A stretch of DNA of 64,000 bases, from NCBI GenBank assembly GCA_024404025.1, contig JAKSQP010000014.1:1-64000 (forward strand), in the 5' to 3' direction. The notes beneath the pieces were generated by a model that was not told the origin of the DNA, searched no databases, and worked only from the letters and a program-made list of their open reading frames with translations. This document shows, in pieces, positions 1 through 64,000 of the stretch. Each line of letters opens with the position of its first letter. Within the stretch, counting starts at the first letter, position 1. The position numbers and the translations under genes are program-made. This stretch comes from Clostridia bacterium (GTDB taxonomy: Bacteria > Bacillota > Clostridia > Oscillospirales > Acutalibacteraceae).

Positions 1-69
1 GTCAACACTTTTTTGCCCTTTTTTATCCGTTCTTTTAAACGCCGCCGTGTGTTTCCTACTTTTTCCGGC

Positions 70-95
70 AAAAAATGCGGGCAGCAGCCCGCATT
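70..95 (-). terminator. Rho-independent terminator of the hydrolase gene
   Basis: A perfect 9-bp stem (AATGCGGGC, 74-82, with GCCCGCATT, 87-95) and a 4-base loop lie just past the stop codon of the minus-strand hydrolase. On the minus strand it is followed by a T-run (the A-run 70-75 on plus). The 1-69 stretch beyond it shows no gene. Confidence 0.85.
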
Positions 96-101
96 GACGA
101 T

Positions 102-992
102 TTATTTCGTATGTTTTGCGAAAAATTCAAGCATATTGGAAATTTCTTCGGCGCCTTCTTCGGAAAGAGGCTCAAGAACGGCAAAAACATGAGGCAGTTC
201 TTTTCCGTTGGTTTTTCCCCAATCGGAAAGCTCAACATCAACACCCTTGCTTCTGATGCAGTCATACGCCTTCAAGGTCGGCTTTCTGCCGATTGAATCT
301 CCGGAACTTGTTACGAGATAAGTCGGAGGAATGCTTCCGATTTCAAGGATCTTATCAAGGTCAAGGCACTTTGCATACTTCTTGAACTTGTATGTTTCTC
401 CGACTACCTTTCTGAAATACACTTCCATCGCCCCTTTCGGTTCAAGGAACGCAACGGGCGAGGTCAGACCGATGGCATTGAAGCGGAGCCGACTTTCAGC
501 AAAGCAGAAAGCCCTGCGAAGCTCTGCGCAATCACTTATCACAGCTGAGAATGCCGCAAGCTGACCGCCGGCAGAATCACCGGTAAGGAATATATTGTCC
601 GTATCGCACGGGAATTCGTCCATATTTTTATAAATCCATCTGAATGCCATTGAAACATCGTGAAGCTGATCCGCCATGATCACATCCGGCACAAGGCGGT
701 AACTCATATTAAAAACAACATATCCCCTCTGCGCAAGCGCAAGGCAATAATTTTTGTTAAGTTCCTTTGAGCCGTACATCCATCCGCCGCCGTGAATATC
801 AATGATAACCGGAAGCTTTCCGGCTGCATTATCGGGATAATATACATCAAGAGCGTGCCATTCCGAGCCGTCGTTTATATAATAATGATTATTAGATTCG
901 GTTACGCCCGAAGGAATCTTCTGAACGGAAAGGCGCTTATCATCCGATTTTTTTACCGTTTTCCAGAAAGATTCAAAAATTTCGTTAAGCAT
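102..992 (-). CDS. alpha/beta hydrolase, esterase/lipase family
   Basis: This 296-residue protein looks like a hormone-sensitive-lipase-type carboxylesterase. An oxyanion-hole HGGG motif (residues 67-70, in IDIHGGGW) precedes a nucleophile elbow GDSAGG (138-143, Ser140). Candidate acid and base are Asp232 and His268, so the triad looks complete. There is no signal peptide, so it should be cytoplasmic; its substrate cannot be told from sequence. I chose the ATG at 992 because an AGGGG site sits 7 bases upstream. The in-frame ATG at 998 is too close to that site, and longer in-frame starts would run through the terminator of the PRPP synthetase gene. It is probably transcribed alone or by read-through from prs. 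Confidence 0.85.
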   Translation of the reverse strand: MLNEIFESFWKTVKKSDDKRLSVQKIPSGVTESNNHYYINDGSEWHALDVYYPDNAAGKLPVIIDIHGGGWMYGSKELNKNYCLALAQRGYVVFNMSYRLVPDVIMADQLHDVSMAFRWIYKNMDEFPCDTDNIFLTGDSAGGQLAAFSAVISDCAELRRAFCFAESRLRFNAIGLTSPVAFLEPKGAMEVYFRKVVGETYKFKKYAKCLDLDKILEIGSIPPTYLVTSSGDSIGRKPTLKAYDCIRSKGVDVELSDWGKTNGKELPHVFAVLEPLSEEGAEEISNMLEFFAKHTK

Positions 993-1011
993 GACCATTC
1001 CCCTTTCTATG

Positions 1012-1046
1012 AAAAAGCCGCCCTGTGAATGAGATAGGGCGGCTTT
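1012..1046 (-). terminator. Terminator of the PRPP synthetase gene
   Basis: An 8-bp perfect stem GCCGCCCT (1017-1024) pairs with AGGGCGGC (1036-1043) across an 11-base loop. On the minus strand it is followed by five Ts. It lies directly after the prs stop at 1051 and before the hydrolase start, so the hydrolase needs read-through or its own promoter. Confidence 0.9.
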
Positions 1047-1050
1047 GATA

Positions 1051-2229
1051 TCAGTGTGTTTCGAATCCATATTTTTCAAGAATCTTGTTGATTCTTTCTT
1101 TGGGATCAAGAAGCTTGCTGACGGATTCATCGTGGTTAAGAGTGTCAATAATATATGCGCAGTATTTTGAAAGGTCAACATTTACATACCACTCTCTTGA
1201 AAGAAGCTCGGGAGTTGAATAAATGAGGTTGGTCGTAAAGACCTTGCTTATAAGACCGTCTTTATATGCTTTATCGAATGTTTCAAGTCCGTTGCAGAAA
1301 AGTCCGAACGAAGCGCAGATAAAAATTCTGTTAACTTTGAGTTCCTTAAGCTTTGTTGCAACCTCAATCATTGAATCGCCCGATGAAATCATATCGTCAA
1401 TGATGATAACATCCTTGCCTTCAACATTCGTGCCGAGAAATTCGTGAGCAATGATGGGATTTCTGCCGTCAACGATAACCGAATAATCACGGCGCTTATA
1501 GAACATACCGAGATCAAGGCCGAGAACGGACGAGAAATAGATGCATCTTCCCATGCCGCCTTCATCCGGCGAAATAACCATCATGTGTTCTTTGCTTATG
1601 TTGATATCTTCAATATTCCTGCAGATTGCTTTGATCATCTGATAAACGGGCTGAACATTTTCAAATCCGTTCTGAGGAACAGCGTTCTGAACTCTTGGGT
1701 CATGGGCATCAAAGGTTATGAAATTATCAACGCCGTAGCTCAGGCAAAGCTCACGGAGCATATCTGCGCAGTCAAGCGATTCTCTGCTCGATCTTTTGTG
1801 CTGCCTGCCTTCATAGAGCATAGGCATAATGACCGTTATTTTTCTTGCCTTGCCGGCAACGGCACTTATGGCTCTTTTGAGGTTTGCATAATGGTCATCA
1901 GGGCTCATGGGGACTTCTCTGCCATACATTTTGAATTCGACACCGTAATTGAACGGATCACAGAGAATGAAAACATCATATCCTCTGACCGTATCTTTTA
2001 TAACACATTTGCCCTCGCCCGTTCCGAATCTCGGGAACGAGGCATTGATGATATATGAATCTCTCTCATATCCTGTGAACTGAATACTGTCCTTGTGCTC
2101 ACTTTCTCTTTCTTTTCTCCACTTAACAAGGTAATAATCAATTTTACTTGCAAACTGTTCGCATCCGGGAAGCGCAATAATTCCGAGCTTTCCGACGGGA
2201 ATTGATGTGAAATCTTCATATTCGGGCAT
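1051..2229 (-). CDS. prs: ribose-phosphate pyrophosphokinase, long clostridial form
   Basis: PRPP synthetase makes 5-phosphoribosyl-1-diphosphate from ribose 5-phosphate and ATP for nucleotide, histidine, tryptophan and NAD synthesis. The C-terminal half has the PRPP-binding loop VIIIDDMISSGDSM, and the middle has FDAHDPRVQNAV, matching the family's catalytic FDLHAxQIQGFF region in diverged form. At 392 residues it is clearly longer than the usual ~315. The extra length is at the N terminus and in insertions, so it belongs to a diverged subfamily and regulation by ADP/phosphate may differ. Start ATG 2229 is fixed by GGAGG 8 bases upstream; an in-frame upstream ATG at 2247 lacks such a site. 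It has its own promoter and terminator. Confidence 0.88.
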   Translation of the reverse strand: MPEYEDFTSIPVGKLGIIALPGCEQFASKIDYYLVKWRKERESEHKDSIQFTGYERDSYIINASFPRFGTGEGKCVIKDTVRGYDVFILCDPFNYGVEFKMYGREVPMSPDDHYANLKRAISAVAGKARKITVIMPMLYEGRQHKRSSRESLDCADMLRELCLSYGVDNFITFDAHDPRVQNAVPQNGFENVQPVYQMIKAICRNIEDINISKEHMMVISPDEGGMGRCIYFSSVLGLDLGMFYKRRDYSVIVDGRNPIIAHEFLGTNVEGKDVIIIDDMISSGDSMIEVATKLKELKVNRIFICASFGLFCNGLETFDKAYKDGLISKVFTTNLIYSTPELLSREWYVNVDLSKYCAYIIDTLNHDESVSKLLDPKERINKILEKYGFETH

Positions 2230-2261
2230 AGCTGTTTCCTCCAACATTTATGTTTAAATAC

Positions 2262-2290
2262 ATTGTACTATATTTACGCAGCTTTTTAAA
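2262..2290 (-). promoter_or_regulatory. Probable sigma-A promoter of prs
   Basis: On the minus strand a TTTAAA -35 (2285-2290) and TACAAT -10 (2262-2267) are separated by 17 bases, leaving a 5' leader of about 25 bases. The -10 is good and the -35 weak. The AT-rich remainder of 2291-2374 shows only short, weak stems and no convincing terminator for the upstream transporter gene. Confidence 0.45.
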
Positions 2291-2374
2291 GGCTATATTT
2301 GAAAATGTCGGTTAAAAAAACATAAAATAAAAACCGATTATTTTGGTTATTTTGCCAAAACAAAAATTATTTTG

Positions 2375-3541
2375 TCACACATAGCTTCTGTCTATATTGA
2401 TTACAGTGTTATAAGTGGGGTCTGTTTCCTTGATTTTTTCGGAAACGGTGTTTTTGAACTCTTCCTCCGTCATAAAGAATTTATAGGGAAGTACAGCATC
2501 GAAAATAAGGTTTGTGTGGGTATATCCTTCAACGATTCTGAAATCGTGAATGGTTATTTCCGGAGCCGTATCCGCAACCGCTTTAACCGCAATTTCCTTA
2601 AGTTTATTTGTCAGCTCATCATCAACCGCAACGGGATCCATGTGGATTGAAATTTCTATCCCGAGCTTTTCTTTTATATCGCTTTCAATATTATCAATAA
2701 TATTGTGGCTCATAAGAACATCAACATTTGCCGGCACTTCGGCATGAAGAGAGCCGATAACTTTCGCATTGCCGTAGCTGTGAAGCACAAGATCATGAAT
2801 CCCGACAACGCCGTCATAGGACATAACAAGTTCTTCAAGCTTATCAACAATTTCTTTTGACGGAGGCTCCCCGAGAAGCGGTCCCATAGTGTCCTTGATT
2901 ATTCCGATACCTGCATACATAACAACAAGCGCAACAAGGACGCCGACAACGGCATCAACGGGAAGAGAGGTAAACCTTGAAGCTATAAGGGCAATAAGAG
3001 TTCCCGTTGTTGCGGCAATATCGCCGATGCTGTCCGTTACAACTGCGTTGACTGCAACAGAATCAATTTTTTTCCCGACGGAGGTGTTGAAATATGCAAG
3101 CCAGATTTTTCCGAATATCGAGCATACAAGAACTATCAGAGCCGGCCAGCTGAAAATGACCTGCTCCGGATTTCTGAATTTTTCAACAGATGTTTTTGCA
3201 AGCTCGAAGCCCATAATAAGAATAAAAAAGGCAAGCGTAAGAGCTGAAACATATTCAATTCTGCCGTGGCCGAACGGATGCTCTTTATCCGCAGGCTTTC
3301 CCGAAATTTTGAAGCCGACAAGGCTGATGATTGACGAAAACGCATCAAACAGATTGTTGACACCGTCCGCAACAATTGAAATACTCTTTGTCAATGCGCC
3401 GAATATCATTTTAAATACGGATAAAATAATATTGAGGCATATTCCGACTATGCCGCTTAAAACACCGTATCTTGTTCTGACAACGGCGTTTTCCGTGTTT
3501 TCATAATCTCTGACAAAAGTTTTGATCAAAAAATTTGTCAT
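2375..3541 (-). CDS. cation diffusion facilitator family transporter
   Basis: This 388-residue membrane protein exports divalent metal ions in exchange for protons. The N-terminal half holds the cation-efflux membrane domain with about six helices; the C-terminal half (from about residue 215) has cytoplasmic ferredoxin-like domains, apparently two in tandem because the tail is longer than usual. TM2 carries DGVNNLFD and TM5 carries TDSIGD. The DxxxD in TM5 replaces the HxxxD of zinc exporters such as YiiP, so manganese is possible, but the substrate is not proven. ATG 3541 follows GGGAG by 8 bases. A GTG at 3550 in the same frame overlaps the upstream stop and is less likely. It is the second gene of an mscS-cdf operon. 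Confidence 0.87.
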   Translation of the reverse strand: MTNFLIKTFVRDYENTENAVVRTRYGVLSGIVGICLNIILSVFKMIFGALTKSISIVADGVNNLFDAFSSIISLVGFKISGKPADKEHPFGHGRIEYVSALTLAFFILIMGFELAKTSVEKFRNPEQVIFSWPALIVLVCSIFGKIWLAYFNTSVGKKIDSVAVNAVVTDSIGDIAATTGTLIALIASRFTSLPVDAVVGVLVALVVMYAGIGIIKDTMGPLLGEPPSKEIVDKLEELVMSYDGVVGIHDLVLHSYGNAKVIGSLHAEVPANVDVLMSHNIIDNIESDIKEKLGIEISIHMDPVAVDDELTNKLKEIAVKAVADTAPEITIHDFRIVEGYTHTNLIFDAVLPYKFFMTEEEFKNTVSEKIKETDPTYNTVINIDRSYV

Positions 3542-3546
3542 AAAAC

Positions 3547-4395
3547 TCACTCCCTGATTATGTGAACATCAAGCTGACCGTAAGGAATCGAAACGCCCTT
3601 TTCGTCAAATGCCAGCTTGACATTTTCCTGCATATAATAATAGGTATTATAATAATCCGTGCTTTTGCACCAGAAAATTCCCACAAGGTCAACCGAGCTT
3701 GCGGCGCACTCCTTAACGGCAACTTTCGGTTCGGGATCATCAAGGATAAGCTCCGTTTTTCCCGCAACCTCAAGCAATGCCTGCCGTGCCTTTTCAATAT
3801 CGGTATCATAAGAAATCGAGAAAGTCATCATCATTCTGCGCTTCTTTTCGGCGTTGAAATTGATGATATTGCTGTCCGTAATATGAGAATTCGGAACAAT
3901 TACTCTTGTGTTATCAAGCGTAATCAGAACGGTATACATCATCCTGATTTCCTGAACTTTTCCGCTGACGGAGCCGATGTCAATAAAATCTCCGCTTCTG
4001 AAAGGATGATTTATCAATATCTGAAGTCCGCTCGCAAACTGACTGACGCTTGACTGCAAGCCCAATCCGGCAGTTACAACCGCAGCTGAAAGAGCGGCAA
4101 TAAATGAGTTGACATTTATATTGAGAGTTGAAAGCGCCGAAAGAATGAAAATAAATTTCAGAATAAGCGTTATGACCGTTCTGATAAAGCTGTGGATCGA
4201 AGGATCAACTCCCTTGAGGCGAAGCGCCTTCACAACGAGCTTTCCGATAAGATTCGAAATGACGAATCCGATAACAACAATCGCAATCGCCTCTATAATA
4301 ATCGGAGCTTTTGAAATTATCAAAGCGGCTATGCCGTCAAAATCTCTGTCTTTGATAAGCTGCGCAAAATCAAGCGAAAGCGGATTCAGCATCAT
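3547..4395 (-). CDS. mscS: small-conductance mechanosensitive ion channel, MscS family
   Basis: This 282-residue protein should form a heptameric membrane channel that opens on membrane tension and releases solutes during hypo-osmotic shock. Three hydrophobic segments precede the MscS beta domain. The pore-lining third helix is a Gly/Ala-rich run (ALSAAVVTAGLGLQSSVSQF), followed by NHPFRSGDFIDI and VPNSHITDSNI, both typical of the family. Length matches the compact MscS class. Two adjacent ATGs (4395, 4392) follow GGAGG at 5 and 8 bases, so either may be used. It is first in a two-gene unit with the metal exporter and sits under a near-perfect promoter divergent from the V-ATPase operon. Confidence 0.93.
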   Translation of the reverse strand: MMLNPLSLDFAQLIKDRDFDGIAALIISKAPIIIEAIAIVVIGFVISNLIGKLVVKALRLKGVDPSIHSFIRTVITLILKFIFILSALSTLNINVNSFIAALSAAVVTAGLGLQSSVSQFASGLQILINHPFRSGDFIDIGSVSGKVQEIRMMYTVLITLDNTRVIVPNSHITDSNIINFNAEKKRRMMMTFSISYDTDIEKARQALLEVAGKTELILDDPEPKVAVKECAASSVDLVGIFWCKSTDYYNTYYYMQENVKLAFDEKGVSIPYGQLDVHIIRE

Positions 4396-4426
4396 AATTA
4401 CCTCCTTGCCGAAACAATACGGATAA

Positions 4427-4455
4427 ATTATAAAACATTATCTTTAACTTGTCAA
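4427..4455 (-). promoter_or_regulatory. Consensus sigma-A promoter for mscS-cdf
   Basis: On the minus strand there is an exact TTGACA (4450-4455) and an exact TATAAT (4427-4432) separated by 17 bases. The start of transcription should be near 4420, about 25 bases before the mscS start codon. Confidence 0.9.
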
Positions 4456-4487
4456 ACATTTGGATTTATAAATTACACATAAATCTA

Positions 4488-4516
4488 TTGATTTTTTCAG
4501 TCCGAATATCTATAAT
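4488..4516 (+). promoter_or_regulatory. Sigma-A promoter of the V-ATPase operon
   Basis: TTGATT (4488-4493) and TATAAT (4511-4516) are separated by 17 bases, 36 bases upstream of the first V-ATPase gene. It is back to back with the mscS promoter, with 32 bases between the two -35 boxes. No other strong promoter is seen before the terminator at 13122, so the nine genes should form one transcript of about 8.6 kb. Confidence 0.85.
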
Positions 4517-4551
4517 GTAAGTAAATACTTAAAAAGGAAGAAGGTTGCTGC

Positions 4552-4860
4552 ATGGCTTCGGAACTCATCAACGCAGTTCTTGACGCAGAGAAAAAAGCAG
4601 CCGCTTCGGAAACGGAGGCTTTTGAAAAAAGCAGCCGGATGAAAGCGGAAGCATCACAAAAAGCAAAGGTTCTTGAAACGGAATTCAGAAGCAGGGCTTA
4701 TGAAAAAGCCGATGCAATAAAAAGGAATGCTGAAATAAAAGCCGAAAAAATCCGCTCGGATGCCAAAACGGAATCCGAATCAAAAGCAGAAGAATTAAGA
4801 AACTCCGCAGCATCAAAAAGCGACAAAGCGGTTGAAATTCTTCTCAATGAAATCATCTGA
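4552..4860 (+). CDS. V-type ATPase peripheral stalk subunit G/H-like
   Basis: A 102-residue, highly charged protein rich in Ala, Glu, Lys and Ser with no hydrophobic segment. It is predicted to be one long alpha-helical coiled coil (ASETEAFEKSSRMKAEASQK and similar heptads). This matches the small G (archaeal H, NtpF-type) subunit that pairs with subunit E in the peripheral stalk of V/A-ATPases. The call rests mainly on composition, length and first position in the operon, because the family is poorly conserved. The start follows an AAGGAAGAAGG purine stretch. Confidence 0.75.
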   Translation: MASELINAVLDAEKKAAASETEAFEKSSRMKAEASQKAKVLETEFRSRAYEKADAIKRNAEIKAEKIRSDAKTESESKAEELRNSAASKSDKAVEILLNEII

Positions 4861-4896
4861 AAAGTTCTTTGATTTTTTAAAAAAGGAGGTGTTTTC

Positions 4897-6888
4897 TTGG
4901 CAAAGCTTAAAATGAAATATCTCGAAATAATCGTTCCTGTTGACGAAAGCAAAAGGATTTTTGATTATCTTCAGCATCGCTCCGTTATAGAGCTGAAAAA
5001 GCACGATGAAACCGAAGGCCTTTATGCTCTTAATTCCGGCAGAACTCCGGCACAGCTCGAAAAATTCTGCGACGTTGCAAACGATGCTCTCGGAATTCTG
5101 AATAAATATGTTCCCGAATCAAAAGGGCTTATTTCTTCTTTCTTCTCCGAGCCTGAAGAACTGACGGAAAAAGAATTTAACGAACGGGCGGAAAAAGCCG
5201 ATTCGGTTCTTGCTCTCTGTTATGAAATCTGCGAGCTTGAAAGAAAAGCCGCCGAATCGCTTACGGCGGCGGCAAAACACAATGCTCTGCGTGACGGACT
5301 TGAACCGTGGCTGAATCTCGATTTGCCTCTCAATTTCAGAGGAACGGATTCTTCGTCTGTTTTTATCGGAACTCTCCCCTCCGATTTTTCCGAGGAAGCT
5401 CTGAAAACCGCTCTTGCCGAAAAGCTTGAAGACGGAATTCCGGCTGTTGAGGTCATTTCTCACAGCAAAGAACGAAGCTGCATCTTTGCAGCATGTCATT
5501 CATCCGAAAAAGACAATGTGTTCGGCGCATTGCGTGAGCTCGGTTTTGCTTATGCAGCCGAATCCGAAAGCGGGATCCCGGCGGAAAAGAGCAGGGAATT
5601 CGAGGCAGCGACGCTCTCCTGCAAAGCAGAAGCCGATGAAAGCAGAAACAAAATAATTTCACTTGCCGAAAGAAGAGAAGACATCAGATTTGCCTGCGAT
5701 TATTTTGCAATGCGTAAAGAGAAATATGAATCGCTCAATCTGATTTCGTCAACACAGAATGTTATTCTCATTGAGGGCTATGTTATAGAAAACAAGGTCG
5801 ATAATCTCGTTAAAAACCTTGAAAAAAACTTTAATGCTGCCGTTACGGTCAGTTCAACGGAAGACGATGAGGATGCTCCGACGGCATTTGAAAACAAGCC
5901 CTTTGCCGCCGCAGTCGAATCAATTACGGCAATGTATTCAATGCCGGGCAAAAACGATGTTGACCCGAACCCGGTTATGTCAATATTCTATTATTTGCTC
6001 TTCGGAATCATGCTTTCGGATGCCGGCTACGGCCTGCTGATGGCTCTCGGATGCGGATTTGCAAAATTCAAGCTGAAGCCGAAAGGCAAAATGAAGAAGA
6101 CGGTTGATATGTATTTCTGGTGCGGACTTGCAACGATATTCTGGGGCGCACTTTTCGGAAGCTGGTTCGGCGATCTGCCGAATGTTATCGCAACCCGTTT
6201 TCTCGGCAGAGAGCCTTTGAGCGTCGCACTCTGGTTTGAGCCCGTTCAGGACCCGATGAAGCTTCTGCTTTTCTCGTTTCTTTTCGGAATCATCCACCTT
6301 TTCGCAGGCGTCGGAATCAGCTTTTATCAGATGTGGAAGCAAGGAAGCAAGCTCGGCGCAGTCTGCGACTGCATTCCCGTCTATATGCTGATAATCGGTA
6401 TATGTCCCCTCGCAGTCGGAATCATGAAACCGGATGCCGCAATTCCGCCGATCGTTAAAACAATCGGCACATACCTTCTGGCGGCAGGTGCGATTCTTAT
6501 TGTGCTGACCGCAGGCAGAAGCTCAAAGAACATCATCGGCAAGCTCGGTCTCGGACTTTACGGCTTATATAACGCCGCTTCGGGCTGGCTCGGAGATATT
6601 CTTTCTTATTCGAGGCTTCTTGCTCTCGGACTCTGCACGGGCGTTATCGCAACGGTTATAAATACCCTCGGCACAATCCCCGAAAATCCGACGGTCAGGC
6701 TGATTCTTTTTATCCCGGTATTTATTTTCGGCCACATCGTAAATATGGCAATCAACCTCATAGGCACTTATGTTCACACGAACAGACTGCAATATGTTGA
6801 ATTCTTCGGCAAATTTTATGAGGGCGGCGGAAGAAGCTTCACCCCCCTCGCAGCAAATACAAAATTCTTTAAATTCAAGGAGGACTAA
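4897..6888 (+). CDS. ntpI: V-type ATPase subunit I (subunit a, membrane stator)
   Basis: The 663-residue stator subunit carries the two half-channels for ion movement past the K ring. The N-terminal ~330 residues are hydrophilic with coiled-coil stretches that contact the peripheral stalks. The C-terminal half has about eight membrane helices, starting at VMSIFYYLLFGIMLSDAGYG. The conserved DILSYSRLLALGL segment contains the family's essential arginine. The start is TTG at 4897, chosen because AAAGGAGGT ends 7 bases upstream and the next ATG would remove the conserved KLKMKYLEI beginning. It is second in the operon, 36 bases after the stalk subunit gene and 3 bases before ntpK. Confidence 0.93.
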   Translation: MAKLKMKYLEIIVPVDESKRIFDYLQHRSVIELKKHDETEGLYALNSGRTPAQLEKFCDVANDALGILNKYVPESKGLISSFFSEPEELTEKEFNERAEKADSVLALCYEICELERKAAESLTAAAKHNALRDGLEPWLNLDLPLNFRGTDSSSVFIGTLPSDFSEEALKTALAEKLEDGIPAVEVISHSKERSCIFAACHSSEKDNVFGALRELGFAYAAESESGIPAEKSREFEAATLSCKAEADESRNKIISLAERREDIRFACDYFAMRKEKYESLNLISSTQNVILIEGYVIENKVDNLVKNLEKNFNAAVTVSSTEDDEDAPTAFENKPFAAAVESITAMYSMPGKNDVDPNPVMSIFYYLLFGIMLSDAGYGLLMALGCGFAKFKLKPKGKMKKTVDMYFWCGLATIFWGALFGSWFGDLPNVIATRFLGREPLSVALWFEPVQDPMKLLLFSFLFGIIHLFAGVGISFYQMWKQGSKLGAVCDCIPVYMLIIGICPLAVGIMKPDAAIPPIVKTIGTYLLAAGAILIVLTAGRSSKNIIGKLGLGLYGLYNAASGWLGDILSYSRLLALGLCTGVIATVINTLGTIPENPTVRLILFIPVFIFGHIVNMAINLIGTYVHTNRLQYVEFFGKFYEGGGRSFTPLAANTKFFKFKED

Positions 6889-7377
<489 letters not shown>

Positions 7378-7399
7378 ATCACTCCGAAAGGTGATATAA

Positions 7400-8002
7400 A
7401 TGAACGGTATTGATAAAATTATTTCAAAAATAAATGACGACAGCGCCGCAAGATGCGCTTTCATCATTGATAAGGCTCAGAAAGAGTGCGATGAGATAAT
7501 TGCAAAAGCAAAGGCCGACGGAGAAAAATTTGAAGCAGAGCTTATTGAAAATGCCGAAAAAAACGCCGCATCCGTTATTGCTATGGCAAATTCGGGCGCA
7601 GCGCAGATTTCAAGGCAGAATCTTCTTGCCGCCAGAGTAAACCTTATTTCGGATACCCTCGCAAAGCTTCTTAACAGAATGAAAAATCTTCCCGAAGATG
7701 AATATTTTTCCGCTCTGATCAAACTTTCTTCGGAAAACGCAATGAGCGGCAGATGCACGGCAAAGCTCTCATCAGACGATAACAAAAGAATTCCCGACGG
7801 CTTCGGAGATAAGCTCGCCGCCGCTCTCAAAGAAAAAGGTGCTGAATGCGTGCTTTCGGCAGATCCTGCCGGCATCGGAAGCGGTATTCTTCTCATTTAC
7901 GGCGACATCGAAGTGAATTGCTCATTCGATGCTCTTATTGAAGAAAAATCCGATTATCTCAAAGCAAAAATCGGAGAGATATTATTTCAGGCGGTGACAT
8001 AA
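7400..8002 (+). CDS. ntpE: V-type ATPase subunit E (peripheral stalk)
   Basis: Subunit E (200 residues) pairs with the G-like subunit in the peripheral stalk that holds the A3B3 head against rotation. The N-terminal ~100 residues form a charged helix (KAQKECDEIIAKAKADGEKF), and the C-terminal part is a mixed globular domain (GIGSGILLIYGDIEVNCSFD), which is the family architecture. It follows ntpK by 22 bases with an AAAGGTGAT site, and its stop codon abuts the start of ntpC. Confidence 0.9.
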   Translation: MNGIDKIISKINDDSAARCAFIIDKAQKECDEIIAKAKADGEKFEAELIENAEKNAASVIAMANSGAAQISRQNLLAARVNLISDTLAKLLNRMKNLPEDEYFSALIKLSSENAMSGRCTAKLSSDDNKRIPDGFGDKLAAALKEKGAECVLSADPAGIGSGILLIYGDIEVNCSFDALIEEKSDYLKAKIGEILFQAVT

Positions 8003-8965
8003 ATGAATGAAACCGAATACACTTATGCCGTTGCAAGAATCAGAGCAAACGAGCTGAATCTGCTTTCCGCCGATGATATTTCGCAGATGATAAACGCTCC
8101 CGATAAAAGCTCTGCGGAAAGAATCCTTGCAGATAAGGGCTGGGATATTCCCGATGGAAATCAGTTCTTCGACCTATGCGAAAGAGAGCTTGACAAGGCA
8201 TGGAAGCTCATCAGCGAGAGCGTGCCGTCGCCGGAGCTTCTCGAAGCGCTCGTTATCGGCAATGATTTTTCAAATCTCAAAGCAGCAATAAAATGCATTT
8301 TTTCATCTGTTGACCCGAAAGAATATTATGTGATCCCCTGCATAACGGCTCCGGAAACGATCACAAAAGCAATCACACAGGCAGATTTCGACATTCTGCC
8401 CGAACATCTCAAAGCAGTTGCCCGTGAGGCATATTCGGCAGTTTCAAAGCATCAGAGCGGTCAGCTTTCGGAAAGCATAATCGACAGAGCTTCTCTTGAA
8501 ACGAAGCTTGCTTATGCCGAAAAATCCGGAAGTCCCCTGCTTGAAAAAATATGCGGATTGAGCGCCGCTGCGGCAAACATCAAAACCGCTCTGCGCTGCG
8601 TTTCAATGGGCAAAACAAAAGAATTTGCTCTTGATTCAATGTGCAGCTGTTCGCTCAACAACGAGGAATTGCTTGAAAATGCGGAAAGCGGCGAAAAAAC
8701 GGCCGAATATCTACGGACGACCGAATTTGATTTTCTTGCCGACAGCATAAAAGAAAGCTTCACGGCATTTGAAAAATTCTGCGACAACAGAATCGCTTCT
8801 CTCATCAGAGAGACAAAATATGACATTTACGGCGCAGACCCCGTTGCCGCTTATTATTTTGCAAAAATCGCAGAAACCAAAAACGCAAGGATTATCCTTT
8901 CGGCAAAGGCAAGCGGCGTTCCCGCCGATGCCATATCGGAGAGAGTGAGGGATATGTATGTATAA
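8003..8965 (+). CDS. ntpC: V-type ATPase subunit C (central stalk/ring connector)
   Basis: This 320-residue soluble subunit (family V_ATPase_d/AC39) sits on the cytoplasmic face of the K ring and connects it to the rotating D-F shaft. The sequence is mostly helical, beginning YTYAVARIRANELNLLSADD, which is typical of bacterial subunit C. It begins immediately after the ntpE stop codon and its last 8 bases overlap ntpF. Confidence 0.9.
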   Translation: MNETEYTYAVARIRANELNLLSADDISQMINAPDKSSAERILADKGWDIPDGNQFFDLCERELDKAWKLISESVPSPELLEALVIGNDFSNLKAAIKCIFSSVDPKEYYVIPCITAPETITKAITQADFDILPEHLKAVAREAYSAVSKHQSGQLSESIIDRASLETKLAYAEKSGSPLLEKICGLSAAAANIKTALRCVSMGKTKEFALDSMCSCSLNNEELLENAESGEKTAEYLRTTEFDFLADSIKESFTAFEKFCDNRIASLIRETKYDIYGADPVAAYYFAKIAETKNARIILSAKASGVPADAISERVRDMYV

Positions 8966-9269
8966 GATAGCAGCTATGGGCGATAAAGACAGCATATACG
9001 GCTTCGCTTCGCTCGGAGTCAGCATATTCCCCGTAACAGATCCCGCTGAAGGCTCACATATTCTTCGCAGGCTTGCCGAAAACGGCTACGGAGTAATATA
9101 TATCACAGAGCAGCTTGCAGAGGGAATGCAGGATGAAATAGAGCGATATGCTTCAAGACCCCTGCCCTCGATAGTTCCCGTTCCGGGAGTCAGAGGAAAC
9201 ACGGGATTGGGCCTTGACAGCGTAAGCAAATTCGTTGAAAAGGCAGTCGGCTCCGATATTTTGTCATAG
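8958..9269 (+). CDS. ntpF: V-type ATPase subunit F
   Basis: A 103-residue subunit that binds subunit D in the rotating shaft. The sequence shows the family's small alternating alpha/beta fold: KIAAMGDKDSIYGFASLGV at the start, a central GYGVIYITEQLA and the PSIVPVPG segment near the end. The ATG overlaps the end of ntpC by 8 bases (with GTGAGG upstream), indicating translational coupling. Some naming schemes call this subunit NtpG; the F name follows the archaeal/eukaryotic scheme. Confidence 0.92.
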   Translation: MYKIAAMGDKDSIYGFASLGVSIFPVTDPAEGSHILRRLAENGYGVIYITEQLAEGMQDEIERYASRPLPSIVPVPGVRGNTGLGLDSVSKFVEKAVGSDILS

Positions 9270-9307
9270 GCACAAAGCCAATCTATTGAAAGGTATGGAA
9301 CACTTAT

Positions 9308-11080
9308 ATGAGCAAAGGTGTTATAACTAAAATCTCCGGTCCGCTCGTTGTTGCATCCGGAATGCGTGATGCCAATATGTTTGACGTTGTGCGTGTCAGC
9401 AACAGCAGGCTTATAGGAGAAATCATAGAAATGCACGGTGACAGAGCCTCTGTTCAGGTTTATGAAGAAACCTCGGGCATCCGCACCGGCGAACCTGTTG
9501 AATCAACAAACGAGCCGTTGAGCGTTGAACTCGGCCCCGGCCTTATCAAGGGCATATTCGACGGCATTCAGCGCCCGCTTAATGTTATCAGAGAAATCGC
9601 AGGCAACAACCTCACAAGAGGAATTGAAGTTCCCTCCCTCAGCCGTGAAGCCGTGTGGCATTTTGAAGCTGCCGCAAAGGTCGGCGACAAAGTTACAGCC
9701 GGTGATATTCTCGGCATCGTCAACGAAACAGATATTGTTGTTCACAAAATCATGGTGCCTCCGCAGATAAGCGGCGTTATCAGGGAAATCGCAGACGGCG
9801 ACTACACGATCACCGACAAGGTCGGAATAATCGAGAAGGATAACGGCGAAGAATTTGAAATCAGGCTTATGCAGAAATGGCCCGTCAGAAAAGGCAGACC
9901 ATACGCCAAAAAGCTTTCTCCCGATGTGCCTCTTGTTACCGGTCAGAGAGTTGTTGATGCTCTCTTCCCGATCGCAAAGGGCGGCGTTGCAGCTATCCCC
10001 GGTCCTTTCGGAAGCGGCAAAACCGTTACCCAGCATCAGCTCGCAAAATGGGCTGAAGCAGATATAGTTGTTTATATCGGATGCGGCGAACGAGGCAACG
10101 AAATGACGGATGTTCTCAACGAATTCCCCGAGCTTATTGACCCTCACACCGGAAAATCACTCATGGAGCGCACCGTGCTTATTGCCAACACTTCCGATAT
10201 GCCCGTTGCCGCCCGTGAAGCCTCAATATATACAGGCATCACTATTGCGGAATATTTCCGTGATATGGGATATTCGGTCGCTCTTATGGCAGACTCAACT
10301 TCACGCTGGGCAGAAGCTCTTCGTGAAATGTCAGGCCGCCTTGAAGAAATGCCCGGCGAAGAAGGCTACCCCGCATATCTCGGCAGCCGACTTGCACAGT
10401 TCTATGAAAGAGCGGGCCGTGTTATCTCTCTCGGCAGCGATGCAAGAGAAGGCGCTCTTTCGGTTATCGGCGCCGTGTCGCCTCCCGGCGGTGATATTTC
10501 AGAGCCCGTTTCGCAGGCAACTCTGCGAATAGTAAAGGTCTTCTGGGGGCTTGATTCCTCTCTTGCATATAAACGCCATTTCCCCGCCATCAACTGGCTC
10601 ACAAGCTATTCACTCTATGCCGATTCACTCGGCGAATGGTTCAACAGAAATGTCAGCGATGAATGGACAACGCTGCGTGGAAATCTTATGGCTCTTCTTT
10701 CGGATGAAGCCGCTCTCGACGAGATAGTCAAGCTCGTCGGTATGGATGCACTTTCCGCTCCCGACAGACTTAAGATGGAGGCCGCACGCTCGATCCGTGA
10801 AGATTTCCTTCATCAGCTCGCATTCCACGATGTTGACACATATTCATCGCTCAAAAAACAATATTGCATGATGAAGCTTGTTAACGAATATTATGACGAA
10901 TCTCTTGAAGCTCTGAAAGAGGGGGCATCAATTGAAGACATAGTCAAGCTTGCAGTCAGAGAATCGATCGGCAGATTCAAATATATCCTTGAAGAAAATG
11001 TTGATGCCGAATATGAAAAGATTTCAATGCAGCTCAAGAAAGAGCTTAAAGAAGCTATCGACAGGAAGGAGGATTTCTGA
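9308..11080 (+). CDS. ntpA: V-type ATPase catalytic subunit A
   Basis: The 590-residue catalytic subunit hydrolyses or makes ATP in the A3B3 head. The P-loop GPFGSGKT is at residues 232-239. The family-specific non-homologous insertion lies between the N-terminal barrel and the nucleotide domain (about 115-200). [19 protein letters not shown] and the [20 protein letters not shown] region are diagnostic of V/A-type A subunits. The ATG follows a rather distant AAAGGT site, the weakest in the operon. Its stop and the ntpB start share one base (TGATG), which should keep A and B synthesis balanced. Confidence 0.97.
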
Positions 11081-12453
11081 TGCCTAAGGAATACAGAACC
11101 ATACAAGAGGTAGCAGGCCCTCTTATGCTTGTTCGAGAGGTTGAAGGCGTTGCATATAACGAGCTGGGCGAAATCGAACTCGCAAACGGAGAAAAACGCC
11201 GCTGCAGAGTGCTTGAAGTCAACGGCTCTGACGCTCTCGTTCAGCTTTTTGAAAACTCAACCGGAATCAATCTTTCGGACAGCAAGGTAAGGTTCCTCGG
11301 CAGGCAGATGGAGCTCGGCCTTTCGCTCGATATGCTCGGCAGAGTTTTTGACGGCCTCGGCAGACCGATTGACGGCGGCCCTGAAATCATCCCCGAAAAG
11401 AAAGCCGATGTCAACGGCGTTCCGATGAATCCCGCCGCAAGAAGCTATCCGCAGGAGTTCATTCAGACCGGTGTTTCCGCCATTGACGGACTTAACACTC
11501 TCGTCAGAGGTCAGAAGCTTCCCATTTTCTCAATGTCAGGTCTTCCCCACGCAAGCCTTGCCGCCCAAATCGCAAAGCAGGCAAAGGTAAGAGGCACCGA
11601 CGAGCAGTTCGCCGTTGTTTTTGCCGCTATGGGTATCACCTTTGAAGAATCGGATTATTTCGTTCAGAGCTTCCGCAGCACCGGCGCTCTTGACAGAACG
11701 GTTATGTTTTCAAACCTTGCCAATGATCCGGCAATCGAAAGAATCGCAACCCCGAAAATGGCGCTCACCGCTGCCGAATATCTTGCATTTGACAAAGGTA
11801 TGCACGTTCTTGTTATTCTCACCGATATAACAAACTATGCTGACGCTCTGCGTGAAGTTTCCGCCGCAAGAAAAGAAGTTCCCGGCAGAAGAGGCTACCC
11901 CGGATATATGTATACCGACCTTGCAGGCATCTATGAAAGAGCCGGCAGGCAGAGAGGCAAGGAAGGCAGTATCACAATGATACCCATTCTCACTATGCCC
12001 GAAGATGACAAAACTCATCCCATCCCCGACCTTACGGGTTACATCACGGAGGGTCAGATAATCCTCAGCCGTGAGCTTTACAGAAAAGGCGTCAATCCCC
12101 CGATTGATGTTCTCCCCTCTCTTTCACGACTCAAAGATAAGGGAATCGGCGAAGGCAAAACAAGAAAAGACCATTCCAACACAATGAATCAGCTTTTCTC
12201 CGCTTACGCAAGAGGCAAGGATGCCAAAGAGCTTATGGTTATCCTCGGCGAAGCAGCTTTGACCGATATTGACAAGCTCTATGCAAAATTTGCAGACGAA
12301 TTTGAAAAGGTTTATGTTTCGCAGGGCTTCAATGCCAACAGAAGCATCGAAGAAACTCTTGACATCGGCTGGAAGCTTCTCACGATTCTTCCCCGAAGCG
12401 AGCTCAAGAGAATCAGCGAAGAGCTTCTTGACAAGTATTACGGAAAGGTTTAA
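11080..12453 (+). CDS. ntpB: V-type ATPase subunit B (non-catalytic)
   Basis: Subunit B (457 residues) alternates with A in the head and contributes to nucleotide sites at the interface. As expected it lacks the GxxGxGKT P-loop; the corresponding place reads [38 protein letters not shown] and the [15 protein letters not shown] segment are strongly conserved in V/A-type B subunits. A GGAAGGAGG site lies at the end of ntpA, and the start codon overlaps the ntpA stop. Confidence 0.97.
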
Positions 12454-12458
12454 GAATT

Positions 12459-13106
12459 ATGGCTGTTCTTAATGTTAACCCAACCCGTATGGAGCTGACG
12501 AACCTCAAGCGCAAGCTCGTTACCGCCCGCAGAGGTCATAAGCTCCTTAAGGATAAGCGTGATGAGCTTATGCGACGTTTTCTTGACCTTGTGCGTGAAA
12601 ACAAAGCGCTCCGAATTGAGGTTGAAGAAGGCATAAAGCAGGCAAATGTTGCAATGAGCGTTGCAAGATGCGTTATGAGCGACAAGGCGCTTGATGTTGC
12701 CCTTATGCTTCCCACCCAGGAAATGAGCCTTGATGTGAGCGAAAAGAATGTTATGAGCGTTATGATTCCCGTTTTTGATGTTAAATTCAAAACGGCAAAC
12801 GAAAATGACATTTATTCTTACGGCTTTGCGGAAACCTCCGGCGACCTTGACACGGCAGTCAAAGCCCTTTCCGACATTATGCCGAAAATGATAAAGCTTG
12901 CGGAAATCGAAAAATCCTGCCGCCTTATGGCAGACGAAATCGAAAAAACACGCCGCAGAGTAAACGCTCTCGAACATGTTATGATTCCGCAGTATGAGGA
13001 CACGATCAAATATATCACAATGAAGCTTGACGAAAACGAAAGAAGCACCACAACCCGACTGATGAAGGTCAAGGATATGATGCTTGCGCAGGCTCATAAT
13101 TATTAA
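12459..13106 (+). CDS. ntpD: V-type ATPase subunit D (rotor shaft)
   Basis: Subunit D (215 residues) forms the long antiparallel coiled coil inside the A3B3 head that turns with the K ring. The sequence begins NVNPTRMELTNLKRKLVTAR, the family's typical opening, and is helical at both ends. It is the last gene of the operon, 5 bases after ntpB and followed within 20 bases by a strong hairpin terminator. Confidence 0.95.
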   Translation: MAVLNVNPTRMELTNLKRKLVTARRGHKLLKDKRDELMRRFLDLVRENKALRIEVEEGIKQANVAMSVARCVMSDKALDVALMLPTQEMSLDVSEKNVMSVMIPVFDVKFKTANENDIYSYGFAETSGDLDTAVKALSDIMPKMIKLAEIEKSCRLMADEIEKTRRRVNALEHVMIPQYEDTIKYITMKLDENERSTTTRLMKVKDMMLAQAHNY

Positions 13107-13121
13107 TTGAAATTCTCATAA

Positions 13122-13164
13122 AAAATCCTCCGGATTCTGCCTCAAACAGCATCCGGAGGATTTT
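13122..13164. terminator. Bidirectional terminator between ntpD and potD
   Basis: A perfect 14-bp stem (13122-13135 with 13151-13164), AAAATCCTCCGGAT with ATCCGGAGGATTTT, encloses a 15-base loop. Flanking A and T runs let it end both the V-ATPase transcript (plus) and the pot transcript (minus). Confidence 0.93.
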
Positions 13165-13175
13165 GATTTCAGTTG

Positions 13176-14444
13176 TTAAACGCTTTCTCTGTATTTCTTT
13201 CTTGCATATCTGAAAACGACATAGGCAAGGCAGATGAAAACGAATATTCCTATATAAATCGCATATTTCTTTGCTTCGGGAGTCATCTTTTCTCCGTCAT
13301 CCGTTACGGTTGATGAATCGGAATCAGAGCCGAAGAAGAAGTTATGATTGTTAGTTGCCGATGAAGGAATATAGTTTTTAACATCATCCCAGAGTGTACT
13401 CATAAGGGCGAGCGTTTCGGGCGAGGGATTGCAGAAAAGCTGCGTTAAAAACGATCCCTCTTCGGGATAAAGATATTCATCCTGATAATATTCATATTCC
13501 GGGTTTTCATAAACAGCGGTGTTGGGGCTGCCGTAGCATATATATTCCGCATTCGCCTTTGCGACCTCCGGATCAAGAAGAAAATCAATATAAAGCTCTG
13601 CGGCTCTCTTGTTCTTTGAACCCTTAAGAATGCAGCATCCGTCAACGAAATAGTTGACGCCCTCTTTCGGATAAACGAATTCAAGATCATCGTTATTCTC
13701 TTTCATTGAAAGGAAATCGCCGACATAATAGGGAGCAAGAGCAGCTTCGCCCGATTCCATCTTAAGAAAAACCTCATCGTTGACATAGTTGGGAGCAACA
13801 TTCTTCTGATCTTTAAGAAGCTCTGCCGCAACCTTCCAGGCGATCGGTGATTCGGTATTATAATCCATTCCGAGAATACTCTGCGCAATTGCAAAAGCAT
13901 CACGGGGATTACCGAACATCAGAATATTATTTGTATATCTCTCATCCCAGAGAACGGTCCAGCTTGTGGGAGCTTCTTCAACAAGAGTTTTATTATAAAT
14001 AAGTCCGACATAGCTGACGGTATAAGGAACGGAATATTCATTGGTCGGGTCAAAACGAAGATTTCTGTATTTTTCGGGGATATATTTATAATTTTCAAGA
14101 TTTGAATAATCAATCTTTTCAAGCATATCCTCTTTTATCATTCGCTCGATCATATAGTCTGACGGAATAACAATATCATACGAAACTCCGCCGCCCTTGA
14201 GCTTTGAATACATAACTTCGTTATTATCATAGGTATCATAGATAACTTCTATGCCGTATTTCTTTTCAAACTCGGCGTTGACATCCATAGTGTCATCCTC
14301 GCCGTCCGAGATATATTCGCCCCAGTTATAAACATAGAGCTTCGTTCCTCTGAGCGATTCGATATCCGACGGTGCGGCAAACGCCGTAATTCCCGGAAGC
14401 GCCGCAATGATAACGGCAAAAATTACCGAAAAAATCTTTTTCAA
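13176..14444 (-). CDS. potD: spermidine/putrescine ABC transporter substrate-binding protein with C-terminal membrane anchor
   Basis: This 422-residue protein captures polyamines outside the cell for PotABC. An N-terminal signal peptide (KKIFSVIFAVIIAALP, cleavage likely after TAFA) precedes the PotD-type binding domain with LYVYNWGEYIS near its start. There is no lipobox cysteine. Instead, after a Ser/Asp-rich linker, the C terminus has a hydrophobic helix (YAIYIGIFVFICLAYVVF) followed by a basic tail, so it appears tethered as a type I membrane protein. I prefer the TTG at 14444: AAGGGG lies 7 bases upstream and this gives the classic MKK opening. The GTG at 14453 touches the ribosome site. 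It is last in potABCD. Confidence 0.9.
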   Translation of the reverse strand: MKKIFSVIFAVIIAALPGITAFAAPSDIESLRGTKLYVYNWGEYISDGEDDTMDVNAEFEKKYGIEVIYDTYDNNEVMYSKLKGGGVSYDIVIPSDYMIERMIKEDMLEKIDYSNLENYKYIPEKYRNLRFDPTNEYSVPYTVSYVGLIYNKTLVEEAPTSWTVLWDERYTNNILMFGNPRDAFAIAQSILGMDYNTESPIAWKVAAELLKDQKNVAPNYVNDEVFLKMESGEAALAPYYVGDFLSMKENNDDLEFVYPKEGVNYFVDGCCILKGSKNKRAAELYIDFLLDPEVAKANAEYICYGSPNTAVYENPEYEYYQDEYLYPEEGSFLTQLFCNPSPETLALMSTLWDDVKNYIPSSATNNHNFFFGSDSDSSTVTDDGEKMTPEAKKYAIYIGIFVFICLAYVVFRYARKKYRESV

Positions 14445-14458
14445 ATCAGTCACCCCTT

Positions 14459-15271
14459 TTATCTGTCTCTGTGCCTTACGGGCTTATTTTCGCTCTTCTG
14501 CTGAGCAAAATTATAAAGAATCAGCAGAATAAGAATCGAAACGAAAATAATTGCCGAAAGGGCATACATATCGGGCTTGACTCTCTTCTTTGTCATTGAG
14601 AATATCGCAATCGGAAGAGTCTGGAATCCCGGTCCGCTTGAAAAATAACTGATTATAAAATCATCAAGCGAAAGAGTAAACGCCATAATCATTCCGGTTA
14701 TAATTCCGGGCATAATTGACGGCAGAACAACCTTGAAAAATGCCGAAGCAGGTCTGCATCCGAGATCCTGCGCCGCCTCTGCGAGATTGGCATCGGTCTG
14801 GCGAAGCTTCGGAAGAACCGAAAGAATAACATAAGGCAGGTTGAATGTTACATGAGCAATAAGCAGAGTGCCGAAGCCTAAAACGGACTCCGCATTCACA
14901 AGTCTGCCGATGAAAACGAAAAGAAGCATCATCGAAACGCCCGTAACGATTTCGGGATTCATCATCGGAATATTCGTAACTGCCATAACCGATGACCTTG
15001 CAATGCCTTTTTTATACTTATCGATTCCTACTGCCGCCGCAGTCCCGAGAACGGTTGAAACCGCAGAAGACGAAACGGCAAGAATAAGCGTATTATAGAG
15101 CGCTCTCAATGTTGCTTTATCTTCAAGAATGTTCTTATACCACTGAAGCGAGAAGCCGGTAAAAACGCTCGTGCTGCTCGATGTATTGAATGAAAAAAGC
15201 AGAAGAACGAATATCGGCGCATAGAGAAAAAGGAAAACAAGAAAAGTATAAACCTTTGATAAGCTTTTCAT
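14459..15271 (-). CDS. potC: spermidine/putrescine ABC transporter permease
   Basis: PotC (270 residues) is one of the two membrane permeases of the polyamine importer. It has six predicted membrane helices. The EAA loop reads EAAQDLGCRPASAFFKVVLP and contacts the ATPase PotA. The family's LSLDDFIISYF segment follows. The ATG overlaps the potB stop by 4 bases (ATGA). Confidence 0.93.
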   Translation of the reverse strand: MKSLSKVYTFLVFLFLYAPIFVLLLFSFNTSSSTSVFTGFSLQWYKNILEDKATLRALYNTLILAVSSSAVSTVLGTAAAVGIDKYKKGIARSSVMAVTNIPMMNPEIVTGVSMMLLFVFIGRLVNAESVLGFGTLLIAHVTFNLPYVILSVLPKLRQTDANLAEAAQDLGCRPASAFFKVVLPSIMPGIITGMIMAFTLSLDDFIISYFSSGPGFQTLPIAIFSMTKKRVKPDMYALSAIIFVSILILLILYNFAQQKSENKPVRHRDR

Positions 15272-16092
15272 ATAACCATTCCCTCCTCATCGCCCGTGAA
15301 GCGGTTCATAACCGCCATGCACACAAGAATAAGCACCATCAGCACAAGCGAAAGCGATGCGCCGAGGTTATAGTTATAAGACTGCTGGAACTGCCTTTCG
15401 ATAACATCACCGATAAGGTCAAATGAGCCGCCGCCGAGCTTTTGAGAAATATAGAAGGTACTGACGGACGGAACAAAAACCATTGTGATTCCCGAAACAA
15501 CGCCGGGCATACTCATCGGGATTATACATCTGCGGATAACGGCAACTCTGTTTCCGCCGAGATCCTGCGCCGCTTCGACCATGCTGCGGTCAAGCTTCGC
15601 CATAACGGAATAAATCGGCATTATCATATACGGAAGAAAATTATAAACCATGCCGAGAATAACCGAACCGGAGGTGTTTATCATGTGGATCGGACCGATC
15701 CCGATTTTCGCAAGAAGCGAATTGATGATTCCGGTGTCCTGAAGAAGAGCCATCCATGAATATGTTCTGATAAGGAAGCTCATCCACATCGGGAGCATAA
15801 CGAGCATAACCATTGTACGCTGAATTTTATCGGTCTTCTGCGAAATGATATATGCAAGCGGGAATGCGATAACAAGGCAGATTATCGTTGCAACGATTCC
15901 GAACCATATCGAACGGAGAAATGTCGGAATATACTTGCTCAACGCTTCGATATTTTCAAGCGTGAAACTGCCCGAAGAATTTGTGAATGAATAATATACA
16001 ACGAAAATAAGCGGAGCAATGATGAAAAGCACCGACCATACTATATACGGCGATGAAACGAGCTTTGTTCTGAAAGAGGAGCGGTTATTCAT
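15268..16092 (-). CDS. potB: spermidine/putrescine ABC transporter permease
   Basis: PotB (274 residues) is the partner permease of PotC, also with six membrane helices. Its EAA loop reads [20 protein letters not shown]. The segment [20 protein letters not shown] is typical of PotB. Its start overlaps the potA stop by 4 bases and its stop overlaps the potC start by 4 bases, so potA, potB and potC should be translated together. Confidence 0.93.
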
Positions 16093-17213
16093 TCCTCCAC
16101 CTCCTCTTCAGCATTGGAAAGCTCATCAAATTCCTCGCTGAAGGAGCTGTAATCTCCGTAAATACCCGAATATTCGGATTTCTTCATTATGTGAATTGCA
16201 TCAGGCTCAATGAAAAGGCCGATTTTTGCGCCCTCCGGCTCATAATCGGTTGTCTGAATCATCCACTTGAAGCCGCCGATATCAACAATGATCTCAAAGT
16301 GGACGCCCTTGAATGTGACTGATGTAACAACGCCGCAGAGCATACCCTTTTCAGGAGCAACAACATCAACATCCTCGGGTCTGACAACAACATCGACCGC
16401 TTCTCTCTTTGCAAAGCCTTTATCAAGACATTCAAACTTATGTCCCGAAAATTCAACAAGGCAGTCATCGAGCATAACGCCGTCAAGAATATTGCTTTCG
16501 CCAATGAAATCGGCAACAAAAGCATTCTTCGGCTCATTATAAACATCAATGGGTGTGCCGATTTGCTGAATAACACCGCCGTCCATAACAACAACGGTAT
16601 CGGACATCGAAAGAGCTTCTTCCTGATCGTGAGTAACATATATAAAGGTTATGCCGAGCCTCTGCTGAATGTTCTTCAGCTCAACCTGCATATCCTTGCG
16701 CAGCTTAAGATCAAGCGCTCCGAGAGGCTCATCGAGAAGAAGGACTCTGGGTCTGACCGCCAGCGCTCTCGCAATTGCAACTCTCTGCTGCTGACCGCCG
16801 GAAAGAGAATCAATGTTTCTCTTATTGAAGCCTTTAAGGTTAACAAGTTCAAGCATTTCTTCAACTGTTTTCTTGATTTCTTTCTCGGGCGTTTTCTTTA
16901 TTCTCAATCCGAACGCAACGTTTTCATAAACGTTGAGATGCGGGAAGAGAGCATAACGCTGAAAAATCGTGTTGACCTGCCTCTTATGAGGCGGAACATT
17001 ATTTATCTTTTTGCCATCAAAAATGACCTCACCCTCATCCGGCTCAATAAAGCCCGCAATGATACGGAGAGTTGTTGTTTTTCCGCAGCCCGAAGGACCG
17101 AGAAAAGTAATAAACTCCTTATCACGGATATAAAGGTTAAGGTCTTTCAACACCTGATTATCCCCGAATGCAACGGAGATGTTTTTCAAATCAATAATAA
17201 CATTATCTTTCAA
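16089..17213 (-). CDS. potA: spermidine/putrescine ABC transporter ATP-binding protein
   Basis: PotA (374 residues) drives polyamine import by ATP hydrolysis at the inner face of the membrane. Walker A is GPSGCGKTT, the Q-loop is FQRYALFPH, the signature is [15 protein letters not shown] and Walker B is [14 protein letters not shown]-terminal TOBE-type domain follows ([10 protein letters not shown]). The tail ends in an acidic run ([12 protein letters not shown]). The start is TTG at 17213, with AGAGGGG 8 bases upstream; no in-frame ATG lies before the conserved domain. It is the first gene of potABCD. The XRE-type regulator often found before potA in Clostridia is absent here. Confidence 0.95.
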
Positions 17214-17296
17214 TTATGCAACCCCTCTCTGCCTCTGCCGAAAAATATCGGTCACACGGCTGAAATTTATGACCCATATAAATATGTGCAAGTTAA

Positions 17297-17325
17297 AATA
17301 TAGAGCAAATTTCTTTAAATGTCAA
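17297..17325 (-). promoter_or_regulatory. Strong sigma-A promoter of potABCD
   Basis: On the minus strand an exact TTGACA (17320-17325) and TATATT (17297-17302) are 17 bases apart, giving a leader of about 77 bases. The leader contains GGTCA (17250-17254) and TGACC (17270-17274), a 5-bp inverted repeat that could be a hairpin or operator, but this is weak. The rest of the 304-base gene-free stretch 17214-17517 is very AT-rich and holds only the clpX terminator. Confidence 0.87.
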
Positions 17326-17483
17326 CATTTTTTTGCAAAAAATCGTGAGAAATCCGAATCAATTCAGACCGGCACATTATATTGCTCCGATTTTCTCTGT
17401 TTTCCTTGCTTTTTCTCTTGTTTTCTCATTTTTTATTGTGAAAGAAATTTTTGAGAATTTTGAAAAATTTTTACTAAAAGAAG

Positions 17484-17512
17484 AAAAAAGCCGTTCTTTT
17501 TTCAGAACGGCT
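17484..17512 (-). terminator. Terminator of tig-clpP-clpX
   Basis: A 9-bp stem, AGCCGTTCT (17489-17497) with AGAACGGCT (17504-17512), has a 6-base loop and a T-run on the minus strand. It lies 5 bases past the clpX stop. Confidence 0.92.
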
Positions 17513-17517
17513 TAAAA

Positions 17518-18798
17518 TCATACTACATTTTTCGGCTTTATTTTCGGCGAAACCGAAGCTTTTTTCTTTTCGGGGTCTCTTTCGATTATCGGCTCTTCGC
17601 CGTTTGAAACCGTGCTGCCCGTGACGGTTATTCTTTCAACATCCGTTTCGGAAGGAATATCATACATATAAGGCAAAAGCACATTTTCCATAATCGTGCG
17701 CAGACCTCTTGCGCCGGTTTTCTTTTCGAGAGTTTTTTCGGCAACGGCTTCAAGCGCCGAAGTGTCAAAATCAAGCTCAACATCATCGAATTTGAAAAGC
17801 TCCTTATACTGCTTAAGAAGCGAATTCTTCGGCTCTGTGAGAATTCTGACAAGCGCATCCTTATCAAGCTCTTCAAGAGTTGTTATAACGGGAAGTCTGC
17901 CGACAAGTTCGGGGATGATTCCGAATCTGACCAGATCCTGATGGATCGCCTTTGAGAGCAGATTTTCTCTCGAAAGCTCTGATTTGCTCTTGATTTCCGC
18001 ACCGAAACCGAGAGCGGAGCCGGACATACGCTTTTCGATGATCTTTTCGATTCCATCAAATGCACCGCCGCAGATGAAAAGAATATTGGATGTGTCGATC
18101 TGAATGAATTCCTGCTGCGGATGCTTTCTTCCTCCCTGCGGAGGAACATTGGCAACAGTTCCCTCAATGATTTTGAGCAAAGCCTGCTGAACGCCCTCGC
18201 CGCTTACATCCCTTGTGATCGAAGGGTTTTCACTCTTGCGGGCAATTTTATCGATTTCATCAACATAGATGATACCTCTCTCGGCTCTCTCTATATCGAA
18301 ATCAGCCGCCTGGATGATACGCAGAAGAATATTTTCAACATCCTCGCCGACATAACCGGCTTCGGTCAGAGTTGTTGCATCGGCAATCGCAAAAGGAACA
18401 TCAAGAATTTTTGCAAGAGTCTGAGCAAGCATCGTTTTGCCGACACCCGTCGGACCAAGCATCAGAATGTTGCTCTTCTGAATCTCAATATCCGCCCTGC
18501 CCTTGCTGTCTATCCTTTTATAATGGTTATAAACCGCAACGCTCAAAGCGATTTTTGCGCTTTCCTGGCCGATAACATATTCATCAAGCTTTTCCTTGAT
18601 TTCGTGCGGCTTCGGAAGAGAAGTTCTCTCGTGCCTGCCCGGATGATTATATTTCGGCTCATCATCCATAATTGACTGGCAAAGATCAATGCACTCGTTG
18701 CAGATATAAACTCCGTCACCCGCTATCATTCTGCTGACCTGATCCTGCGTTTTATGGCAGAAGGAGCAGGAAACTTTTCTTTCATCGTCTTTCGGCAT
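17518..18798 (-). CDS. clpX: ATP-dependent Clp protease ATP-binding subunit ClpX
   Basis: ClpX (426 residues) is a hexameric AAA+ unfoldase that feeds tagged proteins into ClpP. The N-terminal zinc-binding domain has Cys11, Cys14, Cys33 and Cys36. Walker A is GPTGVGKT and Walker B is [11 protein letters not shown]. The ClpP-contacting IGF-type loop appears as [10 protein letters not shown]. The C-terminal tail after the AAA+ module is short and basic. AGGAGG is placed correctly before the ATG. It follows clpP by 15 bases in the tig-clpP-clpX unit. Confidence 0.97.
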
Positions 18799-18813
18799 TA
18801 TCGGTGCCTCCTA

Positions 18814-19395
18814 TTATCTTTTGTCGATAACCTTATCAACAAGGCCGTATTCCATAGCCTGCTGGGCTGTGAGATAATTATCTCTTTCTGTATCTCTCGC
18901 AATTTCTTCGATTGATTTGCCCGTGTTTTCGGCAAGGATTCTGTTGAGCTTTTCTCTGGTCTTTATGATGTGGTCTGCAACTATCTTGATTTCGGTTGCC
19001 TGACCCTGTGCGCCGCCGAGAGGCTGATGAATCATAATTTCGCTGTTGGGAAGAGCATATCTCTTGCCCTTTGTGCCGGACGAAAGAAGAAATGCACCCA
19101 TTGAAGCAGCCATACCCATGCAGATGGTCGAAACATCGCACTTGATATACTGAATCGTATCATAAATAGCCATTCCTGCGGTAACAGATCCGCCGGGGCT
19201 GTTGATATAAAGGCTTATATCCTTTTCGGGATCCTGGCCTTCAAGATAGAGAAGCTGAGCAACAACAAGGCTTGCGGTTGCATCGTTTACTTCGTCTGAA
19301 AGCATAATGATTCTGTCGTTGAGAAGGCGTGAAAAAATATCATACGAACGCTCTCCTCTGTTTGTCTGTTCAACAACATAAGGAACTAATGCCAT
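18814..19395 (-). CDS. clpP: ATP-dependent Clp protease proteolytic subunit ClpP
   Basis: ClpP (193 residues) forms the double-heptamer protease chamber used by ClpX and ClpC, both encoded in this window. The catalytic triad is Ser98 (GMAASMGAF), His123 (MIHQPLGG) and Asp172. Length matches the mature ClpP family with little or no propeptide. No CtsR-type heptads occur in front of it, so heat-shock control of clpP by CtsR is not evident here. Confidence 0.97.
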
Positions 19396-19429
19396 TTTAA
19401 ATTCATCCTTTCTGTCAGATTATCGAATA

Positions 19430-19448
19430 AACCGGCGTATCGCCGGTT
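19430..19448 (-). terminator. Hairpin between tig and clpP, partial terminator or processing site
   Basis: AACCGGCG pairs with CGCCGGTT around a very short TAT loop. On the minus strand it is followed by only a broken T-run (TTTATTC). It may attenuate read-through from tig into clpP or protect an RNA end. A TATAAT-like element upstream of it (around 19463) could give clpP a promoter of its own, though I see no good -35 box. Confidence 0.5.
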
Positions 19449-19487
19449 CATTCTTTCAAATATAATTATAGTTTATTTACGGAAAAA

Positions 19488-20903
19488 TTATTCAGCGTCA
19501 GCTTCCTTTTCTGCTGCCTTCTTGGTTGTTTTTTTTGCAGCGGGCTTCTTTGCTTCTGCAGGAGCTTCTTCGCCTTCGGCTGCCTCTTCCTTCTTTGCCT
19601 TTGCAGCTTTCTTTGCAGCGGGCTTCTTTGCCTTTGCGGAATCAATTACAAGCTTGATGGCATCTCTTCTTGCGATATCTGCCGAAACCATTGATGCGGG
19701 AACGATCTGCTTGATCTTTTCAACATCCATTGAATAGGTTTCCGCCATCTTTGCGTATTCTTCTTCAACCGCTTCGTCCGATGCTTTGATATCTTCGGCG
19801 GCAATGATTTTTTCAACTGCAAGGTCAAGCTTAACTTCCGAAACAGCCTGCTCTCTCATCTGAGCCTCAAATACCGACTTTTCGGCGCCCATATACATAA
19901 GGTATGTATCAAGGTCGATGCCCTGCTGTGAAAGTCTCTGTGAATAGTTATTGATAAGCTCTTCAGCCTTTGTGTCATACATGCACTCGGGAATTTCGCC
20001 TTCAACGTTCTCAATGAGAGCGTCAACAACGGCATTTTCAAAATTTTTCTGAGCTGTGTCCTGCTTATTCTTGAGAAGATCTTCTTCAATGCCCTTCTTG
20101 AGCTCGGCAACTGTTTCGTATTCGCCGAGATCCTTTGCAAATTCATCATCAAGCTCGGGAAGCTCTTTGACCTTGATTTCGTGAAGCTTGATCTTGAATA
20201 CTGCGTCCTTTGAAGCAAGCTCGGGAGCATACTCTGCGGGGAAGGTAACATTTACATCGAATTCATCGCCGATCTTGTGGCCGATGATCTGCTCTTCAAA
20301 GCCGGGAATGAAGCTGCCTGAACCGATGGTAAGGTTATATTTTTCTGCCTTGCCGCCTTCAAAAGCAACGCCGTCAACAAAGCCTTCAAAGTCGATAACG
20401 GTTATATCGCCGTCTTTAACTGCTCTGTCGTCAACATCAATAAGTCTTGAACCTCTTTCAAGCATGTGCTCGATTTCGTGGTCAACATCTGCCTTTGTGA
20501 CCTTGGCATCTTCTTTTTCCGCCGTAAGTCCTTTATAAGCCTTAACGGTGATTTCGGGTTTAACCGTAACATTGAAAGAAAGAACAACGCCTTCTTCAAC
20601 GCTCATTGTTTTAACATCGATATCCTTGGGCTGATCAACGGGAGTAATGCCTGCTTCTGCATAAGCTGCTTCAACATTTGAGGGGAAAACGATCTCAAGA
20701 GCGTCCTCATAAAATACTTCTTTGCCGTACATCTTTTCGATCATCTGACGGGGAGCCTTGCCCTTGCGGAAACCGGGAAGAACAATTGACTTTCTCTGCT
20801 TCATATAAGCCTGCTGAACGGCAGCCTTGAAATCTTCTGCGGAAATTGAAAGCTCAACTGCATAGGTGTTTGTTTCTGTTTTGTTTGCTGATACTAAACT
20901 CAT
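19488..20903 (-). CDS. tig: trigger factor, ribosome-associated chaperone and prolyl isomerase, with Lys/Ala-rich tail
   Basis: Trigger factor (471 residues) binds at the ribosome exit tunnel and protects nascent chains. The ribosome-binding signature GFRKGKAPR is in the N domain. The PPIase domain (about 160-240) contains the GSGSFIPGFEEQIIGHKIG region. The helical C-terminal chaperone domain then ends in an unusual ~50-residue tail rich in Lys, Ala and Glu, with KKPAAKK repeated. Such a histone-like tail is not part of the standard fold. ATG 20903 follows GGAGG by 7 bases; an in-frame ATG at 20942 lacks a site. It heads tig-clpP-clpX. Confidence 0.95.
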   Translation of the reverse strand: MSLVSANKTETNTYAVELSISAEDFKAAVQQAYMKQRKSIVLPGFRKGKAPRQMIEKMYGKEVFYEDALEIVFPSNVEAAYAEAGITPVDQPKDIDVKTMSVEEGVVLSFNVTVKPEITVKAYKGLTAEKEDAKVTKADVDHEIEHMLERGSRLIDVDDRAVKDGDITVIDFEGFVDGVAFEGGKAEKYNLTIGSGSFIPGFEEQIIGHKIGDEFDVNVTFPAEYAPELASKDAVFKIKLHEIKVKELPELDDEFAKDLGEYETVAELKKGIEEDLLKNKQDTAQKNFENAVVDALIENVEGEIPECMYDTKAEELINNYSQRLSQQGIDLDTYLMYMGAEKSVFEAQMREQAVSEVKLDLAVEKIIAAEDIKASDEAVEEEYAKMAETYSMDVEKIKQIVPASMVSADIARRDAIKLVIDSAKAKKPAAKKAAKAKKEEAAEGEEAPAEAKKPAAKKTTKKAAEKEADAE

Positions 20904-20956
20904 GATTATTCCTCCGTCTGCCGGCATAAAATACCCCGGCAATTTTTAACTATGAG

Positions 20957-20985
20957 ATTATAACAAATAATTTCGGAAATTTCCA
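20957..20985 (-). promoter_or_regulatory. Probable promoter of tig
   Basis: On the minus strand TGGAAA (20980-20985) and TATAAT (20957-20962) are 17 bases apart, with a leader of about 45 bases. The -10 is consensus and the -35 moderate. Confidence 0.5.
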
Positions 20986-21045
20986 TAATTATTTAAATTT
21001 TCTTAATATAAGTGCAAATTTCAGGTTTTTGAAAGTGCGTTTTGT

Positions 21046-21747
21046 TCATATTGACATATTTTCATAAACCGGAACGGGACAAAACTCAAGAAAATCGCTT
21101 GATATAAGCGAAAACCGGATTCCGTCGCTTATTCCGTTGAACGCCGATGCGTGAGAATAGGAGTGAAGATGACCGTAATAGCATCTTTTTATCCCCTCAT
21201 CAATGAGAACATTATATATTTCATCACATTTCTGTGAAGCATTGAGCGGCGGATAATGAAGAAAGACCACCGGCTCAAGACCTGTTTCTTTTGCGGCGGC
21301 AATTGAAGCTTTCAGCCTGCCCGCCTCTCTCGTAACAACTTTTTTATCCGCATCGCTTTCGGCGTCAAAAAACCATCCTCTCGTGCCGCAGACGGCAATA
21401 TTTCCGCAGGTATAAGTGTTATTGTGAAGAATATTGAGCGTGTCAAACGAATTGGCGGCAAAAAATTCATCGGCTTTCTTTTTGGTTGACCACCAGTAAT
21501 CGTGGTTGCCTTTCATAAGAAGCTTTCTGCCGGGCAAAGAATTGAGAAATTCAAAATCCGCTTTGCCTTCTTCAAGATTCATTGCCCACGAAACATCGCC
21601 TGCAATAACAACGGTATCGTTTGCCGAAACAACTCTTTTCCAGTTTTTTTCAAGGCGCTCTTCATAATCCGTCCAGCCGTTGAAAATCTGCATTGTTTTT
21701 CCCGTTGCCAGCGAAAGATGAGTATCACCGATTACGAAAAGAGCCAT
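21046..21747 (-). CDS. calcineurin-like metallophosphoesterase
   Basis: A 233-residue cytoplasmic phosphoesterase with the family's metal-ligand motifs: GDTHLS near the start, VIAGDVSWA, KGNHDYWW and a late YGHLHSY. These bind two metal ions that activate water for phosphate ester cleavage. The substrate cannot be assigned; it resembles the family of predicted phosphohydrolases in COG1768. It is a single gene transcribed divergently from the DUF1540 gene; no terminator is clear after it. Confidence 0.85.
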   Translation of the reverse strand: MALFVIGDTHLSLATGKTMQIFNGWTDYEERLEKNWKRVVSANDTVVIAGDVSWAMNLEEGKADFEFLNSLPGRKLLMKGNHDYWWSTKKKADEFFAANSFDTLNILHNNTYTCGNIAVCGTRGWFFDAESDADKKVVTREAGRLKASIAAAKETGLEPVVFLHYPPLNASQKCDEIYNVLIDEGIKRCYYGHLHSYSHASAFNGISDGIRFSLISSDFLEFCPVPVYENMSI

Positions 21748-21831
21748 AGAAAATCCTTTCTGCTGATAATTCAGAATTACCTGCGAAAAATAATATCACG
21801 GAGAAATCCGAAAATTCAAAGGAGAAGAGTT

Positions 21832-22020
21832 ATGAAAAAAGAATTAAATGATATCACCTGCCATGCCAAAAACTGCGTTTATCATAAGGGCAGTTCGTCC
21901 TGCACCGCAGGCTGCATAGAGGTCGGCAATTCATCCGCCTGCCATTGCGGCGAAACACAATGCTCAACCTTTGTTATGAATGACAACGCAGAAGGCAAAC
22001 CCAAAGGCTGCGGCTGCTGA
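21832..22020 (+). CDS. DUF1540 cysteine-rich small protein
   Basis: A 62-residue protein with nine cysteines (10, 15, 24, 28, 37, 39, 44, 60, 62), matching the DUF1540 pattern found in spore-forming Clostridia. The spacing suggests metal binding or disulfides; the function is unknown. ATG 21832 is chosen because GGAGAAGAG lies just upstream; the open frame extends further upstream but only as an antisense shadow of the phosphoesterase. The stop codon is 2 bases from the end of thrC on the other strand, leaving no room for a terminator. Confidence 0.85.
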   Translation: MKKELNDITCHAKNCVYHKGSSSCTAGCIEVGNSSACHCGETQCSTFVMNDNAEGKPKGCGC

Positions 22021-22022
22021 CA

Positions 22023-23507
22023 TCAGATACCGAGCATATCAAGAACAACCTTTTCCATGCTGTCCTTTGAGCAGACGCCGTCAAATCTCACAGCCTTGCT
22101 GCGAAGATCTGCGAGCTGCCCGGGGCAGCTTTCCTTTGAAATCTCTGCAAGCTTTTCGACCATTTCGAATTCATCAAGCCCTTCATTTGAACCGCTGACG
22201 GCTTCAAGAACGGAAGCGCTGAATTTGAACGGGCTTGCGGTTGAAGCGATAACCGTCGGAGTGCTGTCGCCGGTTTCGGCTTTATAGTCTTCATAAACCT
22301 TGATCGCAACTGCGGTATGGGTATCGCAGAGATAATTCTTTTCGCTGAACATCTTTGCTATCGTTGCCTTTGTCTGCTCATCATCGCAGCAGCCTGCGGC
22401 AAAGAGTTCTTTAATTTTTGCAAATGTTGCATCATCAACCTTATATTTTCCGTCTGATGCAAGTAAAGCCATCCAGCTCTTTACATTTTCGCTTCCTGCA
22501 AGAGCATAGAGAAGTCTTTCAAGATTCGAGGAAATGAGAATATCCATCGAGGGAGAAATCGTTGTGTAGAATTTACGGTTTCTGTCATAAACACCCGTTG
22601 TGAGGAATTCGGTCAGAACGGAGTTGCTGTTTGAAGCGCAGATAAGCTTTGCAACGGGAAGACCCATTTCCTTTGCATAATATGCGGCAAGAATGTTACC
22701 AAAATTGCCCGTGGGAACAACAACATTGATTTTATCGCCCGCTTTGATTTCGCCCTGCGCAACAAGGTCGCAGTATGCGGAAAAATAATAAACAATCTGC
22801 GGAGCGAGTCTGCCCCAGTTGATCGAATTTGCGCTTGAAAATGCCATTCCGTTTTCGGCAAGCTTTGCGGCAACCGCCTTATCCGTGAATATCTTCTTAA
22901 CGCCGCTCTGCGCATCGTCAAAATTACCTTTTATAGCGCAAACGGAAACATTTCCGCCCTCCTGGGTGCACATCTGAAGCTTCTGCATCGGACTCACACC
23001 GTCGCTGGGATAAAAAACAAGGATTCTTGTATGTTCAACATCCTTGAAGCCTTCAAGAGCGGCCTTTCCCGTGTCACCTGAGGTGGCAACAAGAATAACG
23101 ATTTCCGTTCCTTTTGCGGTCTTTCCGCCTGCAACGGTGAGAAGTCTCGGAAGAATCTGAAGAGCCATATCCTTGAATGCGCAGGTAGGACCTTTGAAAA
23201 GCTCAAGGATATATGTTCCGTCGCCGGTTTTGGCAAGGGGAGCAACCTTTGCATCGGAGAATCCGGTTTCGTAAGCTCCCTTAACGCATGATTCAACTTC
23301 TTCTTCCGTAAAATCGTTAAGGAAAAGCGAAAGAATATATTTTGCTCTTCCGATATAATCTTTTTTTGAAAGTGCTTCTATTTCCGCAAGAGCAACATTC
23401 GGAATGCAGTCCGGAACAAAAAGTCCGCCATCTGACGAAATGCCTTTTGTGATAGCCTGCGAAGCAGTCACTTTGACCGAAATATCTCTTGTGCTGATGT
23501 AATTCAT
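22023..23507 (-). CDS. thrC: threonine synthase
   Basis: Threonine synthase (494 residues) converts O-phosphohomoserine to threonine with pyridoxal phosphate. The N terminus has the family's YISTRDISVKVTASQAI block, and the PLP lysine lies in PTCAFKDMALQ. VLVATSGDTGKAALEGF and VPTGNFGNILAAYYAKEMG bind the cofactor phosphate. It stands apart from other threonine genes. AGGAG is properly placed before the ATG. The 300-base upstream region holds unusual inverted repeats but no T-box leader. Confidence 0.95.
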   Translation of the reverse strand: MNYISTRDISVKVTASQAITKGISSDGGLFVPDCIPNVALAEIEALSKKDYIGRAKYILSLFLNDFTEEEVESCVKGAYETGFSDAKVAPLAKTGDGTYILELFKGPTCAFKDMALQILPRLLTVAGGKTAKGTEIVILVATSGDTGKAALEGFKDVEHTRILVFYPSDGVSPMQKLQMCTQEGGNVSVCAIKGNFDDAQSGVKKIFTDKAVAAKLAENGMAFSSANSINWGRLAPQIVYYFSAYCDLVAQGEIKAGDKINVVVPTGNFGNILAAYYAKEMGLPVAKLICASNSNSVLTEFLTTGVYDRNRKFYTTISPSMDILISSNLERLLYALAGSENVKSWMALLASDGKYKVDDATFAKIKELFAAGCCDDEQTKATIAKMFSEKNYLCDTHTAVAIKVYEDYKAETGDSTPTVIASTASPFKFSASVLEAVSGSNEGLDEFEMVEKLAEISKESCPGQLADLRSKAVRFDGVCSKDSMEKVVLDMLGI

Positions 23508-23564
23508 AATTTCTCCTCCGAATCAAAACTATATGCAGTAATTATATCATTATAAAGCAGTGAA

Positions 23565-23583
23565 TGTAAAGCATTTTTTTACA
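23565..23583. repeat. Inverted repeat 1 upstream of thrC
   Basis: TGTAAA (23565-23570) and TTTACA (23578-23583) are separated by 7 bases, about 60 bases upstream of the thrC start codon. It is one of three related elements in the 303-base gene-free stretch 23508-23810. It could be a regulator-binding site or an RNA hairpin. Confidence 0.6.
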
Positions 23584-23651
23584 GCGCCGAAACATAAAAA
23601 ACTCCCTTTTGTTTTAAAATGTTCCGGAAAATAAGCCTTACAGCGGCAAGA

Positions 23652-23673
23652 TGTAAAGCTGTTTAACTTTACA
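23652..23673. repeat. Inverted repeat 2 upstream of thrC
   Basis: TGTAAAG (23652-23658) and CTTTACA (23667-23673) are separated by 8 bases, giving a 22-bp element of two helical turns. A further partial copy, TTACAG, lies just upstream at 23638-23643. Confidence 0.7.
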
Positions 23674-23750
23674 GTTGTACTTTTCCGCATCATTTTTTTG
23701 TTCCCGATTGCTGTTATGTGTTGATATTATTGAAATTTATAAAAATCAAG

Positions 23751-23779
23751 GCCGACGGAGCATCTGACTGTCCGACGGC
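23751..23779 (-). terminator. GC-rich hairpin, probable terminator of the yraN operon
   Basis: GCCGACGGA (23751-23759) and TCCGACGGC (23771-23779) form a perfect 9-bp stem with an 11-base loop. On the minus strand it is followed by CTTGATTTTT. It lies 32 bases past the yraN stop and should separate that operon from thrC. Confidence 0.6.
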
Positions 23780-23784
23780 TGATT

Positions 23785-23806
23785 TGTAAAGTTGATTTGC
23801 TTTACA
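23785..23806. repeat. Inverted repeat 3 next to the yraN stop
   Basis: TGTAAAG (23785-23791) and CTTTACA (23800-23806) are separated by 8 bases, identical in arms and spacing to repeat 2, 133 bases away. It lies 4 bases past the yraN stop codon, so its position fits a promoter operator less well than repeat 1. Confidence 0.7.
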
Positions 23807-23810
23807 TATT

Positions 23811-24164
23811 TCAGAAAGCATTTTCAATATAATTGAGCTTTGAAAGCTTCATTTCATCGTTGAGCCATACCTCGCAGACATCAAATCGTGCATTATTCTG
23901 CATTCCGAAGCGTGCCAGGAACTGTTTCGAGGTGGATTCTATCTTTTCCTGCTTGCTTTCGTCAACTGCATCCGCAGGTCTGAAAAGAGGATCATCCGTT
24001 CGTGTTTTGACCTCAACGAAGCAAACAACATTATTCTTTTCCGCAATTATATCGACCTCACCGAATCGGGAGATATAATTCGTTGTCAGAATTTTATAAT
24101 CGTTATTTCGCAGATACCTCACGGCGAAGAGCTCGCCCCATACACCTGTTTTATTCTTTATCAT
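23811..24164 (-). CDS. yraN: YraN family (UPF0102) putative endonuclease
   Basis: A 117-residue protein of the Holliday-junction-resolvase-like nuclease fold. The core motif [20 protein letters not shown] carries the predicted catalytic Asp and Glu-x-Lys. The cellular role is not established. It overlaps rnhB by 4 bases (ATGA) and ends the rplS-lepB-rbgA-rnhB cluster, as in many Firmicutes. Confidence 0.9.
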
Positions 24165-24763
24165 TTCGTTCCGAGAAAGCTTCCGAGGAAGCTCATTCTG
24201 TGATGTTCCGAAATTCCGAATTCGGCAAGCATTTCATAATGAAGCTTTGTGCCGTAACCTTTATGTTTTGCAAACTGATATTCCGGAAGAAGCTTATCAA
24301 GCTCATACATATATCTGTCCCTGCTGACCTTGGCGAGAATCGAAGCCGCCGCAATTGACGGGCTTAAAGCATCGCCCTTTATAACGGTTTCACCCCTGAT
24401 TGAAAGCGGGGGCATTCTGTTGCCGTCAATGAGCGCATAATCTGCGGGAACCTGAAGACCTTCAACTGCCTTGCGCATTGCGATATATGTTGCCTGAAGG
24501 ATATTTATTTCGTCAATCGTTTTGGTATCAACGCTTGCAATCGAATAGGCAACGGCCTTTTCGATAATAATATCAAAAAGCTGTTCTCTTTTCTTTTCCG
24601 AAAGCTTCTTTGAATCGTTAAGGCCCTGTATTTCGCAGCCTTCGGGAAGAATGACCGCAGCCGCATAAACGGGGCCTGCAAGGGGTCCCCTGCCCGCCTC
24701 ATCAACTCCGCAGACGGCTTTGAAGCCTTTTTCGGCTGCGCTGATTTCATAAGAAAAATCCAT
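24161..24763 (-). CDS. rnhB: ribonuclease HII
   Basis: RNase HII (200 residues) cuts RNA in RNA-DNA hybrids, including single ribonucleotides in DNA. The signature [14 protein letters not shown] (Asp21, Glu22) is present, with further acidic site residues in [10 protein letters not shown] and near the [14 protein letters not shown] segment. It starts 2 bases after the capA-like gene and its end overlaps yraN. Confidence 0.96.
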
Positions 24764-24765
24764 AT

Positions 24766-25956
24766 TTATCCCTTCCGCTGCGTTTTGTCAAGAAACTGCT
24801 CGTCAATAACCTCGTCGAGAATATCATAGATATATTTAAGGCTGAAATCCGGCGTTTTGGACTTAACGCCGTGGCTGTCGGCAAGCTCCGCCGTATAATC
24901 GGCAAGAGGATAGACTCTGACATTTGAACAATTCTGTCCGTAGTGGGTAACCGTACCGTCAAATTTAACATTTTCAAGGGAAATCTTTCCGGTTGTGTTG
25001 TTCTTGACAACGTCAAAATTCAGCATACCGCCGAGCATTCTCGCTCCTCTGTTCTGTGCCGAAATGAAATTGCCGAGCGAATAGGCAACAAGCGTTTTTC
25101 TGCCGTCTTCATTCTCAATATATTCAACGGGCTGGATAACATGGGGATGAGTTCCGATGATAATATCCGCTCCCCAAAGAGCAAGTTTTTCGGCAAGTGC
25201 CTTCTGCTCGTCCGAAGGTTCGTGAGTATATTCAACGCCCCAATGAGCGTTGACAATAACAACATCAGCTTCCTTTTTGGCTCTCTGGATTTTCTGCATA
25301 AGGAACTGTTCATCGGAAGCGTGAACAAGAATGACCTCGGAATCATCGGGAAGAGAAAGTCCGTTTGTTGATTCGGTAAATCCGAGATACGCAAACTTTA
25401 TGCCGTTTATCTCATTCGTTACTATCTTATCGGCTTCCTGCGCATTCAGATAAGCTCCGGTTGTGAGTTTGCCTTTTGTTTTCCAGAAATTGATTGCGGA
25501 AATAAGTCCTTTTTCGCCGCAGTCAAGAGAATGGTTGGTTGAGATATTGAAAACATCAAAGCCGATTTTTATCATTTCGTCTCCGACCTCTGTCGGCGAA
25601 TTGAACTGCGGATAGCTCGAAACATTATGCTCGGTTGAAATGATCGTTTCCTGGTTGAGAATCGCAAGATCAGCCTTGCCGATTCTGTCTGCAATCTTTT
25701 CATAAGCTATCGAAAAATCATAGCCGCTGCTGCTTCTTGCCGCAGCCTGCTCATAAATCGTATCGTGAATAAGGTTATCACCGACGGCAACAACGCTTAC
25801 TCTTGAAAACGGCTCTGCCGCTTCGGATGTATTGTTTTCGGGAAGCTGCGCATCAATATCGGGTCTTGATGAATTTCTCGTAAAAAACGCAAGACCGACG
25901 GCAAAAACATCAAATGCGAGAATCACCGCAAGAAAAATAAACATCTTTTTTCTCAT
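24766..25956 (-). CDS. CapA/PGA_cap family protein, poly-gamma-glutamate-synthesis-type metallophosphatase
   Basis: A 396-residue protein with one N-terminal membrane segment ([20 protein letters not shown]), placing the rest outside the cell. The catalytic-like domain has [10 protein letters not shown] near its start, [30 protein letters not shown] and [13 protein letters not shown], all typical of the CapA family related to calcineurin-like phosphoesterases. No capsule ligase (CapB/CapC) is nearby, so poly-gamma-glutamate synthesis is not supported; a cell-envelope role is possible. It sits inside the rbgA-rnhB cluster, an uncommon position. Confidence 0.85.
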
Positions 25957-25973
25957 AATAATTCACCCTCTGT

Positions 25974-26828
25974 TCAGTCAAGTGTAATTTTTCCGAGCTT
26001 GCCCGCTCTGTATTCATCGAGCAGCATTACCGCTGCCCTTTCGGTATCGTATTCGCCTCTGCGAAGAAGCATACCTCTCTTTGCCGCAATCATTTCAAGC
26101 AGCTCGTAGGGCTCCTCAACATCTTCAAAATCCGTGATTTTATATCTGCCGGCAAGTCTGTCGGGATAATTTTTCTGCATAACCTTAAGCAGCCTGACCG
26201 CTATCTCCTGGCAATCAAGGATTTCATCCTTAACGGAACCGATGAATGCAAGCTTGAAGCCGACCTCGGGATCTTCAAATTTAGGCCACAGCACTCCGGG
26301 AGTATCAAGCAGCTCGATTCCGGAGCCTATTGCAAACCATTGATTGCCTCTTGTTACGCCGGGTTTATCGGCAACCTTGGCTCTGTATTTGCCGGACATT
26401 CTGTTGATAAACGAGGATTTGCCGGTATTCGGAATACCGACTACCATAACCCTCAAAGCCTTACCTGCCATACCTTTTTCGGCGTTAAGTCTGATTCTTT
26501 CTTTCAGCACCTCACGCACGGCAGGCTGAAATTTATCAAGCCCTCTGCCGCTTCTGCAGTCAACAGCCAAAGCGGTTATTCCCTGCTCTCTGAATTCCTT
26601 GATTTTTTCTGCGGTTGCGTTATCGTCCGCAAGGTCGCACTTATTGAGCAGAACAATTCTCGGCTTTGAACCGATAAGCTCTGAAAGCTCCGGATTGCGG
26701 CTGCTCTCCGGAATTCTCGCATCAACAAGCTCACAGACAGCATCGACCATTGAAAGGCTTTCTTTTATAAGTCTTCTGGTTTTCGCCATATGGCCGGGAA
26801 ACCATTGAACCACCATATTTTCATTCAT
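25974..26828 (-). CDS. rbgA: ribosome biogenesis GTPase RbgA (YlqF)
   Basis: RbgA (284 residues) is a circularly permuted GTPase needed for a late step of large-subunit assembly. The order of GTP motifs is permuted: LLNKCDLAD (G4) precedes GIPNTGKSSFIN (G1) and LLDTPGVLWP (G3). The N terminus VQWFPGHMAKTRR is characteristic. Its place between lepB and rnhB matches Bacillus ylqF. Confidence 0.96.
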   Translation of the reverse strand: MNENMVVQWFPGHMAKTRRLIKESLSMVDAVCELVDARIPESSRNPELSELIGSKPRIVLLNKCDLADDNATAEKIKEFREQGITALAVDCRSGRGLDKFQPAVREVLKERIRLNAEKGMAGKALRVMVVGIPNTGKSSFINRMSGKYRAKVADKPGVTRGNQWFAIGSGIELLDTPGVLWPKFEDPEVGFKLAFIGSVKDEILDCQEIAVRLLKVMQKNYPDRLAGRYKITDFEDVEEPYELLEMIAAKRGMLLRRGEYDTERAAVMLLDEYRAGKLGKITLD

Positions 26829-26830
26829 AA

Positions 26831-27391
26831 TTAACCTATCTTAAACTGTCCCCACGGGCTGATTCTGCAAAGAGCCTTGCCCATAATATATTCTTCTTCC
26901 ATAAAGCCAACACGCATATCACGGCTGTCGGTTGAGCCGTTTCTGTTATCACCCATAATGAAAACATATCCCTCGGGAACCGTTGTTTCGCCGTAAAAAT
27001 TCTCACGATCCGTAAACGGACGTTTTATATAAGGCTCGTCCAGCGCAACTCCGTCAACATAAACTATTCCCTTGTCGAAATCAATATCTATCTTCTGACC
27101 GCCGACTGCAATAACTCTCTTGATAAGAGTATCGGGCATAAGATCAGACGGACGGCAGGTAACAACAATATCGCCGTATTTCGGCTCGCCGTAAGCGGCG
27201 GTAAGAATGATCCTATCGCCGTTTGAAAGAGTCGGATTCATTGAACTGCCGTCAACAATAACCGTTCTGAAAACGAAAATAAAGCCGAGCGCAACGAGCA
27301 CAATGGCAAAAGAAATCATATAAACTGTATCAAAAATAAACGATGTGAAGGAACGCTCCTCGCCCTGAATGTTTTTTTCTTTTTCGTTCAT
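26831..27391 (-). CDS. lepB: signal peptidase I, second copy
   Basis: A 186-residue membrane-bound peptidase that removes signal peptides from secreted proteins. One N-terminal membrane helix is followed by the catalytic Ser box VDGSSMNPTL and the Lys box LIKRVIAVGG; the GDNRNGSTDSR box is near the end. It ends 2 bases before rbgA and follows a related copy by 14 bases. The two are diverged tandem paralogues and probably differ in substrate range. Confidence 0.94.
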   Translation of the reverse strand: MNEKEKNIQGEERSFTSFIFDTVYMISFAIVLVALGFIFVFRTVIVDGSSMNPTLSNGDRIILTAAYGEPKYGDIVVTCRPSDLMPDTLIKRVIAVGGQKIDIDFDKGIVYVDGVALDEPYIKRPFTDRENFYGETTVPEGYVFIMGDNRNGSTDSRDMRVGFMEEEYIMGKALCRISPWGQFKIG

Positions 27392-27405
27392 ATTATTCCG
27401 CTCCT

Positions 27406-27972
27406 TTAATAAATATCAAACCTGAACATCGGCAGGAATCTGAACATTGCCTTGCCGAGAATATATCTTTCATCCACCAATCCGATTTTTGTTGAACGGC
27501 TGTCAAGCGAATCATTTCTGTTATCGCCCATAACAAAAACCTTGCCTTCTTCAACGGTCAGCGGAAATTCAACATCATATTCCAGAGCAGTCGGCTCTGC
27601 AATATAACTTTCTTCAAGCTTTTCGCCGTTAACAAAAACCTCTTTTGCCGCAAAATCAATGTTGACCGTATCGCCGCCCTTGGCAATGATGCGCTTGATT
27701 ATCGGCACATTCTGCTCCCACGGCTGATTGATAACAACAATATCGCCGCGGCGGAAATTCTGATAAGCTCCGGCAACTGCGACCCAGTCCCTGTCATCAA
27801 GGGTAGGATACATCGACATTCCGTCAACACTGACCGGCCTAAAAACGAAAGCGAAAATAACAAAGACGATAACCACCGCACCCTTTGCGGAATCAAGAAT
27901 ATCAAACGCCGCAGAGGTGAATTTCGATGGCTTTTTAACAAATTCAACGGTAAATTCTTCGATCCGCCTCAC
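27406..27972 (-). CDS. lepB: signal peptidase I, first copy
   Basis: A 188-residue signal peptidase I. The membrane helix near residues 30-48 precedes VDGMSMYPTLDDRDW (catalytic Ser), IIKRIIAKGGDTV (catalytic Lys) and GDNRNDSLDSR. Compared with the second copy it has a longer basic N-terminal extension before the membrane helix. It begins downstream of the rplS terminator, so it depends on read-through or a promoter I could not identify. Confidence 0.94.
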   Translation of the reverse strand: MRRIEEFTVEFVKKPSKFTSAAFDILDSAKGAVVIVFVIFAFVFRPVSVDGMSMYPTLDDRDWVAVAGAYQNFRRGDIVVINQPWEQNVPIIKRIIAKGGDTVNIDFAAKEVFVNGEKLEESYIAEPTALEYDVEFPLTVEEGKVFVMGDNRNDSLDSRSTKIGLVDERYILGKAMFRFLPMFRFDIY

Positions 27973-27999
27973 AGCTGCTCCCCCTTTCGCTTTTTTAAG

Positions 28000-28032
28000 A
28001 AAAAAGGTGTAACAACCGAAAATTGTTACACC
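28000..28032 (-). terminator. Terminator after rplS
   Basis: A perfect 9-bp stem, GGTGTAACA (28006-28014) with TGTTACACC (28024-28032), is followed on the minus strand by six Ts. It lies 10 bases past the rplS stop and upstream of the signal peptidase genes, likely lowering their expression relative to rplS. Confidence 0.9.
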
Positions 28033-28042
28033 CTCTCGCTTT

Positions 28043-28387
28043 TTATCTGATCTGTTCCTTAACTTTTGCTGCCTTACCGACTCTGTCTCTGAGGTAATAA
28101 AGCTTGCTTCTGCGGATTTTACCGTGTCTTACAAGTTCAACCTTGGCAACATTGGGGGAGTGAATCGGGAATACCTTTTCAACACCTACACCGTATGAAA
28201 TACGACGAACTGTGAACGTTTCTGAAACACCTGAACCTCTGCGGGCAATAACGGTGCCTTCAAAAATCTGAATTCTTTCTTTTTCGCCTTCACGGATCTT
28301 AACGTGAACTTTAACTGTGTCACCGATTTCAACAACGGGAATTTCAGCTTTGAGCGAATCCTGAGCGATGAGTTTGAGTGCGTCCAT
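28043..28387 (-). CDS. rplS: 50S ribosomal protein L19
   Basis: L19 (114 residues) is a large-subunit protein at the interface with the small subunit. [28 protein letters not shown] and [20 protein letters not shown] regions are strongly conserved. The ATG is preceded by GGAGG. It has its own promoter, a structured leader and a terminator. Confidence 0.98.
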
Positions 28388-28412
28388 AATAATTTTCCTC
28401 CGAATTTTTTCA

Positions 28413-28505
28413 GATGTTCATAACTGCCATCACGCCGAAAGAGGAACATCAGCTTTAATGTTATAAGCATTAAACCCCGTCTTTGCATAAAATTGCTACT
28501 GACGG
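28413..28505 (-). promoter_or_regulatory. Structured rplS mRNA leader, candidate L19 autoregulatory element
   Basis: Between the promoter and rplS the minus-strand RNA can form three consecutive stems: GACGG/CCGTC (28501-28505 with 28477-28481), TTTAATG/CATTAAA (28454-28460 with 28468-28474), and GATGTTC/GAACATC (28413-28419 with 28444-28450). A conserved L19 leader is known in Firmicutes; I see a plausible fold but cannot test it against that family model. Confidence 0.5.
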
Positions 28506-28521
28506 CACAAATGCAGATAAT

Positions 28522-28550
28522 ATATTATCACAACATTCCGGATAATGCAA
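28522..28550 (-). promoter_or_regulatory. Probable promoter of rplS
   Basis: On the minus strand TTGCAT (28545-28550) and TAATAT (28522-28527) are 17 bases apart, with transcription starting near 28515 and a leader of about 130 bases. Confidence 0.65.
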
Positions 28551-28565
28551 GTGTTTTTTTATTTT

Positions 28566-29231
28566 TTATTCAAAAATTTTCAAATCTTCCTTAAGAAGCT
28601 TTATTCTGACAATTTCAACAGCCTCCGCCGTTGCCGAAAGCTCCGCAAAAAGCGCATTGATAAGAAGATCTGCATTAAGATTGACCGTGTTTCCCGATGC
28701 GAGAACGGCGCTGATAATCACCTTTTCTCCGCTTTGCGCAGCAGAGAATGAGCGCACCATTTCGCAAAGATTGACCGTCTTTATGCCCCTCTTGCTTCTT
28801 TTCTCGGCGTTGAGGATCCCGCCGTTCATAACCGATTCCGATTCCGATGCAAATCTTTTCGCTTCGTCCACGGATGCAAACGCAGCCGTTATTTCATATT
28901 CGGCAGCGGCAATTTCATTCGGCTTGTTTTCCGGCTTTGATGCATCAACTATTTCAAGTCCGTCCGGAAGAACGGAATTCATTCTCTCTCTGATTTCTTT
29001 ATTTGTAATACCGTCATCCTCGATCCTGATGTCAAGCGGCTCTCTCATTCCCGTCTGGCCGAGAGGAAGCGGCATAAGAAATGTCATATAAGGATGGGGG
29101 TTGAATCCCTCGGTATACCAAAGAGGAATTTCGGCTCTTCTGACGGCTCTTGTGAAGCATCGGTTCATATCAAGATGGGAAGTGTAAATTGCGAGACCGG
29201 ATTTCTTATACCACAGTCTTATTGATCTCAT
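28566..29231 (-). CDS. DUF2344 protein, TIGR03936 family, partner of radical SAM protein
   Basis: A 221-residue protein that normally sits next to, or is fused to, the TIGR03960-type radical SAM protein, as here. The N terminus IRLWYKKSGLAIYTSHLDMN and the LWYTEGFNPHPYMTFLMPLPLG segment are diagnostic. The biochemical role is not established. ATG 29231 follows GGAGG by 8 bases and lies inside the end of the radical SAM gene (26-base overlap), so the two are probably translated together. Confidence 0.88.
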   Translation of the reverse strand: MRSIRLWYKKSGLAIYTSHLDMNRCFTRAVRRAEIPLWYTEGFNPHPYMTFLMPLPLGQTGMREPLDIRIEDDGITNKEIRERMNSVLPDGLEIVDASKPENKPNEIAAAEYEITAAFASVDEAKRFASESESVMNGGILNAEKRSKRGIKTVNLCEMVRSFSAAQSGEKVIISAVLASGNTVNLNADLLINALFAELSATAEAVEIVRIKLLKEDLKIFE

Positions 29232-31062
29232 TGCACACACCTCCGTTAAGTCTGTTTGCTCCGCAGCCTGCGCATTTTTCACGGCAGCAGGCGGTGGTTA
29301 CGCCCTCGTGAGCCTTTTTATTTTCATTTTCAAGGAATTTCTTCGTTACGCCGTAATCTATATGATCCCACGGAAGAATTTCATTGAATTCCCTGCGCCT
29401 TGCCGTGTAGAAGAACGGATCTATGCCGTTTTCCTCAAAGCTTTCCATCCATTTTTCTCTGTCAAGACATTCATCCCACGAATCAAAATGGCATCCCTTT
29501 CTCCATGCGGTTTCAATGACCGCTCCGAGTCTTCTGTCGCCCCTTGAAAAAACACCTTCAAGGAAGCTCGTCCAGGGCACATGGCGGGAAACATTGACCT
29601 TTCTTGTTTTGACGCAGGAAATGAGATAATTCTGCTTTTCAATAAGCACATCCGGCTTATCCTGCGGTTCCCACTGAAAAGGAGTAAACGGCTTCGGCAC
29701 AAGCGAAGCAAGGCTGACCGAAACGCTCACGCTCTTTCCTTTCGGTCTGTTTTCATTATTATAATATTCATCAACAACAGCCTGCGCAAGATCTGCGATG
29801 CCTTTTATATCTTCTTCGGTTTCGGTGGGAAGACCTATCATAAAATAGAGCTTGACTGCGGTCCAGCCGCCCGAAAATGCCCGGCGGGCAGTTGAAAGCA
29901 CATCTTCTTCGGTAATATTTTTATTGATAACATCACGCAGACGCTGCGTTCCCGCTTCGGGAGCAAAGGTCAGTCCGCTTCTGCGAACGGTATTGAGCTG
30001 CTCCATAAGCTCCTTCGGGAAATTATCAACACGAAGCGACGGAAGAGCGATGTTGATTTTATTTTCGTTTGCCCAGGGAAGCATATTTTTCAGCAGCGGC
30101 TCAAGTCCTTTATAATCGCTTGTGCTTAACGAGCAGAGAGATATTTCGTCATATCCGCTGCTGCCGCATATCTCACGGCACTGTTTTTCGACAACCTCCG
30201 GCGATTTTTCACGCAGAGGTCTGTTGAGGAATCCCGCCTGGCAGAAACGGCAGCCTCTGATGCATCCTCTGAAAATTTCAACAGTCGTTCTGTCGAAAAC
30301 CGTTTCAAGAAACGGAACAACAAATTCAGAAGGCGCAAACATCTTATCAAGGTCCGCAACATTTCTCTTTTCGACCTTTTCGGGTGCACCGCAGGTTGCC
30401 GTTATTGATTTAACGGTATTATCTTCATTGTATTCCACTTCATAAAGGGACGGAACATATACGCCCTTGATTTTTGCGGCCGCTTCAAGAAATCCCCGCT
30501 TTGACGAGCCGTTTTTCTTGCATTCCTTAAGCAGGTCGATAAGCTCCATCGTAACCTCCTCGCCGTCGCCGGGAAGAGTTATATCAAAGAAATCCGCCAT
30601 GGGCTCCGCATTGCAAACGCAGGTGCCGCCGGCAACAACAATGGGAGTTAATTCTTTTCTGTCCGCAGAACGCACGGGAAGGCCCGCAAGATCAAGCATA
30701 TTGAGCACATTAGTGTAGCTCAATTCATATTGCATCGTAAAGCCGATAAGATCAAAATCCCTTATGGGATCGCCGCTTTCAAGCGCATAAAGCGGAATTG
30801 AGTTCTTTCTCATTATTTCTTCCATATCGATCCACGGCGCAAAAACTCTTTCGCACCACGCATCTTCTCTGGAATTGACAAGAGAATAAAGAATCTTCAT
30901 TCCGAGATGGGACATTCCGATTTCGTATGTATCGGGAAAGCAGAAAGCATAGCGGATATCAACGGAATTCTTATCCTTGATAACGCTGTTAAGCTCACCG
31001 CCCGTATATCTGCCGGGCTTCTGAACGCTCAGCAGAAATTTTTCCGTTTCTTTTGGATACAT
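29206..31062 (-). CDS. radical SAM protein, TIGR03960 family
   Basis: A 618-residue protein with an N-terminal B12-binding-like region (GMSHLGMKILYSLVN, then DLIGFTMQYELSYTN) and a radical SAM domain whose cluster cysteines are 267, 271 and 274 (CIRGCRFC). The C terminus has extra cysteines (CCREKCAGCG) that may hold a second iron-sulfur cluster. The reaction is unknown; the gene pair is often near the L21/L27 or SpoIVF genes. It lies just downstream of spoIVFB. Confidence 0.88.
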   Translation of the reverse strand: MYPKETEKFLLSVQKPGRYTGGELNSVIKDKNSVDIRYAFCFPDTYEIGMSHLGMKILYSLVNSREDAWCERVFAPWIDMEEIMRKNSIPLYALESGDPIRDFDLIGFTMQYELSYTNVLNMLDLAGLPVRSADRKELTPIVVAGGTCVCNAEPMADFFDITLPGDGEEVTMELIDLLKECKKNGSSKRGFLEAAAKIKGVYVPSLYEVEYNEDNTVKSITATCGAPEKVEKRNVADLDKMFAPSEFVVPFLETVFDRTTVEIFRGCIRGCRFCQAGFLNRPLREKSPEVVEKQCREICGSSGYDEISLCSLSTSDYKGLEPLLKNMLPWANENKINIALPSLRVDNFPKELMEQLNTVRRSGLTFAPEAGTQRLRDVINKNITEEDVLSTARRAFSGGWTAVKLYFMIGLPTETEEDIKGIADLAQAVVDEYYNNENRPKGKSVSVSVSLASLVPKPFTPFQWEPQDKPDVLIEKQNYLISCVKTRKVNVSRHVPWTSFLEGVFSRGDRRLGAVIETAWRKGCHFDSWDECLDREKWMESFEENGIDPFFYTARRREFNEILPWDHIDYGVTKKFLENENKKAHEGVTTACCREKCAGCGANRLNGGVCNEINKTVV

Positions 31063-31118
31063 AAGTATGCTCCTTAAATTCAGATATACATTAATATATC
31101 ACATTCTTTCCGAAAAAT

Positions 31119-31724
31119 CTATACTCTGATTCGTTTTTTCTCCGATATTCCCGCTCCCGTAAGATAAAGTGCGGAAGCAAGCAGAGAAAAATTTCCGGTT
31201 TTTGCCGCTGCCGGAATTCCCGAAAGCAGCAGCGGTATCGTGACGGCGATCGAAACGGCATTGCAGATTTTTTCCGCCATTTCGGTTTTCATCATTCTGC
31301 AAAGCGCGGAGAAAAGGATATTGCCTCCGTCGAGCGGCCTTATCGGAATAAGATTGAACAATCCCGTTATCAGACTTATCAGCGCCCATGTTTTCAGAGT
31401 TTCATTCATGGCGGAAATAAGAATCAGAAAAAGCGAAAGCACAAAATTTGCAAACGGTCCGGAGGCAAAAATGATTATTTCATTTATCCTGCCGTGGGAA
31501 GCTGTCGGCAGCCTTTCAAGTTTAATTCCGTAAAATGAGAAAACTATTCTTTCCGGCTTTTCGCCCATTGCCCACAGGCAGAGAATATGCCCTGCTTCAT
31601 GAAAAACACAGCAGAAAAGCGCCAGCGCACATATTCCGCTTTCATCAATTATGAGCATCAGCGTGATTATCGCCGCAAAGGATATATTTATTCTGATGTC
31701 GGTATCGGCTAAATTAAGCTTCAT
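31119..31724 (-). CDS. spoIVFB: M50 family site-2 metalloprotease, SpoIVFB-like
   Basis: A 201-residue multi-pass membrane protease with zinc motif FHEAGH and the second motif NLIPIRPLDGG. SpoIVFB cuts pro-sigma-K in the mother-cell side of the forespore membrane during sporulation. The pairing with an M23-domain membrane protein immediately upstream matches the spoIVFA-spoIVFB operon of Bacillus. I chose ATG 31724, which gives the compact MKLNLADTDIRIN opening; an in-frame upstream start at 31757 is possible. It overlaps spoIVFA by 11 bases. Confidence 0.82.
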   Translation of the reverse strand: MKLNLADTDIRINISFAAIITLMLIIDESGICALALFCCVFHEAGHILCLWAMGEKPERIVFSFYGIKLERLPTASHGRINEIIIFASGPFANFVLSLFLILISAMNETLKTWALISLITGLFNLIPIRPLDGGNILFSALCRMMKTEMAEKICNAVSIAVTIPLLLSGIPAAAKTGNFSLLASALYLTGAGISEKKRIRV

Positions 31725-32574
31725 ATCCGTCCGGGAACAGAAGGAGAGCCGGGTCAACTCTTATACCGCCGATTCTGATTTCAAAATGCAGATGCGGTCC
31801 GGTTGACCATCCGGTTGAGCCGGAAAGACCGATAACCTCTCCCCTGCGGATAACCGCTCCTTCTTCGGCATATATTTCCGAAAGATGGCAATAGTAGGTT
31901 TCAAGTCCGTCGGAATGCTTTATCAGAACATATTTTCCCCAGTCATCCTCTTCGCCCGTTTCTTCAACCGTTCCGTAAAAAACCGTTCTGACCTGCGAGC
32001 CGTTCGGAGCAGCAAGGTCAATGCCGGTATGAAAACCGTATTTTCCCGAAACGGGATTAACTCTGTAACCGAACGGCGATGTTACCCTTTTTGAATCAAC
32101 GGGCATACACGGCTCTGCATTAATTTTATAGGATGAGAAGGATGTTCCTTTTGCGGCTTCCTTTCCCTCAACATCTCTGCCTCCGGAATCTTCGCCCGTG
32201 AATGCCGCTGCGGCAACGGTTTCGCCGGTTTCATCATTAACCGCCGAATTCTCCGCAGCCGCTTCGTCAAACGGCTTTATAACATATTCCGCTCCGGTTT
32301 TTACTCTTTCAATGATTTCACCGATACTCATATTCTTTTCGGTTATTTTTGAAAAATCCGCTTTCATTCTGTCAAATGCGGCGGAATTCACCTTTGAAAT
32401 CAGAAAAATTGCCGCAACGCCGATTGCACATATTGCAATCTGAATTTTAAGGATTTTTAAAAATGCCTCACTCTTTTCGGCCGATTTCTTTTTTCGCAGC
32501 GAGCGTATCGGGATATCTGCTCTCTCTTCTCTTTTTGCTCTGTATTCCCTCGGGGATTCAAATTCACCGTTCAT
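31714..32574 (-). CDS. spoIVFA: M23 metallopeptidase-domain membrane protein, SpoIVFA-like
   Basis: A 286-residue protein with a basic cytoplasmic N terminus, one membrane helix (about 43-60), a linker and a C-terminal LytM/M23 domain. In Bacillus SpoIVFA holds SpoIVFB in an inhibited complex. Here the peptidase motifs are intact: His182 and Asp186 (FHTGID), His230 (YYCHLSE) and His261/His263 (HLHFE). It could therefore be an active peptidoglycan endopeptidase as well as a scaffold. The assignment rests on domain order and the adjacent spoIVFB gene; another cell-wall hydrolase is the alternative. Confidence 0.75.
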   Translation of the reverse strand: MNGEFESPREYRAKREERADIPIRSLRKKKSAEKSEAFLKILKIQIAICAIGVAAIFLISKVNSAAFDRMKADFSKITEKNMSIGEIIERVKTGAEYVIKPFDEAAAENSAVNDETGETVAAAAFTGEDSGGRDVEGKEAAKGTSFSSYKINAEPCMPVDSKRVTSPFGYRVNPVSGKYGFHTGIDLAAPNGSQVRTVFYGTVEETGEEDDWGKYVLIKHSDGLETYYCHLSEIYAEEGAVIRRGEVIGLSGSTGWSTGPHLHFEIRIGGIRVDPALLLFPDGYEA

Positions 32575-32691
32575 AAAATATCTCCAATGTTTTTTTAGAA
32601 TTATATTCGCTCAAAGCGCCCGATATAACCGTAACATACCGAAAAGGTCAATAATATAATGATAGAGAAAAAAATAACAGGAGGTAAGTCA

Positions 32692-33492
32692 ATGGATAAC
32701 AAAGATATTGAGAAGCTTATGGATAAATACAAAAAAGAAATGCTCGAATTCAGCAAAAAAAATTCATCGGCAGGTTATGCGTCAAATGATGCCGGACCCG
32801 ACGAAAAGGAAGCCATGCTCGCAAATGCAATTCAGAGCGGCACATCCGTTCAGCGTGACCGCCGTGACCCGGTAACCCAAAAGGATGATTCTCCGCAGGA
32901 GAAAAAAAAGACGGTTGAAATTCCGAAAAGCGATTTTTCGGTTGCCGATTCCTATTCTCCCGACCTCATCTGCGGAACGGAAACGGATTCGGATGTGAGA
33001 AGAAATCTCATCAGAGAATGCGAAGCCATCTCGTCAAATCCGGATGCGACCGCCGAGCAAAAAACGAGATGCGCCGAAATAACGCAATTTCTTTCCGATC
33101 ACAAGGAAAACGGTCTTCTCCGGGTTGAAGTTTTTGCTTCAGACAGAGTTTACGGAATCAGCAGCGCAAGAGTTCTGATTTTCCTTCCGCTTCCCGGCGG
33201 AAATATAACTCTTTTTGACGGACTCACAAACATAAACGGCGAAACGGCAAGCGTTCGTCTGCCCGCCCCGGCAAAGTCGCTTTCGCTCACTCCTTCGGAT
33301 AATAAGACGCTTCCGTATTCGGTATATTCCGTTTATGTTGAGCGCACCGGTTTTGTTCCGGCGGCGTTCGGAAATGTACCCGTTTTTTCGGAAATCGAAT
33401 CGGTTCAGCCCGTTCAGATGCTTTCGGAAGCATCCGAAGCTTCAGACCCGGCTCCCATTGTAACAGACGAAAGTCAATCCAATTATCTTTGA
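32692..33492 (+). CDS. unrecognised protein with a carboxypeptidase-regulatory-like domain
   Basis: A 266-residue protein of unknown function with no signal peptide or membrane helix. The N-terminal ~95 residues are charged and probably disordered. From about residue 150 (LLRVEVFASDRVYGISSARV) the sequence looks like a beta-sandwich of the carboxypeptidase-regulatory or transthyretin type, with FDGLTNINGETASVRLPAP as the usual turn. ATG 32692 is set by AGGAGG. It lies 13 bases before a peptidoglycan-binding protein gene and is divergent from spoIVFA, so a spore-envelope role is plausible but inferred only from position. Confidence 0.75.
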   Translation: MDNKDIEKLMDKYKKEMLEFSKKNSSAGYASNDAGPDEKEAMLANAIQSGTSVQRDRRDPVTQKDDSPQEKKKTVEIPKSDFSVADSYSPDLICGTETDSDVRRNLIRECEAISSNPDATAEQKTRCAEITQFLSDHKENGLLRVEVFASDRVYGISSARVLIFLPLPGGNITLFDGLTNINGETASVRLPAPAKSLSLTPSDNKTLPYSVYSVYVERTGFVPAAFGNVPVFSEIESVQPVQMLSEASEASDPAPIVTDESQSNYL

Positions 33493-33505
33493 AAGGAGTG
33501 AAATT

Positions 33506-34849
33506 ATGGCAACACCCGTTATACCGACTTATATAACAGTTCATCTCGGCAGCCCCTCATCATCGGCGGCAAATGTCAGAGTACCTTTTACCGATTACAT
33601 CAAAAATGTTGCTTCAAGCGAAATTTATCCCACCTGGCCGACCAATGCACTCATCGCCAATATTTACTGCCATATTTCATTCGCACTCAACCGTGTATAT
33701 TCGGAATATTACCGCAGCAGAGGTTATAATTTTGATATAACCAATTCGACTGCTTATGACCAGGCTTTTATAAACGGCAGAGATATTTTCACGAACATCA
33801 GCCAGATAGTTGACAGCATTTTCAACAACTATGTTGTCAAAGGCAGCCAGATCCAGCCGTATTTCACCGAATATTGCGACGGACGCACCGTCACCTGCGA
33901 CGGTCTCTCGCAATGGGGCTCGGTTTCTCTTGCAAATCAGGGCAGAACTCCGACGCAGATCCTGCGTTATTATTACGGAAACGACATAAACATCGTTATG
34001 AATGCGCCGGTGAGAGATATTACCGAATCTTACCCCGGAGTGCTTTTGAGATTAGGCTCCGCCGGAGAAGATGTCAGAACAATTCAGAAAGAGCTGAACA
34101 GAATCAGAGCAAACTACCCTTCAATAACCAAAATCAGCGACACCAACGGAATATTCGATGCTGCAACGAGGTCCGCAGTCCGCCAGTTTCAGAGCATATT
34201 CAACCTTGATACCGACGGAATAGTCGGCAAAGCGACCTGGTATAAAATCAAGCAGATTTACAACGCCGTCAAGAAGGTTTCGGAGCTTTATTCGGAGGGC
34301 ATAACCATAAGCGAAATCGAAAGAATTTACAGCACGGTATTGAGAAGAGGCAGCAGGGGCAATGAGGTCAAGGTAGTTCAGTATTATCTTGCATTCATCG
34401 GCTTTTTCAACAGCCGTCTTCCGCAGATCGACGTTGACGGAATATTCGGAGCAGACACGGAAAACGCAGTAAGAACATTTCAAAGGCAATACGGGCTGAC
34501 GGTTGACGGAATAATCGGCAGGCAGACCTGGTATGCCATTCAGGATGTATATTACGGCATTCTGAATTCGCTGCCGGATGAATATTCATCCTATTCCTCG
34601 CTCCTTTATCCCGGATATGCTCTCACAACGGGCGCAAGCGGAAATGTTGTTGTTCAGCTTCAGACCTTCCTGCGTGTTATCGCCCAAAACAACAGAGCAG
34701 TTCCGCTCATCACCGTTGACGGCGTTTACGGCGAGCAGACAAAGAATGCGGTCATCGCCGTTCAGAAGCTGAAAGGGCTGACGCAGAACGGAGCGGTCGG
34801 TCCCCTTACATGGAACGCAATAGTTAATCTGTATAACGAATACCGCTGA
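33506..34849 (+). CDS. SpoIID-like domain protein with three peptidoglycan-binding domains
   Basis: A 447-residue protein. The N-terminal ~165 residues resemble SpoIID/LytB: VPFTDYIKNVASSEIYPTWP (the conserved Glu is present), FDITNSTAYDQAF, and later CDGLSQWGSVSLANQG and ILRYYYG. Three PG_binding_1 repeats follow at about 175-245, 270-345 and 370-445, each with a LRxGSxGxxVxxxQ-type start and a DGIxGxxTxxAV core. There is no signal peptide, so it would act in the mother cell or be packaged in the spore. SpoIID itself is a lytic transglycosylase acting during engulfment; this is a separate domain architecture. AAAGGAG precedes the ATG. Confidence 0.82.
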   Translation: MATPVIPTYITVHLGSPSSSAANVRVPFTDYIKNVASSEIYPTWPTNALIANIYCHISFALNRVYSEYYRSRGYNFDITNSTAYDQAFINGRDIFTNISQIVDSIFNNYVVKGSQIQPYFTEYCDGRTVTCDGLSQWGSVSLANQGRTPTQILRYYYGNDINIVMNAPVRDITESYPGVLLRLGSAGEDVRTIQKELNRIRANYPSITKISDTNGIFDAATRSAVRQFQSIFNLDTDGIVGKATWYKIKQIYNAVKKVSELYSEGITISEIERIYSTVLRRGSRGNEVKVVQYYLAFIGFFNSRLPQIDVDGIFGADTENAVRTFQRQYGLTVDGIIGRQTWYAIQDVYYGILNSLPDEYSSYSSLLYPGYALTTGASGNVVVQLQTFLRVIAQNNRAVPLITVDGVYGEQTKNAVIAVQKLKGLTQNGAVGPLTWNAIVNLYNEYR

Positions 34850-34918
34850 AAAATCCGCAAATAATATCGAAAAAAGAGGCTGCCGTTTCAATGCGGCAGT
34901 CTCCGCTCGGAGGATATA

Positions 34919-36340
34919 ATGGCGGATAATTTTACATCGGATTTCACAAAGAACATTGAGATGACAGACGACAGCCTGAGGCTGAACTGCAGCTATGATA
35001 TTATCGGCAGAAATATCAGAGCCGCCGATAAAAAAATCAGAATATATTTCATCGACGGGCTCTGCAAGGACGATATGGCTGAAAAAATAACATCGTTTCT
35101 TATGAAGCTCACTCCGGACAAGCTTGCCGGAATAACAGATGCGAGAACTTTTGCGGACACCTTTATTCCGTACGCCGAAACAGATATAATTTCAGGCAGG
35201 AATCAGTTTATCGGCAGGGTGCTTTCGGGAAGCATCGGCATTATCATCGAAGGCTTTTCCGAAGCCTTTGCCGCCGACGCAAGAACTTACCCCGTGCGCT
35301 CGGTCAACGAGCCGGAAAATGACCGGGTCCTGCGAGGCGCTCATGACGGATTTATTGAATCGGTTTTATTCAACACTGCTCTTATCCGCCGCAGAATAAG
35401 GGATGTCAACCTGACAATGCAGGCTCACTCAATAGGAAAAAGATCGCAGACGGATGTTGTTGTGTGCTATATGAATAACAGAGTCAATCCCAAAATGCTC
35501 AACAAGCTCAACGAAAAGCTCAATTCCATTGACATTGATGCGCTCACGATGGGGCAGGAAAGCCTGCTTGAATGCCTTGTGCCGAAGCAGAGGCTGAATC
35601 CGTTTCCGAAGGTCAGATATACCGAAAGACCCGATGCCGCCGCCGCAAGCATTCTCGAGGGCAGCATTCTGATTCTGACAGATAACTCTCCCGCCGCAAT
35701 GATAATTCCCTCCGGCATTTTTGATTTTCTTCAGGACACAAACGATTTTTATATGTCACCCGTTGTCGGCTCATATATGAGAATCATGAGAATGTTCATT
35801 TTTGCGCTTACTCTTCTTATGATCCCGATATGGTATCTTCTTATCCGCAATCCGGGATATATCCCGGAATGGCTTTCATTCATAAAAATCGAAGAGCCGA
35901 ATTCCGTGCCTGTTTTTGCCCAGCTTCTGATAGTTGAGGTCGTTATTGACACGATGAAACTCGCCTCGATCAACACCCCCTCCGCCCTTACAAACTCCTT
36001 CGGCGTTATCGGAGCGCTCGTGCTTGGTGAATTTGCGGTTTCCGCCGGATGGTTTGTTGCCGAAATCGTGCTTTATATGGCATTCGTTGCAATGTCCAAC
36101 TTCGCCCAGCCGAGTTTTGAGCTTGGCTATGCCTTCAAAATGCTGCGTGTTATGTTCATTGTGATGATATGGCTTTTCAATTTTTACGGCTTCATTGCCG
36201 GGATCGCAATCATCATCGCCATGCTTTCATCGGTCAAAACCGTTACCGGCCAATGTTATCTTTATCCGCTTATTCCGTTTAACGGAAAAGCTCTTTTAAG
36301 TCTTTTGCTCAGACTTCCGATAAACGACAAAAATTGCTGA
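34919..36340 (+). CDS. spore germination protein, GerA family (GerAA/SpoVAF type)
   Basis: A 473-residue protein with a soluble N-terminal domain (~270 residues) and about five membrane helices starting near residue 290. LIRRRIRDVNLTMQAHSIGK, TDNSPAAMIIPSGIFDFLQ and EDFYMSP-like DTNDFYMSPVVGSYMRIMRM are GerA-family signatures. GerAA-type proteins sit in the spore inner membrane and act in germinant sensing or ion release. No GerB or GerC gene is adjacent, so it is an orphan subunit, perhaps closer to SpoVAF. AGGAGG precedes the ATG; a small CTGCCG/CGGCAG hairpin lies in the 69-base gap upstream. Confidence 0.88.
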   Translation: MADNFTSDFTKNIEMTDDSLRLNCSYDIIGRNIRAADKKIRIYFIDGLCKDDMAEKITSFLMKLTPDKLAGITDARTFADTFIPYAETDIISGRNQFIGRVLSGSIGIIIEGFSEAFAADARTYPVRSVNEPENDRVLRGAHDGFIESVLFNTALIRRRIRDVNLTMQAHSIGKRSQTDVVVCYMNNRVNPKMLNKLNEKLNSIDIDALTMGQESLLECLVPKQRLNPFPKVRYTERPDAAAASILEGSILILTDNSPAAMIIPSGIFDFLQDTNDFYMSPVVGSYMRIMRMFIFALTLLMIPIWYLLIRNPGYIPEWLSFIKIEEPNSVPVFAQLLIVEVVIDTMKLASINTPSALTNSFGVIGALVLGEFAVSAGWFVAEIVLYMAFVAMSNFAQPSFELGYAFKMLRVMFIVMIWLFNFYGFIAGIAIIIAMLSSVKTVTGQCYLYPLIPFNGKALLSLLLRLPINDKNC

Positions 36341-36386
36341 TTTTTTTCTCCTGATGTTAAATTTCTTTGTTTTTATTTATATAATA

Positions 36387-36420
36387 TTGACTTTTCAGGT
36401 TTCCGTGATAAAATTATAAT
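36387..36420 (+). promoter_or_regulatory. Promoter region of pckG
   Basis: TTGACT (36387-36392) and TAAAAT (36409-36414) are 16 bases apart. A second -10-like TATAAT directly follows (36415-36420). Transcription should start near 36421-36427, giving a leader of about 105 bases. No terminator for the germination gene is visible in 36341-36386. Confidence 0.65.
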
Positions 36421-36428
36421 GGGTAAAG

Positions 36429-36476
36429 TTGGAGCGCCTTTTTAAATATATTGATTATGCAAGTCAGGTGCTCCAA
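36429..36476 (+). promoter_or_regulatory. Leader hairpin upstream of pckG
   Basis: TTGGAGCGCCT (36429-36439) and AGGTGCTCCAA (36466-36476) can form an 11-bp RNA stem with one G-U pair and a 26-base AT-rich loop. It lies at the very 5' end of the predicted transcript and has no T-run, so it is not a terminator; it may stabilise the mRNA or bind a regulator. Confidence 0.5.
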
Positions 36477-36528
36477 TCCTGCAAAATTAATAAAGTTGTT
36501 TTTCCGACTACTGAAAGGAGAATGGACT

Positions 36529-38310
36529 ATGGAAAAATTAACTGCCAATAAAAGCGTTCTTTCATGGATCGAAGAGAAAATCGATCTTGTAAAGCCCGAA
36601 AAGGTTGTATGGATTGACGGTTCGGAGAAGCAGATCGAAGCTCTCCGTGCAGAAGCCTGTTCAACAGGAGAAATGATAAAGCTTAATCAAGAGCTTCTTC
36701 CCGATTGCTATCTCCACCGTACTGCCGTTAATGATGTTGCAAGAGTTGAAGCAAGAACTTTCATTTGCGCTCCCACAAAAGAAGAGGCAGGCCCCACCAA
36801 CAACTGGATGGATCCTGCAGAAGCATATAAAATGCTCTATGATATTGCAAAGGACAGCTACAAGGGCAGAACAATGTATATCATCCCCTATTCAATGGGT
36901 CCCGTCGGCTCAAAGTTTTCAAAGATCGGCATTGAGCTGACCGATTCAATCTATGTTGTTCTCAATATGTGCATCATGACAAGAGTCGGCACAAAGGTTC
37001 TTGAAGCTCTCGGCGACAGCAACGACTGGGTCCGCGGACTTCACTGCAAATGCGAAATCAACGAAGAGAAGAGATACATATGCCAGTTCCCGCAGGATAA
37101 CACGATCATCTCCGTTAACTCCGGTTACGGCGGAAACGTTCTCCTCGGCAAAAAGTGCTTTGCTCTCCGTATTGCTTCCTACCAGGGCAAAAACGAAGGC
37201 TGGCAGGCAGAGCACATGCTCATCCTCGGTCTTCAGAAGCCCAACGGCGAAATCAAATATATCTGCGCAGCTTTCCCCTCAGCCTGCGGCAAAACAAACC
37301 TTGCCATGCTTATTCCTCCCGAGGGATATTACAAGAAGGGCTACCGTGTATGGTGCGTAGGCGACGATATTTCGTGGATAAGAAAGGGCGAAGACGGCAG
37401 ACTTTACGCCATCAATCCCGAAAACGGTTTCTTCGGCGTTGCTCCCGGCACAAACGAAAAATCCAATCCCAACGCTCTTGCTTCGACAAAGAAGGGCACG
37501 ATCTTCACAAACGTTGCCCTTAACCTTGATAACAACACCGTTTGGTGGGAAGGTCTTGATAAGAATCCTCCCGAAAACGCTATTGAGTGGAAGGGCTCGG
37601 CATGGAACGGCAAAACAAGCGAAGAAAAAGGCGCTCATCCCAACAGCCGTTTCACAGCTCCCGCCGTTAACTGCCCCTGCATCAGCTCCGAATTTGAGAA
37701 TCCGCAGGGTGTTCCCATTTCGGCATTTGTATTCGGCGGCAGAAGAGCAAAGCTCGCTCCTCTCGTTTATCAGTCAAGAAACTGGAATCACGGCGTATTC
37801 GTAGGCTCAATAATGGCTTCGGAAACAACTGCCGCAGCAGCAGGCGCAGTCGGCGTTGTAAGACGTGACCCGATGGCAATGCTTCCTTTCTGCGGTTACA
37901 ATATGGCTGATTACTGGCAGCATTGGATCGACATCGGCGCAGGCCTCGATCCCGAAAAGGCTCCCAAGATCTTCAATGTAAACTGGTTCCGCAAGGATGA
38001 CGAAGGCAACTTTATGTGGCCCGGCTTCGGCGACAACCTCAGAGTTCTTGACTGGATCATTGACCGCTGCGAAGGCAAGGTCGATGCCGTTGAAACTCCC
38101 ATCGGTTTCGTTCCCAGATCAGAAGACATTAATCTTGAAGGTCTTGAAGGCGAAGTCAGCAAAGCACAGCTTGAAGAAATTCTTTCGGTTGATAAAGACC
38201 TCTGGAAAGCAGAGGTTGAAGGCATCGGCGAATTCTATGCAAAGTTTGACAGACTTCCCGCAACTCTCAAGGCTGAATATGAAACTCTCAAGAAGAACAT
38301 TGAGGGCTGA
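36529..38310 (+). CDS. pckG: phosphoenolpyruvate carboxykinase (GTP type)
   Basis: The 593-residue enzyme interconverts oxaloacetate and PEP. In rumen and gut anaerobes it often works toward CO2 fixation on the way to succinate or malate. It is GTP-type: GRTMYIIPYSMGPVGS, the P-loop FPSACGKTN (251-257 core), CVGDDISWI, NPENGFFGVAPGT and RRDPMAMLPFCGYNMADYW are all present. ATG 36529 follows AAAGGAG by 8 bases; an in-frame ATG at 36451 would begin inside the leader hairpin. It is monocistronic with a promoter, leader hairpin and strong terminator. Confidence 0.96.
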   Translation: MEKLTANKSVLSWIEEKIDLVKPEKVVWIDGSEKQIEALRAEACSTGEMIKLNQELLPDCYLHRTAVNDVARVEARTFICAPTKEEAGPTNNWMDPAEAYKMLYDIAKDSYKGRTMYIIPYSMGPVGSKFSKIGIELTDSIYVVLNMCIMTRVGTKVLEALGDSNDWVRGLHCKCEINEEKRYICQFPQDNTIISVNSGYGGNVLLGKKCFALRIASYQGKNEGWQAEHMLILGLQKPNGEIKYICAAFPSACGKTNLAMLIPPEGYYKKGYRVWCVGDDISWIRKGEDGRLYAINPENGFFGVAPGTNEKSNPNALASTKKGTIFTNVALNLDNNTVWWEGLDKNPPENAIEWKGSAWNGKTSEEKGAHPNSRFTAPAVNCPCISSEFENPQGVPISAFVFGGRRAKLAPLVYQSRNWNHGVFVGSIMASETTAAAAGAVGVVRRDPMAMLPFCGYNMADYWQHWIDIGAGLDPEKAPKIFNVNWFRKDDEGNFMWPGFGDNLRVLDWIIDRCEGKVDAVETPIGFVPRSEDINLEGLEGEVSKAQLEEILSVDKDLWKAEVEGIGEFYAKFDRLPATLKAEYETLKKNIEG

Positions 38311-38324
38311 TAATTAAAGCATCG

Positions 38325-38362
38325 CACGGGCAGAAGTTAATTTCTTCTGCCCGTGATTTTTT
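38325..38362 (+). terminator. Terminator of pckG
   Basis: A perfect 12-bp stem, CACGGGCAGAAG (38325-38336) with CTTCTGCCCGTG (38344-38355), has a 7-base loop and is followed by ATTTTTTATT. Confidence 0.95.
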
Positions 38363-38424
38363 ATTGATTTCGCAAATCGAATATGCGATAATATATTTAT
38401 AATTTTTACAAAGGCGGCATTGAA

Positions 38425-39498
38425 ATGAAAATAAACGGCAAAAGTGTTGTAACGGGTCAGATAAAAAACTTCTTCTCATATTACGGATGGCCGACGGTCT
38501 GCGCCGACGAAAACGATGTTCTCTATGCGGTCTGCTCGGGTCACAGAATGGGTCATGTGTGCCCGTTCGGAAAAACTCTTATGTATAAGAGCCGGAACGC
38601 AGGCAAAACATGGTCTGCGCCGACAATAATCGAAGATTCCTATCTTGATGACCGTGATGCCGGAATTCTCTATCTCGGAAACGGCAGAATGCTCGCAACG
38701 AATTTCGTTCATCCGTTTGAGGTCTATAAAAAGAACTACAAAAGCTGGATCGTTGAATCCTCCGGCAAATTCGGATATGAAATGCTTGAAATGTGGTCAT
38801 CGCTTAAAGAAAGCGACCGTCAGGGCGGTTCATTCTATATGATTTCGGAAGATTTCGGCGAAACCTGGAGCGAAAGAAAACGGATTCCGGTAAGCTGCCC
38901 TCACGGACCAATAAAGCTTTCAGACGGAGATATTCTTTATATAGGCAAGGAAATGTATTCGGGCGGAGAGGAAGAGCCGGACACGATAAACGCCTATATT
39001 TCAAAGCCGGAAAACATCAAATTTGTTAAGACCGGAAGTTGTCCGAAGCCGGACGGCTATGAATGGGAAAAATTCCACGAACCTCATTGTGTCCAGCTTG
39101 AAAGCGAAAGAATTTTAGCCGTTTACCGCTCGCACATTGATGATGACGGCGATTATTTCACAATGTATAAAACATATTCGGATGACAAGGGCAAAACCTG
39201 GTCGAAGCCCGAAGCAACGGGAATCTGCGGCTCGCCTCCCCATCTGCTGAAGCTCAAAGACGGAAGAATCATCCTTTCTTATGCCAGAAGAGCGAAGCCA
39301 TACGGAATTTATGCAAGAATAATCGAAAAAGACGGCTCATTCGGAGAAGATGAGCTTCTGATCGACAAAGCCGATGATTCCGATATAGGCTATCCCGCAA
39401 GCGCAGAGCTGAAAAACGGAGAAATAGTAACGGTTTTCTATAAAAGAGAAATCAGCGAAAGATACACTTCAATCGTATCCGTCAACTGGAGCTTGTAA
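38425..39498 (+). CDS. BNR/Asp-box repeat protein, sialidase-like fold
   Basis: A 357-residue beta-propeller protein with three Asp boxes: SRNAGKTW (56-63), SEDFGETW (141-148) and SDDKGKTW (252-259). These match the sialidase superfamily. Single arginines in plausible positions exist (for example YRSHID), but I cannot confirm the arginine triad of true sialidases. There is no signal peptide, so it would act on imported glycans or on other substrates. It is a single-gene unit between two terminators, with only a weak GGCGG ribosome site. Confidence 0.78.
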   Translation: MKINGKSVVTGQIKNFFSYYGWPTVCADENDVLYAVCSGHRMGHVCPFGKTLMYKSRNAGKTWSAPTIIEDSYLDDRDAGILYLGNGRMLATNFVHPFEVYKKNYKSWIVESSGKFGYEMLEMWSSLKESDRQGGSFYMISEDFGETWSERKRIPVSCPHGPIKLSDGDILYIGKEMYSGGEEEPDTINAYISKPENIKFVKTGSCPKPDGYEWEKFHEPHCVQLESERILAVYRSHIDDDGDYFTMYKTYSDDKGKTWSKPEATGICGSPPHLLKLKDGRIILSYARRAKPYGIYARIIEKDGSFGEDELLIDKADDSDIGYPASAELKNGEIVTVFYKREISERYTSIVSVNWSL

Positions 39499-39501
39499 GC
39501 C

Positions 39502-39544
39502 AAAACCACCTGTTTGGGAAGAAAATTCCCTTTCAGGTGGTTTT
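39502..39544. terminator. Bidirectional terminator between the BNR gene and the amidohydrolase gene
   Basis: AAAACCACCTG (39502-39512) pairs with CAGGTGGTTTT (39534-39544), and an inner GGGAA/TTCCC stem extends the structure. A and T runs on both sides serve both convergent transcripts. Confidence 0.92.
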
Positions 39545-39579
39545 ATCATATTCATTAATCGCATTGAATCAGAGGCTTA

Positions 39580-40860
39580 TCAGAATTTCAGTTTATCAAG
39601 CTCCGCTTCAACAGCTGCCATTTTTTTGACCTTCGGCTCGGAGATATATTTTCCTCTGAAAACAACTGCCGAAATATTTCTCAATGCCTCAAGGTCGTCA
39701 AGAGGATTCTTTTCGGTTATAACGAAATCTGCGCTCTTGCCCTTTTCGATTGAGCCCGTTTCCTTATCGATACCGACTATCTGCGCATTTTTAAGAGTTG
39801 CCGTGTGAAGCGCAAATGCGGTTGAAACTCCGCAAAGTTTATGGAAATAATAAACTTCTCTCCACATATTATAATGCGTGATATAAGGACAGCCCGTGTC
39901 CGTTCCGAGACCTACGGGAATTCCGTTGGCAAGGCAGGCCTTGGCGCATTCGATTATGCCCTTGAAAACTACATCACCGTTGAATTTCTCCATTTCCGTG
40001 ATATGGCTCACCTCTCTGTCAAACAGAGCATACGGCATCGCAGGCGAAAGCGTTGCAATATGACTTGCACCCTTTTCCTTGAAAAGCCTGATAATATCTT
40101 CGTCGGGCATTGCTCCGTGCTCGATTGTGTCAACTCCGTTTTCAAGAGCAACCCGAACACCCTCGGGGCTTTCAACATGAGAAGCGACCATGAGGCCGAG
40201 ACTGTGAGCCTTGTCGCAGGCGGCTTTTACATATTCGGGAGGCATTTTGAGAACTCCGGGCTCGCCCATTTCGGTTGCATCAAGCACGCCGCCCGTTATC
40301 ATCAGCTTGATGAGGTCGGGCTTGCTCTCTGCAATTTTTTCAACATATTCAGCCGCTTCCTCTGCGCTTGTTGCCTCATAAGCGAGAGAGCCTGCCATGT
40401 GGCCTCCGGGAACCGAAACAGCCATATCAGCCGCAAGAATTCTCGGTCCGACTGTTTTGCCCGAATTCACGTCATCACGGATCCTGCTGTCAATATTCAG
40501 GATTCCGCCAACCGTTCTGACGGTTGTAACGCCGCTCATAAGCTGTGTTTTAACACTTCCTGCGCAAAGAAGATACGCAATTTTTCTTGTGAAAGCATTG
40601 CTTGTTACCAGTTTCACAAGCTTTCTTGTGTCAGACTGCTTGTTTGAAGGCTTGCCGCCCGCAGGCAGATGAATATGAAGATTGATAAGACCCGGCATAA
40701 TGTATTTTCCGCCGAGATCGATTTTTTCGCATCCGCTTATATCCGCATCTTCGGGAAGAACATAGGCAATTCTTCCGTTTTCGGTTATGATTATGCCCTT
40801 AACGGGTGTCATATTCTCAGTTCCGTCAAGAATAAAACCGTTTATATACGCCTTTTTCAC
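39580..40860 (-). CDS. metal-dependent amidohydrolase, imidazolonepropionase-like
   Basis: A 426-residue TIM-barrel amidohydrolase of the COG1228 type (prolidase/imidazolonepropionase-like). The metal-binding HxH is in GLINLHIHLPAGG; later ligands are VASHVESPEG, ENGVDTIEHGAM and VGLGTDTGCPYI. The substrate is unknown; family members act on cyclic amides or dipeptides. The start is GTG at 40860, with GGAG 7 bases upstream inside the end of the YbaK gene; the in-frame ATG at 40875 lacks a site. It is third in a lipoprotein-ybaK-amidohydrolase unit with almost no spacing. Confidence 0.85.
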   Translation of the reverse strand: MKKAYINGFILDGTENMTPVKGIIITENGRIAYVLPEDADISGCEKIDLGGKYIMPGLINLHIHLPAGGKPSNKQSDTRKLVKLVTSNAFTRKIAYLLCAGSVKTQLMSGVTTVRTVGGILNIDSRIRDDVNSGKTVGPRILAADMAVSVPGGHMAGSLAYEATSAEEAAEYVEKIAESKPDLIKLMITGGVLDATEMGEPGVLKMPPEYVKAACDKAHSLGLMVASHVESPEGVRVALENGVDTIEHGAMPDEDIIRLFKEKGASHIATLSPAMPYALFDREVSHITEMEKFNGDVVFKGIIECAKACLANGIPVGLGTDTGCPYITHYNMWREVYYFHKLCGVSTAFALHTATLKNAQIVGIDKETGSIEKGKSADFVITEKNPLDDLEALRNISAVVFRGKYISEPKVKKMAAVEAELDKLKF

Positions 40861-40864
40861 ACTA

Positions 40865-41353
40865 TCACTCCACAATTATGATTTCCCTGCCGAGAGCAGG
40901 AATGATTTTTTCAATAACATCTTCCGTTCTTATTTTCAGAGTTGCCGTGTTGTCACAAGGATGGCAGCATATAAACTCTTCCCGGAAAACATCTCTGTCT
41001 GCGGCGAGAAAAACTTTTTTATCTTTATCAAACATAAGGCTCATAATGCTCAGCGAGCCGGGCTTCGTATTCAGCAGCGTTTCCATCATTTCGCCGTCTG
41101 CAAACGAAAGCCTTGATGAGCCGAGCTTCTTTGAAACCTCTTTCGTAACAAATCGCTTTCTTCCGTCTGTCATCAGAAGGAAAACCTTATCTCCGGAGGT
41201 CGTTCTCAAAAGCAGATTCTTGCAGATTTTTCCGCTTATTATTTTTTCGATTTCTTCACATTGCTCAATTGATGCGGCGGCTTCGTGCCTGAAAATTTCA
41301 TATTCAACTCCGATTGAATCGAGAAATGCAATTGATTTTTCTATATTATCCAT
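40865..41353 (-). CDS. ybaK: YbaK/EbsC family aminoacyl-tRNA deacylase
   Basis: A 162-residue trans-editing protein of the YbaK/ProX family, which hydrolyses mischarged tRNA(Pro). The DNIEKSIAFLDSIGVEYEIF opening, ICKNLLLRTTSGDKVFLLMT with the conserved Lys, and the late GSLSIMSLMFDKDKKV segment support the family. Which amino acid it removes cannot be told. ATG 41353 begins one base after the stop of the lipoprotein gene and has no clear ribosome site, so it probably depends on re-initiation. Confidence 0.85.
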   Translation of the reverse strand: MDNIEKSIAFLDSIGVEYEIFRHEAAASIEQCEEIEKIISGKICKNLLLRTTSGDKVFLLMTDGRKRFVTKEVSKKLGSSRLSFADGEMMETLLNTKPGSLSIMSLMFDKDKKVFLAADRDVFREEFICCHPCDNTATLKIRTEDVIEKIIPALGREIIIVE

Positions 41354-41354
41354 A

Positions 41355-42224
41355 TCACATATTGAACGCCGTCGAATAGCCGAGCGCATTTATTTCGGTT
41401 TTTTTCCAGGGACCGCTGCTGCAATCCTCATGGGTAAGAATGTGGTCTTTATATGTATGAATGCTGAGATATTCACTTTTGTCCAAACCGAGCACCCAGC
41501 TTTCGGCGTTTCCGGCATTGATGTCTTTCGGTTTCGGATAGATGCCGATTTCGTCGGAATAGTCACCCGCATTCAGTTCCGAGCAGGCAAACGATGAAAC
41601 GATATTATTCTCATCAAATATAACATAGGCTCTGACCTTGTTGGTCTGGATAAGATAAACTCCGTCTTCCGTTTCTGTGAATTCAAGAAATTCCTCCGTT
41701 GTTTCCGTTCCTTCGGTTTCAACGGTATACGAATAGAAAAGCGAATCATTCGATTTATCATATTCGGCGGTGCATTTTTTGGTCAACTCTTCGGAAACGA
41801 ACGAGAGCGAATATTTCTCGCCTTTATTTTTATAAAGAATATCCATTCCTTCGCTTTCGGTGCTGAAAACGCTTTTGGCGCTGCTTTCATCAAGGGATCC
41901 GTCAAATCTTGAGGTCAGGTAAAAATGATTGAATTCAAACGGTTCAAAAGAGGTAAGGATATATCTTTCATTTTTGAAATAATCTGTTTCATCCTGCTTT
42001 TTGATAACCTCGTTATTCTGCGTTTCGAGAATCTGAACTATTGCGCAAACGGGAGCCGCAACGGAATTGAATCTTTCCGAGCAGCCGAGAAATGTTTTTT
42101 CGTTATTCACAATGCAGAGCATATCCGCAGAGGTTTTTATCATATCGTTCGGATTTTCGCCGCATGAACAGAGCGAAAGCAGAAGAATCAGCGCTGCAAC
42201 GGCAGCGGAAATAAATTTTTTCAT
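41355..42224 (-). CDS. unrecognised secreted lipoprotein
   Basis: A 289-residue protein with a lipoprotein signal peptide (KKFISAAVAALILLLSLCSCG), so it should be anchored on the outer face of the membrane. The mature part is acidic with no motif I recognise. GPWKKTEINALGYSTAF lies at the C terminus. It is the first gene of a three-gene unit with ybaK and an amidohydrolase; the coupling may be positional rather than functional. Confidence 0.8.
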   Translation of the reverse strand: MKKFISAAVAALILLLSLCSCGENPNDMIKTSADMLCIVNNEKTFLGCSERFNSVAAPVCAIVQILETQNNEVIKKQDETDYFKNERYILTSFEPFEFNHFYLTSRFDGSLDESSAKSVFSTESEGMDILYKNKGEKYSLSFVSEELTKKCTAEYDKSNDSLFYSYTVETEGTETTEEFLEFTETEDGVYLIQTNKVRAYVIFDENNIVSSFACSELNAGDYSDEIGIYPKPKDINAGNAESWVLGLDKSEYLSIHTYKDHILTHEDCSSGPWKKTEINALGYSTAFNM

Positions 42225-42236
42225 AACTCACATCCG

Positions 42237-42270
42237 AAAAACAAGGCAGCATTCATAAACGAATACTGCC
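42237..42270 (-). terminator. Terminator of nrdR
   Basis: GGCAGCATTC (42245-42254) and GAATACTGCC (42261-42270) form a 10-bp stem with one mismatch and a 6-base loop. On the minus strand it is followed by TTGTTTTT. Confidence 0.82.
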
Positions 42271-42280
42271 CTTAAATTTA

Positions 42281-42739
42281 TTATGATCTGTTGTCCAGGA
42301 GCTTTGCGAGCTCTTCCATAAAGGTGTTGATGTCCTTGAACTGTCTGTAAACAGATGCGAAGCGGACATAGGCAACCTCATCAAGCTCCTTGAGCCTGTC
42401 CATAGCCATTTCGCCAATGCGAACGGAGGTTACTTCACGGTCAAGAGAATTCTGAAGAGCATTTTCAATTGAATCAACAGCTCTTTCAAGAGCATCAAGA
42501 GAAACAGGGCGTTTTTCGCACGCACGAAGCATTCCGTTGAAAAGCTTGTTGCGGTCAAAGACCTCTCTTGAGCGATCCTTTTTGACTACGATAACGGGAA
42601 CACTTTCGATGATCTCATAGGTTGTGAATCTTTTTGCGCAGCCCATACATTCTCTGCGGCGGCGGATACGCTCGCCCTCATCGGTAGGTCTTGAATCTAT
42701 AACTTTGCTTTCTTCAAATCCGCAAAAAGGACATTTCAT
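42281..42739 (-). CDS. nrdR: transcriptional repressor NrdR
   Basis: NrdR (152 residues) senses ATP/dATP and represses ribonucleotide reductase genes. An N-terminal zinc ribbon ([20 protein letters not shown], then CMGCAKRF) is followed by an ATP-cone domain ([20 protein letters not shown]). No nrd genes are in this window, so its targets lie elsewhere. Confidence 0.97.
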
Positions 42740-42770
42740 CGTTCTGCACTCCTTATTATATTATGATAAT

Positions 42771-42798
42771 AGTATACCATATATTGCGAAGTTTTCAA
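42771..42798 (-). promoter_or_regulatory. Promoter of nrdR
   Basis: On the minus strand TTGAAA (42793-42798) and TATACT (42771-42776) are 16 bases apart, about 30 bases upstream of the start codon. Confidence 0.7.
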
Positions 42799-42840
42799 GA
42801 TAATTTTGAAAATATTGTTGTAAAAGGCAATATTTTTGCA

Positions 42841-42870
42841 TTGAAATGTCACCGCTGCGCATATTATAAT
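42841..42870 (+). promoter_or_regulatory. Promoter of the small membrane protein gene
   Basis: TTGAAA (42841-42846) and TATAAT (42865-42870) are 18 bases apart, followed by AAGGGGATGACAG and an ATG. It is divergent from nrdR. Confidence 0.65.
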
Positions 42871-42892
42871 TCTTAATAAAGGGGATGACAGA

Positions 42893-43138
42893 ATGAAAAA
42901 CACATTTCGCTCTCTCGGCAGGATATCAAAAAGGATCATCATTTCGGGATGGTCCGCCTCAATCATTCTTCTGATTTCGTCTGCCGTTATCTTTTTCGGA
43001 GCGGGAAAAATATTTGATTATTATCCGTCAATGACTCTATGCAGCTCTCTTCTTGCCGCTTCGAGACCCGTTTTTGTTATTTCGAGCGCCGCATCGCTCG
43101 GAACAGAATATTTTAAAAAGCAGAAAGACAAAGAATAA
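42893..43138 (+). CDS. unrecognised small membrane protein
   Basis: An 81-residue protein with two hydrophobic helices (IIISGWSASIILLISSAVIFF and a second at about 48-67), a basic N terminus and a Lys-rich C terminus (YFKKQKDKE). I do not recognise the family. It has its own promoter, an AAGGGGATGA ribosome site and a strong terminator within 20 bases of its stop, which together make it a credible single-gene unit. Confidence 0.72.
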   Translation: MKNTFRSLGRISKRIIISGWSASIILLISSAVIFFGAGKIFDYYPSMTLCSSLLAASRPVFVISSAASLGTEYFKKQKDKE

Positions 43139-43155
43139 CTACATAAAAAATTGCG

Positions 43156-43181
43156 CCGCCGGATTTTTCGGCGGTTTTTTT
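43156..43181 (+). terminator. Terminator of the small membrane protein gene
   Basis: CCGCCG (43156-43161) pairs with CGGCGG (43169-43174), followed by seven Ts. Confidence 0.9.
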
Positions 43182-43183
43182 AC

Positions 43184-43211
43184 TTGATTTTTACATTCAA
43201 AGTGATATACT
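43184..43211 (+). promoter_or_regulatory. Promoter of the aquaporin gene
   Basis: TTGATT (43184-43189) and TATACT (43206-43211) are 16 bases apart, immediately after the preceding terminator. Confidence 0.72.
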
Positions 43212-43254
43212 TAAAGTGAAATATATCGGGTATTCCCCGAATGGAGGTTGTTTT

Positions 43255-43920
43255 ATGAAATCATTCAAAAAATATCTTGCCGAATTTATCGGCACATTCG
43301 TGCTGGTTGTTTTTGCCTGCGGTACCGCTGCGGTAGTCGGCTGCGCAACTGACGTTGCAAATTCAGCTTATCTGCTTACGGCTCTTGCATTCGGCCTTGT
43401 TATCGTTGCAATGGCTTATTCGATCGGCAACGTTTCGGGCTGCCACATCAACCCCGCAGTTTCGATTGCAATGCTCATCAGCAAAAAGATGACGGTTGTT
43501 GATTTTATCGGCTATGTTGTTGCCCAGTTTGCAGGCGCAACGGCAGGCGCAGGCGTTCTTCGTGCCATCCTCGGAGCAGAAAGCTCACTCGGCGCAAACG
43601 GCATTTATCACGGAACACAGACCGGCGTTTCATTCATCGTTGAAGTTATTCTCACATTCGTTTTCGTTCTTGCAATTCTCGGCGTAACTTCAAAGAAAGA
43701 ATTCAGCAACGTTGCAGGCCTTGTTATCGGCTTCACTCTTACCCTCGTTCACATTTTCGGCATTCATTTCACCGGCACATCGGTCAACCCTGCAAGAAGC
43801 TTCGGCCCCGCAATCCTTTCGGGCAACACCGCAGGTCTCTGGGTATTCATTCTCGCTCCCCTCGTCGGCGGCGCACTTGCAGCTCTCTGCTACAAGTTCC
43901 TTGCTCCCGAAGAAAAATAA
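43255..43920 (+). CDS. aqpZ: MIP family aquaporin, water-channel type
   Basis: A 221-residue channel with six membrane helices and both pore motifs, SGCHINPAVS and SVNPARSFGPA. His in VHIFGIHFTG and Arg after the second NPA match the narrow selectivity filter of AqpZ water channels rather than the glycerol facilitator GlpF. The end FILAPLVGGALAALCYKF is typical. ATG 43255 follows GGAGG by 7 bases; an in-frame ATG at 43216 lacks one. It is a single-gene unit, possibly for osmotic adjustment. Confidence 0.92.
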   Translation: MKSFKKYLAEFIGTFVLVVFACGTAAVVGCATDVANSAYLLTALAFGLVIVAMAYSIGNVSGCHINPAVSIAMLISKKMTVVDFIGYVVAQFAGATAGAGVLRAILGAESSLGANGIYHGTQTGVSFIVEVILTFVFVLAILGVTSKKEFSNVAGLVIGFTLTLVHIFGIHFTGTSVNPARSFGPAILSGNTAGLWVFILAPLVGGALAALCYKFLAPEEK

Positions 43921-43967
43921 ATCCGGTTCCGATATCGTTTCCGCTCGCTGCGGTATGAAACAAAGAT

Positions 43968-43999
43968 ACCCGCTGAAAACTTTTCAGCGGGTTATTTTT
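43968..43999 (+). terminator. Terminator of the aquaporin gene
   Basis: ACCCGCTGAAAA (43968-43979) and TTTTCAGCGGGT (43981-43992) form a long stem whose inner A-T pairs open into the loop, followed by TATTTTTT. Confidence 0.88.
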
Positions 44000-44056
44000 T
44001 ACCCAAAAGCCGGGATTGATCGGTTTTTCCGGATTTTACGGTTTCAGACAAATTAT

Positions 44057-44896
44057 TTATTTCTGATACACACGAATATAATCAACGGAAAATGTTTTCG
44101 GATATATGCCGTTATCCCTGCCTCCGTCCCAGTCGCAATCCGTGTAAACGCCGAGATACATACACATTTCATAATCGGGTGAATTATCGGTTTTGGCTAT
44201 CAGTCTGCCGTCAACATAAAATTTCAGGCTTTGCGGAGTCCAATCCAATGCATAGATATGATAGTTATTAACAAAATCGCCGTTGAGCCTGATATCCTTG
44301 CCGAATTCGGAAAGCTTTTTATCATTCCACGGGTGAACTCTCGGAGAAAAAGTGTTTGGCGTACTTAACCAGTTTTCAATAATATCAATTTCGCCCGTAT
44401 GAACGGAATCAGATTCATCGGTATCGTCCTGTATTCCCGTCAGCCACCAAGCCACATGACCGCCGCCGCCGCAATCCGGCAGCTTTGCACGCATTTCAAA
44501 ATAGCCGTATTTGCAGGAAAACCCGTCAAATGATTCAACCTCTCTCATTTGTCTTCCGCCGGGATGCAGACCGTTTTTTTCATACGTCTGTATTGAGCTG
44601 ACTTTCATTGATGTATAGCAGGCATAATCCGACGAGTTTTCATCAATAATCAGATTCAGACAACCGTTGCTGATTTCATAATTCGCTTTGCACCCCTCGG
44701 CAAAATCCGATGCATGGGGCAGATACTCGCCGAGCCATTTTGAGGAGTCAAGCTTATGCGAATTGAATTCATCTTCAAAAATCAATGTATAACCGTTTTT
44801 CTCCGGCGGAGTTGACGGAACATCAATATGGCATCCGAAAACAGCCATCAGCGCAGAATATAAAGCTGCAACGAAGGTGATAAATCTTGTAAACAT
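44057..44896 (-). CDS. glycoside hydrolase family 16 lipoprotein
   Basis: A 279-residue extracellular beta-glucanase-type enzyme. A lipoprotein signal peptide ends at Cys22 (LMAVFGC). The GH16 active site GEIDIIENW has nucleophile Glu169, Asp171 and acid/base Glu174. FEDEFNSHKLDSSKW at the start and FSVDYIRVYQK at the end are typical of laminarinase/lichenase-like members. It should act on beta-1,3 or mixed-linkage glucans near the cell surface. It stands without other carbohydrate genes. Confidence 0.9.
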   Translation of the reverse strand: MFTRFITFVAALYSALMAVFGCHIDVPSTPPEKNGYTLIFEDEFNSHKLDSSKWLGEYLPHASDFAEGCKANYEISNGCLNLIIDENSSDYACYTSMKVSSIQTYEKNGLHPGGRQMREVESFDGFSCKYGYFEMRAKLPDCGGGGHVAWWLTGIQDDTDESDSVHTGEIDIIENWLSTPNTFSPRVHPWNDKKLSEFGKDIRLNGDFVNNYHIYALDWTPQSLKFYVDGRLIAKTDNSPDYEMCMYLGVYTDCDWDGGRDNGIYPKTFSVDYIRVYQK

Positions 44897-45001
44897 TCTT
44901 TCACCTCATATAACAATTCTGATTTGCCGATATACCGGCATATTGAATCTTACCGGGCAAGACGGGAACTATCCGCCCGCCGTCTTCCGTACGGAGCTTT
45001 T

Positions 45002-45949
45002 TTATTCTTTCTTTTCGTATTTATCGTTTTTGATAACTTCTCTTGCAATATAAATGGGCCTGCCTTTTGTCTGAACATAGGTGCGTGCGATATATTCGCC
45101 GATAATGCCGATGCACATAAGCTGAATGCCGCCGAGAAGAAGAATAAGCACAACTATCGTTGCGTAACCTTTAACATCAATTCCGCAGAAAAGCTTCTGG
45201 ATAACAACTATCAGAAGATAGATAACGGAAAGCACGGAGGTTGCAAGACCCGTGTAGGTTGCGATTTTGAGCGGAGCGGTGGTAAAAGAGAAAATGCCTT
45301 CAAGTGCATATCTGAAGAGCTTTAAGAATGACCATTTTGATTCGCCGGTCGCTCTTTCTTCGGCAACATATGGAATAAATTTCGTGTTGAAGCCGACCCA
45401 GGAGAACAGTCCCTTTGAAAAGCGGAAATATTCATCCATCTGAAGAATCGCTTCAACCATCGGTCTGCGGAAAGTTCTGAAATCGCTTGCGCCCTTTACG
45501 AATTCCGTATCCGAAAATTTATTGATCAGCTTGTAGAAAATATCCTTGCAGAAAATAACCGCTTCGTTTTCGCTTCTCTCTGCCTGATATGCCGCAACGC
45601 AGTCAAATTCGGGCTGAATATCAAGAATCCTGACCATATCAAAAGCAATTGACGGCTTCTGCTGAAGGTCGGCATCAATAATGGTAACATATTCTCCCTC
45701 GGATTCTTTTAATCCGGCATACATTGCAGCTTCTTTGCCGAAATTTCTTGAGAAATTGATTATCTTAACCGGAACATCTCCGTCGCAAAGCGCTTTAAGA
45801 GCCTTAAAAGTTCCGTCTGTGCTTCCGTCGTTCACGAAAACAAGCTCATAATCATAATCTGCTTTTTCAAAATCCTTTTTGACTGCTTCATAAAAAAGAG
45901 GAACGTTCTTCTCTTCGTTATAGCAGGGAACAACAAATGAAAGCTTCAA
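45002..45949 (-). CDS. glycosyltransferase family 2 with C-terminal membrane helices
   Basis: A 315-residue protein of the DPM1/GtrB-like class that transfers a sugar from a nucleotide donor to polyprenyl phosphate. VVPCYNEEKNV and FVNDGSTDGTF bind the nucleotide, and TIIDADLQQKP is the DxD-type site. Two membrane helices follow (about 230-255 and 268-290). It ends with a Lys/Glu-rich tail. It is probably involved in cell-surface glycan modification; the substrate is unknown. The start is 18 bases downstream of the metK stop, so it is likely in the metK transcript. Confidence 0.88.
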   Translation of the reverse strand: MKLSFVVPCYNEEKNVPLFYEAVKKDFEKADYDYELVFVNDGSTDGTFKALKALCDGDVPVKIINFSRNFGKEAAMYAGLKESEGEYVTIIDADLQQKPSIAFDMVRILDIQPEFDCVAAYQAERSENEAVIFCKDIFYKLINKFSDTEFVKGASDFRTFRRPMVEAILQMDEYFRFSKGLFSWVGFNTKFIPYVAEERATGESKWSFLKLFRYALEGIFSFTTAPLKIATYTGLATSVLSVIYLLIVVIQKLFCGIDVKGYATIVVLILLLGGIQLMCIGIIGEYIARTYVQTKGRPIYIAREVIKNDKYEKKE

Positions 45950-45967
45950 ATTCTTTTCTTCCTTCTG

Positions 45968-47113
45968 TCAGATTTTTGCGGCTTTTCTGATTTCTTCCGC
46001 TCTGTCCGTCTTTTCCCAGGGAAGGTCAATATCAGTTCTGCCGATATGGCCGAGAGCGGCAACCTGTCTGTAAATCGGTCTTCTCAAGCCAAGAGCGGAG
46101 ATAATACCCGCCGGGCTTAAATCAAAGAGTTCCTTAACGATTCCGGCAATTTCCGTGTCGGCAATCTTTCCGGTGCCGAAGGTATCAACAAAAACCGAAA
46201 CAGGCTGCTCAACGCCGATTGCGTAGGCAAGCTGAACCTCGCACTTTGATGCGGCGCCCGACGCAACTATATTCTTTGCAACATATCTTGCAACATACGC
46301 TGCCGAGCGGTCAACCTTTGTGGGATCCTTGCCGCTGAATGCTCCGCCGCCGTGGCGGGCATATCCGCCGTATGTATCAACGATTATCTTTCTGCCGGTG
46401 AGTCCGCTGTCGCCGTTCGGGCCGCCGATAACGAATCTGCCGGTAGGATTGATATGATAAACCGTTTTTTCATCGAGCATATCGGCGGGAAGAGTTGTTT
46501 TGATAACCTTTTCGATAATATCCGCTCTGATCTGCTCAAGGGCGATTTCGGGAGCGTGCTGCGACGAAATAACAACCGTGTCAATTCTGACGGGCTTGTT
46601 GTTTTCATCATATTCGATTGTAACCTGGCTCTTTCCGTCCGGGCGGAGATAGCCGAGAGTTCCGTTTCTGCGCACCTCGGTGAGCTTTGCGCAGAGCTTG
46701 TGGGCAAGTGAAATCGGAAGAGGCATAAGCTCCGGAGTTTCATCGCAGGCAAAGCCGAACATCATGCCCTGGTCGCCTGCTCCGAGCTTGTCAACGCCCA
46801 TTGCAATGTCGCCTGACTGACGGTCAATGGCTGTCATAACCGAGCAGGTGTTGCCGTCAAAGCCCTTTTCGGAGCTGTCATAGCCTATATCGCATATAAC
46901 CTTTCTTGCAATTGCCGGAATATCAACATTTGCTTTTGTTGTGATTTCACCCATAATAAGAACCATACCGGTTGTTGCGCAGCATTCGCAGGCAACACGG
47001 CTCATGGGATCCTGCTCAAGAAGAGCATCAAGAACCGCATCTGAAATCTGATCGCAGATTTTGTCGGGATGTCCGCAGGTTACGGATTCGGATGTGAAGA
47101 AATAGTGTGCCAT
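45968..47113 (-). CDS. metK: S-adenosylmethionine synthetase
   Basis: MetK (381 residues) makes S-adenosylmethionine from methionine and [23 protein letters not shown], the [12 protein letters not shown] hexapeptide region and [19 protein letters not shown] are all present. ATG 47113 follows GAGG by 8 bases and gives the normal [10 protein letters not shown] opening. A SAM-I riboswitch and intrinsic terminator lie in the leader, so high SAM should stop transcription of metK and the glycosyltransferase gene behind it. Confidence 0.98.
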
Positions 47114-47163
47114 TTTTAAAACCTCGTAAAATGTTATTATCAATGATTTTGTCCATGTGAGTT

Positions 47164-47192
47164 AAAAAACCCGCCGAAGGCTATTCGGCGGG
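47164..47192 (-). terminator. Riboswitch-controlled terminator in the metK leader
   Basis: CCCGCCGAA (47170-47178) pairs with TTCGGCGGG (47184-47192) around a 5-base loop, and six Ts follow on the minus strand. It sits 8 bases downstream of the SAM-I aptamer, as expected for the expression platform. Confidence 0.92.
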
Positions 47193-47200
47193 CGAAAACA

Positions 47201-47296
47201 CCTTATCTTTCGGCAAAATGCCGCAGGAATTAGCACCTTGTTTAACACAGGTTGCCGGGCTTCAAAGGGCCTGTCCCTCAGCCTCTCTCAATAAGG
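47201..47296 (-). promoter_or_regulatory. SAM-I riboswitch (S-box) upstream of metK
   Basis: The minus-strand RNA has the SAM-I landmarks in order: CTTATTGAGAGAGG at the 5' side of P1, GAGGGACAGGCCC, GAAGCCCGGCAACC, GGTGCTAATTCC and AAGATAAGG closing P1. The P1 strands (CTTAT and ATAAG) are complementary. An intrinsic terminator follows, so SAM binding should switch metK off. Confidence 0.95.
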
Positions 47297-47316
47297 ACAT
47301 ATTCTATTGACACTTT

Positions 47317-47346
47317 ATTATATAACCATAATATGCGTTTTGTCAA
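47317..47346 (-). promoter_or_regulatory. Promoter of metK
   Basis: On the minus strand TTGACA (47341-47346) and TATAAT (47317-47322) are 18 bases apart, with the start of transcription near 47310, just upstream of the aptamer. The -35 box lies over the clpC stop codon. Confidence 0.85.
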
Positions 47347-49793
47347 CAATTTTCTGCAGCATTGAATAAAAATTCTCCGTCGGCAAAGCTGCACACATAG
47401 CTTTCTCCCGCCCGGATCCTGCCTTCAAGCATCTGCTCCGAAAGCTTATCCTCTATCCTCTGCTGAATTGCTCTGCGGAGCGGTCTTGCGCCGTAAACCG
47501 GGTCAAATCCGGCTTTTCCGACAGCTTCAACCGCTTCCCTGCTGAATTCAAGATTTATATCAAGCTCTTTGACTCTCTTTGAAAGACCGAGAAGCATTCT
47601 GCCCGCAATTTCGTCAATATTTTCTTTGGTAAGCTGATGAAAAACGATTATATCGTCAACTCTGTTCAGAAATTCGGGCCGGAACATATTTTTAAGCTCG
47701 CTCATAACGGCATCCTTGATTCTTCTCTCGTCCATTGTTTCTCCCGATGACGGAGCGAAGCCGAGAGTTCCGCCGCCCGTCTGCGCAATCTGTTTTGCGC
47801 CGACATTTGAGGTCATAATTATGATACAGTTTTTGAAATCGACTCTTCTGCCCTGAGAATCGGTCAGTATGCCGTCTTCGAGAATCTGAAGAAGCATATT
47901 GAAAACATCGGGATGCGCCTTTTCTATTTCATCAAAAAGCAAAACCGAATAAGGTCTTCTGCGCACCTTTTCGGTGAGCTGGCCGCCCTCATCATAGCCG
48001 ACATAGCCGGGAGGCGAGCCGACAAGCCTTGAAACCGTATGCTTTTCCATATATTCGGACATATCAAGGCGGATCATTGCATTTTCATCGCCGAACATTG
48101 TTGCCGCAAGGGTCTTGCAAAGCTCGGTTTTGCCGACACCCGTGGGGCCGAGGAATATAAACGAACCGGTAGGCCTTTTCGGATCTTTCAGACCCGCTCT
48201 GCCCCGCCTTATCGCTTTTGCAACAGCGCTGACCGCTTCATCCTGGCCGACTATTCTTGCGTGAAGCTCTTCTTCCATGTGAAGCAAACGCTGACTTTCC
48301 TCCTGCGTTATCTGAACAACGGGGATTCCCGTCCATTGCGAAACGATCTGTGCGATTTCCTGCTCGGTCACTTCTCCCGTTATGCGGCTGTTTTTATCTT
48401 TCCAGATCCTGCGCTGCTCTTCAAGCTGTGAAGCGAGCTTATTCTTTTCATCTCTGATTTCGGCAGCGCGCTCAAACTCCTGCGAATTGACTGCGCTTGC
48501 CATTTCTTCGCCAATGCTCTTTATTCTGTCTTCAAGCTCTTTAAGCTCGGGAGGAGTTGTGAATGAACGCAGCCTGACCTTTGAGGCAGCTTCGTCAACA
48601 AGATCGATCGCCTTGTCGGGAAGGTATCTGTCGCCGATATATCTTGACGAAAGCTTGACCGCCGCAAAGATGGCGTTATCCGTTATTCTGACCTTATGAT
48701 GAGCCTCGTATTTATCACGAAGCCCCTTAAGGATTTCAACGGCTTCGTCTTCAGTCGGCTCGCCGACGGTTACCGGCTGAAATCTTCTTTCAAGAGCCGA
48801 ATCCTTTTCGATATGCTTTCTGTATTCTTCAAGAGTTGTTGCGCCGATGACCTGAAGCTCTCCCCTTGCAAGAGAAGGCTTGAGGATGTTTGCGGCATCA
48901 ACTGCACCCTCTGCCGAGCCTGCGCCGATAAGGGTATGCACCTCATCAATAAAAAGAATCACATCGCCGGATTTCTGGACTTCATCAATGGCATTGCGGA
49001 TTCTTTCTTCAAAATCGCCTCTGTATTTTGTTCCGGCAACCATTCCGGTCAGGTCAAGAGCAATGATTCTTTTATTGCGAAGAAGCTCCGGCACTTCGCC
49101 TGTTGCGATTTTCAGCGCAAGTCCCTCTGCAATTGCGGTTTTGCCGACTCCCGGCTCACCGATAAGGCAGGGGTTGTTTTTCGTTCTCCTGCTTAAAATC
49201 TGAATAACTCTGTCTATCTCGTTCTGCCTGCCGATAACCGGATCTATTCTGCCTTGATTTGCAAGGGCGGTAAGATCTCTGCCATATTGAGAAAGCACGG
49301 GAGTGTCGCTTTTCTGCTTATTCTGATTCTGCTTTTTGCCGTTCTGAACGGGATTGCTTCCGATGGCATTATTCAGATCGTTGAGAAGTTCCTGCGGCTG
49401 AACGCCGAGCTGGGTGAGAATCTCCGAAGCGGCGGAATTTCCTTCACGGATAAGACCCATCAGAATATGCTCCGTGCCGATATATGAATGGCCCATTCCT
49501 CTGCCCTGAAGAATCGCCGTGTCAATAATATTTTTGGCTCTCGGAGTAAAATCATTCGGGGTCAGAACAGTCGGTGAGCCGATTCCGACGCTGCTTTTTA
49601 TTACCGATTCAACCTCATCAAATGTTACATTTCTCGCAGAAAGAGCAGTATATGCCATTCCTCCGCTTTCGGAAAGAAGGCCGAGCAGAATATGCTCGCT
49701 TCCGACATAGGCATGGCCGAGATTTTCGGCAGCGCCGATAGCTCCGTTGAGAGCTTCATTAGCCTTCTGCGTAAAGCCCGTGAATCTGTACAT
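47343..49793 (-). CDS. clpC: ATP-dependent Clp protease ATP-binding subunit ClpC
   Basis: ClpC (816 residues) is a two-ring AAA+ unfoldase that works with ClpP on damaged or phospho-arginine-marked proteins. Two N-terminal Clp-N repeats (about 1-145) bind adaptors and phospho-arginine. The first AAA+ domain has GEPGVGKTAIAEGL, then the UVR-containing middle domain (NSQEFERAAEIRDEKNKL), then the second AAA+ domain with [14 protein letters not shown]. It is last in ctsR-mcsA-mcsB-clpC. No terminator follows it, so its transcript may run into the metK riboswitch. Confidence 0.97.
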   Translation of the reverse strand: MYRFTGFTQKANEALNGAIGAAENLGHAYVGSEHILLGLLSESGGMAYTALSARNVTFDEVESVIKSSVGIGSPTVLTPNDFTPRAKNIIDTAILQGRGMGHSYIGTEHILMGLIREGNSAASEILTQLGVQPQELLNDLNNAIGSNPVQNGKKQNQNKQKSDTPVLSQYGRDLTALANQGRIDPVIGRQNEIDRVIQILSRRTKNNPCLIGEPGVGKTAIAEGLALKIATGEVPELLRNKRIIALDLTGMVAGTKYRGDFEERIRNAIDEVQKSGDVILFIDEVHTLIGAGSAEGAVDAANILKPSLARGELQVIGATTLEEYRKHIEKDSALERRFQPVTVGEPTEDEAVEILKGLRDKYEAHHKVRITDNAIFAAVKLSSRYIGDRYLPDKAIDLVDEAASKVRLRSFTTPPELKELEDRIKSIGEEMASAVNSQEFERAAEIRDEKNKLASQLEEQRRIWKDKNSRITGEVTEQEIAQIVSQWTGIPVVQITQEESQRLLHMEEELHARIVGQDEAVSAVAKAIRRGRAGLKDPKRPTGSFIFLGPTGVGKTELCKTLAATMFGDENAMIRLDMSEYMEKHTVSRLVGSPPGYVGYDEGGQLTEKVRRRPYSVLLFDEIEKAHPDVFNMLLQILEDGILTDSQGRRVDFKNCIIIMTSNVGAKQIAQTGGGTLGFAPSSGETMDERRIKDAVMSELKNMFRPEFLNRVDDIIVFHQLTKENIDEIAGRMLLGLSKRVKELDINLEFSREAVEAVGKAGFDPVYGARPLRRAIQQRIEDKLSEQMLEGRIRAGESYVCSFADGEFLFNAAENC

Positions 49794-49805
49794 TCAAGTC
49801 ACCTC

Positions 49806-50813
49806 TTAATTGATGGCTTCTCTGACCGCTTTTGCTCTCGCCGCATCTCTTGCGGCAGGTCCGCTGACCGTTTCATCCGCCGCACTTATTGTTGCGGGCT
49901 GCATACTTACGATAAGCTCATTTATCTTTTCAAGCTCTATATCAATAAGTCCTCTTGCAGCGCCGAGACGGACAACGGAAATAAGTTCCATAAATTCATC
50001 GGTTGAGAGAAGTCTTGCATTTTTCAGAACGCCGAGCGCACGGAAGATTTTGTCTTCCTCTGCGGGGTTCTTGATGATTTCAGCCGCTGCCGCTCTTTCC
50101 TGGGCAACGAGCTGCAAAACTATTGATTTAAGATTTGCAATTGCGGTTTCTTCGGTTATTCCGAGAGTTACCTGATTGCTTATCTGATAAATATCGCCGT
50201 TTGCTCTTGAGCCTTCGCCGTAAGCTCCTCTGATGGTCAGGCCGAGCTTTGAAACGGTATTGGCAAGCCTTGAAATCTGGCCGCATCTTGTCAGAGCCGG
50301 CAGATGAAGCATAACCGAAGCTCTCATCGCCGTGCCGAGATTTGTCGGGCATTGCGTGAGATAGCCGATTCTGTCATCAAAGGCATAATCAAGCCTGCCG
50401 TCAAGCATCGAATCAAGCTTATCCGCTGTGTCATACGCTTCTTCAAGAGCAAGACCCGCTTTCATAACCTGAAGTCTGATGTGGTCCTCCTCACAGAGCA
50501 TAATGCTGACACTTTCATCCTCCGAAAGAATAAGCGCAGAGCCATCTTTCTTTGAAGCAAATTCGGGGCTTATAAGATGCCTTTCGGCAAGTGAAACCGC
50601 CTGGATCCTTGAAAGATTCTTCATTTCGATATAGCTGAAATCTTTGCTGTCATTTTCAAAAACGGCGGATTTGACAAGCTCGTTTACTTTTGTTCTACCC
50701 TCTGCATCAAGTCTGCACGGGAACGGAAACTCATTGAGATTTCTTGCAAGGCGGATTCTTGTTGAAAGAACGATATCGCCCTGGTCGCCTTTTTCAATAT
50801 ACCATTTGCTCAT
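49806..50813 (-). CDS. mcsB: protein arginine kinase McsB
   Basis: McsB (335 residues) phosphorylates arginines on target proteins, marking them for ClpC-ClpP. It belongs to the ATP:guanido phosphotransferase family: VLSTRIRLARNLNEFPFP near the start, LSEDESVSIMLCEEDHIRLQ, CPTNLGTAMRASVMLHLPAL and RGAYGEGSRANGD with the flexible loop. ATG 50813 overlaps the mcsA stop by 4 bases and follows GGAGGGG. The C-terminal tail is Ala-rich. Confidence 0.95.
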   Translation of the reverse strand: MSKWYIEKGDQGDIVLSTRIRLARNLNEFPFPCRLDAEGRTKVNELVKSAVFENDSKDFSYIEMKNLSRIQAVSLAERHLISPEFASKKDGSALILSEDESVSIMLCEEDHIRLQVMKAGLALEEAYDTADKLDSMLDGRLDYAFDDRIGYLTQCPTNLGTAMRASVMLHLPALTRCGQISRLANTVSKLGLTIRGAYGEGSRANGDIYQISNQVTLGITEETAIANLKSIVLQLVAQERAAAAEIIKNPAEEDKIFRALGVLKNARLLSTDEFMELISVVRLGAARGLIDIELEKINELIVSMQPATISAADETVSGPAARDAARAKAVREAIN

Positions 50814-51325
50814 TTGTTTTCCCCTCCCTTGAGTGCTTTGATTTCGTCCCTGATTTTTGCCGCTTCTTCGAATTCCTGCTTTGCAACGCATTCGTTCATC
50901 TGCTTCTGAAGTTTTTCGATTTTTTCTTCCGTTGTTTCAACTTTGACCTTTTCGGGCACGGCGGCGCTGGTTTTGCCGTTATGCTTTATTTTGCCGTGAA
51001 TTCTCTGAATCGAGGGAAGAAGTCTGTCATAGAACGTTCTGTAACAATCTGCGCAGCCGACTTTGCCCTCTCTTGCAATATCTTCAAAAGATGCGCCGCA
51101 TTTTTCACATCTTTTAACAGGATTTCCCTGGCCGAGCGACGGCATCATATCGCCGAGGAAGCCTCCGAAAAACTGTGAAAGTCCGAGACCGAAATCCGAA
51201 AAAACATCGTCATAACCGAGATGCGATGCGCATTCGGAGCAGAGATGGCTCTCTGCCATATCTCCGTTGATAATCTGTTTGATATGAGTTGTTGCCTCAT
51301 TTTTTCCGCAATTCTGACATAACAT
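50810..51325 (-). CDS. mcsA: McsA, zinc-binding activator of McsB
   Basis: McsA (171 residues) activates McsB and binds metals. Two pairs of CxxC occur near the N terminus (MLCQNCGKNE, LCSECASHL), two more in the middle (CEKCGASF, CADCYRTF), and a UVR motif at the end (KQEFEEAAKIRDEIKALKGG). ATG 51325 gives the usual MLCQNCG opening; an upstream in-frame ATG at 51331 is possible. It lies between ctsR and mcsB. Confidence 0.93.
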   Translation of the reverse strand: MLCQNCGKNEATTHIKQIINGDMAESHLCSECASHLGYDDVFSDFGLGLSQFFGGFLGDMMPSLGQGNPVKRCEKCGASFEDIAREGKVGCADCYRTFYDRLLPSIQRIHGKIKHNGKTSAAVPEKVKVETTEEKIEKLQKQMNECVAKQEFEEAAKIRDEIKALKGGENK

Positions 51326-51347
51326 AATCATTCATCCTTTCTGTCAT

Positions 51348-51818
51348 TTATTCCGATTGTGAATCTTTTATTCTGTTCCATTCAAGAAGCATCTGTTTGA
51401 ATATCGAAGCTCTCACCGCATCTCTTATCTGCGGCGGAAGAATTCTCAACGAATTTTCATTGACCGCCGAAAGCATAAGCCTTGCGCTGTCTGCCGTGAT
51501 AACCGAATTATCAAGCAAATTAAGTATATGCGCACGGGCGGTTGAATAGTCTACCGAATCGCCGATATGATTGACCGTGTGCATGATCACCGACGGTCTG
51601 TCAAGCTTAAGGCGTGTTATCTTTATATATCCGCCGCCGCCCCGTCTGCTTTCAACAATATATCCCTGCTCCGGAGTAAATCTTGAAGAAATAACATAAT
51701 TTATCTGGCTCGGAACGCACCCTAGAGTCTGCGCCAGTTCATTTCTCTGAATTTCGGTTGTGCCGTCCTCCGAAAGCATCTCCATAAGCATTCTTGCTAT
51801 CTGATTGCTTAAGCTCAT
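51348..51818 (-). CDS. ctsR: transcriptional repressor CtsR
   Basis: CtsR (156 residues) is the class III heat-shock repressor of clp genes in Firmicutes. It opens MSLSNQIARMLMEMLSED, has the winged-helix segment ELAQTLGCVPSQINYVISSRF and the GGGGYIKITR wing that contacts DNA. McsB phosphorylation or heat releases it. It heads its own operon and its operators flank the promoter, so it is autoregulated. The ribosome site before ATG 51818 is weak (GAGATGAG). Confidence 0.95.
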   Translation of the reverse strand: MSLSNQIARMLMEMLSEDGTTEIQRNELAQTLGCVPSQINYVISSRFTPEQGYIVESRRGGGGYIKITRLKLDRPSVIMHTVNHIGDSVDYSTARAHILNLLDNSVITADSARLMLSAVNENSLRILPPQIRDAVRASIFKQMLLEWNRIKDSQSE

Positions 51819-51835
51819 CTGCTCATCTCTTTCAC

Positions 51836-51858
51836 TTTGACTTTGACTTTCTTTGACC
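51836..51858 (-). promoter_or_regulatory. CtsR operator, downstream site
   Basis: On the minus strand GGTCAAA-GAA-AGTCAAA (51842-51858) matches the known tandem-heptad CtsR site exactly, and a third GTCAAA follows (51836-51841). It lies between the start of transcription and the ctsR start codon. Confidence 0.93.
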
Positions 51859-51867
51859 TTTGCCCGT

Positions 51868-51896
51868 ATTATAGGACGAAATCTCAAAAAGGTCAA
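51868..51896 (-). promoter_or_regulatory. Promoter of ctsR-mcsA-mcsB-clpC
   Basis: On the minus strand TTGACC (51891-51896) and TATAAT (51868-51873) are 17 bases apart, with transcription starting near 51861. The -35 box is part of an upstream CtsR heptad. Confidence 0.9.
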
Positions 51897-51914
51897 AGGT
51901 CAGAAAAGGTCAAA
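51891..51914 (+). promoter_or_regulatory. CtsR operator, upstream site over the -35 box
   Basis: On the plus strand GGTCAAA (51891-51897), GGTCAGA (51898-51904) and GGTCAAA (51908-51914) are arrayed as direct heptads in the opposite orientation to the downstream site. The first covers the -35 box, so CtsR binding would block RNA polymerase. Confidence 0.85.
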
Positions 51915-52052
51915 TTTGATTATTACTATGTTGTTTTCTGCGATTATCTCTGAATATCTTCTATTTTCTTCGATTTTCTTGATTTTTTGAATTCTGCATA
52001 ATTTTTGACTTTCAAAGCGATTATTGACCTTTGATCCGAAAAATATACAAAA

Positions 52053-52076
52053 AAGCGGTGAGAAATCTCACCGCTT
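52053..52076 (-). terminator. Terminator of dus
   Basis: AAGCGGTGAG (52053-52062) pairs with CTCACCGCTT (52067-52076) around AAAT and is followed on the minus strand by a T-run. The stem overlaps the dus stop codon. Confidence 0.92.
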
Positions 52077-53040
52077 AATCTGCTGAATCAATTACTTTTT
52101 CCGCAAGTTCTTTAAGTTGGTCAAGCGTTTCAAGGCTGCCGATGGATTGGCGCATTGCCGCTGCGCCTCTCATTCCTTTTATATACCAGCCGGCGTGCTT
52201 TCTTGCCTCTCTCATTCCGATGAATTCGCCCTTATATTCACACATACGGGTGATATGGCGGATCATTATCTGCATTTTCTCTTCAATTGCCGGCTCCGGG
52301 ATTATTTCGCCGCCGCAGAGAGCGGAGTTGATCATTGCGAATTTCCACGGTGCGCCGAGCGCTCCCCTGCCCATCATCAGAAAATCACAGCCGGTTTTTT
52401 CAAGCATTCTTTCTGCTGAATCAACATCCGTCACATCGCCGTTGCCGATAACCGGTATTTTTACGGCTTCTTTGACTTGCCTTATGATGTCACGGTTAAC
52501 GGGAGGCGCATACATCTGCCTTCTCGTTCTGCCGTGAACAGTTATTGCCGAAGCACCTGCATTTTCAAGCTTCAGAGCCATTTCAACGGCGTTGATGCTG
52601 TCTTCATCCCAGCCGGAGCGAATTTTGCAGGTTATGGGCAGAGAAACAGCATTGACACATTTTTCGGTTATTCTTGCCGCAAGGTCTGGATCTTTCATCA
52701 GCGCACTTCCGCCGCCGTTGCCTGCAACCTTCGGCGCAGGGCAACCCATATTTATATCAATAACTGCGCATCCCGTCTGCTCCGCCATTTTTGCCGCTTC
52801 CGCCATTGTTTCCGGTTCGCAGCCGAAAATCTGAACCGCCGCAGGCCTTTCGGTTTCGCCCAAAAGCATCAGCTTATCCGATTTTCTGTCACCCATAATC
52901 AATCCTTTTGAACTGACCATTTCTGTAACAACATACGAAGCACCGTATTCTATGCAGATTTCACGGAATGCTCTGTCCGTTACTCCTGCCATCGGGGCAA
53001 GCGCACAGCATCCTTTAAGCTCGGTATTTCCTATCTTCAT
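52075..53040 (-). CDS. dusB: tRNA-dihydrouridine synthase, DusB type
   Basis: A 321-residue flavoenzyme that reduces uridines in tRNA. LAPMAGVTDRAFREICIEYG binds FMN, NMGCPAPKVAGNGGGSALM holds the catalytic cysteine, and VHGRTRRQMY and GNGDVTD follow in the barrel. GGAG precedes the ATG. It is a single gene with its own terminator, divergent from polA. Confidence 0.94.
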   Translation of the reverse strand: MKIGNTELKGCCALAPMAGVTDRAFREICIEYGASYVVTEMVSSKGLIMGDRKSDKLMLLGETERPAAVQIFGCEPETMAEAAKMAEQTGCAVIDINMGCPAPKVAGNGGGSALMKDPDLAARITEKCVNAVSLPITCKIRSGWDEDSINAVEMALKLENAGASAITVHGRTRRQMYAPPVNRDIIRQVKEAVKIPVIGNGDVTDVDSAERMLEKTGCDFLMMGRGALGAPWKFAMINSALCGGEIIPEPAIEEKMQIMIRHITRMCEYKGEFIGMREARKHAGWYIKGMRGAAAMRQSIGSLETLDQLKELAEKVIDSAD

Positions 53041-53176
53041 CGGTCTACTCCTGAATATGATGATATGATTTTACCATTTATGATTAGGTAATTCAATATT
53101 TTTTAAAAATAATGGTGAAATCTTCAAAATATATGCTATAATAATATTTAACGATATTATTTGAGGTGATTCAGCG

Positions 53177-55759
53177 GTGAAGCTTCTTGCACTCGACGGC
53201 AACAGCATACTGAACAGAGCGTTTTACGGAATAAAACTGCTCACCACCAAAGACGGTTCAAAATTCACCAACGGCATTCAGGGCTTTCTGAATATTCTGC
53301 TCCGGCTCAAGGAAGAGGTTTCGCCGGATGCCGTTGCCATAGCCTTTGATGTTAAGGCACCCACATTCCGCCACGAAATGTATTCGGGTTATAAATCAAA
53401 CAGAAAGGGTATGCCTCCCGAACTCGCTTCGCAGATGCAGCCCCTGAAGGATATTCTTTCCGCTCTCGGATATAAGCTCATTGAAGCTCCCGGATGGGAA
53501 GCGGATGACATTCTCGGCACTCTTGCCGCCGCCTGCGGAAAAGACGATTTCTGCTATATCGCAACGGGCGACAGAGATTCGCTCCAGCTCGTTCGTGAAA
53601 ATGTCAATGTTCTGCTCGCATCAACCAAAATGGGCAGACCGCAGACCGAACGATACACAATCGAAAAAGTCAAAGAAAATTATCTCGTTGATTCCCCGGA
53701 GCTTCTCATAGATGTTAAAGCTCTTCAGGGCGACACTTCGGACTGCATCCCCGGAGTTGCCGGAATAGGCCCGAAAACTGCGCAGGATTTAGTCAGCCGT
53801 TACGGCACGATTGATGAAATATACGCCAAAATTGACGAGCTCGATATCAAGCAGGGCGTTCACGATAAGCTTGTAAATGATAAAGAAAACGCATATTTAA
53901 GCCGCACTCTCGGCATGATAAGAACCGATGCTCCGATTGATCCGGTTTATTCCGGTTATGTTCCCGAAGAGGCTGATGCTTTCAGAGTTACTTCTCTTCT
54001 TGCAGAGCTTGAAATGTTCAAAATGATCGAAAGGCTCAATCTGAAAGCTGCTCCGTCTGCGGCAAAGGCCGAAGAAACCGAATCGGTTTCTTATGAGCTT
54101 TATGAGCAGCAGGATTTAAAGCTCCTTCTGAATTCTCTCAAAAAAGAAGAAAAAGCATATTTCATCTTTGACAGCGGCATTTTTTATTTTGCAAGAGAAA
54201 ACGGAGTTGCTTTTGTCAACCCCGAAAATGAAGAATATGCCGGATTCTGCTCTGATTTTCTTTTTGAAAAGAGCATTGAAAAATTCACCTATAACTGCAA
54301 AAAGCTCTACTCATTTTTCTATAATTACAGAAACGATATTGATATAAATTCCGTCTGCGGAGATGCGATGCTTTCTGCTTATGTTATCAATCCCTCATCA
54401 GGCGCATACGACCTTAAACGGATCATCTCGGAATATGCTCTCTGCGAAATCCCGGACGGTGCGGACGAAAACGCATTCTTTACCGCAAACCTGCCGAAAG
54501 CATTTGCCGCTATGGACAAGCTCATTGAAGACTGCGGCCAAACAAGGCTGCTCAAAGAAATTGAGCTTCCGCTTGCGAGAGTGCTTTCATCAATGGAATG
54601 CGAAGGCTTCCTTGTTGATGCCAAAGGCATAGAAGAATACGGCAAAAAGCTTGCCGGAAGAATTGACGAGGTCACGGCGGAAATTTATAACGAGGTCGGA
54701 TGTGAATTCAACCTTAATTCTCCGAAACAGCTCGGAGAAGCACTTTTTGAAAAGATGGGAATTCCGTCAAAGAAGAAAACCAAAAGCGGATATTCAACAA
54801 GCGCCGAGGTGCTTGAAGGTCTTGCGGAGGATTATCCTGCCGTTGCAAAGATCCTTGAATACAGAAAGCTTGCAAAGCTCAAATCAACATATTGCGACGG
54901 TCTGCTCAAAGTCATCGGAGAAGACGGAAGAATCCGTTCCTCCCTCAATCAGACGGAAACAAGAACAGGAAGAATTTCTTCAACCGAGCCGAATCTTCAA
55001 AATATTCCCGTTCGTTCGGAACTCGGCAGAGAGCTGCGCAAATTTTTCATTGCGGCTGACGGAAACACACTCATCGATGCCGACTATTCGCAGATCGAGC
55101 TTCGTGTTCTCGCTCATATCGCAAACGATAAAAATATGCTTTCCGCATTCAACAACGGCGATGATATTCACGCAATCACCGCCTCGCAGGTTTTCAATAT
55201 GCCTCTTATGATGGTCACTCCGCTTATGAGAAGCAGAGCAAAGGCAGTCAATTTCGGCATCGTTTACGGAATCGGCGCATTCTCGCTCGCAAAAGACATA
55301 GGAGTTACAAGAGCCGAAGCGGACAGCTACATCAAGGGTTATCTTGCAAATTTCAGCGGAGTTGCAAAATATATGAAAGATATTGTTGAAAAGGCAAAAG
55401 AGCAGGGCTATGTTTCAACCGAATTTGCAAGAAGAAGATACCTGCCTGAATTAAGCTCTTCAAACGGTATGCTCCGTGCGTTCGGAGAAAGAGTTGCGCT
55501 CAACGCTCCGATTCAGGGAACGGCGGCAGACATCATCAAAATAGCTATGATAAGAGTCTGGCAGAGGCTCCGTGACGAACATTTCAAAGCAAAGCTCATA
55601 ATGCAGGTCCACGATGAACTGATTGTTGAGGCTCCCGAAGAAGAAGCAAAAAAAGTTTCTGCAATAGTCAAAAACGAAATGGAAAATGCGGTCAGAATGA
55701 GGGCGGCGATGCTCGCAGAGGTCGGCATCGGCAAAACCTGGTATGACTCAAAAGGATAA
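53177..55759 (+). CDS. polA: DNA polymerase I
   Basis: PolA (860 residues) fills gaps and removes RNA primers. The N-terminal 5'-3' exonuclease domain starts LLALDGNSILNRAFYGI and includes PGWEADDILGTLA and GVAGIGPKTAQ. The middle region (about 300-460) lacks a clear set of 3'-5' exonuclease acids, so proofreading is probably absent, as in Bacillus. The polymerase domain has DYSQIELRVLAHIA (motif A), RSRAKAVNFGIVYGIG (O helix) and MQVHDELIVEAP (motif C). The start is GTG at 53177 after GAGGTGAT. A TATAAT at 53137-53142 may be the -10 box but has no good -35. Confidence 0.97.
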   Translation: MKLLALDGNSILNRAFYGIKLLTTKDGSKFTNGIQGFLNILLRLKEEVSPDAVAIAFDVKAPTFRHEMYSGYKSNRKGMPPELASQMQPLKDILSALGYKLIEAPGWEADDILGTLAAACGKDDFCYIATGDRDSLQLVRENVNVLLASTKMGRPQTERYTIEKVKENYLVDSPELLIDVKALQGDTSDCIPGVAGIGPKTAQDLVSRYGTIDEIYAKIDELDIKQGVHDKLVNDKENAYLSRTLGMIRTDAPIDPVYSGYVPEEADAFRVTSLLAELEMFKMIERLNLKAAPSAAKAEETESVSYELYEQQDLKLLLNSLKKEEKAYFIFDSGIFYFARENGVAFVNPENEEYAGFCSDFLFEKSIEKFTYNCKKLYSFFYNYRNDIDINSVCGDAMLSAYVINPSSGAYDLKRIISEYALCEIPDGADENAFFTANLPKAFAAMDKLIEDCGQTRLLKEIELPLARVLSSMECEGFLVDAKGIEEYGKKLAGRIDEVTAEIYNEVGCEFNLNSPKQLGEALFEKMGIPSKKKTKSGYSTSAEVLEGLAEDYPAVAKILEYRKLAKLKSTYCDGLLKVIGEDGRIRSSLNQTETRTGRISSTEPNLQNIPVRSELGRELRKFFIAADGNTLIDADYSQIELRVLAHIANDKNMLSAFNNGDDIHAITASQVFNMPLMMVTPLMRSRAKAVNFGIVYGIGAFSLAKDIGVTRAEADSYIKGYLANFSGVAKYMKDIVEKAKEQGYVSTEFARRRYLPELSSSNGMLRAFGERVALNAPIQGTAADIIKIAMIRVWQRLRDEHFKAKLIMQVHDELIVEAPEEEAKKVSAIVKNEMENAVRMRAAMLAEVGIGKTWYDSKG

Positions 55760-55762
55760 AAT

Positions 55763-56194
55763 ATGAAAATTTTATTTGTATGCACAGGCAATACTTGCAG
55801 AAGTCCCATGGCAGAGGGCATATTCAGAATGCTGCTTAAGGACAGAGGCGTTGACGGAATCGAATGTTCAAGCGCAGGTCTTTTCGCAATGACGGGCGAC
55901 GAGGTGACGCCCAACGCCGCAAAGGCGGTTGAACGCTTCGGGGTTGATATTTCCTCCCACAGAGCAAGAAGAATAACCGCCTGTCTGCTCGACGAAACGG
56001 ATAAATTCGTCTGCATGACGGGTCAGCACGCTGCAAGCCTTTCGATGTATGTTCCGTCAGAAAAGATAACCGTGCTCGACGACGGAATATTTGATCCGTT
56101 CGGCGGCGACCTTGAAAAATATATGCTCTGCGCATCGGCAATCAAGGAAAGCCTTGTTGCGCAGTTTGATGAAATTACGGCGGTGACGGAATGA
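55763..56194 (+). CDS. ywlE: low-molecular-weight phosphatase, YwlE-type protein-arginine phosphatase candidate
   Basis: A 143-residue enzyme of the low-molecular-weight protein tyrosine phosphatase fold. The P-loop CTGNTCRS (Cys7 to Ser14) has Thr11, the residue that in Bacillus YwlE favours phospho-arginine over phospho-tyrosine; ordinary members of the family usually have Ile there. The Asp of DPFGGD serves as general acid. It follows polA by 3 bases and overlaps rimI by 4. With McsB in the same window it could remove the arginine marks. Confidence 0.88.
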   Translation: MKILFVCTGNTCRSPMAEGIFRMLLKDRGVDGIECSSAGLFAMTGDEVTPNAAKAVERFGVDISSHRARRITACLLDETDKFVCMTGQHAASLSMYVPSEKITVLDDGIFDPFGGDLEKYMLCASAIKESLVAQFDEITAVTE

Positions 56195-56634
56195 ATTACG
56201 AAATTCTGCCGATGAGAGAAAGCGACATTCACGGAATAGTTTCGCTTGAAAACGAATGCTTTTCATCTCCCTGGACATACGAAGGAATCGAAGAGGAGCT
56301 TCATAACCCCGATTCTCATTTTCTCTGCGCAAAGGGCGAAAAAATTATGGGATATATCGGAATTCAGGAAATCTGCGGCGAAGCATATATAACCAACATT
56401 GCCGTCAGCGGCGAATTCAGACGAAACGGAATCGCAAGAAAGCTTCTCGCCGAAGCCTGCATAGGCGCCGGCGAAAGAAAATGCGAATTCATCACTCTTG
56501 AGGTCAGAGAAAGCAACCTCCCCGCAATTTCTCTTTATGAATCCGAAGGCTTTGAAAAGGTCGGAATCAGAAAAAATTTCTATTCACGCCCAACCGAAAA
56601 CGGAATCATCTATACTAAATTTCTCACGAGGTAA
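56191..56634 (+). CDS. rimI: ribosomal-protein-alanine N-acetyltransferase RimI
   Basis: A 147-residue GNAT acetyltransferase. AYITNIAVSGEFRRNGIARKLL is the acetyl-CoA-binding core and LEVRESNLPAISLYESEGFEKVG completes it. RimI acetylates the N terminus of ribosomal protein S18 in E. coli; Firmicute members are named by homology. It overlaps the phosphatase gene by 4 bases and is 4 bases before tsaD, the usual neighbour. Confidence 0.92.
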   Translation: MNYEILPMRESDIHGIVSLENECFSSPWTYEGIEEELHNPDSHFLCAKGEKIMGYIGIQEICGEAYITNIAVSGEFRRNGIARKLLAEACIGAGERKCEFITLEVRESNLPAISLYESEGFEKVGIRKNFYSRPTENGIIYTKFLTR

Positions 56635-56638
56635 TCCA

Positions 56639-57649
56639 ATGAAAATTCTTGCAATTGAATCCTCCTGCGACGAAACAGCCGCCGCCGTTGTTGAAGACGG
56701 AAGAAAGGTGCTTTCAAGCGTTATCGCTTCGCAGGTCAAAGAACATATCGTTTACGGCGGAGTTGTGCCCGAAATCGCTTCGAGAATGCACGCTCAGGCA
56801 ATCAGCGGAGTAGTAAAAAAAGCAATGGACGATGCAGGTCTCGGATATTCCGACCTTGACGCCATTGCCGTTACCTATGCTCCCGGACTTATCGGAGCGC
56901 TGCTTGTGGGAGTCAATTTTGCAAAAGGGCTTTCCTATTCAACCGGCCTTCCGCTCGTGCCCGTTCACCATCTGCGCTCTCACATCGCCGCAAACTACAT
57001 AACCTCTCCCGAGCTTGAACCGCCGTTTCTCTGCCTTGTTGTTTCGGGCGGCCACAGCCACATAGTTGCGGTCAATGACTACACGGATTTCACCATAATC
57101 GGCAGAACGAGAGACGATGCCGCAGGCGAATGCATGGATAAATCCGCAAGGGCAATGGGTCTTGATTATCCCGGCGGACTTAATCTTGACAGAATCAGCA
57201 AAACCGGCGACCCGAAGGCATTTAAATTCCCCCATCCGAGGGTTGACGGAAGCGAATATGATTTCAGCTTTTCGGGGCTTAAAACCGCCGTTGTCAACAC
57301 CATTCACAACGCAAAGCAAAAGGGCGTTGAAATCAGCATTCCCGATCTCGGCGCAAGCTGCATCGAAACAGTTACCGACTGCCTTGTGAACAATACCGTT
57401 AAAGCTGCCGAAAATTTCGGGTTCTCAAAAATATGCCTTGCAGGCGGCGTTTCGGCAAATTCAAGGCTTCGTGAAAGAATGACGGAGGTCTGCGCTCAAA
57501 AGGGATGGCAGATCTATATGCCACAGCTTTCGCTCTGCGGAGATAACGCCGCAATGGTCGGCGCTCAGGGATATTATGAATTCATAAACGGCAATGTTGC
57601 TTCGCTCGATCTGAACGCTTATGCTACAATGCCGATTGACGAGAAATAA
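56639..57649 (+). CDS. tsaD: tRNA N6-adenosine threonylcarbamoyltransferase TsaD
   Basis: TsaD (336 residues) transfers the threonylcarbamoyl group to A37 of tRNAs reading ANN codons. ILAIESSCDETAAAVVEDGR, the metal-binding HHLRSHIAANY, SGGHSHIVAV and a late CGDNAAMVGAQG are characteristic. ATG 56639 follows the rimI stop closely; an in-frame start at 56498 would lie within rimI. The partner tsaB and tsaE genes are not here, although they often sit next to rimI-tsaD. Confidence 0.97.
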   Translation: MKILAIESSCDETAAAVVEDGRKVLSSVIASQVKEHIVYGGVVPEIASRMHAQAISGVVKKAMDDAGLGYSDLDAIAVTYAPGLIGALLVGVNFAKGLSYSTGLPLVPVHHLRSHIAANYITSPELEPPFLCLVVSGGHSHIVAVNDYTDFTIIGRTRDDAAGECMDKSARAMGLDYPGGLNLDRISKTGDPKAFKFPHPRVDGSEYDFSFSGLKTAVVNTIHNAKQKGVEISIPDLGASCIETVTDCLVNNTVKAAENFGFSKICLAGGVSANSRLRERMTEVCAQKGWQIYMPQLSLCGDNAAMVGAQGYYEFINGNVASLDLNAYATMPIDEK

Positions 57650-57654
57650 AAGCA

Positions 57655-57699
57655 GAGGCCGGCGCATCCGTTGCCGTGATGCGTCGGTCTCATTTTTTT
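57655..57699 (+). terminator. Terminator of polA-ywlE-rimI-tsaD
   Basis: GAGGCCGGCGCATC (57655-57668) and GATGCGTCGGTCTC (57678-57691) form a 14-bp stem with two G-U pairs and a 9-base loop, followed by a run of seven Ts. Confidence 0.92.
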
Positions 57700-57736
57700 C
57701 TGTTTCCGATGAGCAAAGCCCTTTCGGATATATAAA

Positions 57737-57773
57737 CCGTTCAACGAACGGATTCTGACAGGCAGAAGTGCCT
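57737..57773 (-). terminator. Paired hairpins after the 42-codon gene, probable terminator
   Basis: On the minus strand an AGGCA/TGCCT hairpin (57760-57773) directly follows the small gene's stop, then CCGTTC/GAACGG (57737-57751) followed by TTTATAT. The second could terminate transcription, though its T-run is imperfect. Confidence 0.5.
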
Positions 57774-57776
57774 TTC

Positions 57777-57905
57777 TCAACCACGGAGAAGAGCATCAAG
57801 CTCAAAGATTTTGAAAAGCTTTCTGATTGTCATGAACTTCTTCTCACTTTCGATTTCATCGATGAGTTCAAGTTCCTTTGCGTAGATAAGCTCTGAATCG
57901 TTCAT
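57777..57905 (-). CDS. unrecognised 42-residue small protein
   Basis: A very short gene encoding 42 residues, charged and probably all-helical: it begins NDSELIYAKELELIDEIESE, continues with KKFMTIRKLFKIFELDALLRG and has no membrane helix or cysteine. Support for a real gene is the full set of signals: a near-consensus promoter, AAGGA 8 bases before ATG 57905, and hairpins after the stop. An in-frame ATG at 57914 is possible. I do not recognise a family; a Spo0E-like or other small regulatory protein is a thought only. The 532-base stretch 57650-58181 holds only this gene, the tsaD terminator and the repeats listed separately. Confidence 0.6.
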   Translation of the reverse strand: MNDSELIYAKELELIDEIESEKKFMTIRKLFKIFELDALLRG

Positions 57906-57936
57906 TTCATTCATCCTTTCTTTCTTTGATGTCTTT

Positions 57937-57964
57937 ATTATACTCACTTTTCCAAGAAAGTCAA
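57937..57964 (-). promoter_or_regulatory. Promoter of the 42-codon gene
   Basis: On the minus strand TTGACT (57959-57964) and TATAAT (57937-57942) are 16 bases apart, placing the start of transcription near 57930 and the start codon about 25 bases further on. Confidence 0.78.
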
Positions 57965-57971
57965 GTCATTA

Positions 57972-58088
57972 TGCACAAATGATAATGCGCTTATTTATGC
58001 ACAATGCACAAATATTAAACAACATCAAATTATAACAGGACAATAAAAAACGGAAAAGGCATTCAGAATATTGTGTGCATATTGCACA
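57972..58088. repeat. Cluster of TGCACA/TGTGCA elements
   Basis: TGCACA occurs at 57972-57977, 57998-58003 and 58005-58010, each as ATGCACAA, and a perfect palindrome TGTGCA-TAT-TGCACA lies at 58074-58088. The first copy is 8 bases upstream of the -35 box of the 42-codon gene. Five copies of a 6-mer in 117 bases suggest a regulator-binding region. The regulator is unknown. Confidence 0.65.
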
Positions 58089-58181
58089 ATTGATTTTGCC
58101 GATAATTGTAGAATGTGAACAACGCTTTAACAATCAGGTCGGATTGCGGAAAATAAATTTGTGAAACTTTTTTCGGAAATA

Positions 58182-58610
58182 TTAAAGATACGGGCGCATA
58201 TCCTTGCCGAGTGCTTCTTCAAGCTCGCTGATATTTCTGGCAATATCCTTTGTTGTCTGCTCTGCGCCGACATATTTATTTATATATTTATGCAGGGATT
58301 TTATCCCCATATCGCAGCCGTCTGTTACAAGGCTTGCCGCCTGCGCAGAGGTCGGGTTTATCGAAAGCTCTGCATTGATTTTCATCCAGGACATTGTTTT
58401 TGCCATCGGATTTGGCTCTTTATCATCGCTTCCGGAGTTTTCAAGCCGCTTATCAACATCAATTTCAAGCTTTTTATGCTCTGCCTTGCTGTTTGAAAGA
58501 ATCTGCTGAAACTTTTCATCTTTGACATATGGCATAATTTCGTCAATTGAATCAACCGCAGTTTTGATTCCTGCGGAGCATTCACGCAATAATTTCTGAT
58601 CATCATTCAT
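58182..58610 (-). CDS. unrecognised helical protein
   Basis: A 142-residue protein, almost entirely predicted alpha-helical, with no signal peptide or membrane helix. It opens NDDQKLLRECSAGIKTAVDS and contains KTMSWMKINAELSINPTSAQ; the pattern of four long amphipathic helices recalls ferritin-like or DUF2383-type bundles, but the usual metal ligands are not evident. ATG 58610 follows GAGGTG by about 6 bases. No clear terminator follows it, and the TGTGCA palindrome lies about 95 bases past its stop. Confidence 0.75.
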   Translation of the reverse strand: MNDDQKLLRECSAGIKTAVDSIDEIMPYVKDEKFQQILSNSKAEHKKLEIDVDKRLENSGSDDKEPNPMAKTMSWMKINAELSINPTSAQAASLVTDGCDMGIKSLHKYINKYVGAEQTTKDIARNISELEEALGKDMRPYL

Positions 58611-58667
58611 ATAAAACACCTCGGAAATATTATTGCATTTTTCTCCGTCGATATACTTTTTCCCGCA

Positions 58668-58699
58668 TTGACAATTTTTTCATTTTGATTTATTATAAT
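58668..58699 (+). promoter_or_regulatory. Promoter of the amidohydrolase-2 family gene
   Basis: TTGACA (58668-58673) is followed 17 bases later by TATTAT (58691-58696), overlapping a TATAAT (58694-58699). A CCGGAGGAG ribosome site and an ATG follow within 20 bases, so the leader is very short. Confidence 0.75.
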
Positions 58700-58716
58700 T
58701 TCCGGAGGAGATAATT

Positions 58717-59511
58717 ATGATTTTTGCAAACCACGCTCATGTTTTTCCCGAAGAAGTCAGACCCGACGGCTCCGTTGACAGGCTCATGGCGCTTATGGAC
58801 GATTGCGGAATTGACAAAGCTGTTGCCTTTGCTCCGTTTGCAGACCGCCTTGAAGAAGCCGGATTTGAAGAGGCTCCGAACGAATGGCTGGCAAAAGCCA
58901 TCAAGGGCAATGACAGACTCGTCGGCTTCGGCACGGTCGATTTTAAAAAGAATCTCAAAGATGAGGTTGACCGCATAGCCGACCTCGGATTCAAGGGAAT
59001 CAAGATGCATCCGCCTTATCAGGAATTCGTTATCGACGGCGAAGAGGCTTTTCAGGTTTATGAAAGAGCCGAGGAGCTCGGTCTTTTCATTTCGTTCCAC
59101 GCCGGAATGCACTGGCACAGACTTCGTGACAACAGAGTTATTCTCTTTGACGAGGTCGCATGGAACTTCCCGAAGCTCAGGTTCAGCCTTGAACACATCG
59201 GCGGCTATCATTTCTTCAACGAAGGACTTGCCGTTATGTGCAACAATTCACGCAAGGGCGATGACTATGTTTTCGCAGGATGGACAACCATCAGAGACCG
59301 TTACGGCAAATCAGCCTGGGCTCTGACCGATGAACAGCTCGAAACCGTTATTCTTCAGACCGGCGAAAACAGAAGTATCTTCGGACTTGATTTCCCTTAT
59401 TGCAAAGCCGACGATATCAAATGGGATATTGAAAGAATCAACCGCCTCAACATTTCAGAAGAATGCAAGTCAAAAATTCTCGGCGGAACGCTCGAAAAGC
59501 TGATGAAATAA
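58717..59511 (+). CDS. amidohydrolase-2 (COG2159) family protein
   Basis: A 264-residue TIM-barrel hydrolase. IFANHAHVFPEE supplies a variant of the first metal-binding HxH motif, FKGIKMHPPYQEF lies in the middle, SFHAGMHW and SLEHIGGYHFF supply later His ligands, and GLDFPYCKADD has the terminal Asp. COG2159 includes decarboxylases and lactonases; the substrate is unknown. It is a single-gene unit with its own promoter and a shared terminator. Confidence 0.83.
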   Translation: MIFANHAHVFPEEVRPDGSVDRLMALMDDCGIDKAVAFAPFADRLEEAGFEEAPNEWLAKAIKGNDRLVGFGTVDFKKNLKDEVDRIADLGFKGIKMHPPYQEFVIDGEEAFQVYERAEELGLFISFHAGMHWHRLRDNRVILFDEVAWNFPKLRFSLEHIGGYHFFNEGLAVMCNNSRKGDDYVFAGWTTIRDRYGKSAWALTDEQLETVILQTGENRSIFGLDFPYCKADDIKWDIERINRLNISEECKSKILGGTLEKLMK

Positions 59512-59523
59512 ACCGTATATAAC

Positions 59524-59554
59524 AAAAGCGCCGTATCGCTGATACGGCGCTTTT
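59524..59554. terminator. Bidirectional terminator between the amidohydrolase gene and rpoD
   Basis: AAAAGCGCCGTATC (59524-59537) pairs with GATACGGCGCTTTT (59541-59554), a perfect 14-bp stem with a 3-base loop and A/T runs on both sides. Confidence 0.93.
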
Positions 59555-59561
59555 AATCTTT

Positions 59562-60647
59562 TTAATCAAGGAAATCCTTGAGCTTTTTGCTTCTGCTCGG
59601 ATGGCGAAGCTTGCGCAATGCCTTTGCTTCGATCTGGCGGATACGTTCACGGGTAACATTGAACTTTGCGCCGACCTCTTCAAGAGTATGAGGATGGCCG
59701 CCCTCAAGGCCGAATCTTAAGCGAAGGACCTGGGCTTCTCTCGGAGTGAGAGTTTTGAGAACATCATCAAGCTGTTCTTTAAGGAGCATCATTGAAGCAG
59801 CGTCTGCGGGAGCGGGAGCTTCATCATCGGGAATGAAATCGCCGAGATGGCTGTCTTCCTCTTCGCCGATGGGCGTTTCAAGCGAAACGGGCTCCTGGGC
59901 AACACGGAGAATTTCACGAACCTTTTCAACCGGCATTTCAAGCTCTTTTGCAATTTCCTCTGCGGTCGGGTCTCTGCCGTTCTTATGAAGAAGCTGGCTG
60001 TTTGTCTTCTTGACCTTGTTGATGGTTTCAACCATGTGAACGGGAATTCGGATAGTTCTTGCCTGGTCGGCAATGGCTCTTGTGATAGCCTGGCGAATCC
60101 ACCATGTTGCATAGGTTGAGAATTTGAAGCCCTTTGTGTAATCAAACTTATCAACCGCTTTGATAAGGCCGAGGTTGCCTTCCTGAATCAGATCAAGGAA
60201 CTGCATTCCTCTGCCGACATATCTTTTCGCAATGCTGACAACAAGGCGGAGATTGGCTTCCGCAAGTCTCTGCTTTGCTTTAGGATCATCGCTTGAAATT
60301 CTGATCGCAAGCTCAATTTCCTCTTCTGCGGTAAGAAGAGGCACTCTGCCGATTTCCTTAAGATAAACCTTGACCGGGTCATCAACATTGAGAGCTTTGT
60401 CATCGCCTGCGCCGAAATCAATCGACTTCGGAATATCCACATCGAAATTCTCTATTGCATCGCTTGAAAGGTCATCAATGATTTCAACATTGTTGCTTTC
60501 AAGAGTTTCATAGAGTTTATCAAGCTCTTCGACATCGAGATTCATTTCGATGATGGCGGAATCAATTTCCTGCGTTGTAAGCTTGCCTGTGTTTTTTCCC
60601 TTTTCAATCAATGATTTGAACGGGCTCTTCTTTTCTGTTCCTTCCAT
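59562..60647 (-). CDS. rpoD: RNA polymerase primary sigma factor
   Basis: The housekeeping sigma factor (SigA, 361 residues), which recognises the TTGACA/TATAAT promoters seen throughout this window. Region 1.1 is short, [20 protein letters not shown] is region 1.2, [20 protein letters not shown] to [16 protein letters not shown] is region 2, and [20 protein letters not shown] is region 4.2. ATG 60647 is 5 bases past the dnaG stop; an in-frame GTG at 60656 overlaps dnaG. It is last in dgt-dnaG-rpoD. Confidence 0.98.
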
Positions 60648-60652
60648 TAATC

Positions 60653-62422
60653 TCACATCCTATTCTGTTTTTTCTTAAATAATTCGAGAAATTCTTCGTC
60701 GCTTACGGAAGCTACATCCGAAACAACGGGAGCATTTTTTTCTTTGAGGACCGCAATGCAGTCTTCACATTCTTTGACAGTATTATTCAGATTTTTCGAT
60801 ATATGAAACATCCTCGTTACCGAATCCATTTCCTCCGGCGAAAAATCTTTTGCAAAAAGGCTTAATTCGGGGTCAAGACCCGATTCAAGCTTATCGGCAA
60901 GGCATTCATAAACCCTCTTATTGAATGCGGTCACAAAATCACCGGGCGAAAGATCATCCTTGATTTTATTATAAAAATCGGGATTGCGCATCAGCGACGA
61001 AATGAGAGTTTCTTCCGCTCTTGCCGCCCTTAAGTTCGCCTGCCGCTCCGGATTGTTTTTATCTTCAAAGCTTTTTGAAAGCATTGTTTCCTGCTCTCTG
61101 CGCCTGCGTTCATCATCGCTTCTGCGAAGCTTTGATCTTGCAGACTTTATCTGCGCCTTGATGCTTTCGGTATTTACGCCGAGCTCGTTTGAGAGCCTTG
61201 TGGCGTATATATCGCATTCAATTTCTCCGCATTCGGCGAGGATCTGCGTTGCCGCAAGAAGAAATTTCAGCTTGCCGTCATCCGTCAGAAGATTATATTT
61301 TTCCCGTTCCTGAAGAATACGGTATTCGGTTTTGTTTGCCGATTCATTTAAAAGAGCAGCAAATCTTTCTTTTCCGTGAGTGCGGATGATTTCATCGGCA
61401 TCCTTGCCGCCGCTCATAGTCACTACCCGGAGCTTAAGGCCCGTTCTGCCGAGAACATTGAGAGCCTTTTTTGTTGCCTCTCTTCCGGCGCCGTCGTTAT
61501 CATAGCAGATAATGACCTCTTCGGCATATCTTGAAAGCAGGTTGGCCTGCTCCGGAGTAAATGCCGTGCCCAGGCCGGCAACGGCGTTGCCGAATCCTGC
61601 CTGGTGAAGAGCGATAACATCCATATATCCCTCAACAAGAATAAGCTTGTTATCGTTGGCGTTCTTTGCAAAATTCAGAGCAAAAACGCCGCTTCCCTTT
61701 TTATAAACAAGAGTATCACCCGTGTTGATATATTTCGGCTTTGAATCGTCAAGCACCCGTCCGCCGAATGCAACAACATTGCCCCGCAGGTCAATTATCG
61801 GAAAGATAACTCTGTTTCGGTATTTATCGTAATAATTTGTTTTTCCGTTTTTCTCCGAACGGATGGCAAGGTCTGCAAAAACAAGCTCCTGCTCGCTGTA
61901 TCCCTTGGATTTCATGTAATTTATGAGCTGACGCCAGTCATCCGGTGCATATCCGAGGCCGAATTTCGTTATAGTATTCGGCGAAAGACCTCTTTTTATA
62001 AAATAATCATAAGCTTCCCGGTTTTTCGGATCGGTCAGACAGGCATTAAAGAATCTTGCCGCTTCTCTGTTTGCCGCAAGGATTCTCATTCTCTTCTTTG
62101 AAAGAGTATCGTCATAACCGTCCTCCGGCATCGGCATTCCCGCCATCTGCGCAACGGATTTAACGGCTTCAACATAATCGAGATTTTCGATTCTTCTTAT
62201 GAAAGTTATAACATCTCCGCCGGCTCCGCAGCCGAAGCAGTAAAACGAGCGGGTGTCCGGATAAACGGTAAATGACGGCGTTTTCTCATTATGAAACGGG
62301 CACAGACCCGTGAGCGTTTTGCCTCGCCTTTTCAGATTGACATGGGAGGAAATAACCTCTTCAATATCGACTTTTTCCTGAAGCTCGTGAATAAATCTTT
62401 CGTTTATTGCCGTAACGCTCAC
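60653..62422 (-). CDS. dnaG: DNA primase
   Basis: DnaG (589 residues) makes RNA primers at the replication fork. The CHC2 zinc-binding domain has [11 protein letters not shown] and [12 protein letters not shown]. The TOPRIM domain includes [13 protein letters not shown] and [14 protein letters not shown]. The C-terminal region binds the helicase. The start is uncertain: AGGAGG directly abuts GTG 62422, which is too close. The next in-frame codons (AGC, GTT, ACG, GCA, ATA) are not standard starts, and the conserved domain begins almost at once. It lies between dgt and rpoD. Confidence 0.95.
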
Positions 62423-62445
62423 CTCCTGCCGTCAGAAATATTTTA

Positions 62446-63462
62446 TCAATAGTATAATTCATCGTTTTTGACCCATGCCTTCGGGATGAAAATTTCGTTG
62501 AAAATCCTGACTGCATAGCGGTCAGTCATTCCCGCAATAAAATCGCAGGCGGCAATTTCTCTGCCGTCACGCTCTGCTATCATTCCGAAAGGCTCGGGCA
62601 TTTTTTCGGGATATTCCGCATAATAGGAATAAAGCTTCTGAATCATATCAACAGCCTTGCTCTCTTCGCTTTTGCATTCGGGGTTTGTATAAACCTTTTC
62701 AAACATAAACTTATGCAATTCATCAAAAACCTGCTGCGTTGCCGAATCAAGAAGAATATCCTCCTTGCTGTTTTTGATGCAGTTGAGCACAAGAGTGTTG
62801 ATCCTTGAGCTTTTCTTATAACCGAGCTCGTTTCTGATTGCAAGAGGAATATCCTCCTCGCACATAATTCCCGCCTCGGTAGCATCGTCAATATCATGGT
62901 TGATATATGCGATCCTGTCTGCAAGGCGAACTACCCTGCCCTCAAGAGTTGCGGCAGGCTCGCCGTTTGTGTGGCGCTCGATTCCGTTTCTGACTTCGTA
63001 TGTAAGGTTAAGGCCTTCGCCGTTTTTTTCAAGAATATCAACAACACGAAGGCTCTGCGAATAATGCCTGAATCCTGCCGGGCAGACCTGATTCAGCGCT
63101 CTTTCGCCTGCGTGGCCGAACGGAGTATGACCTAAATCGTGGCCGAGGGCAATCGCTTCCGTGAGGTCTTCATTGAGCATGAGAGCGTTTGAAATCGTTC
63201 TCGCAATCTGCGAAACCTCAAGAGTATGAGTGAGCCTCGTTCTGTAATAATCTCCTTCGGGTGAAAGGAAAACCTGCGTTTTGTGTTTCAGCCTGCGGAA
63301 CGAACTGCAATGGATGATTCTGTCACGGTCACGCTGATATGCAGTTCTGATGGGGCATTCCTCTTCGGGTTTGAGCCTGCCCCTGCTGTTTTCCGCAAGA
63401 GAGGCATAAGGGGAAAGAATTTCTTTTTCACGCTTTTGTGCATTTTCTCTTATACATTCCAT
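62446..63462 (-). CDS. dgt: deoxyguanosinetriphosphate triphosphohydrolase-like protein
   Basis: A 338-residue HD-domain protein that cleaves dNTPs to nucleoside and triphosphate. YYRTRLTHTLEVSQIARTI and ALGHDLGHTPFGHAGERALN hold the metal-binding His and Asp residues; RLADRIAYINHDIDDA supplies the later Asp. AGGAGG is correctly spaced before ATG. Its position before dnaG and rpoD is common in Clostridia and links dNTP control to replication. Confidence 0.94.
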   Translation of the reverse strand: MECIRENAQKREKEILSPYASLAENSRGRLKPEEECPIRTAYQRDRDRIIHCSSFRRLKHKTQVFLSPEGDYYRTRLTHTLEVSQIARTISNALMLNEDLTEAIALGHDLGHTPFGHAGERALNQVCPAGFRHYSQSLRVVDILEKNGEGLNLTYEVRNGIERHTNGEPAATLEGRVVRLADRIAYINHDIDDATEAGIMCEEDIPLAIRNELGYKKSSRINTLVLNCIKNSKEDILLDSATQQVFDELHKFMFEKVYTNPECKSEESKAVDMIQKLYSYYAEYPEKMPEPFGMIAERDGREIAACDFIAGMTDRYAVRIFNEIFIPKAWVKNDELYY

Positions 63463-63565
63463 TTTTCACGCCTCCTGAATACTAATACGAACAAAATCGC
63501 TTAATTCCTGCAAAAAAATTATGAACAATTTGTTAATTCGACATTTTCGGGTCATAAATGCAGAA

Positions 63566-63587
63566 AAGCAGGTGTATATCCCTGCTT
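63566..63587 (-). terminator. Possible terminator of the YigZ-family gene
   Basis: AAGCAGG (63566-63572) pairs with CCTGCTT (63581-63587) with an 8-base loop. On the minus strand only TTCTGC follows, so it is a weak terminator. Confidence 0.45.
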
Positions 63588-63605
63588 AAATATTGTTTTT
63601 CAATA

Positions 63606-64000
63606 TTAAATATCCGCATAGCATTCATCATATTTTTCGGCGCTGTATCTTCCGTTGCTCACGTCAACAAGCTTCGCATTGAAGGAATCAAGAAGCTCAA
63701 GCGGAAGCCTGAAAAGCAAAGTAACATTATCCTCAAAGAGAGTATCCTCAATTACTCCGCCGCTTTCGGGCACAAGCGAAGAAAGCTTGCCGTAAAAATA
63801 ATAATCGCAGGTCACTTTCAGCTTTGCGCAGAGCGCACGGGTGATTATTCCGCCCGCCTGAAGAGCGATCGATGCCGAATGCGAATATGCTCTCACAAGG
63901 CCTCCTGCGCCGAGCATAATTCCGCCGAAATATCTTGTAACAACAACTGCGCAGTCCGTTACGCCGCTTTTTTCGATCACATCAAGCACGGGGATCCCCG
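63606..64000 (-). CDS. YigZ/IMPACT (UPF0029) family protein, partial
   Basis: The 3' part of a gene that continues beyond the end of the window. About 131 residues are visible and begin in the conserved GIPVLDVIEKSG segment, followed by VVVTRYFGGIMLGAGGLVRAYSHSAS. The family combines an IMPACT N-terminal domain with a DUF1949 C-terminal domain; both the end of the first and the second are present. Its function in bacteria is not settled. The apparent GTG at 63989 is internal and not the start. Confidence 0.92.
   Translation of the reverse strand, partial: GIPVLDVIEKSGVTDCAVVVTRYFGGIMLGAGGLVRAYSHSASIALQAGGIITRALCAKLKVTCDYYFYGKLSSLVPESGGVIEDTLFEDNVTLLFRLPLELLDSFNAKLVDVSNGRYSAEKYDECYADI

Follow-up and report, generated by a model that had tools for sequence, protein, structure and literature searches.

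Between tsaD and the gene for a 145-aa protein, the window (the whole 64,000 nt stretch of DNA analysed) contains a complete small transcription unit on the minus strand, made up of an ORF with a promoter, an operator and hairpins (Table 1). A reading made earlier from the letters alone, referred to below as the sequence-only reading, had described a complete mini gene here, with a strong promoter, a ribosome site, 42 codons and hairpins; all these parts were found at the locus, and the promoter, TTGACT-16-TATAAT, matches the consensus at 11 of 12 positions. The ORF is preceded by the ribosome site AAAGGA, and its ATG, at 57905, comes after AAAGGATGA. Read from another in-frame ATG, at 57914, the ORF would have 45 codons. 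We favour the 42-codon start because, in four relatives (L068, L069, L075 and L088), the ATG matching 57914 runs straight into a TAA (GGATGAATGTAAATGAAT). The resulting ATG TAA ATG is a minimal start-stop pair placed directly before the real start codon, and is perhaps an element of translational control. The layout is best explained by a monocistronic gene, transcribed from a strong predicted sigma-A promoter. A plasmid search with the region gave no match.

Table 1. Features of the small-protein locus and its borders, in window coordinates
Feature	Position	Strand	Remarks
tsaD	ends 57649		convergent with the small-protein gene
Long hairpin	57655..57691	.	likely terminator common to the small-protein gene and tsaD; read from the sequence, absent from the hairpin scan list
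Two-hairpin RNA element in the 3′-UTR	57706..57751	-	UUNNNAUA linker; covariation analysis
Small-protein gene	57777..57905	-	42 codons + stop; MNDSELIYAKELELIDEIESEKKFMTIRKLFKIFELDALLRG
Sigma-A-type promoter	57937..57964	-	conserved in relatives
Proximal operator half-site TTGTGCA	57972..57978	-	7 nt before the -35 region; position conserved in relatives
Distal operator palindrome TTGTGCATTGTGCATAA	57995..58011	-	one mismatch from TTGTGCANNNTGCACAA; 30 nt before the -35 region
Second upstream palindrome	58073..58089	.	core TGTGCATATTGCACA perfect; one mismatch in 17
145-aa gene	58182-58619	-	same strand as the small-protein gene

Peptide BLAST detected the gene in 21 of 99 genomes, that of the window included. 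A profile built from 41 members found one copy each in 39 of the 45 genomes of the genus (14 of the 15 of good quality), bearing out the conservation in relatives that had been put forward as a check on the gene. Within the family, a smaller profile detected the gene in 26 of 250 genomes, which represent 15 of 135 genera. A profile search of a sample of the order found it in 9 of 394 genomes, all belonging to the same family; one further order-wide match was rejected, as it sits inside a 454-aa frame. The pattern TGTGCA-N6-8-TTGAC-N16-19-TATAAT was present in 38 of the 45 genus genomes, while a reversed control pattern was present in none. It matched 42 times; 39 matches were examined, of which 37 lead into an ORF of the small-protein family and two (L259 and L260) do not. 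The small-protein gene can be found by the architecture of its promoter where protein BLAST fails. Order-wide matches to the promoter pattern (36 of 295 genomes), the loci of which were not viewed singly, were taken to be mostly due to chance. The named relatives are assemblies of Clostridia, among them Ruminococcaceae bacterium UBA1730 and two that come from deer and goat colon. Gene neighbourhoods differ among relatives, as befits an autonomous gene.

The ratio of non-synonymous to synonymous change (dN/dS) was calculated for 63 pairs whose identity exceeded about 70%; 12 of them were saturated at synonymous sites, leaving 51. All but one of these gave values from 0.03 to 0.64, mostly 0.05 to 0.5, the exception being the pair L083/L086, with 1.13 from few changes. 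The value for the window and its nearest relative was 0.64, again from few changes. Synonymous change far exceeds non-synonymous change in most close pairs, a comparison that the sequence-only reading had suggested. These data point clearly to the ORF being a real single-copy gene under protein-level selection.

Upstream of the promoter lie three copies of ATGCACAA (TTGTGCAT on the minus strand), at 57971-57978, 57997-58004 and 58004-58011, together with a perfect TGTGCA-TAT-TGCACA at 58074-58088, just as had been reported earlier. The clustering of the 6-mer goes beyond chance: counting both strands, TGTGCA/TGCACA occurs five times in 57650-58181, against 0.35 expected, and none of 5000 dinucleotide shuffles reached as many. 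Nowhere else in the window is the 6-mer so densely packed; outside this cluster, no 120-bp stretch has more than one copy. Since the number of TTGTGCAT copies over the whole window is ordinary (4 against 2.3 expected), it is the clustering that is unusual. Further, TGTGCA-N3-TGCACA with at most one mismatch occurs twice in the window, against 0.10 expected, and none of 100 shuffles had two. The scan for such palindromes that had been suggested found exactly two 17-bp palindromes at one mismatch or fewer in the genome of the window, both upstream of the small-protein gene. The one at 58073..58089 has a clear counterpart at its position in no relative but the nearest (G025).

The 6-mers are conserved at set distances from the -35 region, another point on which the earlier proposal could have failed. 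In relatives, a TTGTGCA is found 7 nt before the -35 region, and a TGCACAA 24 nt further up; TGCACA-N18-TGTGCA is present in 32 of the 45 genus genomes, while a control was present in none. Across 50 aligned loci, which include the two chance promoter matches L259 and L260, the distal site is a 17-bp palindrome, TTGTGCA-N3-TGCACAA, with the left half exact in 22 loci and the right half in 29. In other genera, the proximal half-site is, in our reading, kept at 18 of 24 loci of the family. A pattern made of TTGTGCAT-N3-TGCACAA with three mismatches allowed had the wrong spacing and was uninformative. The TGTGCA copies form a predicted operator.

Sites of CRP-type activators are centred at about -41.5, -61.5 and -71.5, and the operator centres estimated here from the spacings, near -42, -63 and -75, give a similar geometry. 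The CRP site is TGTGA-N6-TCACA, whereas the operator described here is a palindrome of odd length with TTGTGCA halves. In Sinorhizobium (PMC12542648), the PhaR/AniA motif has half-sites identical to those found here, TTGTGCA and TGCACAA, and two copies of it flank the -35 region of phasin promoters. The phaP1 site, TTGTGCACTGCACAA, nevertheless has its halves 2 bp closer together (N1, against N3 here; PMC12542648), and Sinorhizobium belongs to a different phylum. The core spacing of the PhaR/AniA regulon palindrome, YGCRNYGCR, was not found at the locus, where the conserved spacing is TTGTGCA-N3-TGCACAA. A full-text search of the literature returned no account of the operator or the small-protein gene among the matches listed.

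In 15 of the 45 genus genomes, the same palindrome is present exactly 19 nt upstream of another promoter. When any spacing between 10 and 39 nt was allowed in the scan, 23 small-protein loci had 30 nt and 15 other loci had 19 nt, with 29, 33 and 38 nt seen once each; many of these loci had been picked for having the palindrome, regardless of spacing. Most of the 19-nt loci precede, in our reading, the gene for a secreted G5/3D cell-wall protein (at L118, L128 and L244 the gene was not checked), and the domains G5, 3D and DUF348 were confirmed in two of the targets. In the genome of the window, the genome-wide palindrome scan at one mismatch or fewer found no second target. The sequence-only reading had proposed a control dedicated to the small protein. 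This holds for the window's own genome, where the only near-perfect palindromes lie at this locus, but not for the 15 relatives in which the palindrome also precedes the second promoter.

Other palindrome sites, with at most one mismatch or as exact 24-nt pairs, lie in many cases inside genes and look like chance matches. In three genomes, palindromes of the form TGGTGCA-N3-TGCACAA (L122, L129 and L237) precede alaS; these we suspect to be part of a T-box leader. TGCACAA/TTGTGCA pairs or near-palindromes were also seen in the gap between a malic-enzyme-like gene and the gene for a secreted protein, at L062 (G000:C13:41617), L037 (G025) and L242 (G031); being absent from the geometry scan and off both main spacings, they were not counted as targets. 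The secreted protein that follows the malic-enzyme-like gene in G025 has Listeria-Bacteroides repeats. At L254 (G017:C20) and L255 (G027:C64), which represent two species, an exact TGCACA-N18-TGTGCA separates the gene for a short secreted-looking protein from a divergent gene starting VLKLKKIGFDNAAY.

The distances of 30 nt and 19 nt differ by one turn of the helix, and would therefore fit an activator working from one helix face. Our best guess is that a dimeric regulator acting at the operator would be an activator, repression being possible. If the regulator were a repressor, its occupancy of the half-site would block the -35 region, with help from the palindrome three turns away, and a signal would free the strong promoter. 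The half-site lies 7 nt before TTGACT/TTGACA in a promoter close to consensus, and a half-site that overlaps such a -35 region would fit repression just as well. At the second promoter, however, the palindrome lies 19 nt from the -35 region and does not overlap it, and both distances are fixed one helical turn apart, which repression does not require. We regard a repressor as a serious, if less favoured, possibility.

At 29 of the 34 genus loci, two hairpins flanking an invariant UUNNNAUA linker come after the stop codon. The other five lack the element: the linker is missing from L073, L074 and L080, and the hairpins from L072 and L064. As MAFFT alignments (A3-A5) misplaced the stems, the hairpins were set by hand, and in L068, L069 and L076 a longer hairpin set automatically was exchanged for a shorter one. 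The covariation test was made with 27 of the 29 sequences first counted (L079 and L089 were left out), and all 14 pairs showed changes on both sides. Paired cells amounted to 88.9%, against 65.8% in shuffled alignments (0 of 500 as high) and at most 44.7% in slid registers, two controls that address the leaning of a hand-set alignment towards structure. No Rfam family reached its gathering score at the element in the window, and a search of seven loci at E values up to 5 gave only hits far below gathering scores. A covariance model run on the 45 genomes with stricter filters gave its stronger matches at the small-protein locus and weak ones elsewhere; at small-protein loci in other genera the element was not detected, nor was it at the five genus loci mentioned above. 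The window's own element scored 18 bits, at the weaker end of the range.

Protection of the mRNA end is one possible role of the element; another is a function of its own. In the latter case the transcript could be chiefly a regulatory or dual-function RNA, its element acting on other RNAs or binding a protein, with the small protein as a second product. The two-sided changes at every pair, the excess of pairing over shuffles, the invariant linker and the position of the stronger covariance-model matches all speak for this. Against it, promoter and protein persist where the element is missing, that is, at the five genus loci and in other genera, and selection at the protein level is clear; simple protection of the mRNA 3′-end would also account for the element. 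Either kind of transcript seems unlikely to us.

Scans of the window protein against Pfam and NCBIfam revealed no family match. When 24 members were compared with Pfam, NCBIfam and PHROGs, and 41 with Pfam, the hits were scattered and weak, and none was common to more than three members; sequence searches of the PDB returned nothing relevant. Members share roughly the pattern E-x2-L-[IL]-x-E-I-x3-K-x-F-[ST]-[FW]-K-[KR]-[LF]-x-K-[IV]-x-E-L-x-x-L-L. AlphaFold2, run with four sequences, predicted a two-helix hairpin (helices 6-23 and 30-44; mean pLDDT 87.6, pTM 0.62), to which structure matches were weak; hairpins of two helices are so common that no function can be assigned from this shape. Being short, with amphipathic helices and an autonomous gene in varied neighbourhoods, the product could be thought of as secreted or membrane-active, e.g. 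a leaderless bacteriocin, the precursor of a signal peptide or a toxin. Inspection by eye nevertheless revealed no signal sequence or membrane span in the members viewed and no recurrent export or immunity gene alongside; in addition, almost all genomes of the genus have exactly one copy, which is not typical of bacteriocins. Such a product is improbable.

Two known families of small proteins invite comparison. Sda, the 46-aa inhibitor of the sporulation kinase of Bacillus subtilis (PDB 1pv0, 3fyr), is of similar length, matches the predicted helical hairpin, and has its own heavily regulated promoter in a Firmicute. Comparison of the 41 members with Pfam at E values up to 10 gave no Sda hit, and hhalign gave a probability of 0.26 against a comparison profile of two Sda sequences, a weak test. 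Sda was not among the Foldseek and structure matches of the hairpin model, which excludes nothing. The Spo0E-like aspartyl-phosphate phosphatases (PDB 2c0s, 2bzb) likewise form a two-helix hairpin. Structure 2c0s could be aligned with 41 residues of the model, with an rmsd of 1.5 A and a Z of 4.8, a weak match (Foldseek E 10). Helix 2 of the window protein ends in ELD-x-LL, reminiscent of the ELD within the SQELD of the phosphatases, a motif taken from the PDB alignments. The Asp, however, is present in the window protein, whereas relatives mostly have N, Q, E or another residue at its position, and the Ser is missing; there was no Pfam match, and the hhalign probability with a two-sequence comparison profile, again a weak test, was 1.1. 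Despite the similar size and shape, membership of either family is not supported.

In the 255 nt upstream of the operator at 37 genus loci, TTTGTTGAA was found 48 times at one mismatch or fewer, in 27 loci, against 10 in shuffled sequences; TTTGTCGAA, under the same limit, was found 18 times, in 15 loci, against 4.9. Such sites resemble Spo0A boxes. They exceed the shuffled counts roughly four- to five-fold, which would fit developmental control of the gene and proves nothing. In the same regions, TTATCCACA, the DnaA box, was not enriched (4 hits against 3.0 in shuffles). The relaxed DnaA box consensus is TTWTNCACA, and two TTATGCACA in the window region fit it, overlapping the operator. The promoter of sda has DnaA sites (PMC7430163). 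An Sda-like checkpoint protein under DnaA control, for which the TGCACA sites would be DnaA boxes and the protein's size and helical hairpin would speak, is the least credible of the readings, given that the conserved operator here, unlike that of Sda, is a 17-bp palindrome, that DnaA boxes are not enriched upstream, that no Sda match was found in Pfam among the 41 members, and that the dnaA locus held no box cluster for comparison.

The reading we prefer, with moderate confidence, is that of a two-helix protein of 42 residues, expressed from a strong sigma-A promoter under a dimeric activator that binds the palindrome and the half-site. The regulator would bind TTGTGCA-N3-TGCACAA, centred about 75 bp upstream of the transcription start, would also occupy the half-site touching the -35 region, and, as a putative activator, would contact RNA polymerase from one face of the helix. 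The small protein would then dock on another protein, probably a component of signalling or surface remodelling, because the second target encodes a secreted G5/3D protein and Spo0A-box-like sites are enriched upstream. Taken further, this would make it a dual-function gene of gut Clostridia, encoding a helical-hairpin regulator together with its own RNA module, under a palindrome-binding activator that also drives the G5/3D protein, and might link changes at the cell surface to a decision in development; we offer this extension as speculative and rather doubtful.

Proteins this small are routinely missed by annotation, and the view of the sequence-only reading, of an overlooked small-protein gene under tightly conserved control, is borne out by our results; the gene has probably been missed. 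Almost all species in a gut genus carry a member of the protein family, and others are scattered through the taxonomic family, with a very regular operator and a covarying RNA. What is new here is the protein family, together with the operator and the RNA element; searches of the libraries gave no match to any of the three. Gene, operator and folded RNA tail together suggest a regulatory protein that has escaped study. They offer a directly testable entry to a new regulator and its regulon in a group whose named relatives are known from metagenome assemblies.

Two further observations were made. At G555:C166:1853-2150 (L171 and L186), the small-protein gene is present twice in tandem, the second copy without an operator of its own. 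Elsewhere in the window, a SAM riboswitch (RF00162) was detected at 47200-47297 on the minus strand, with 85.4 bits.
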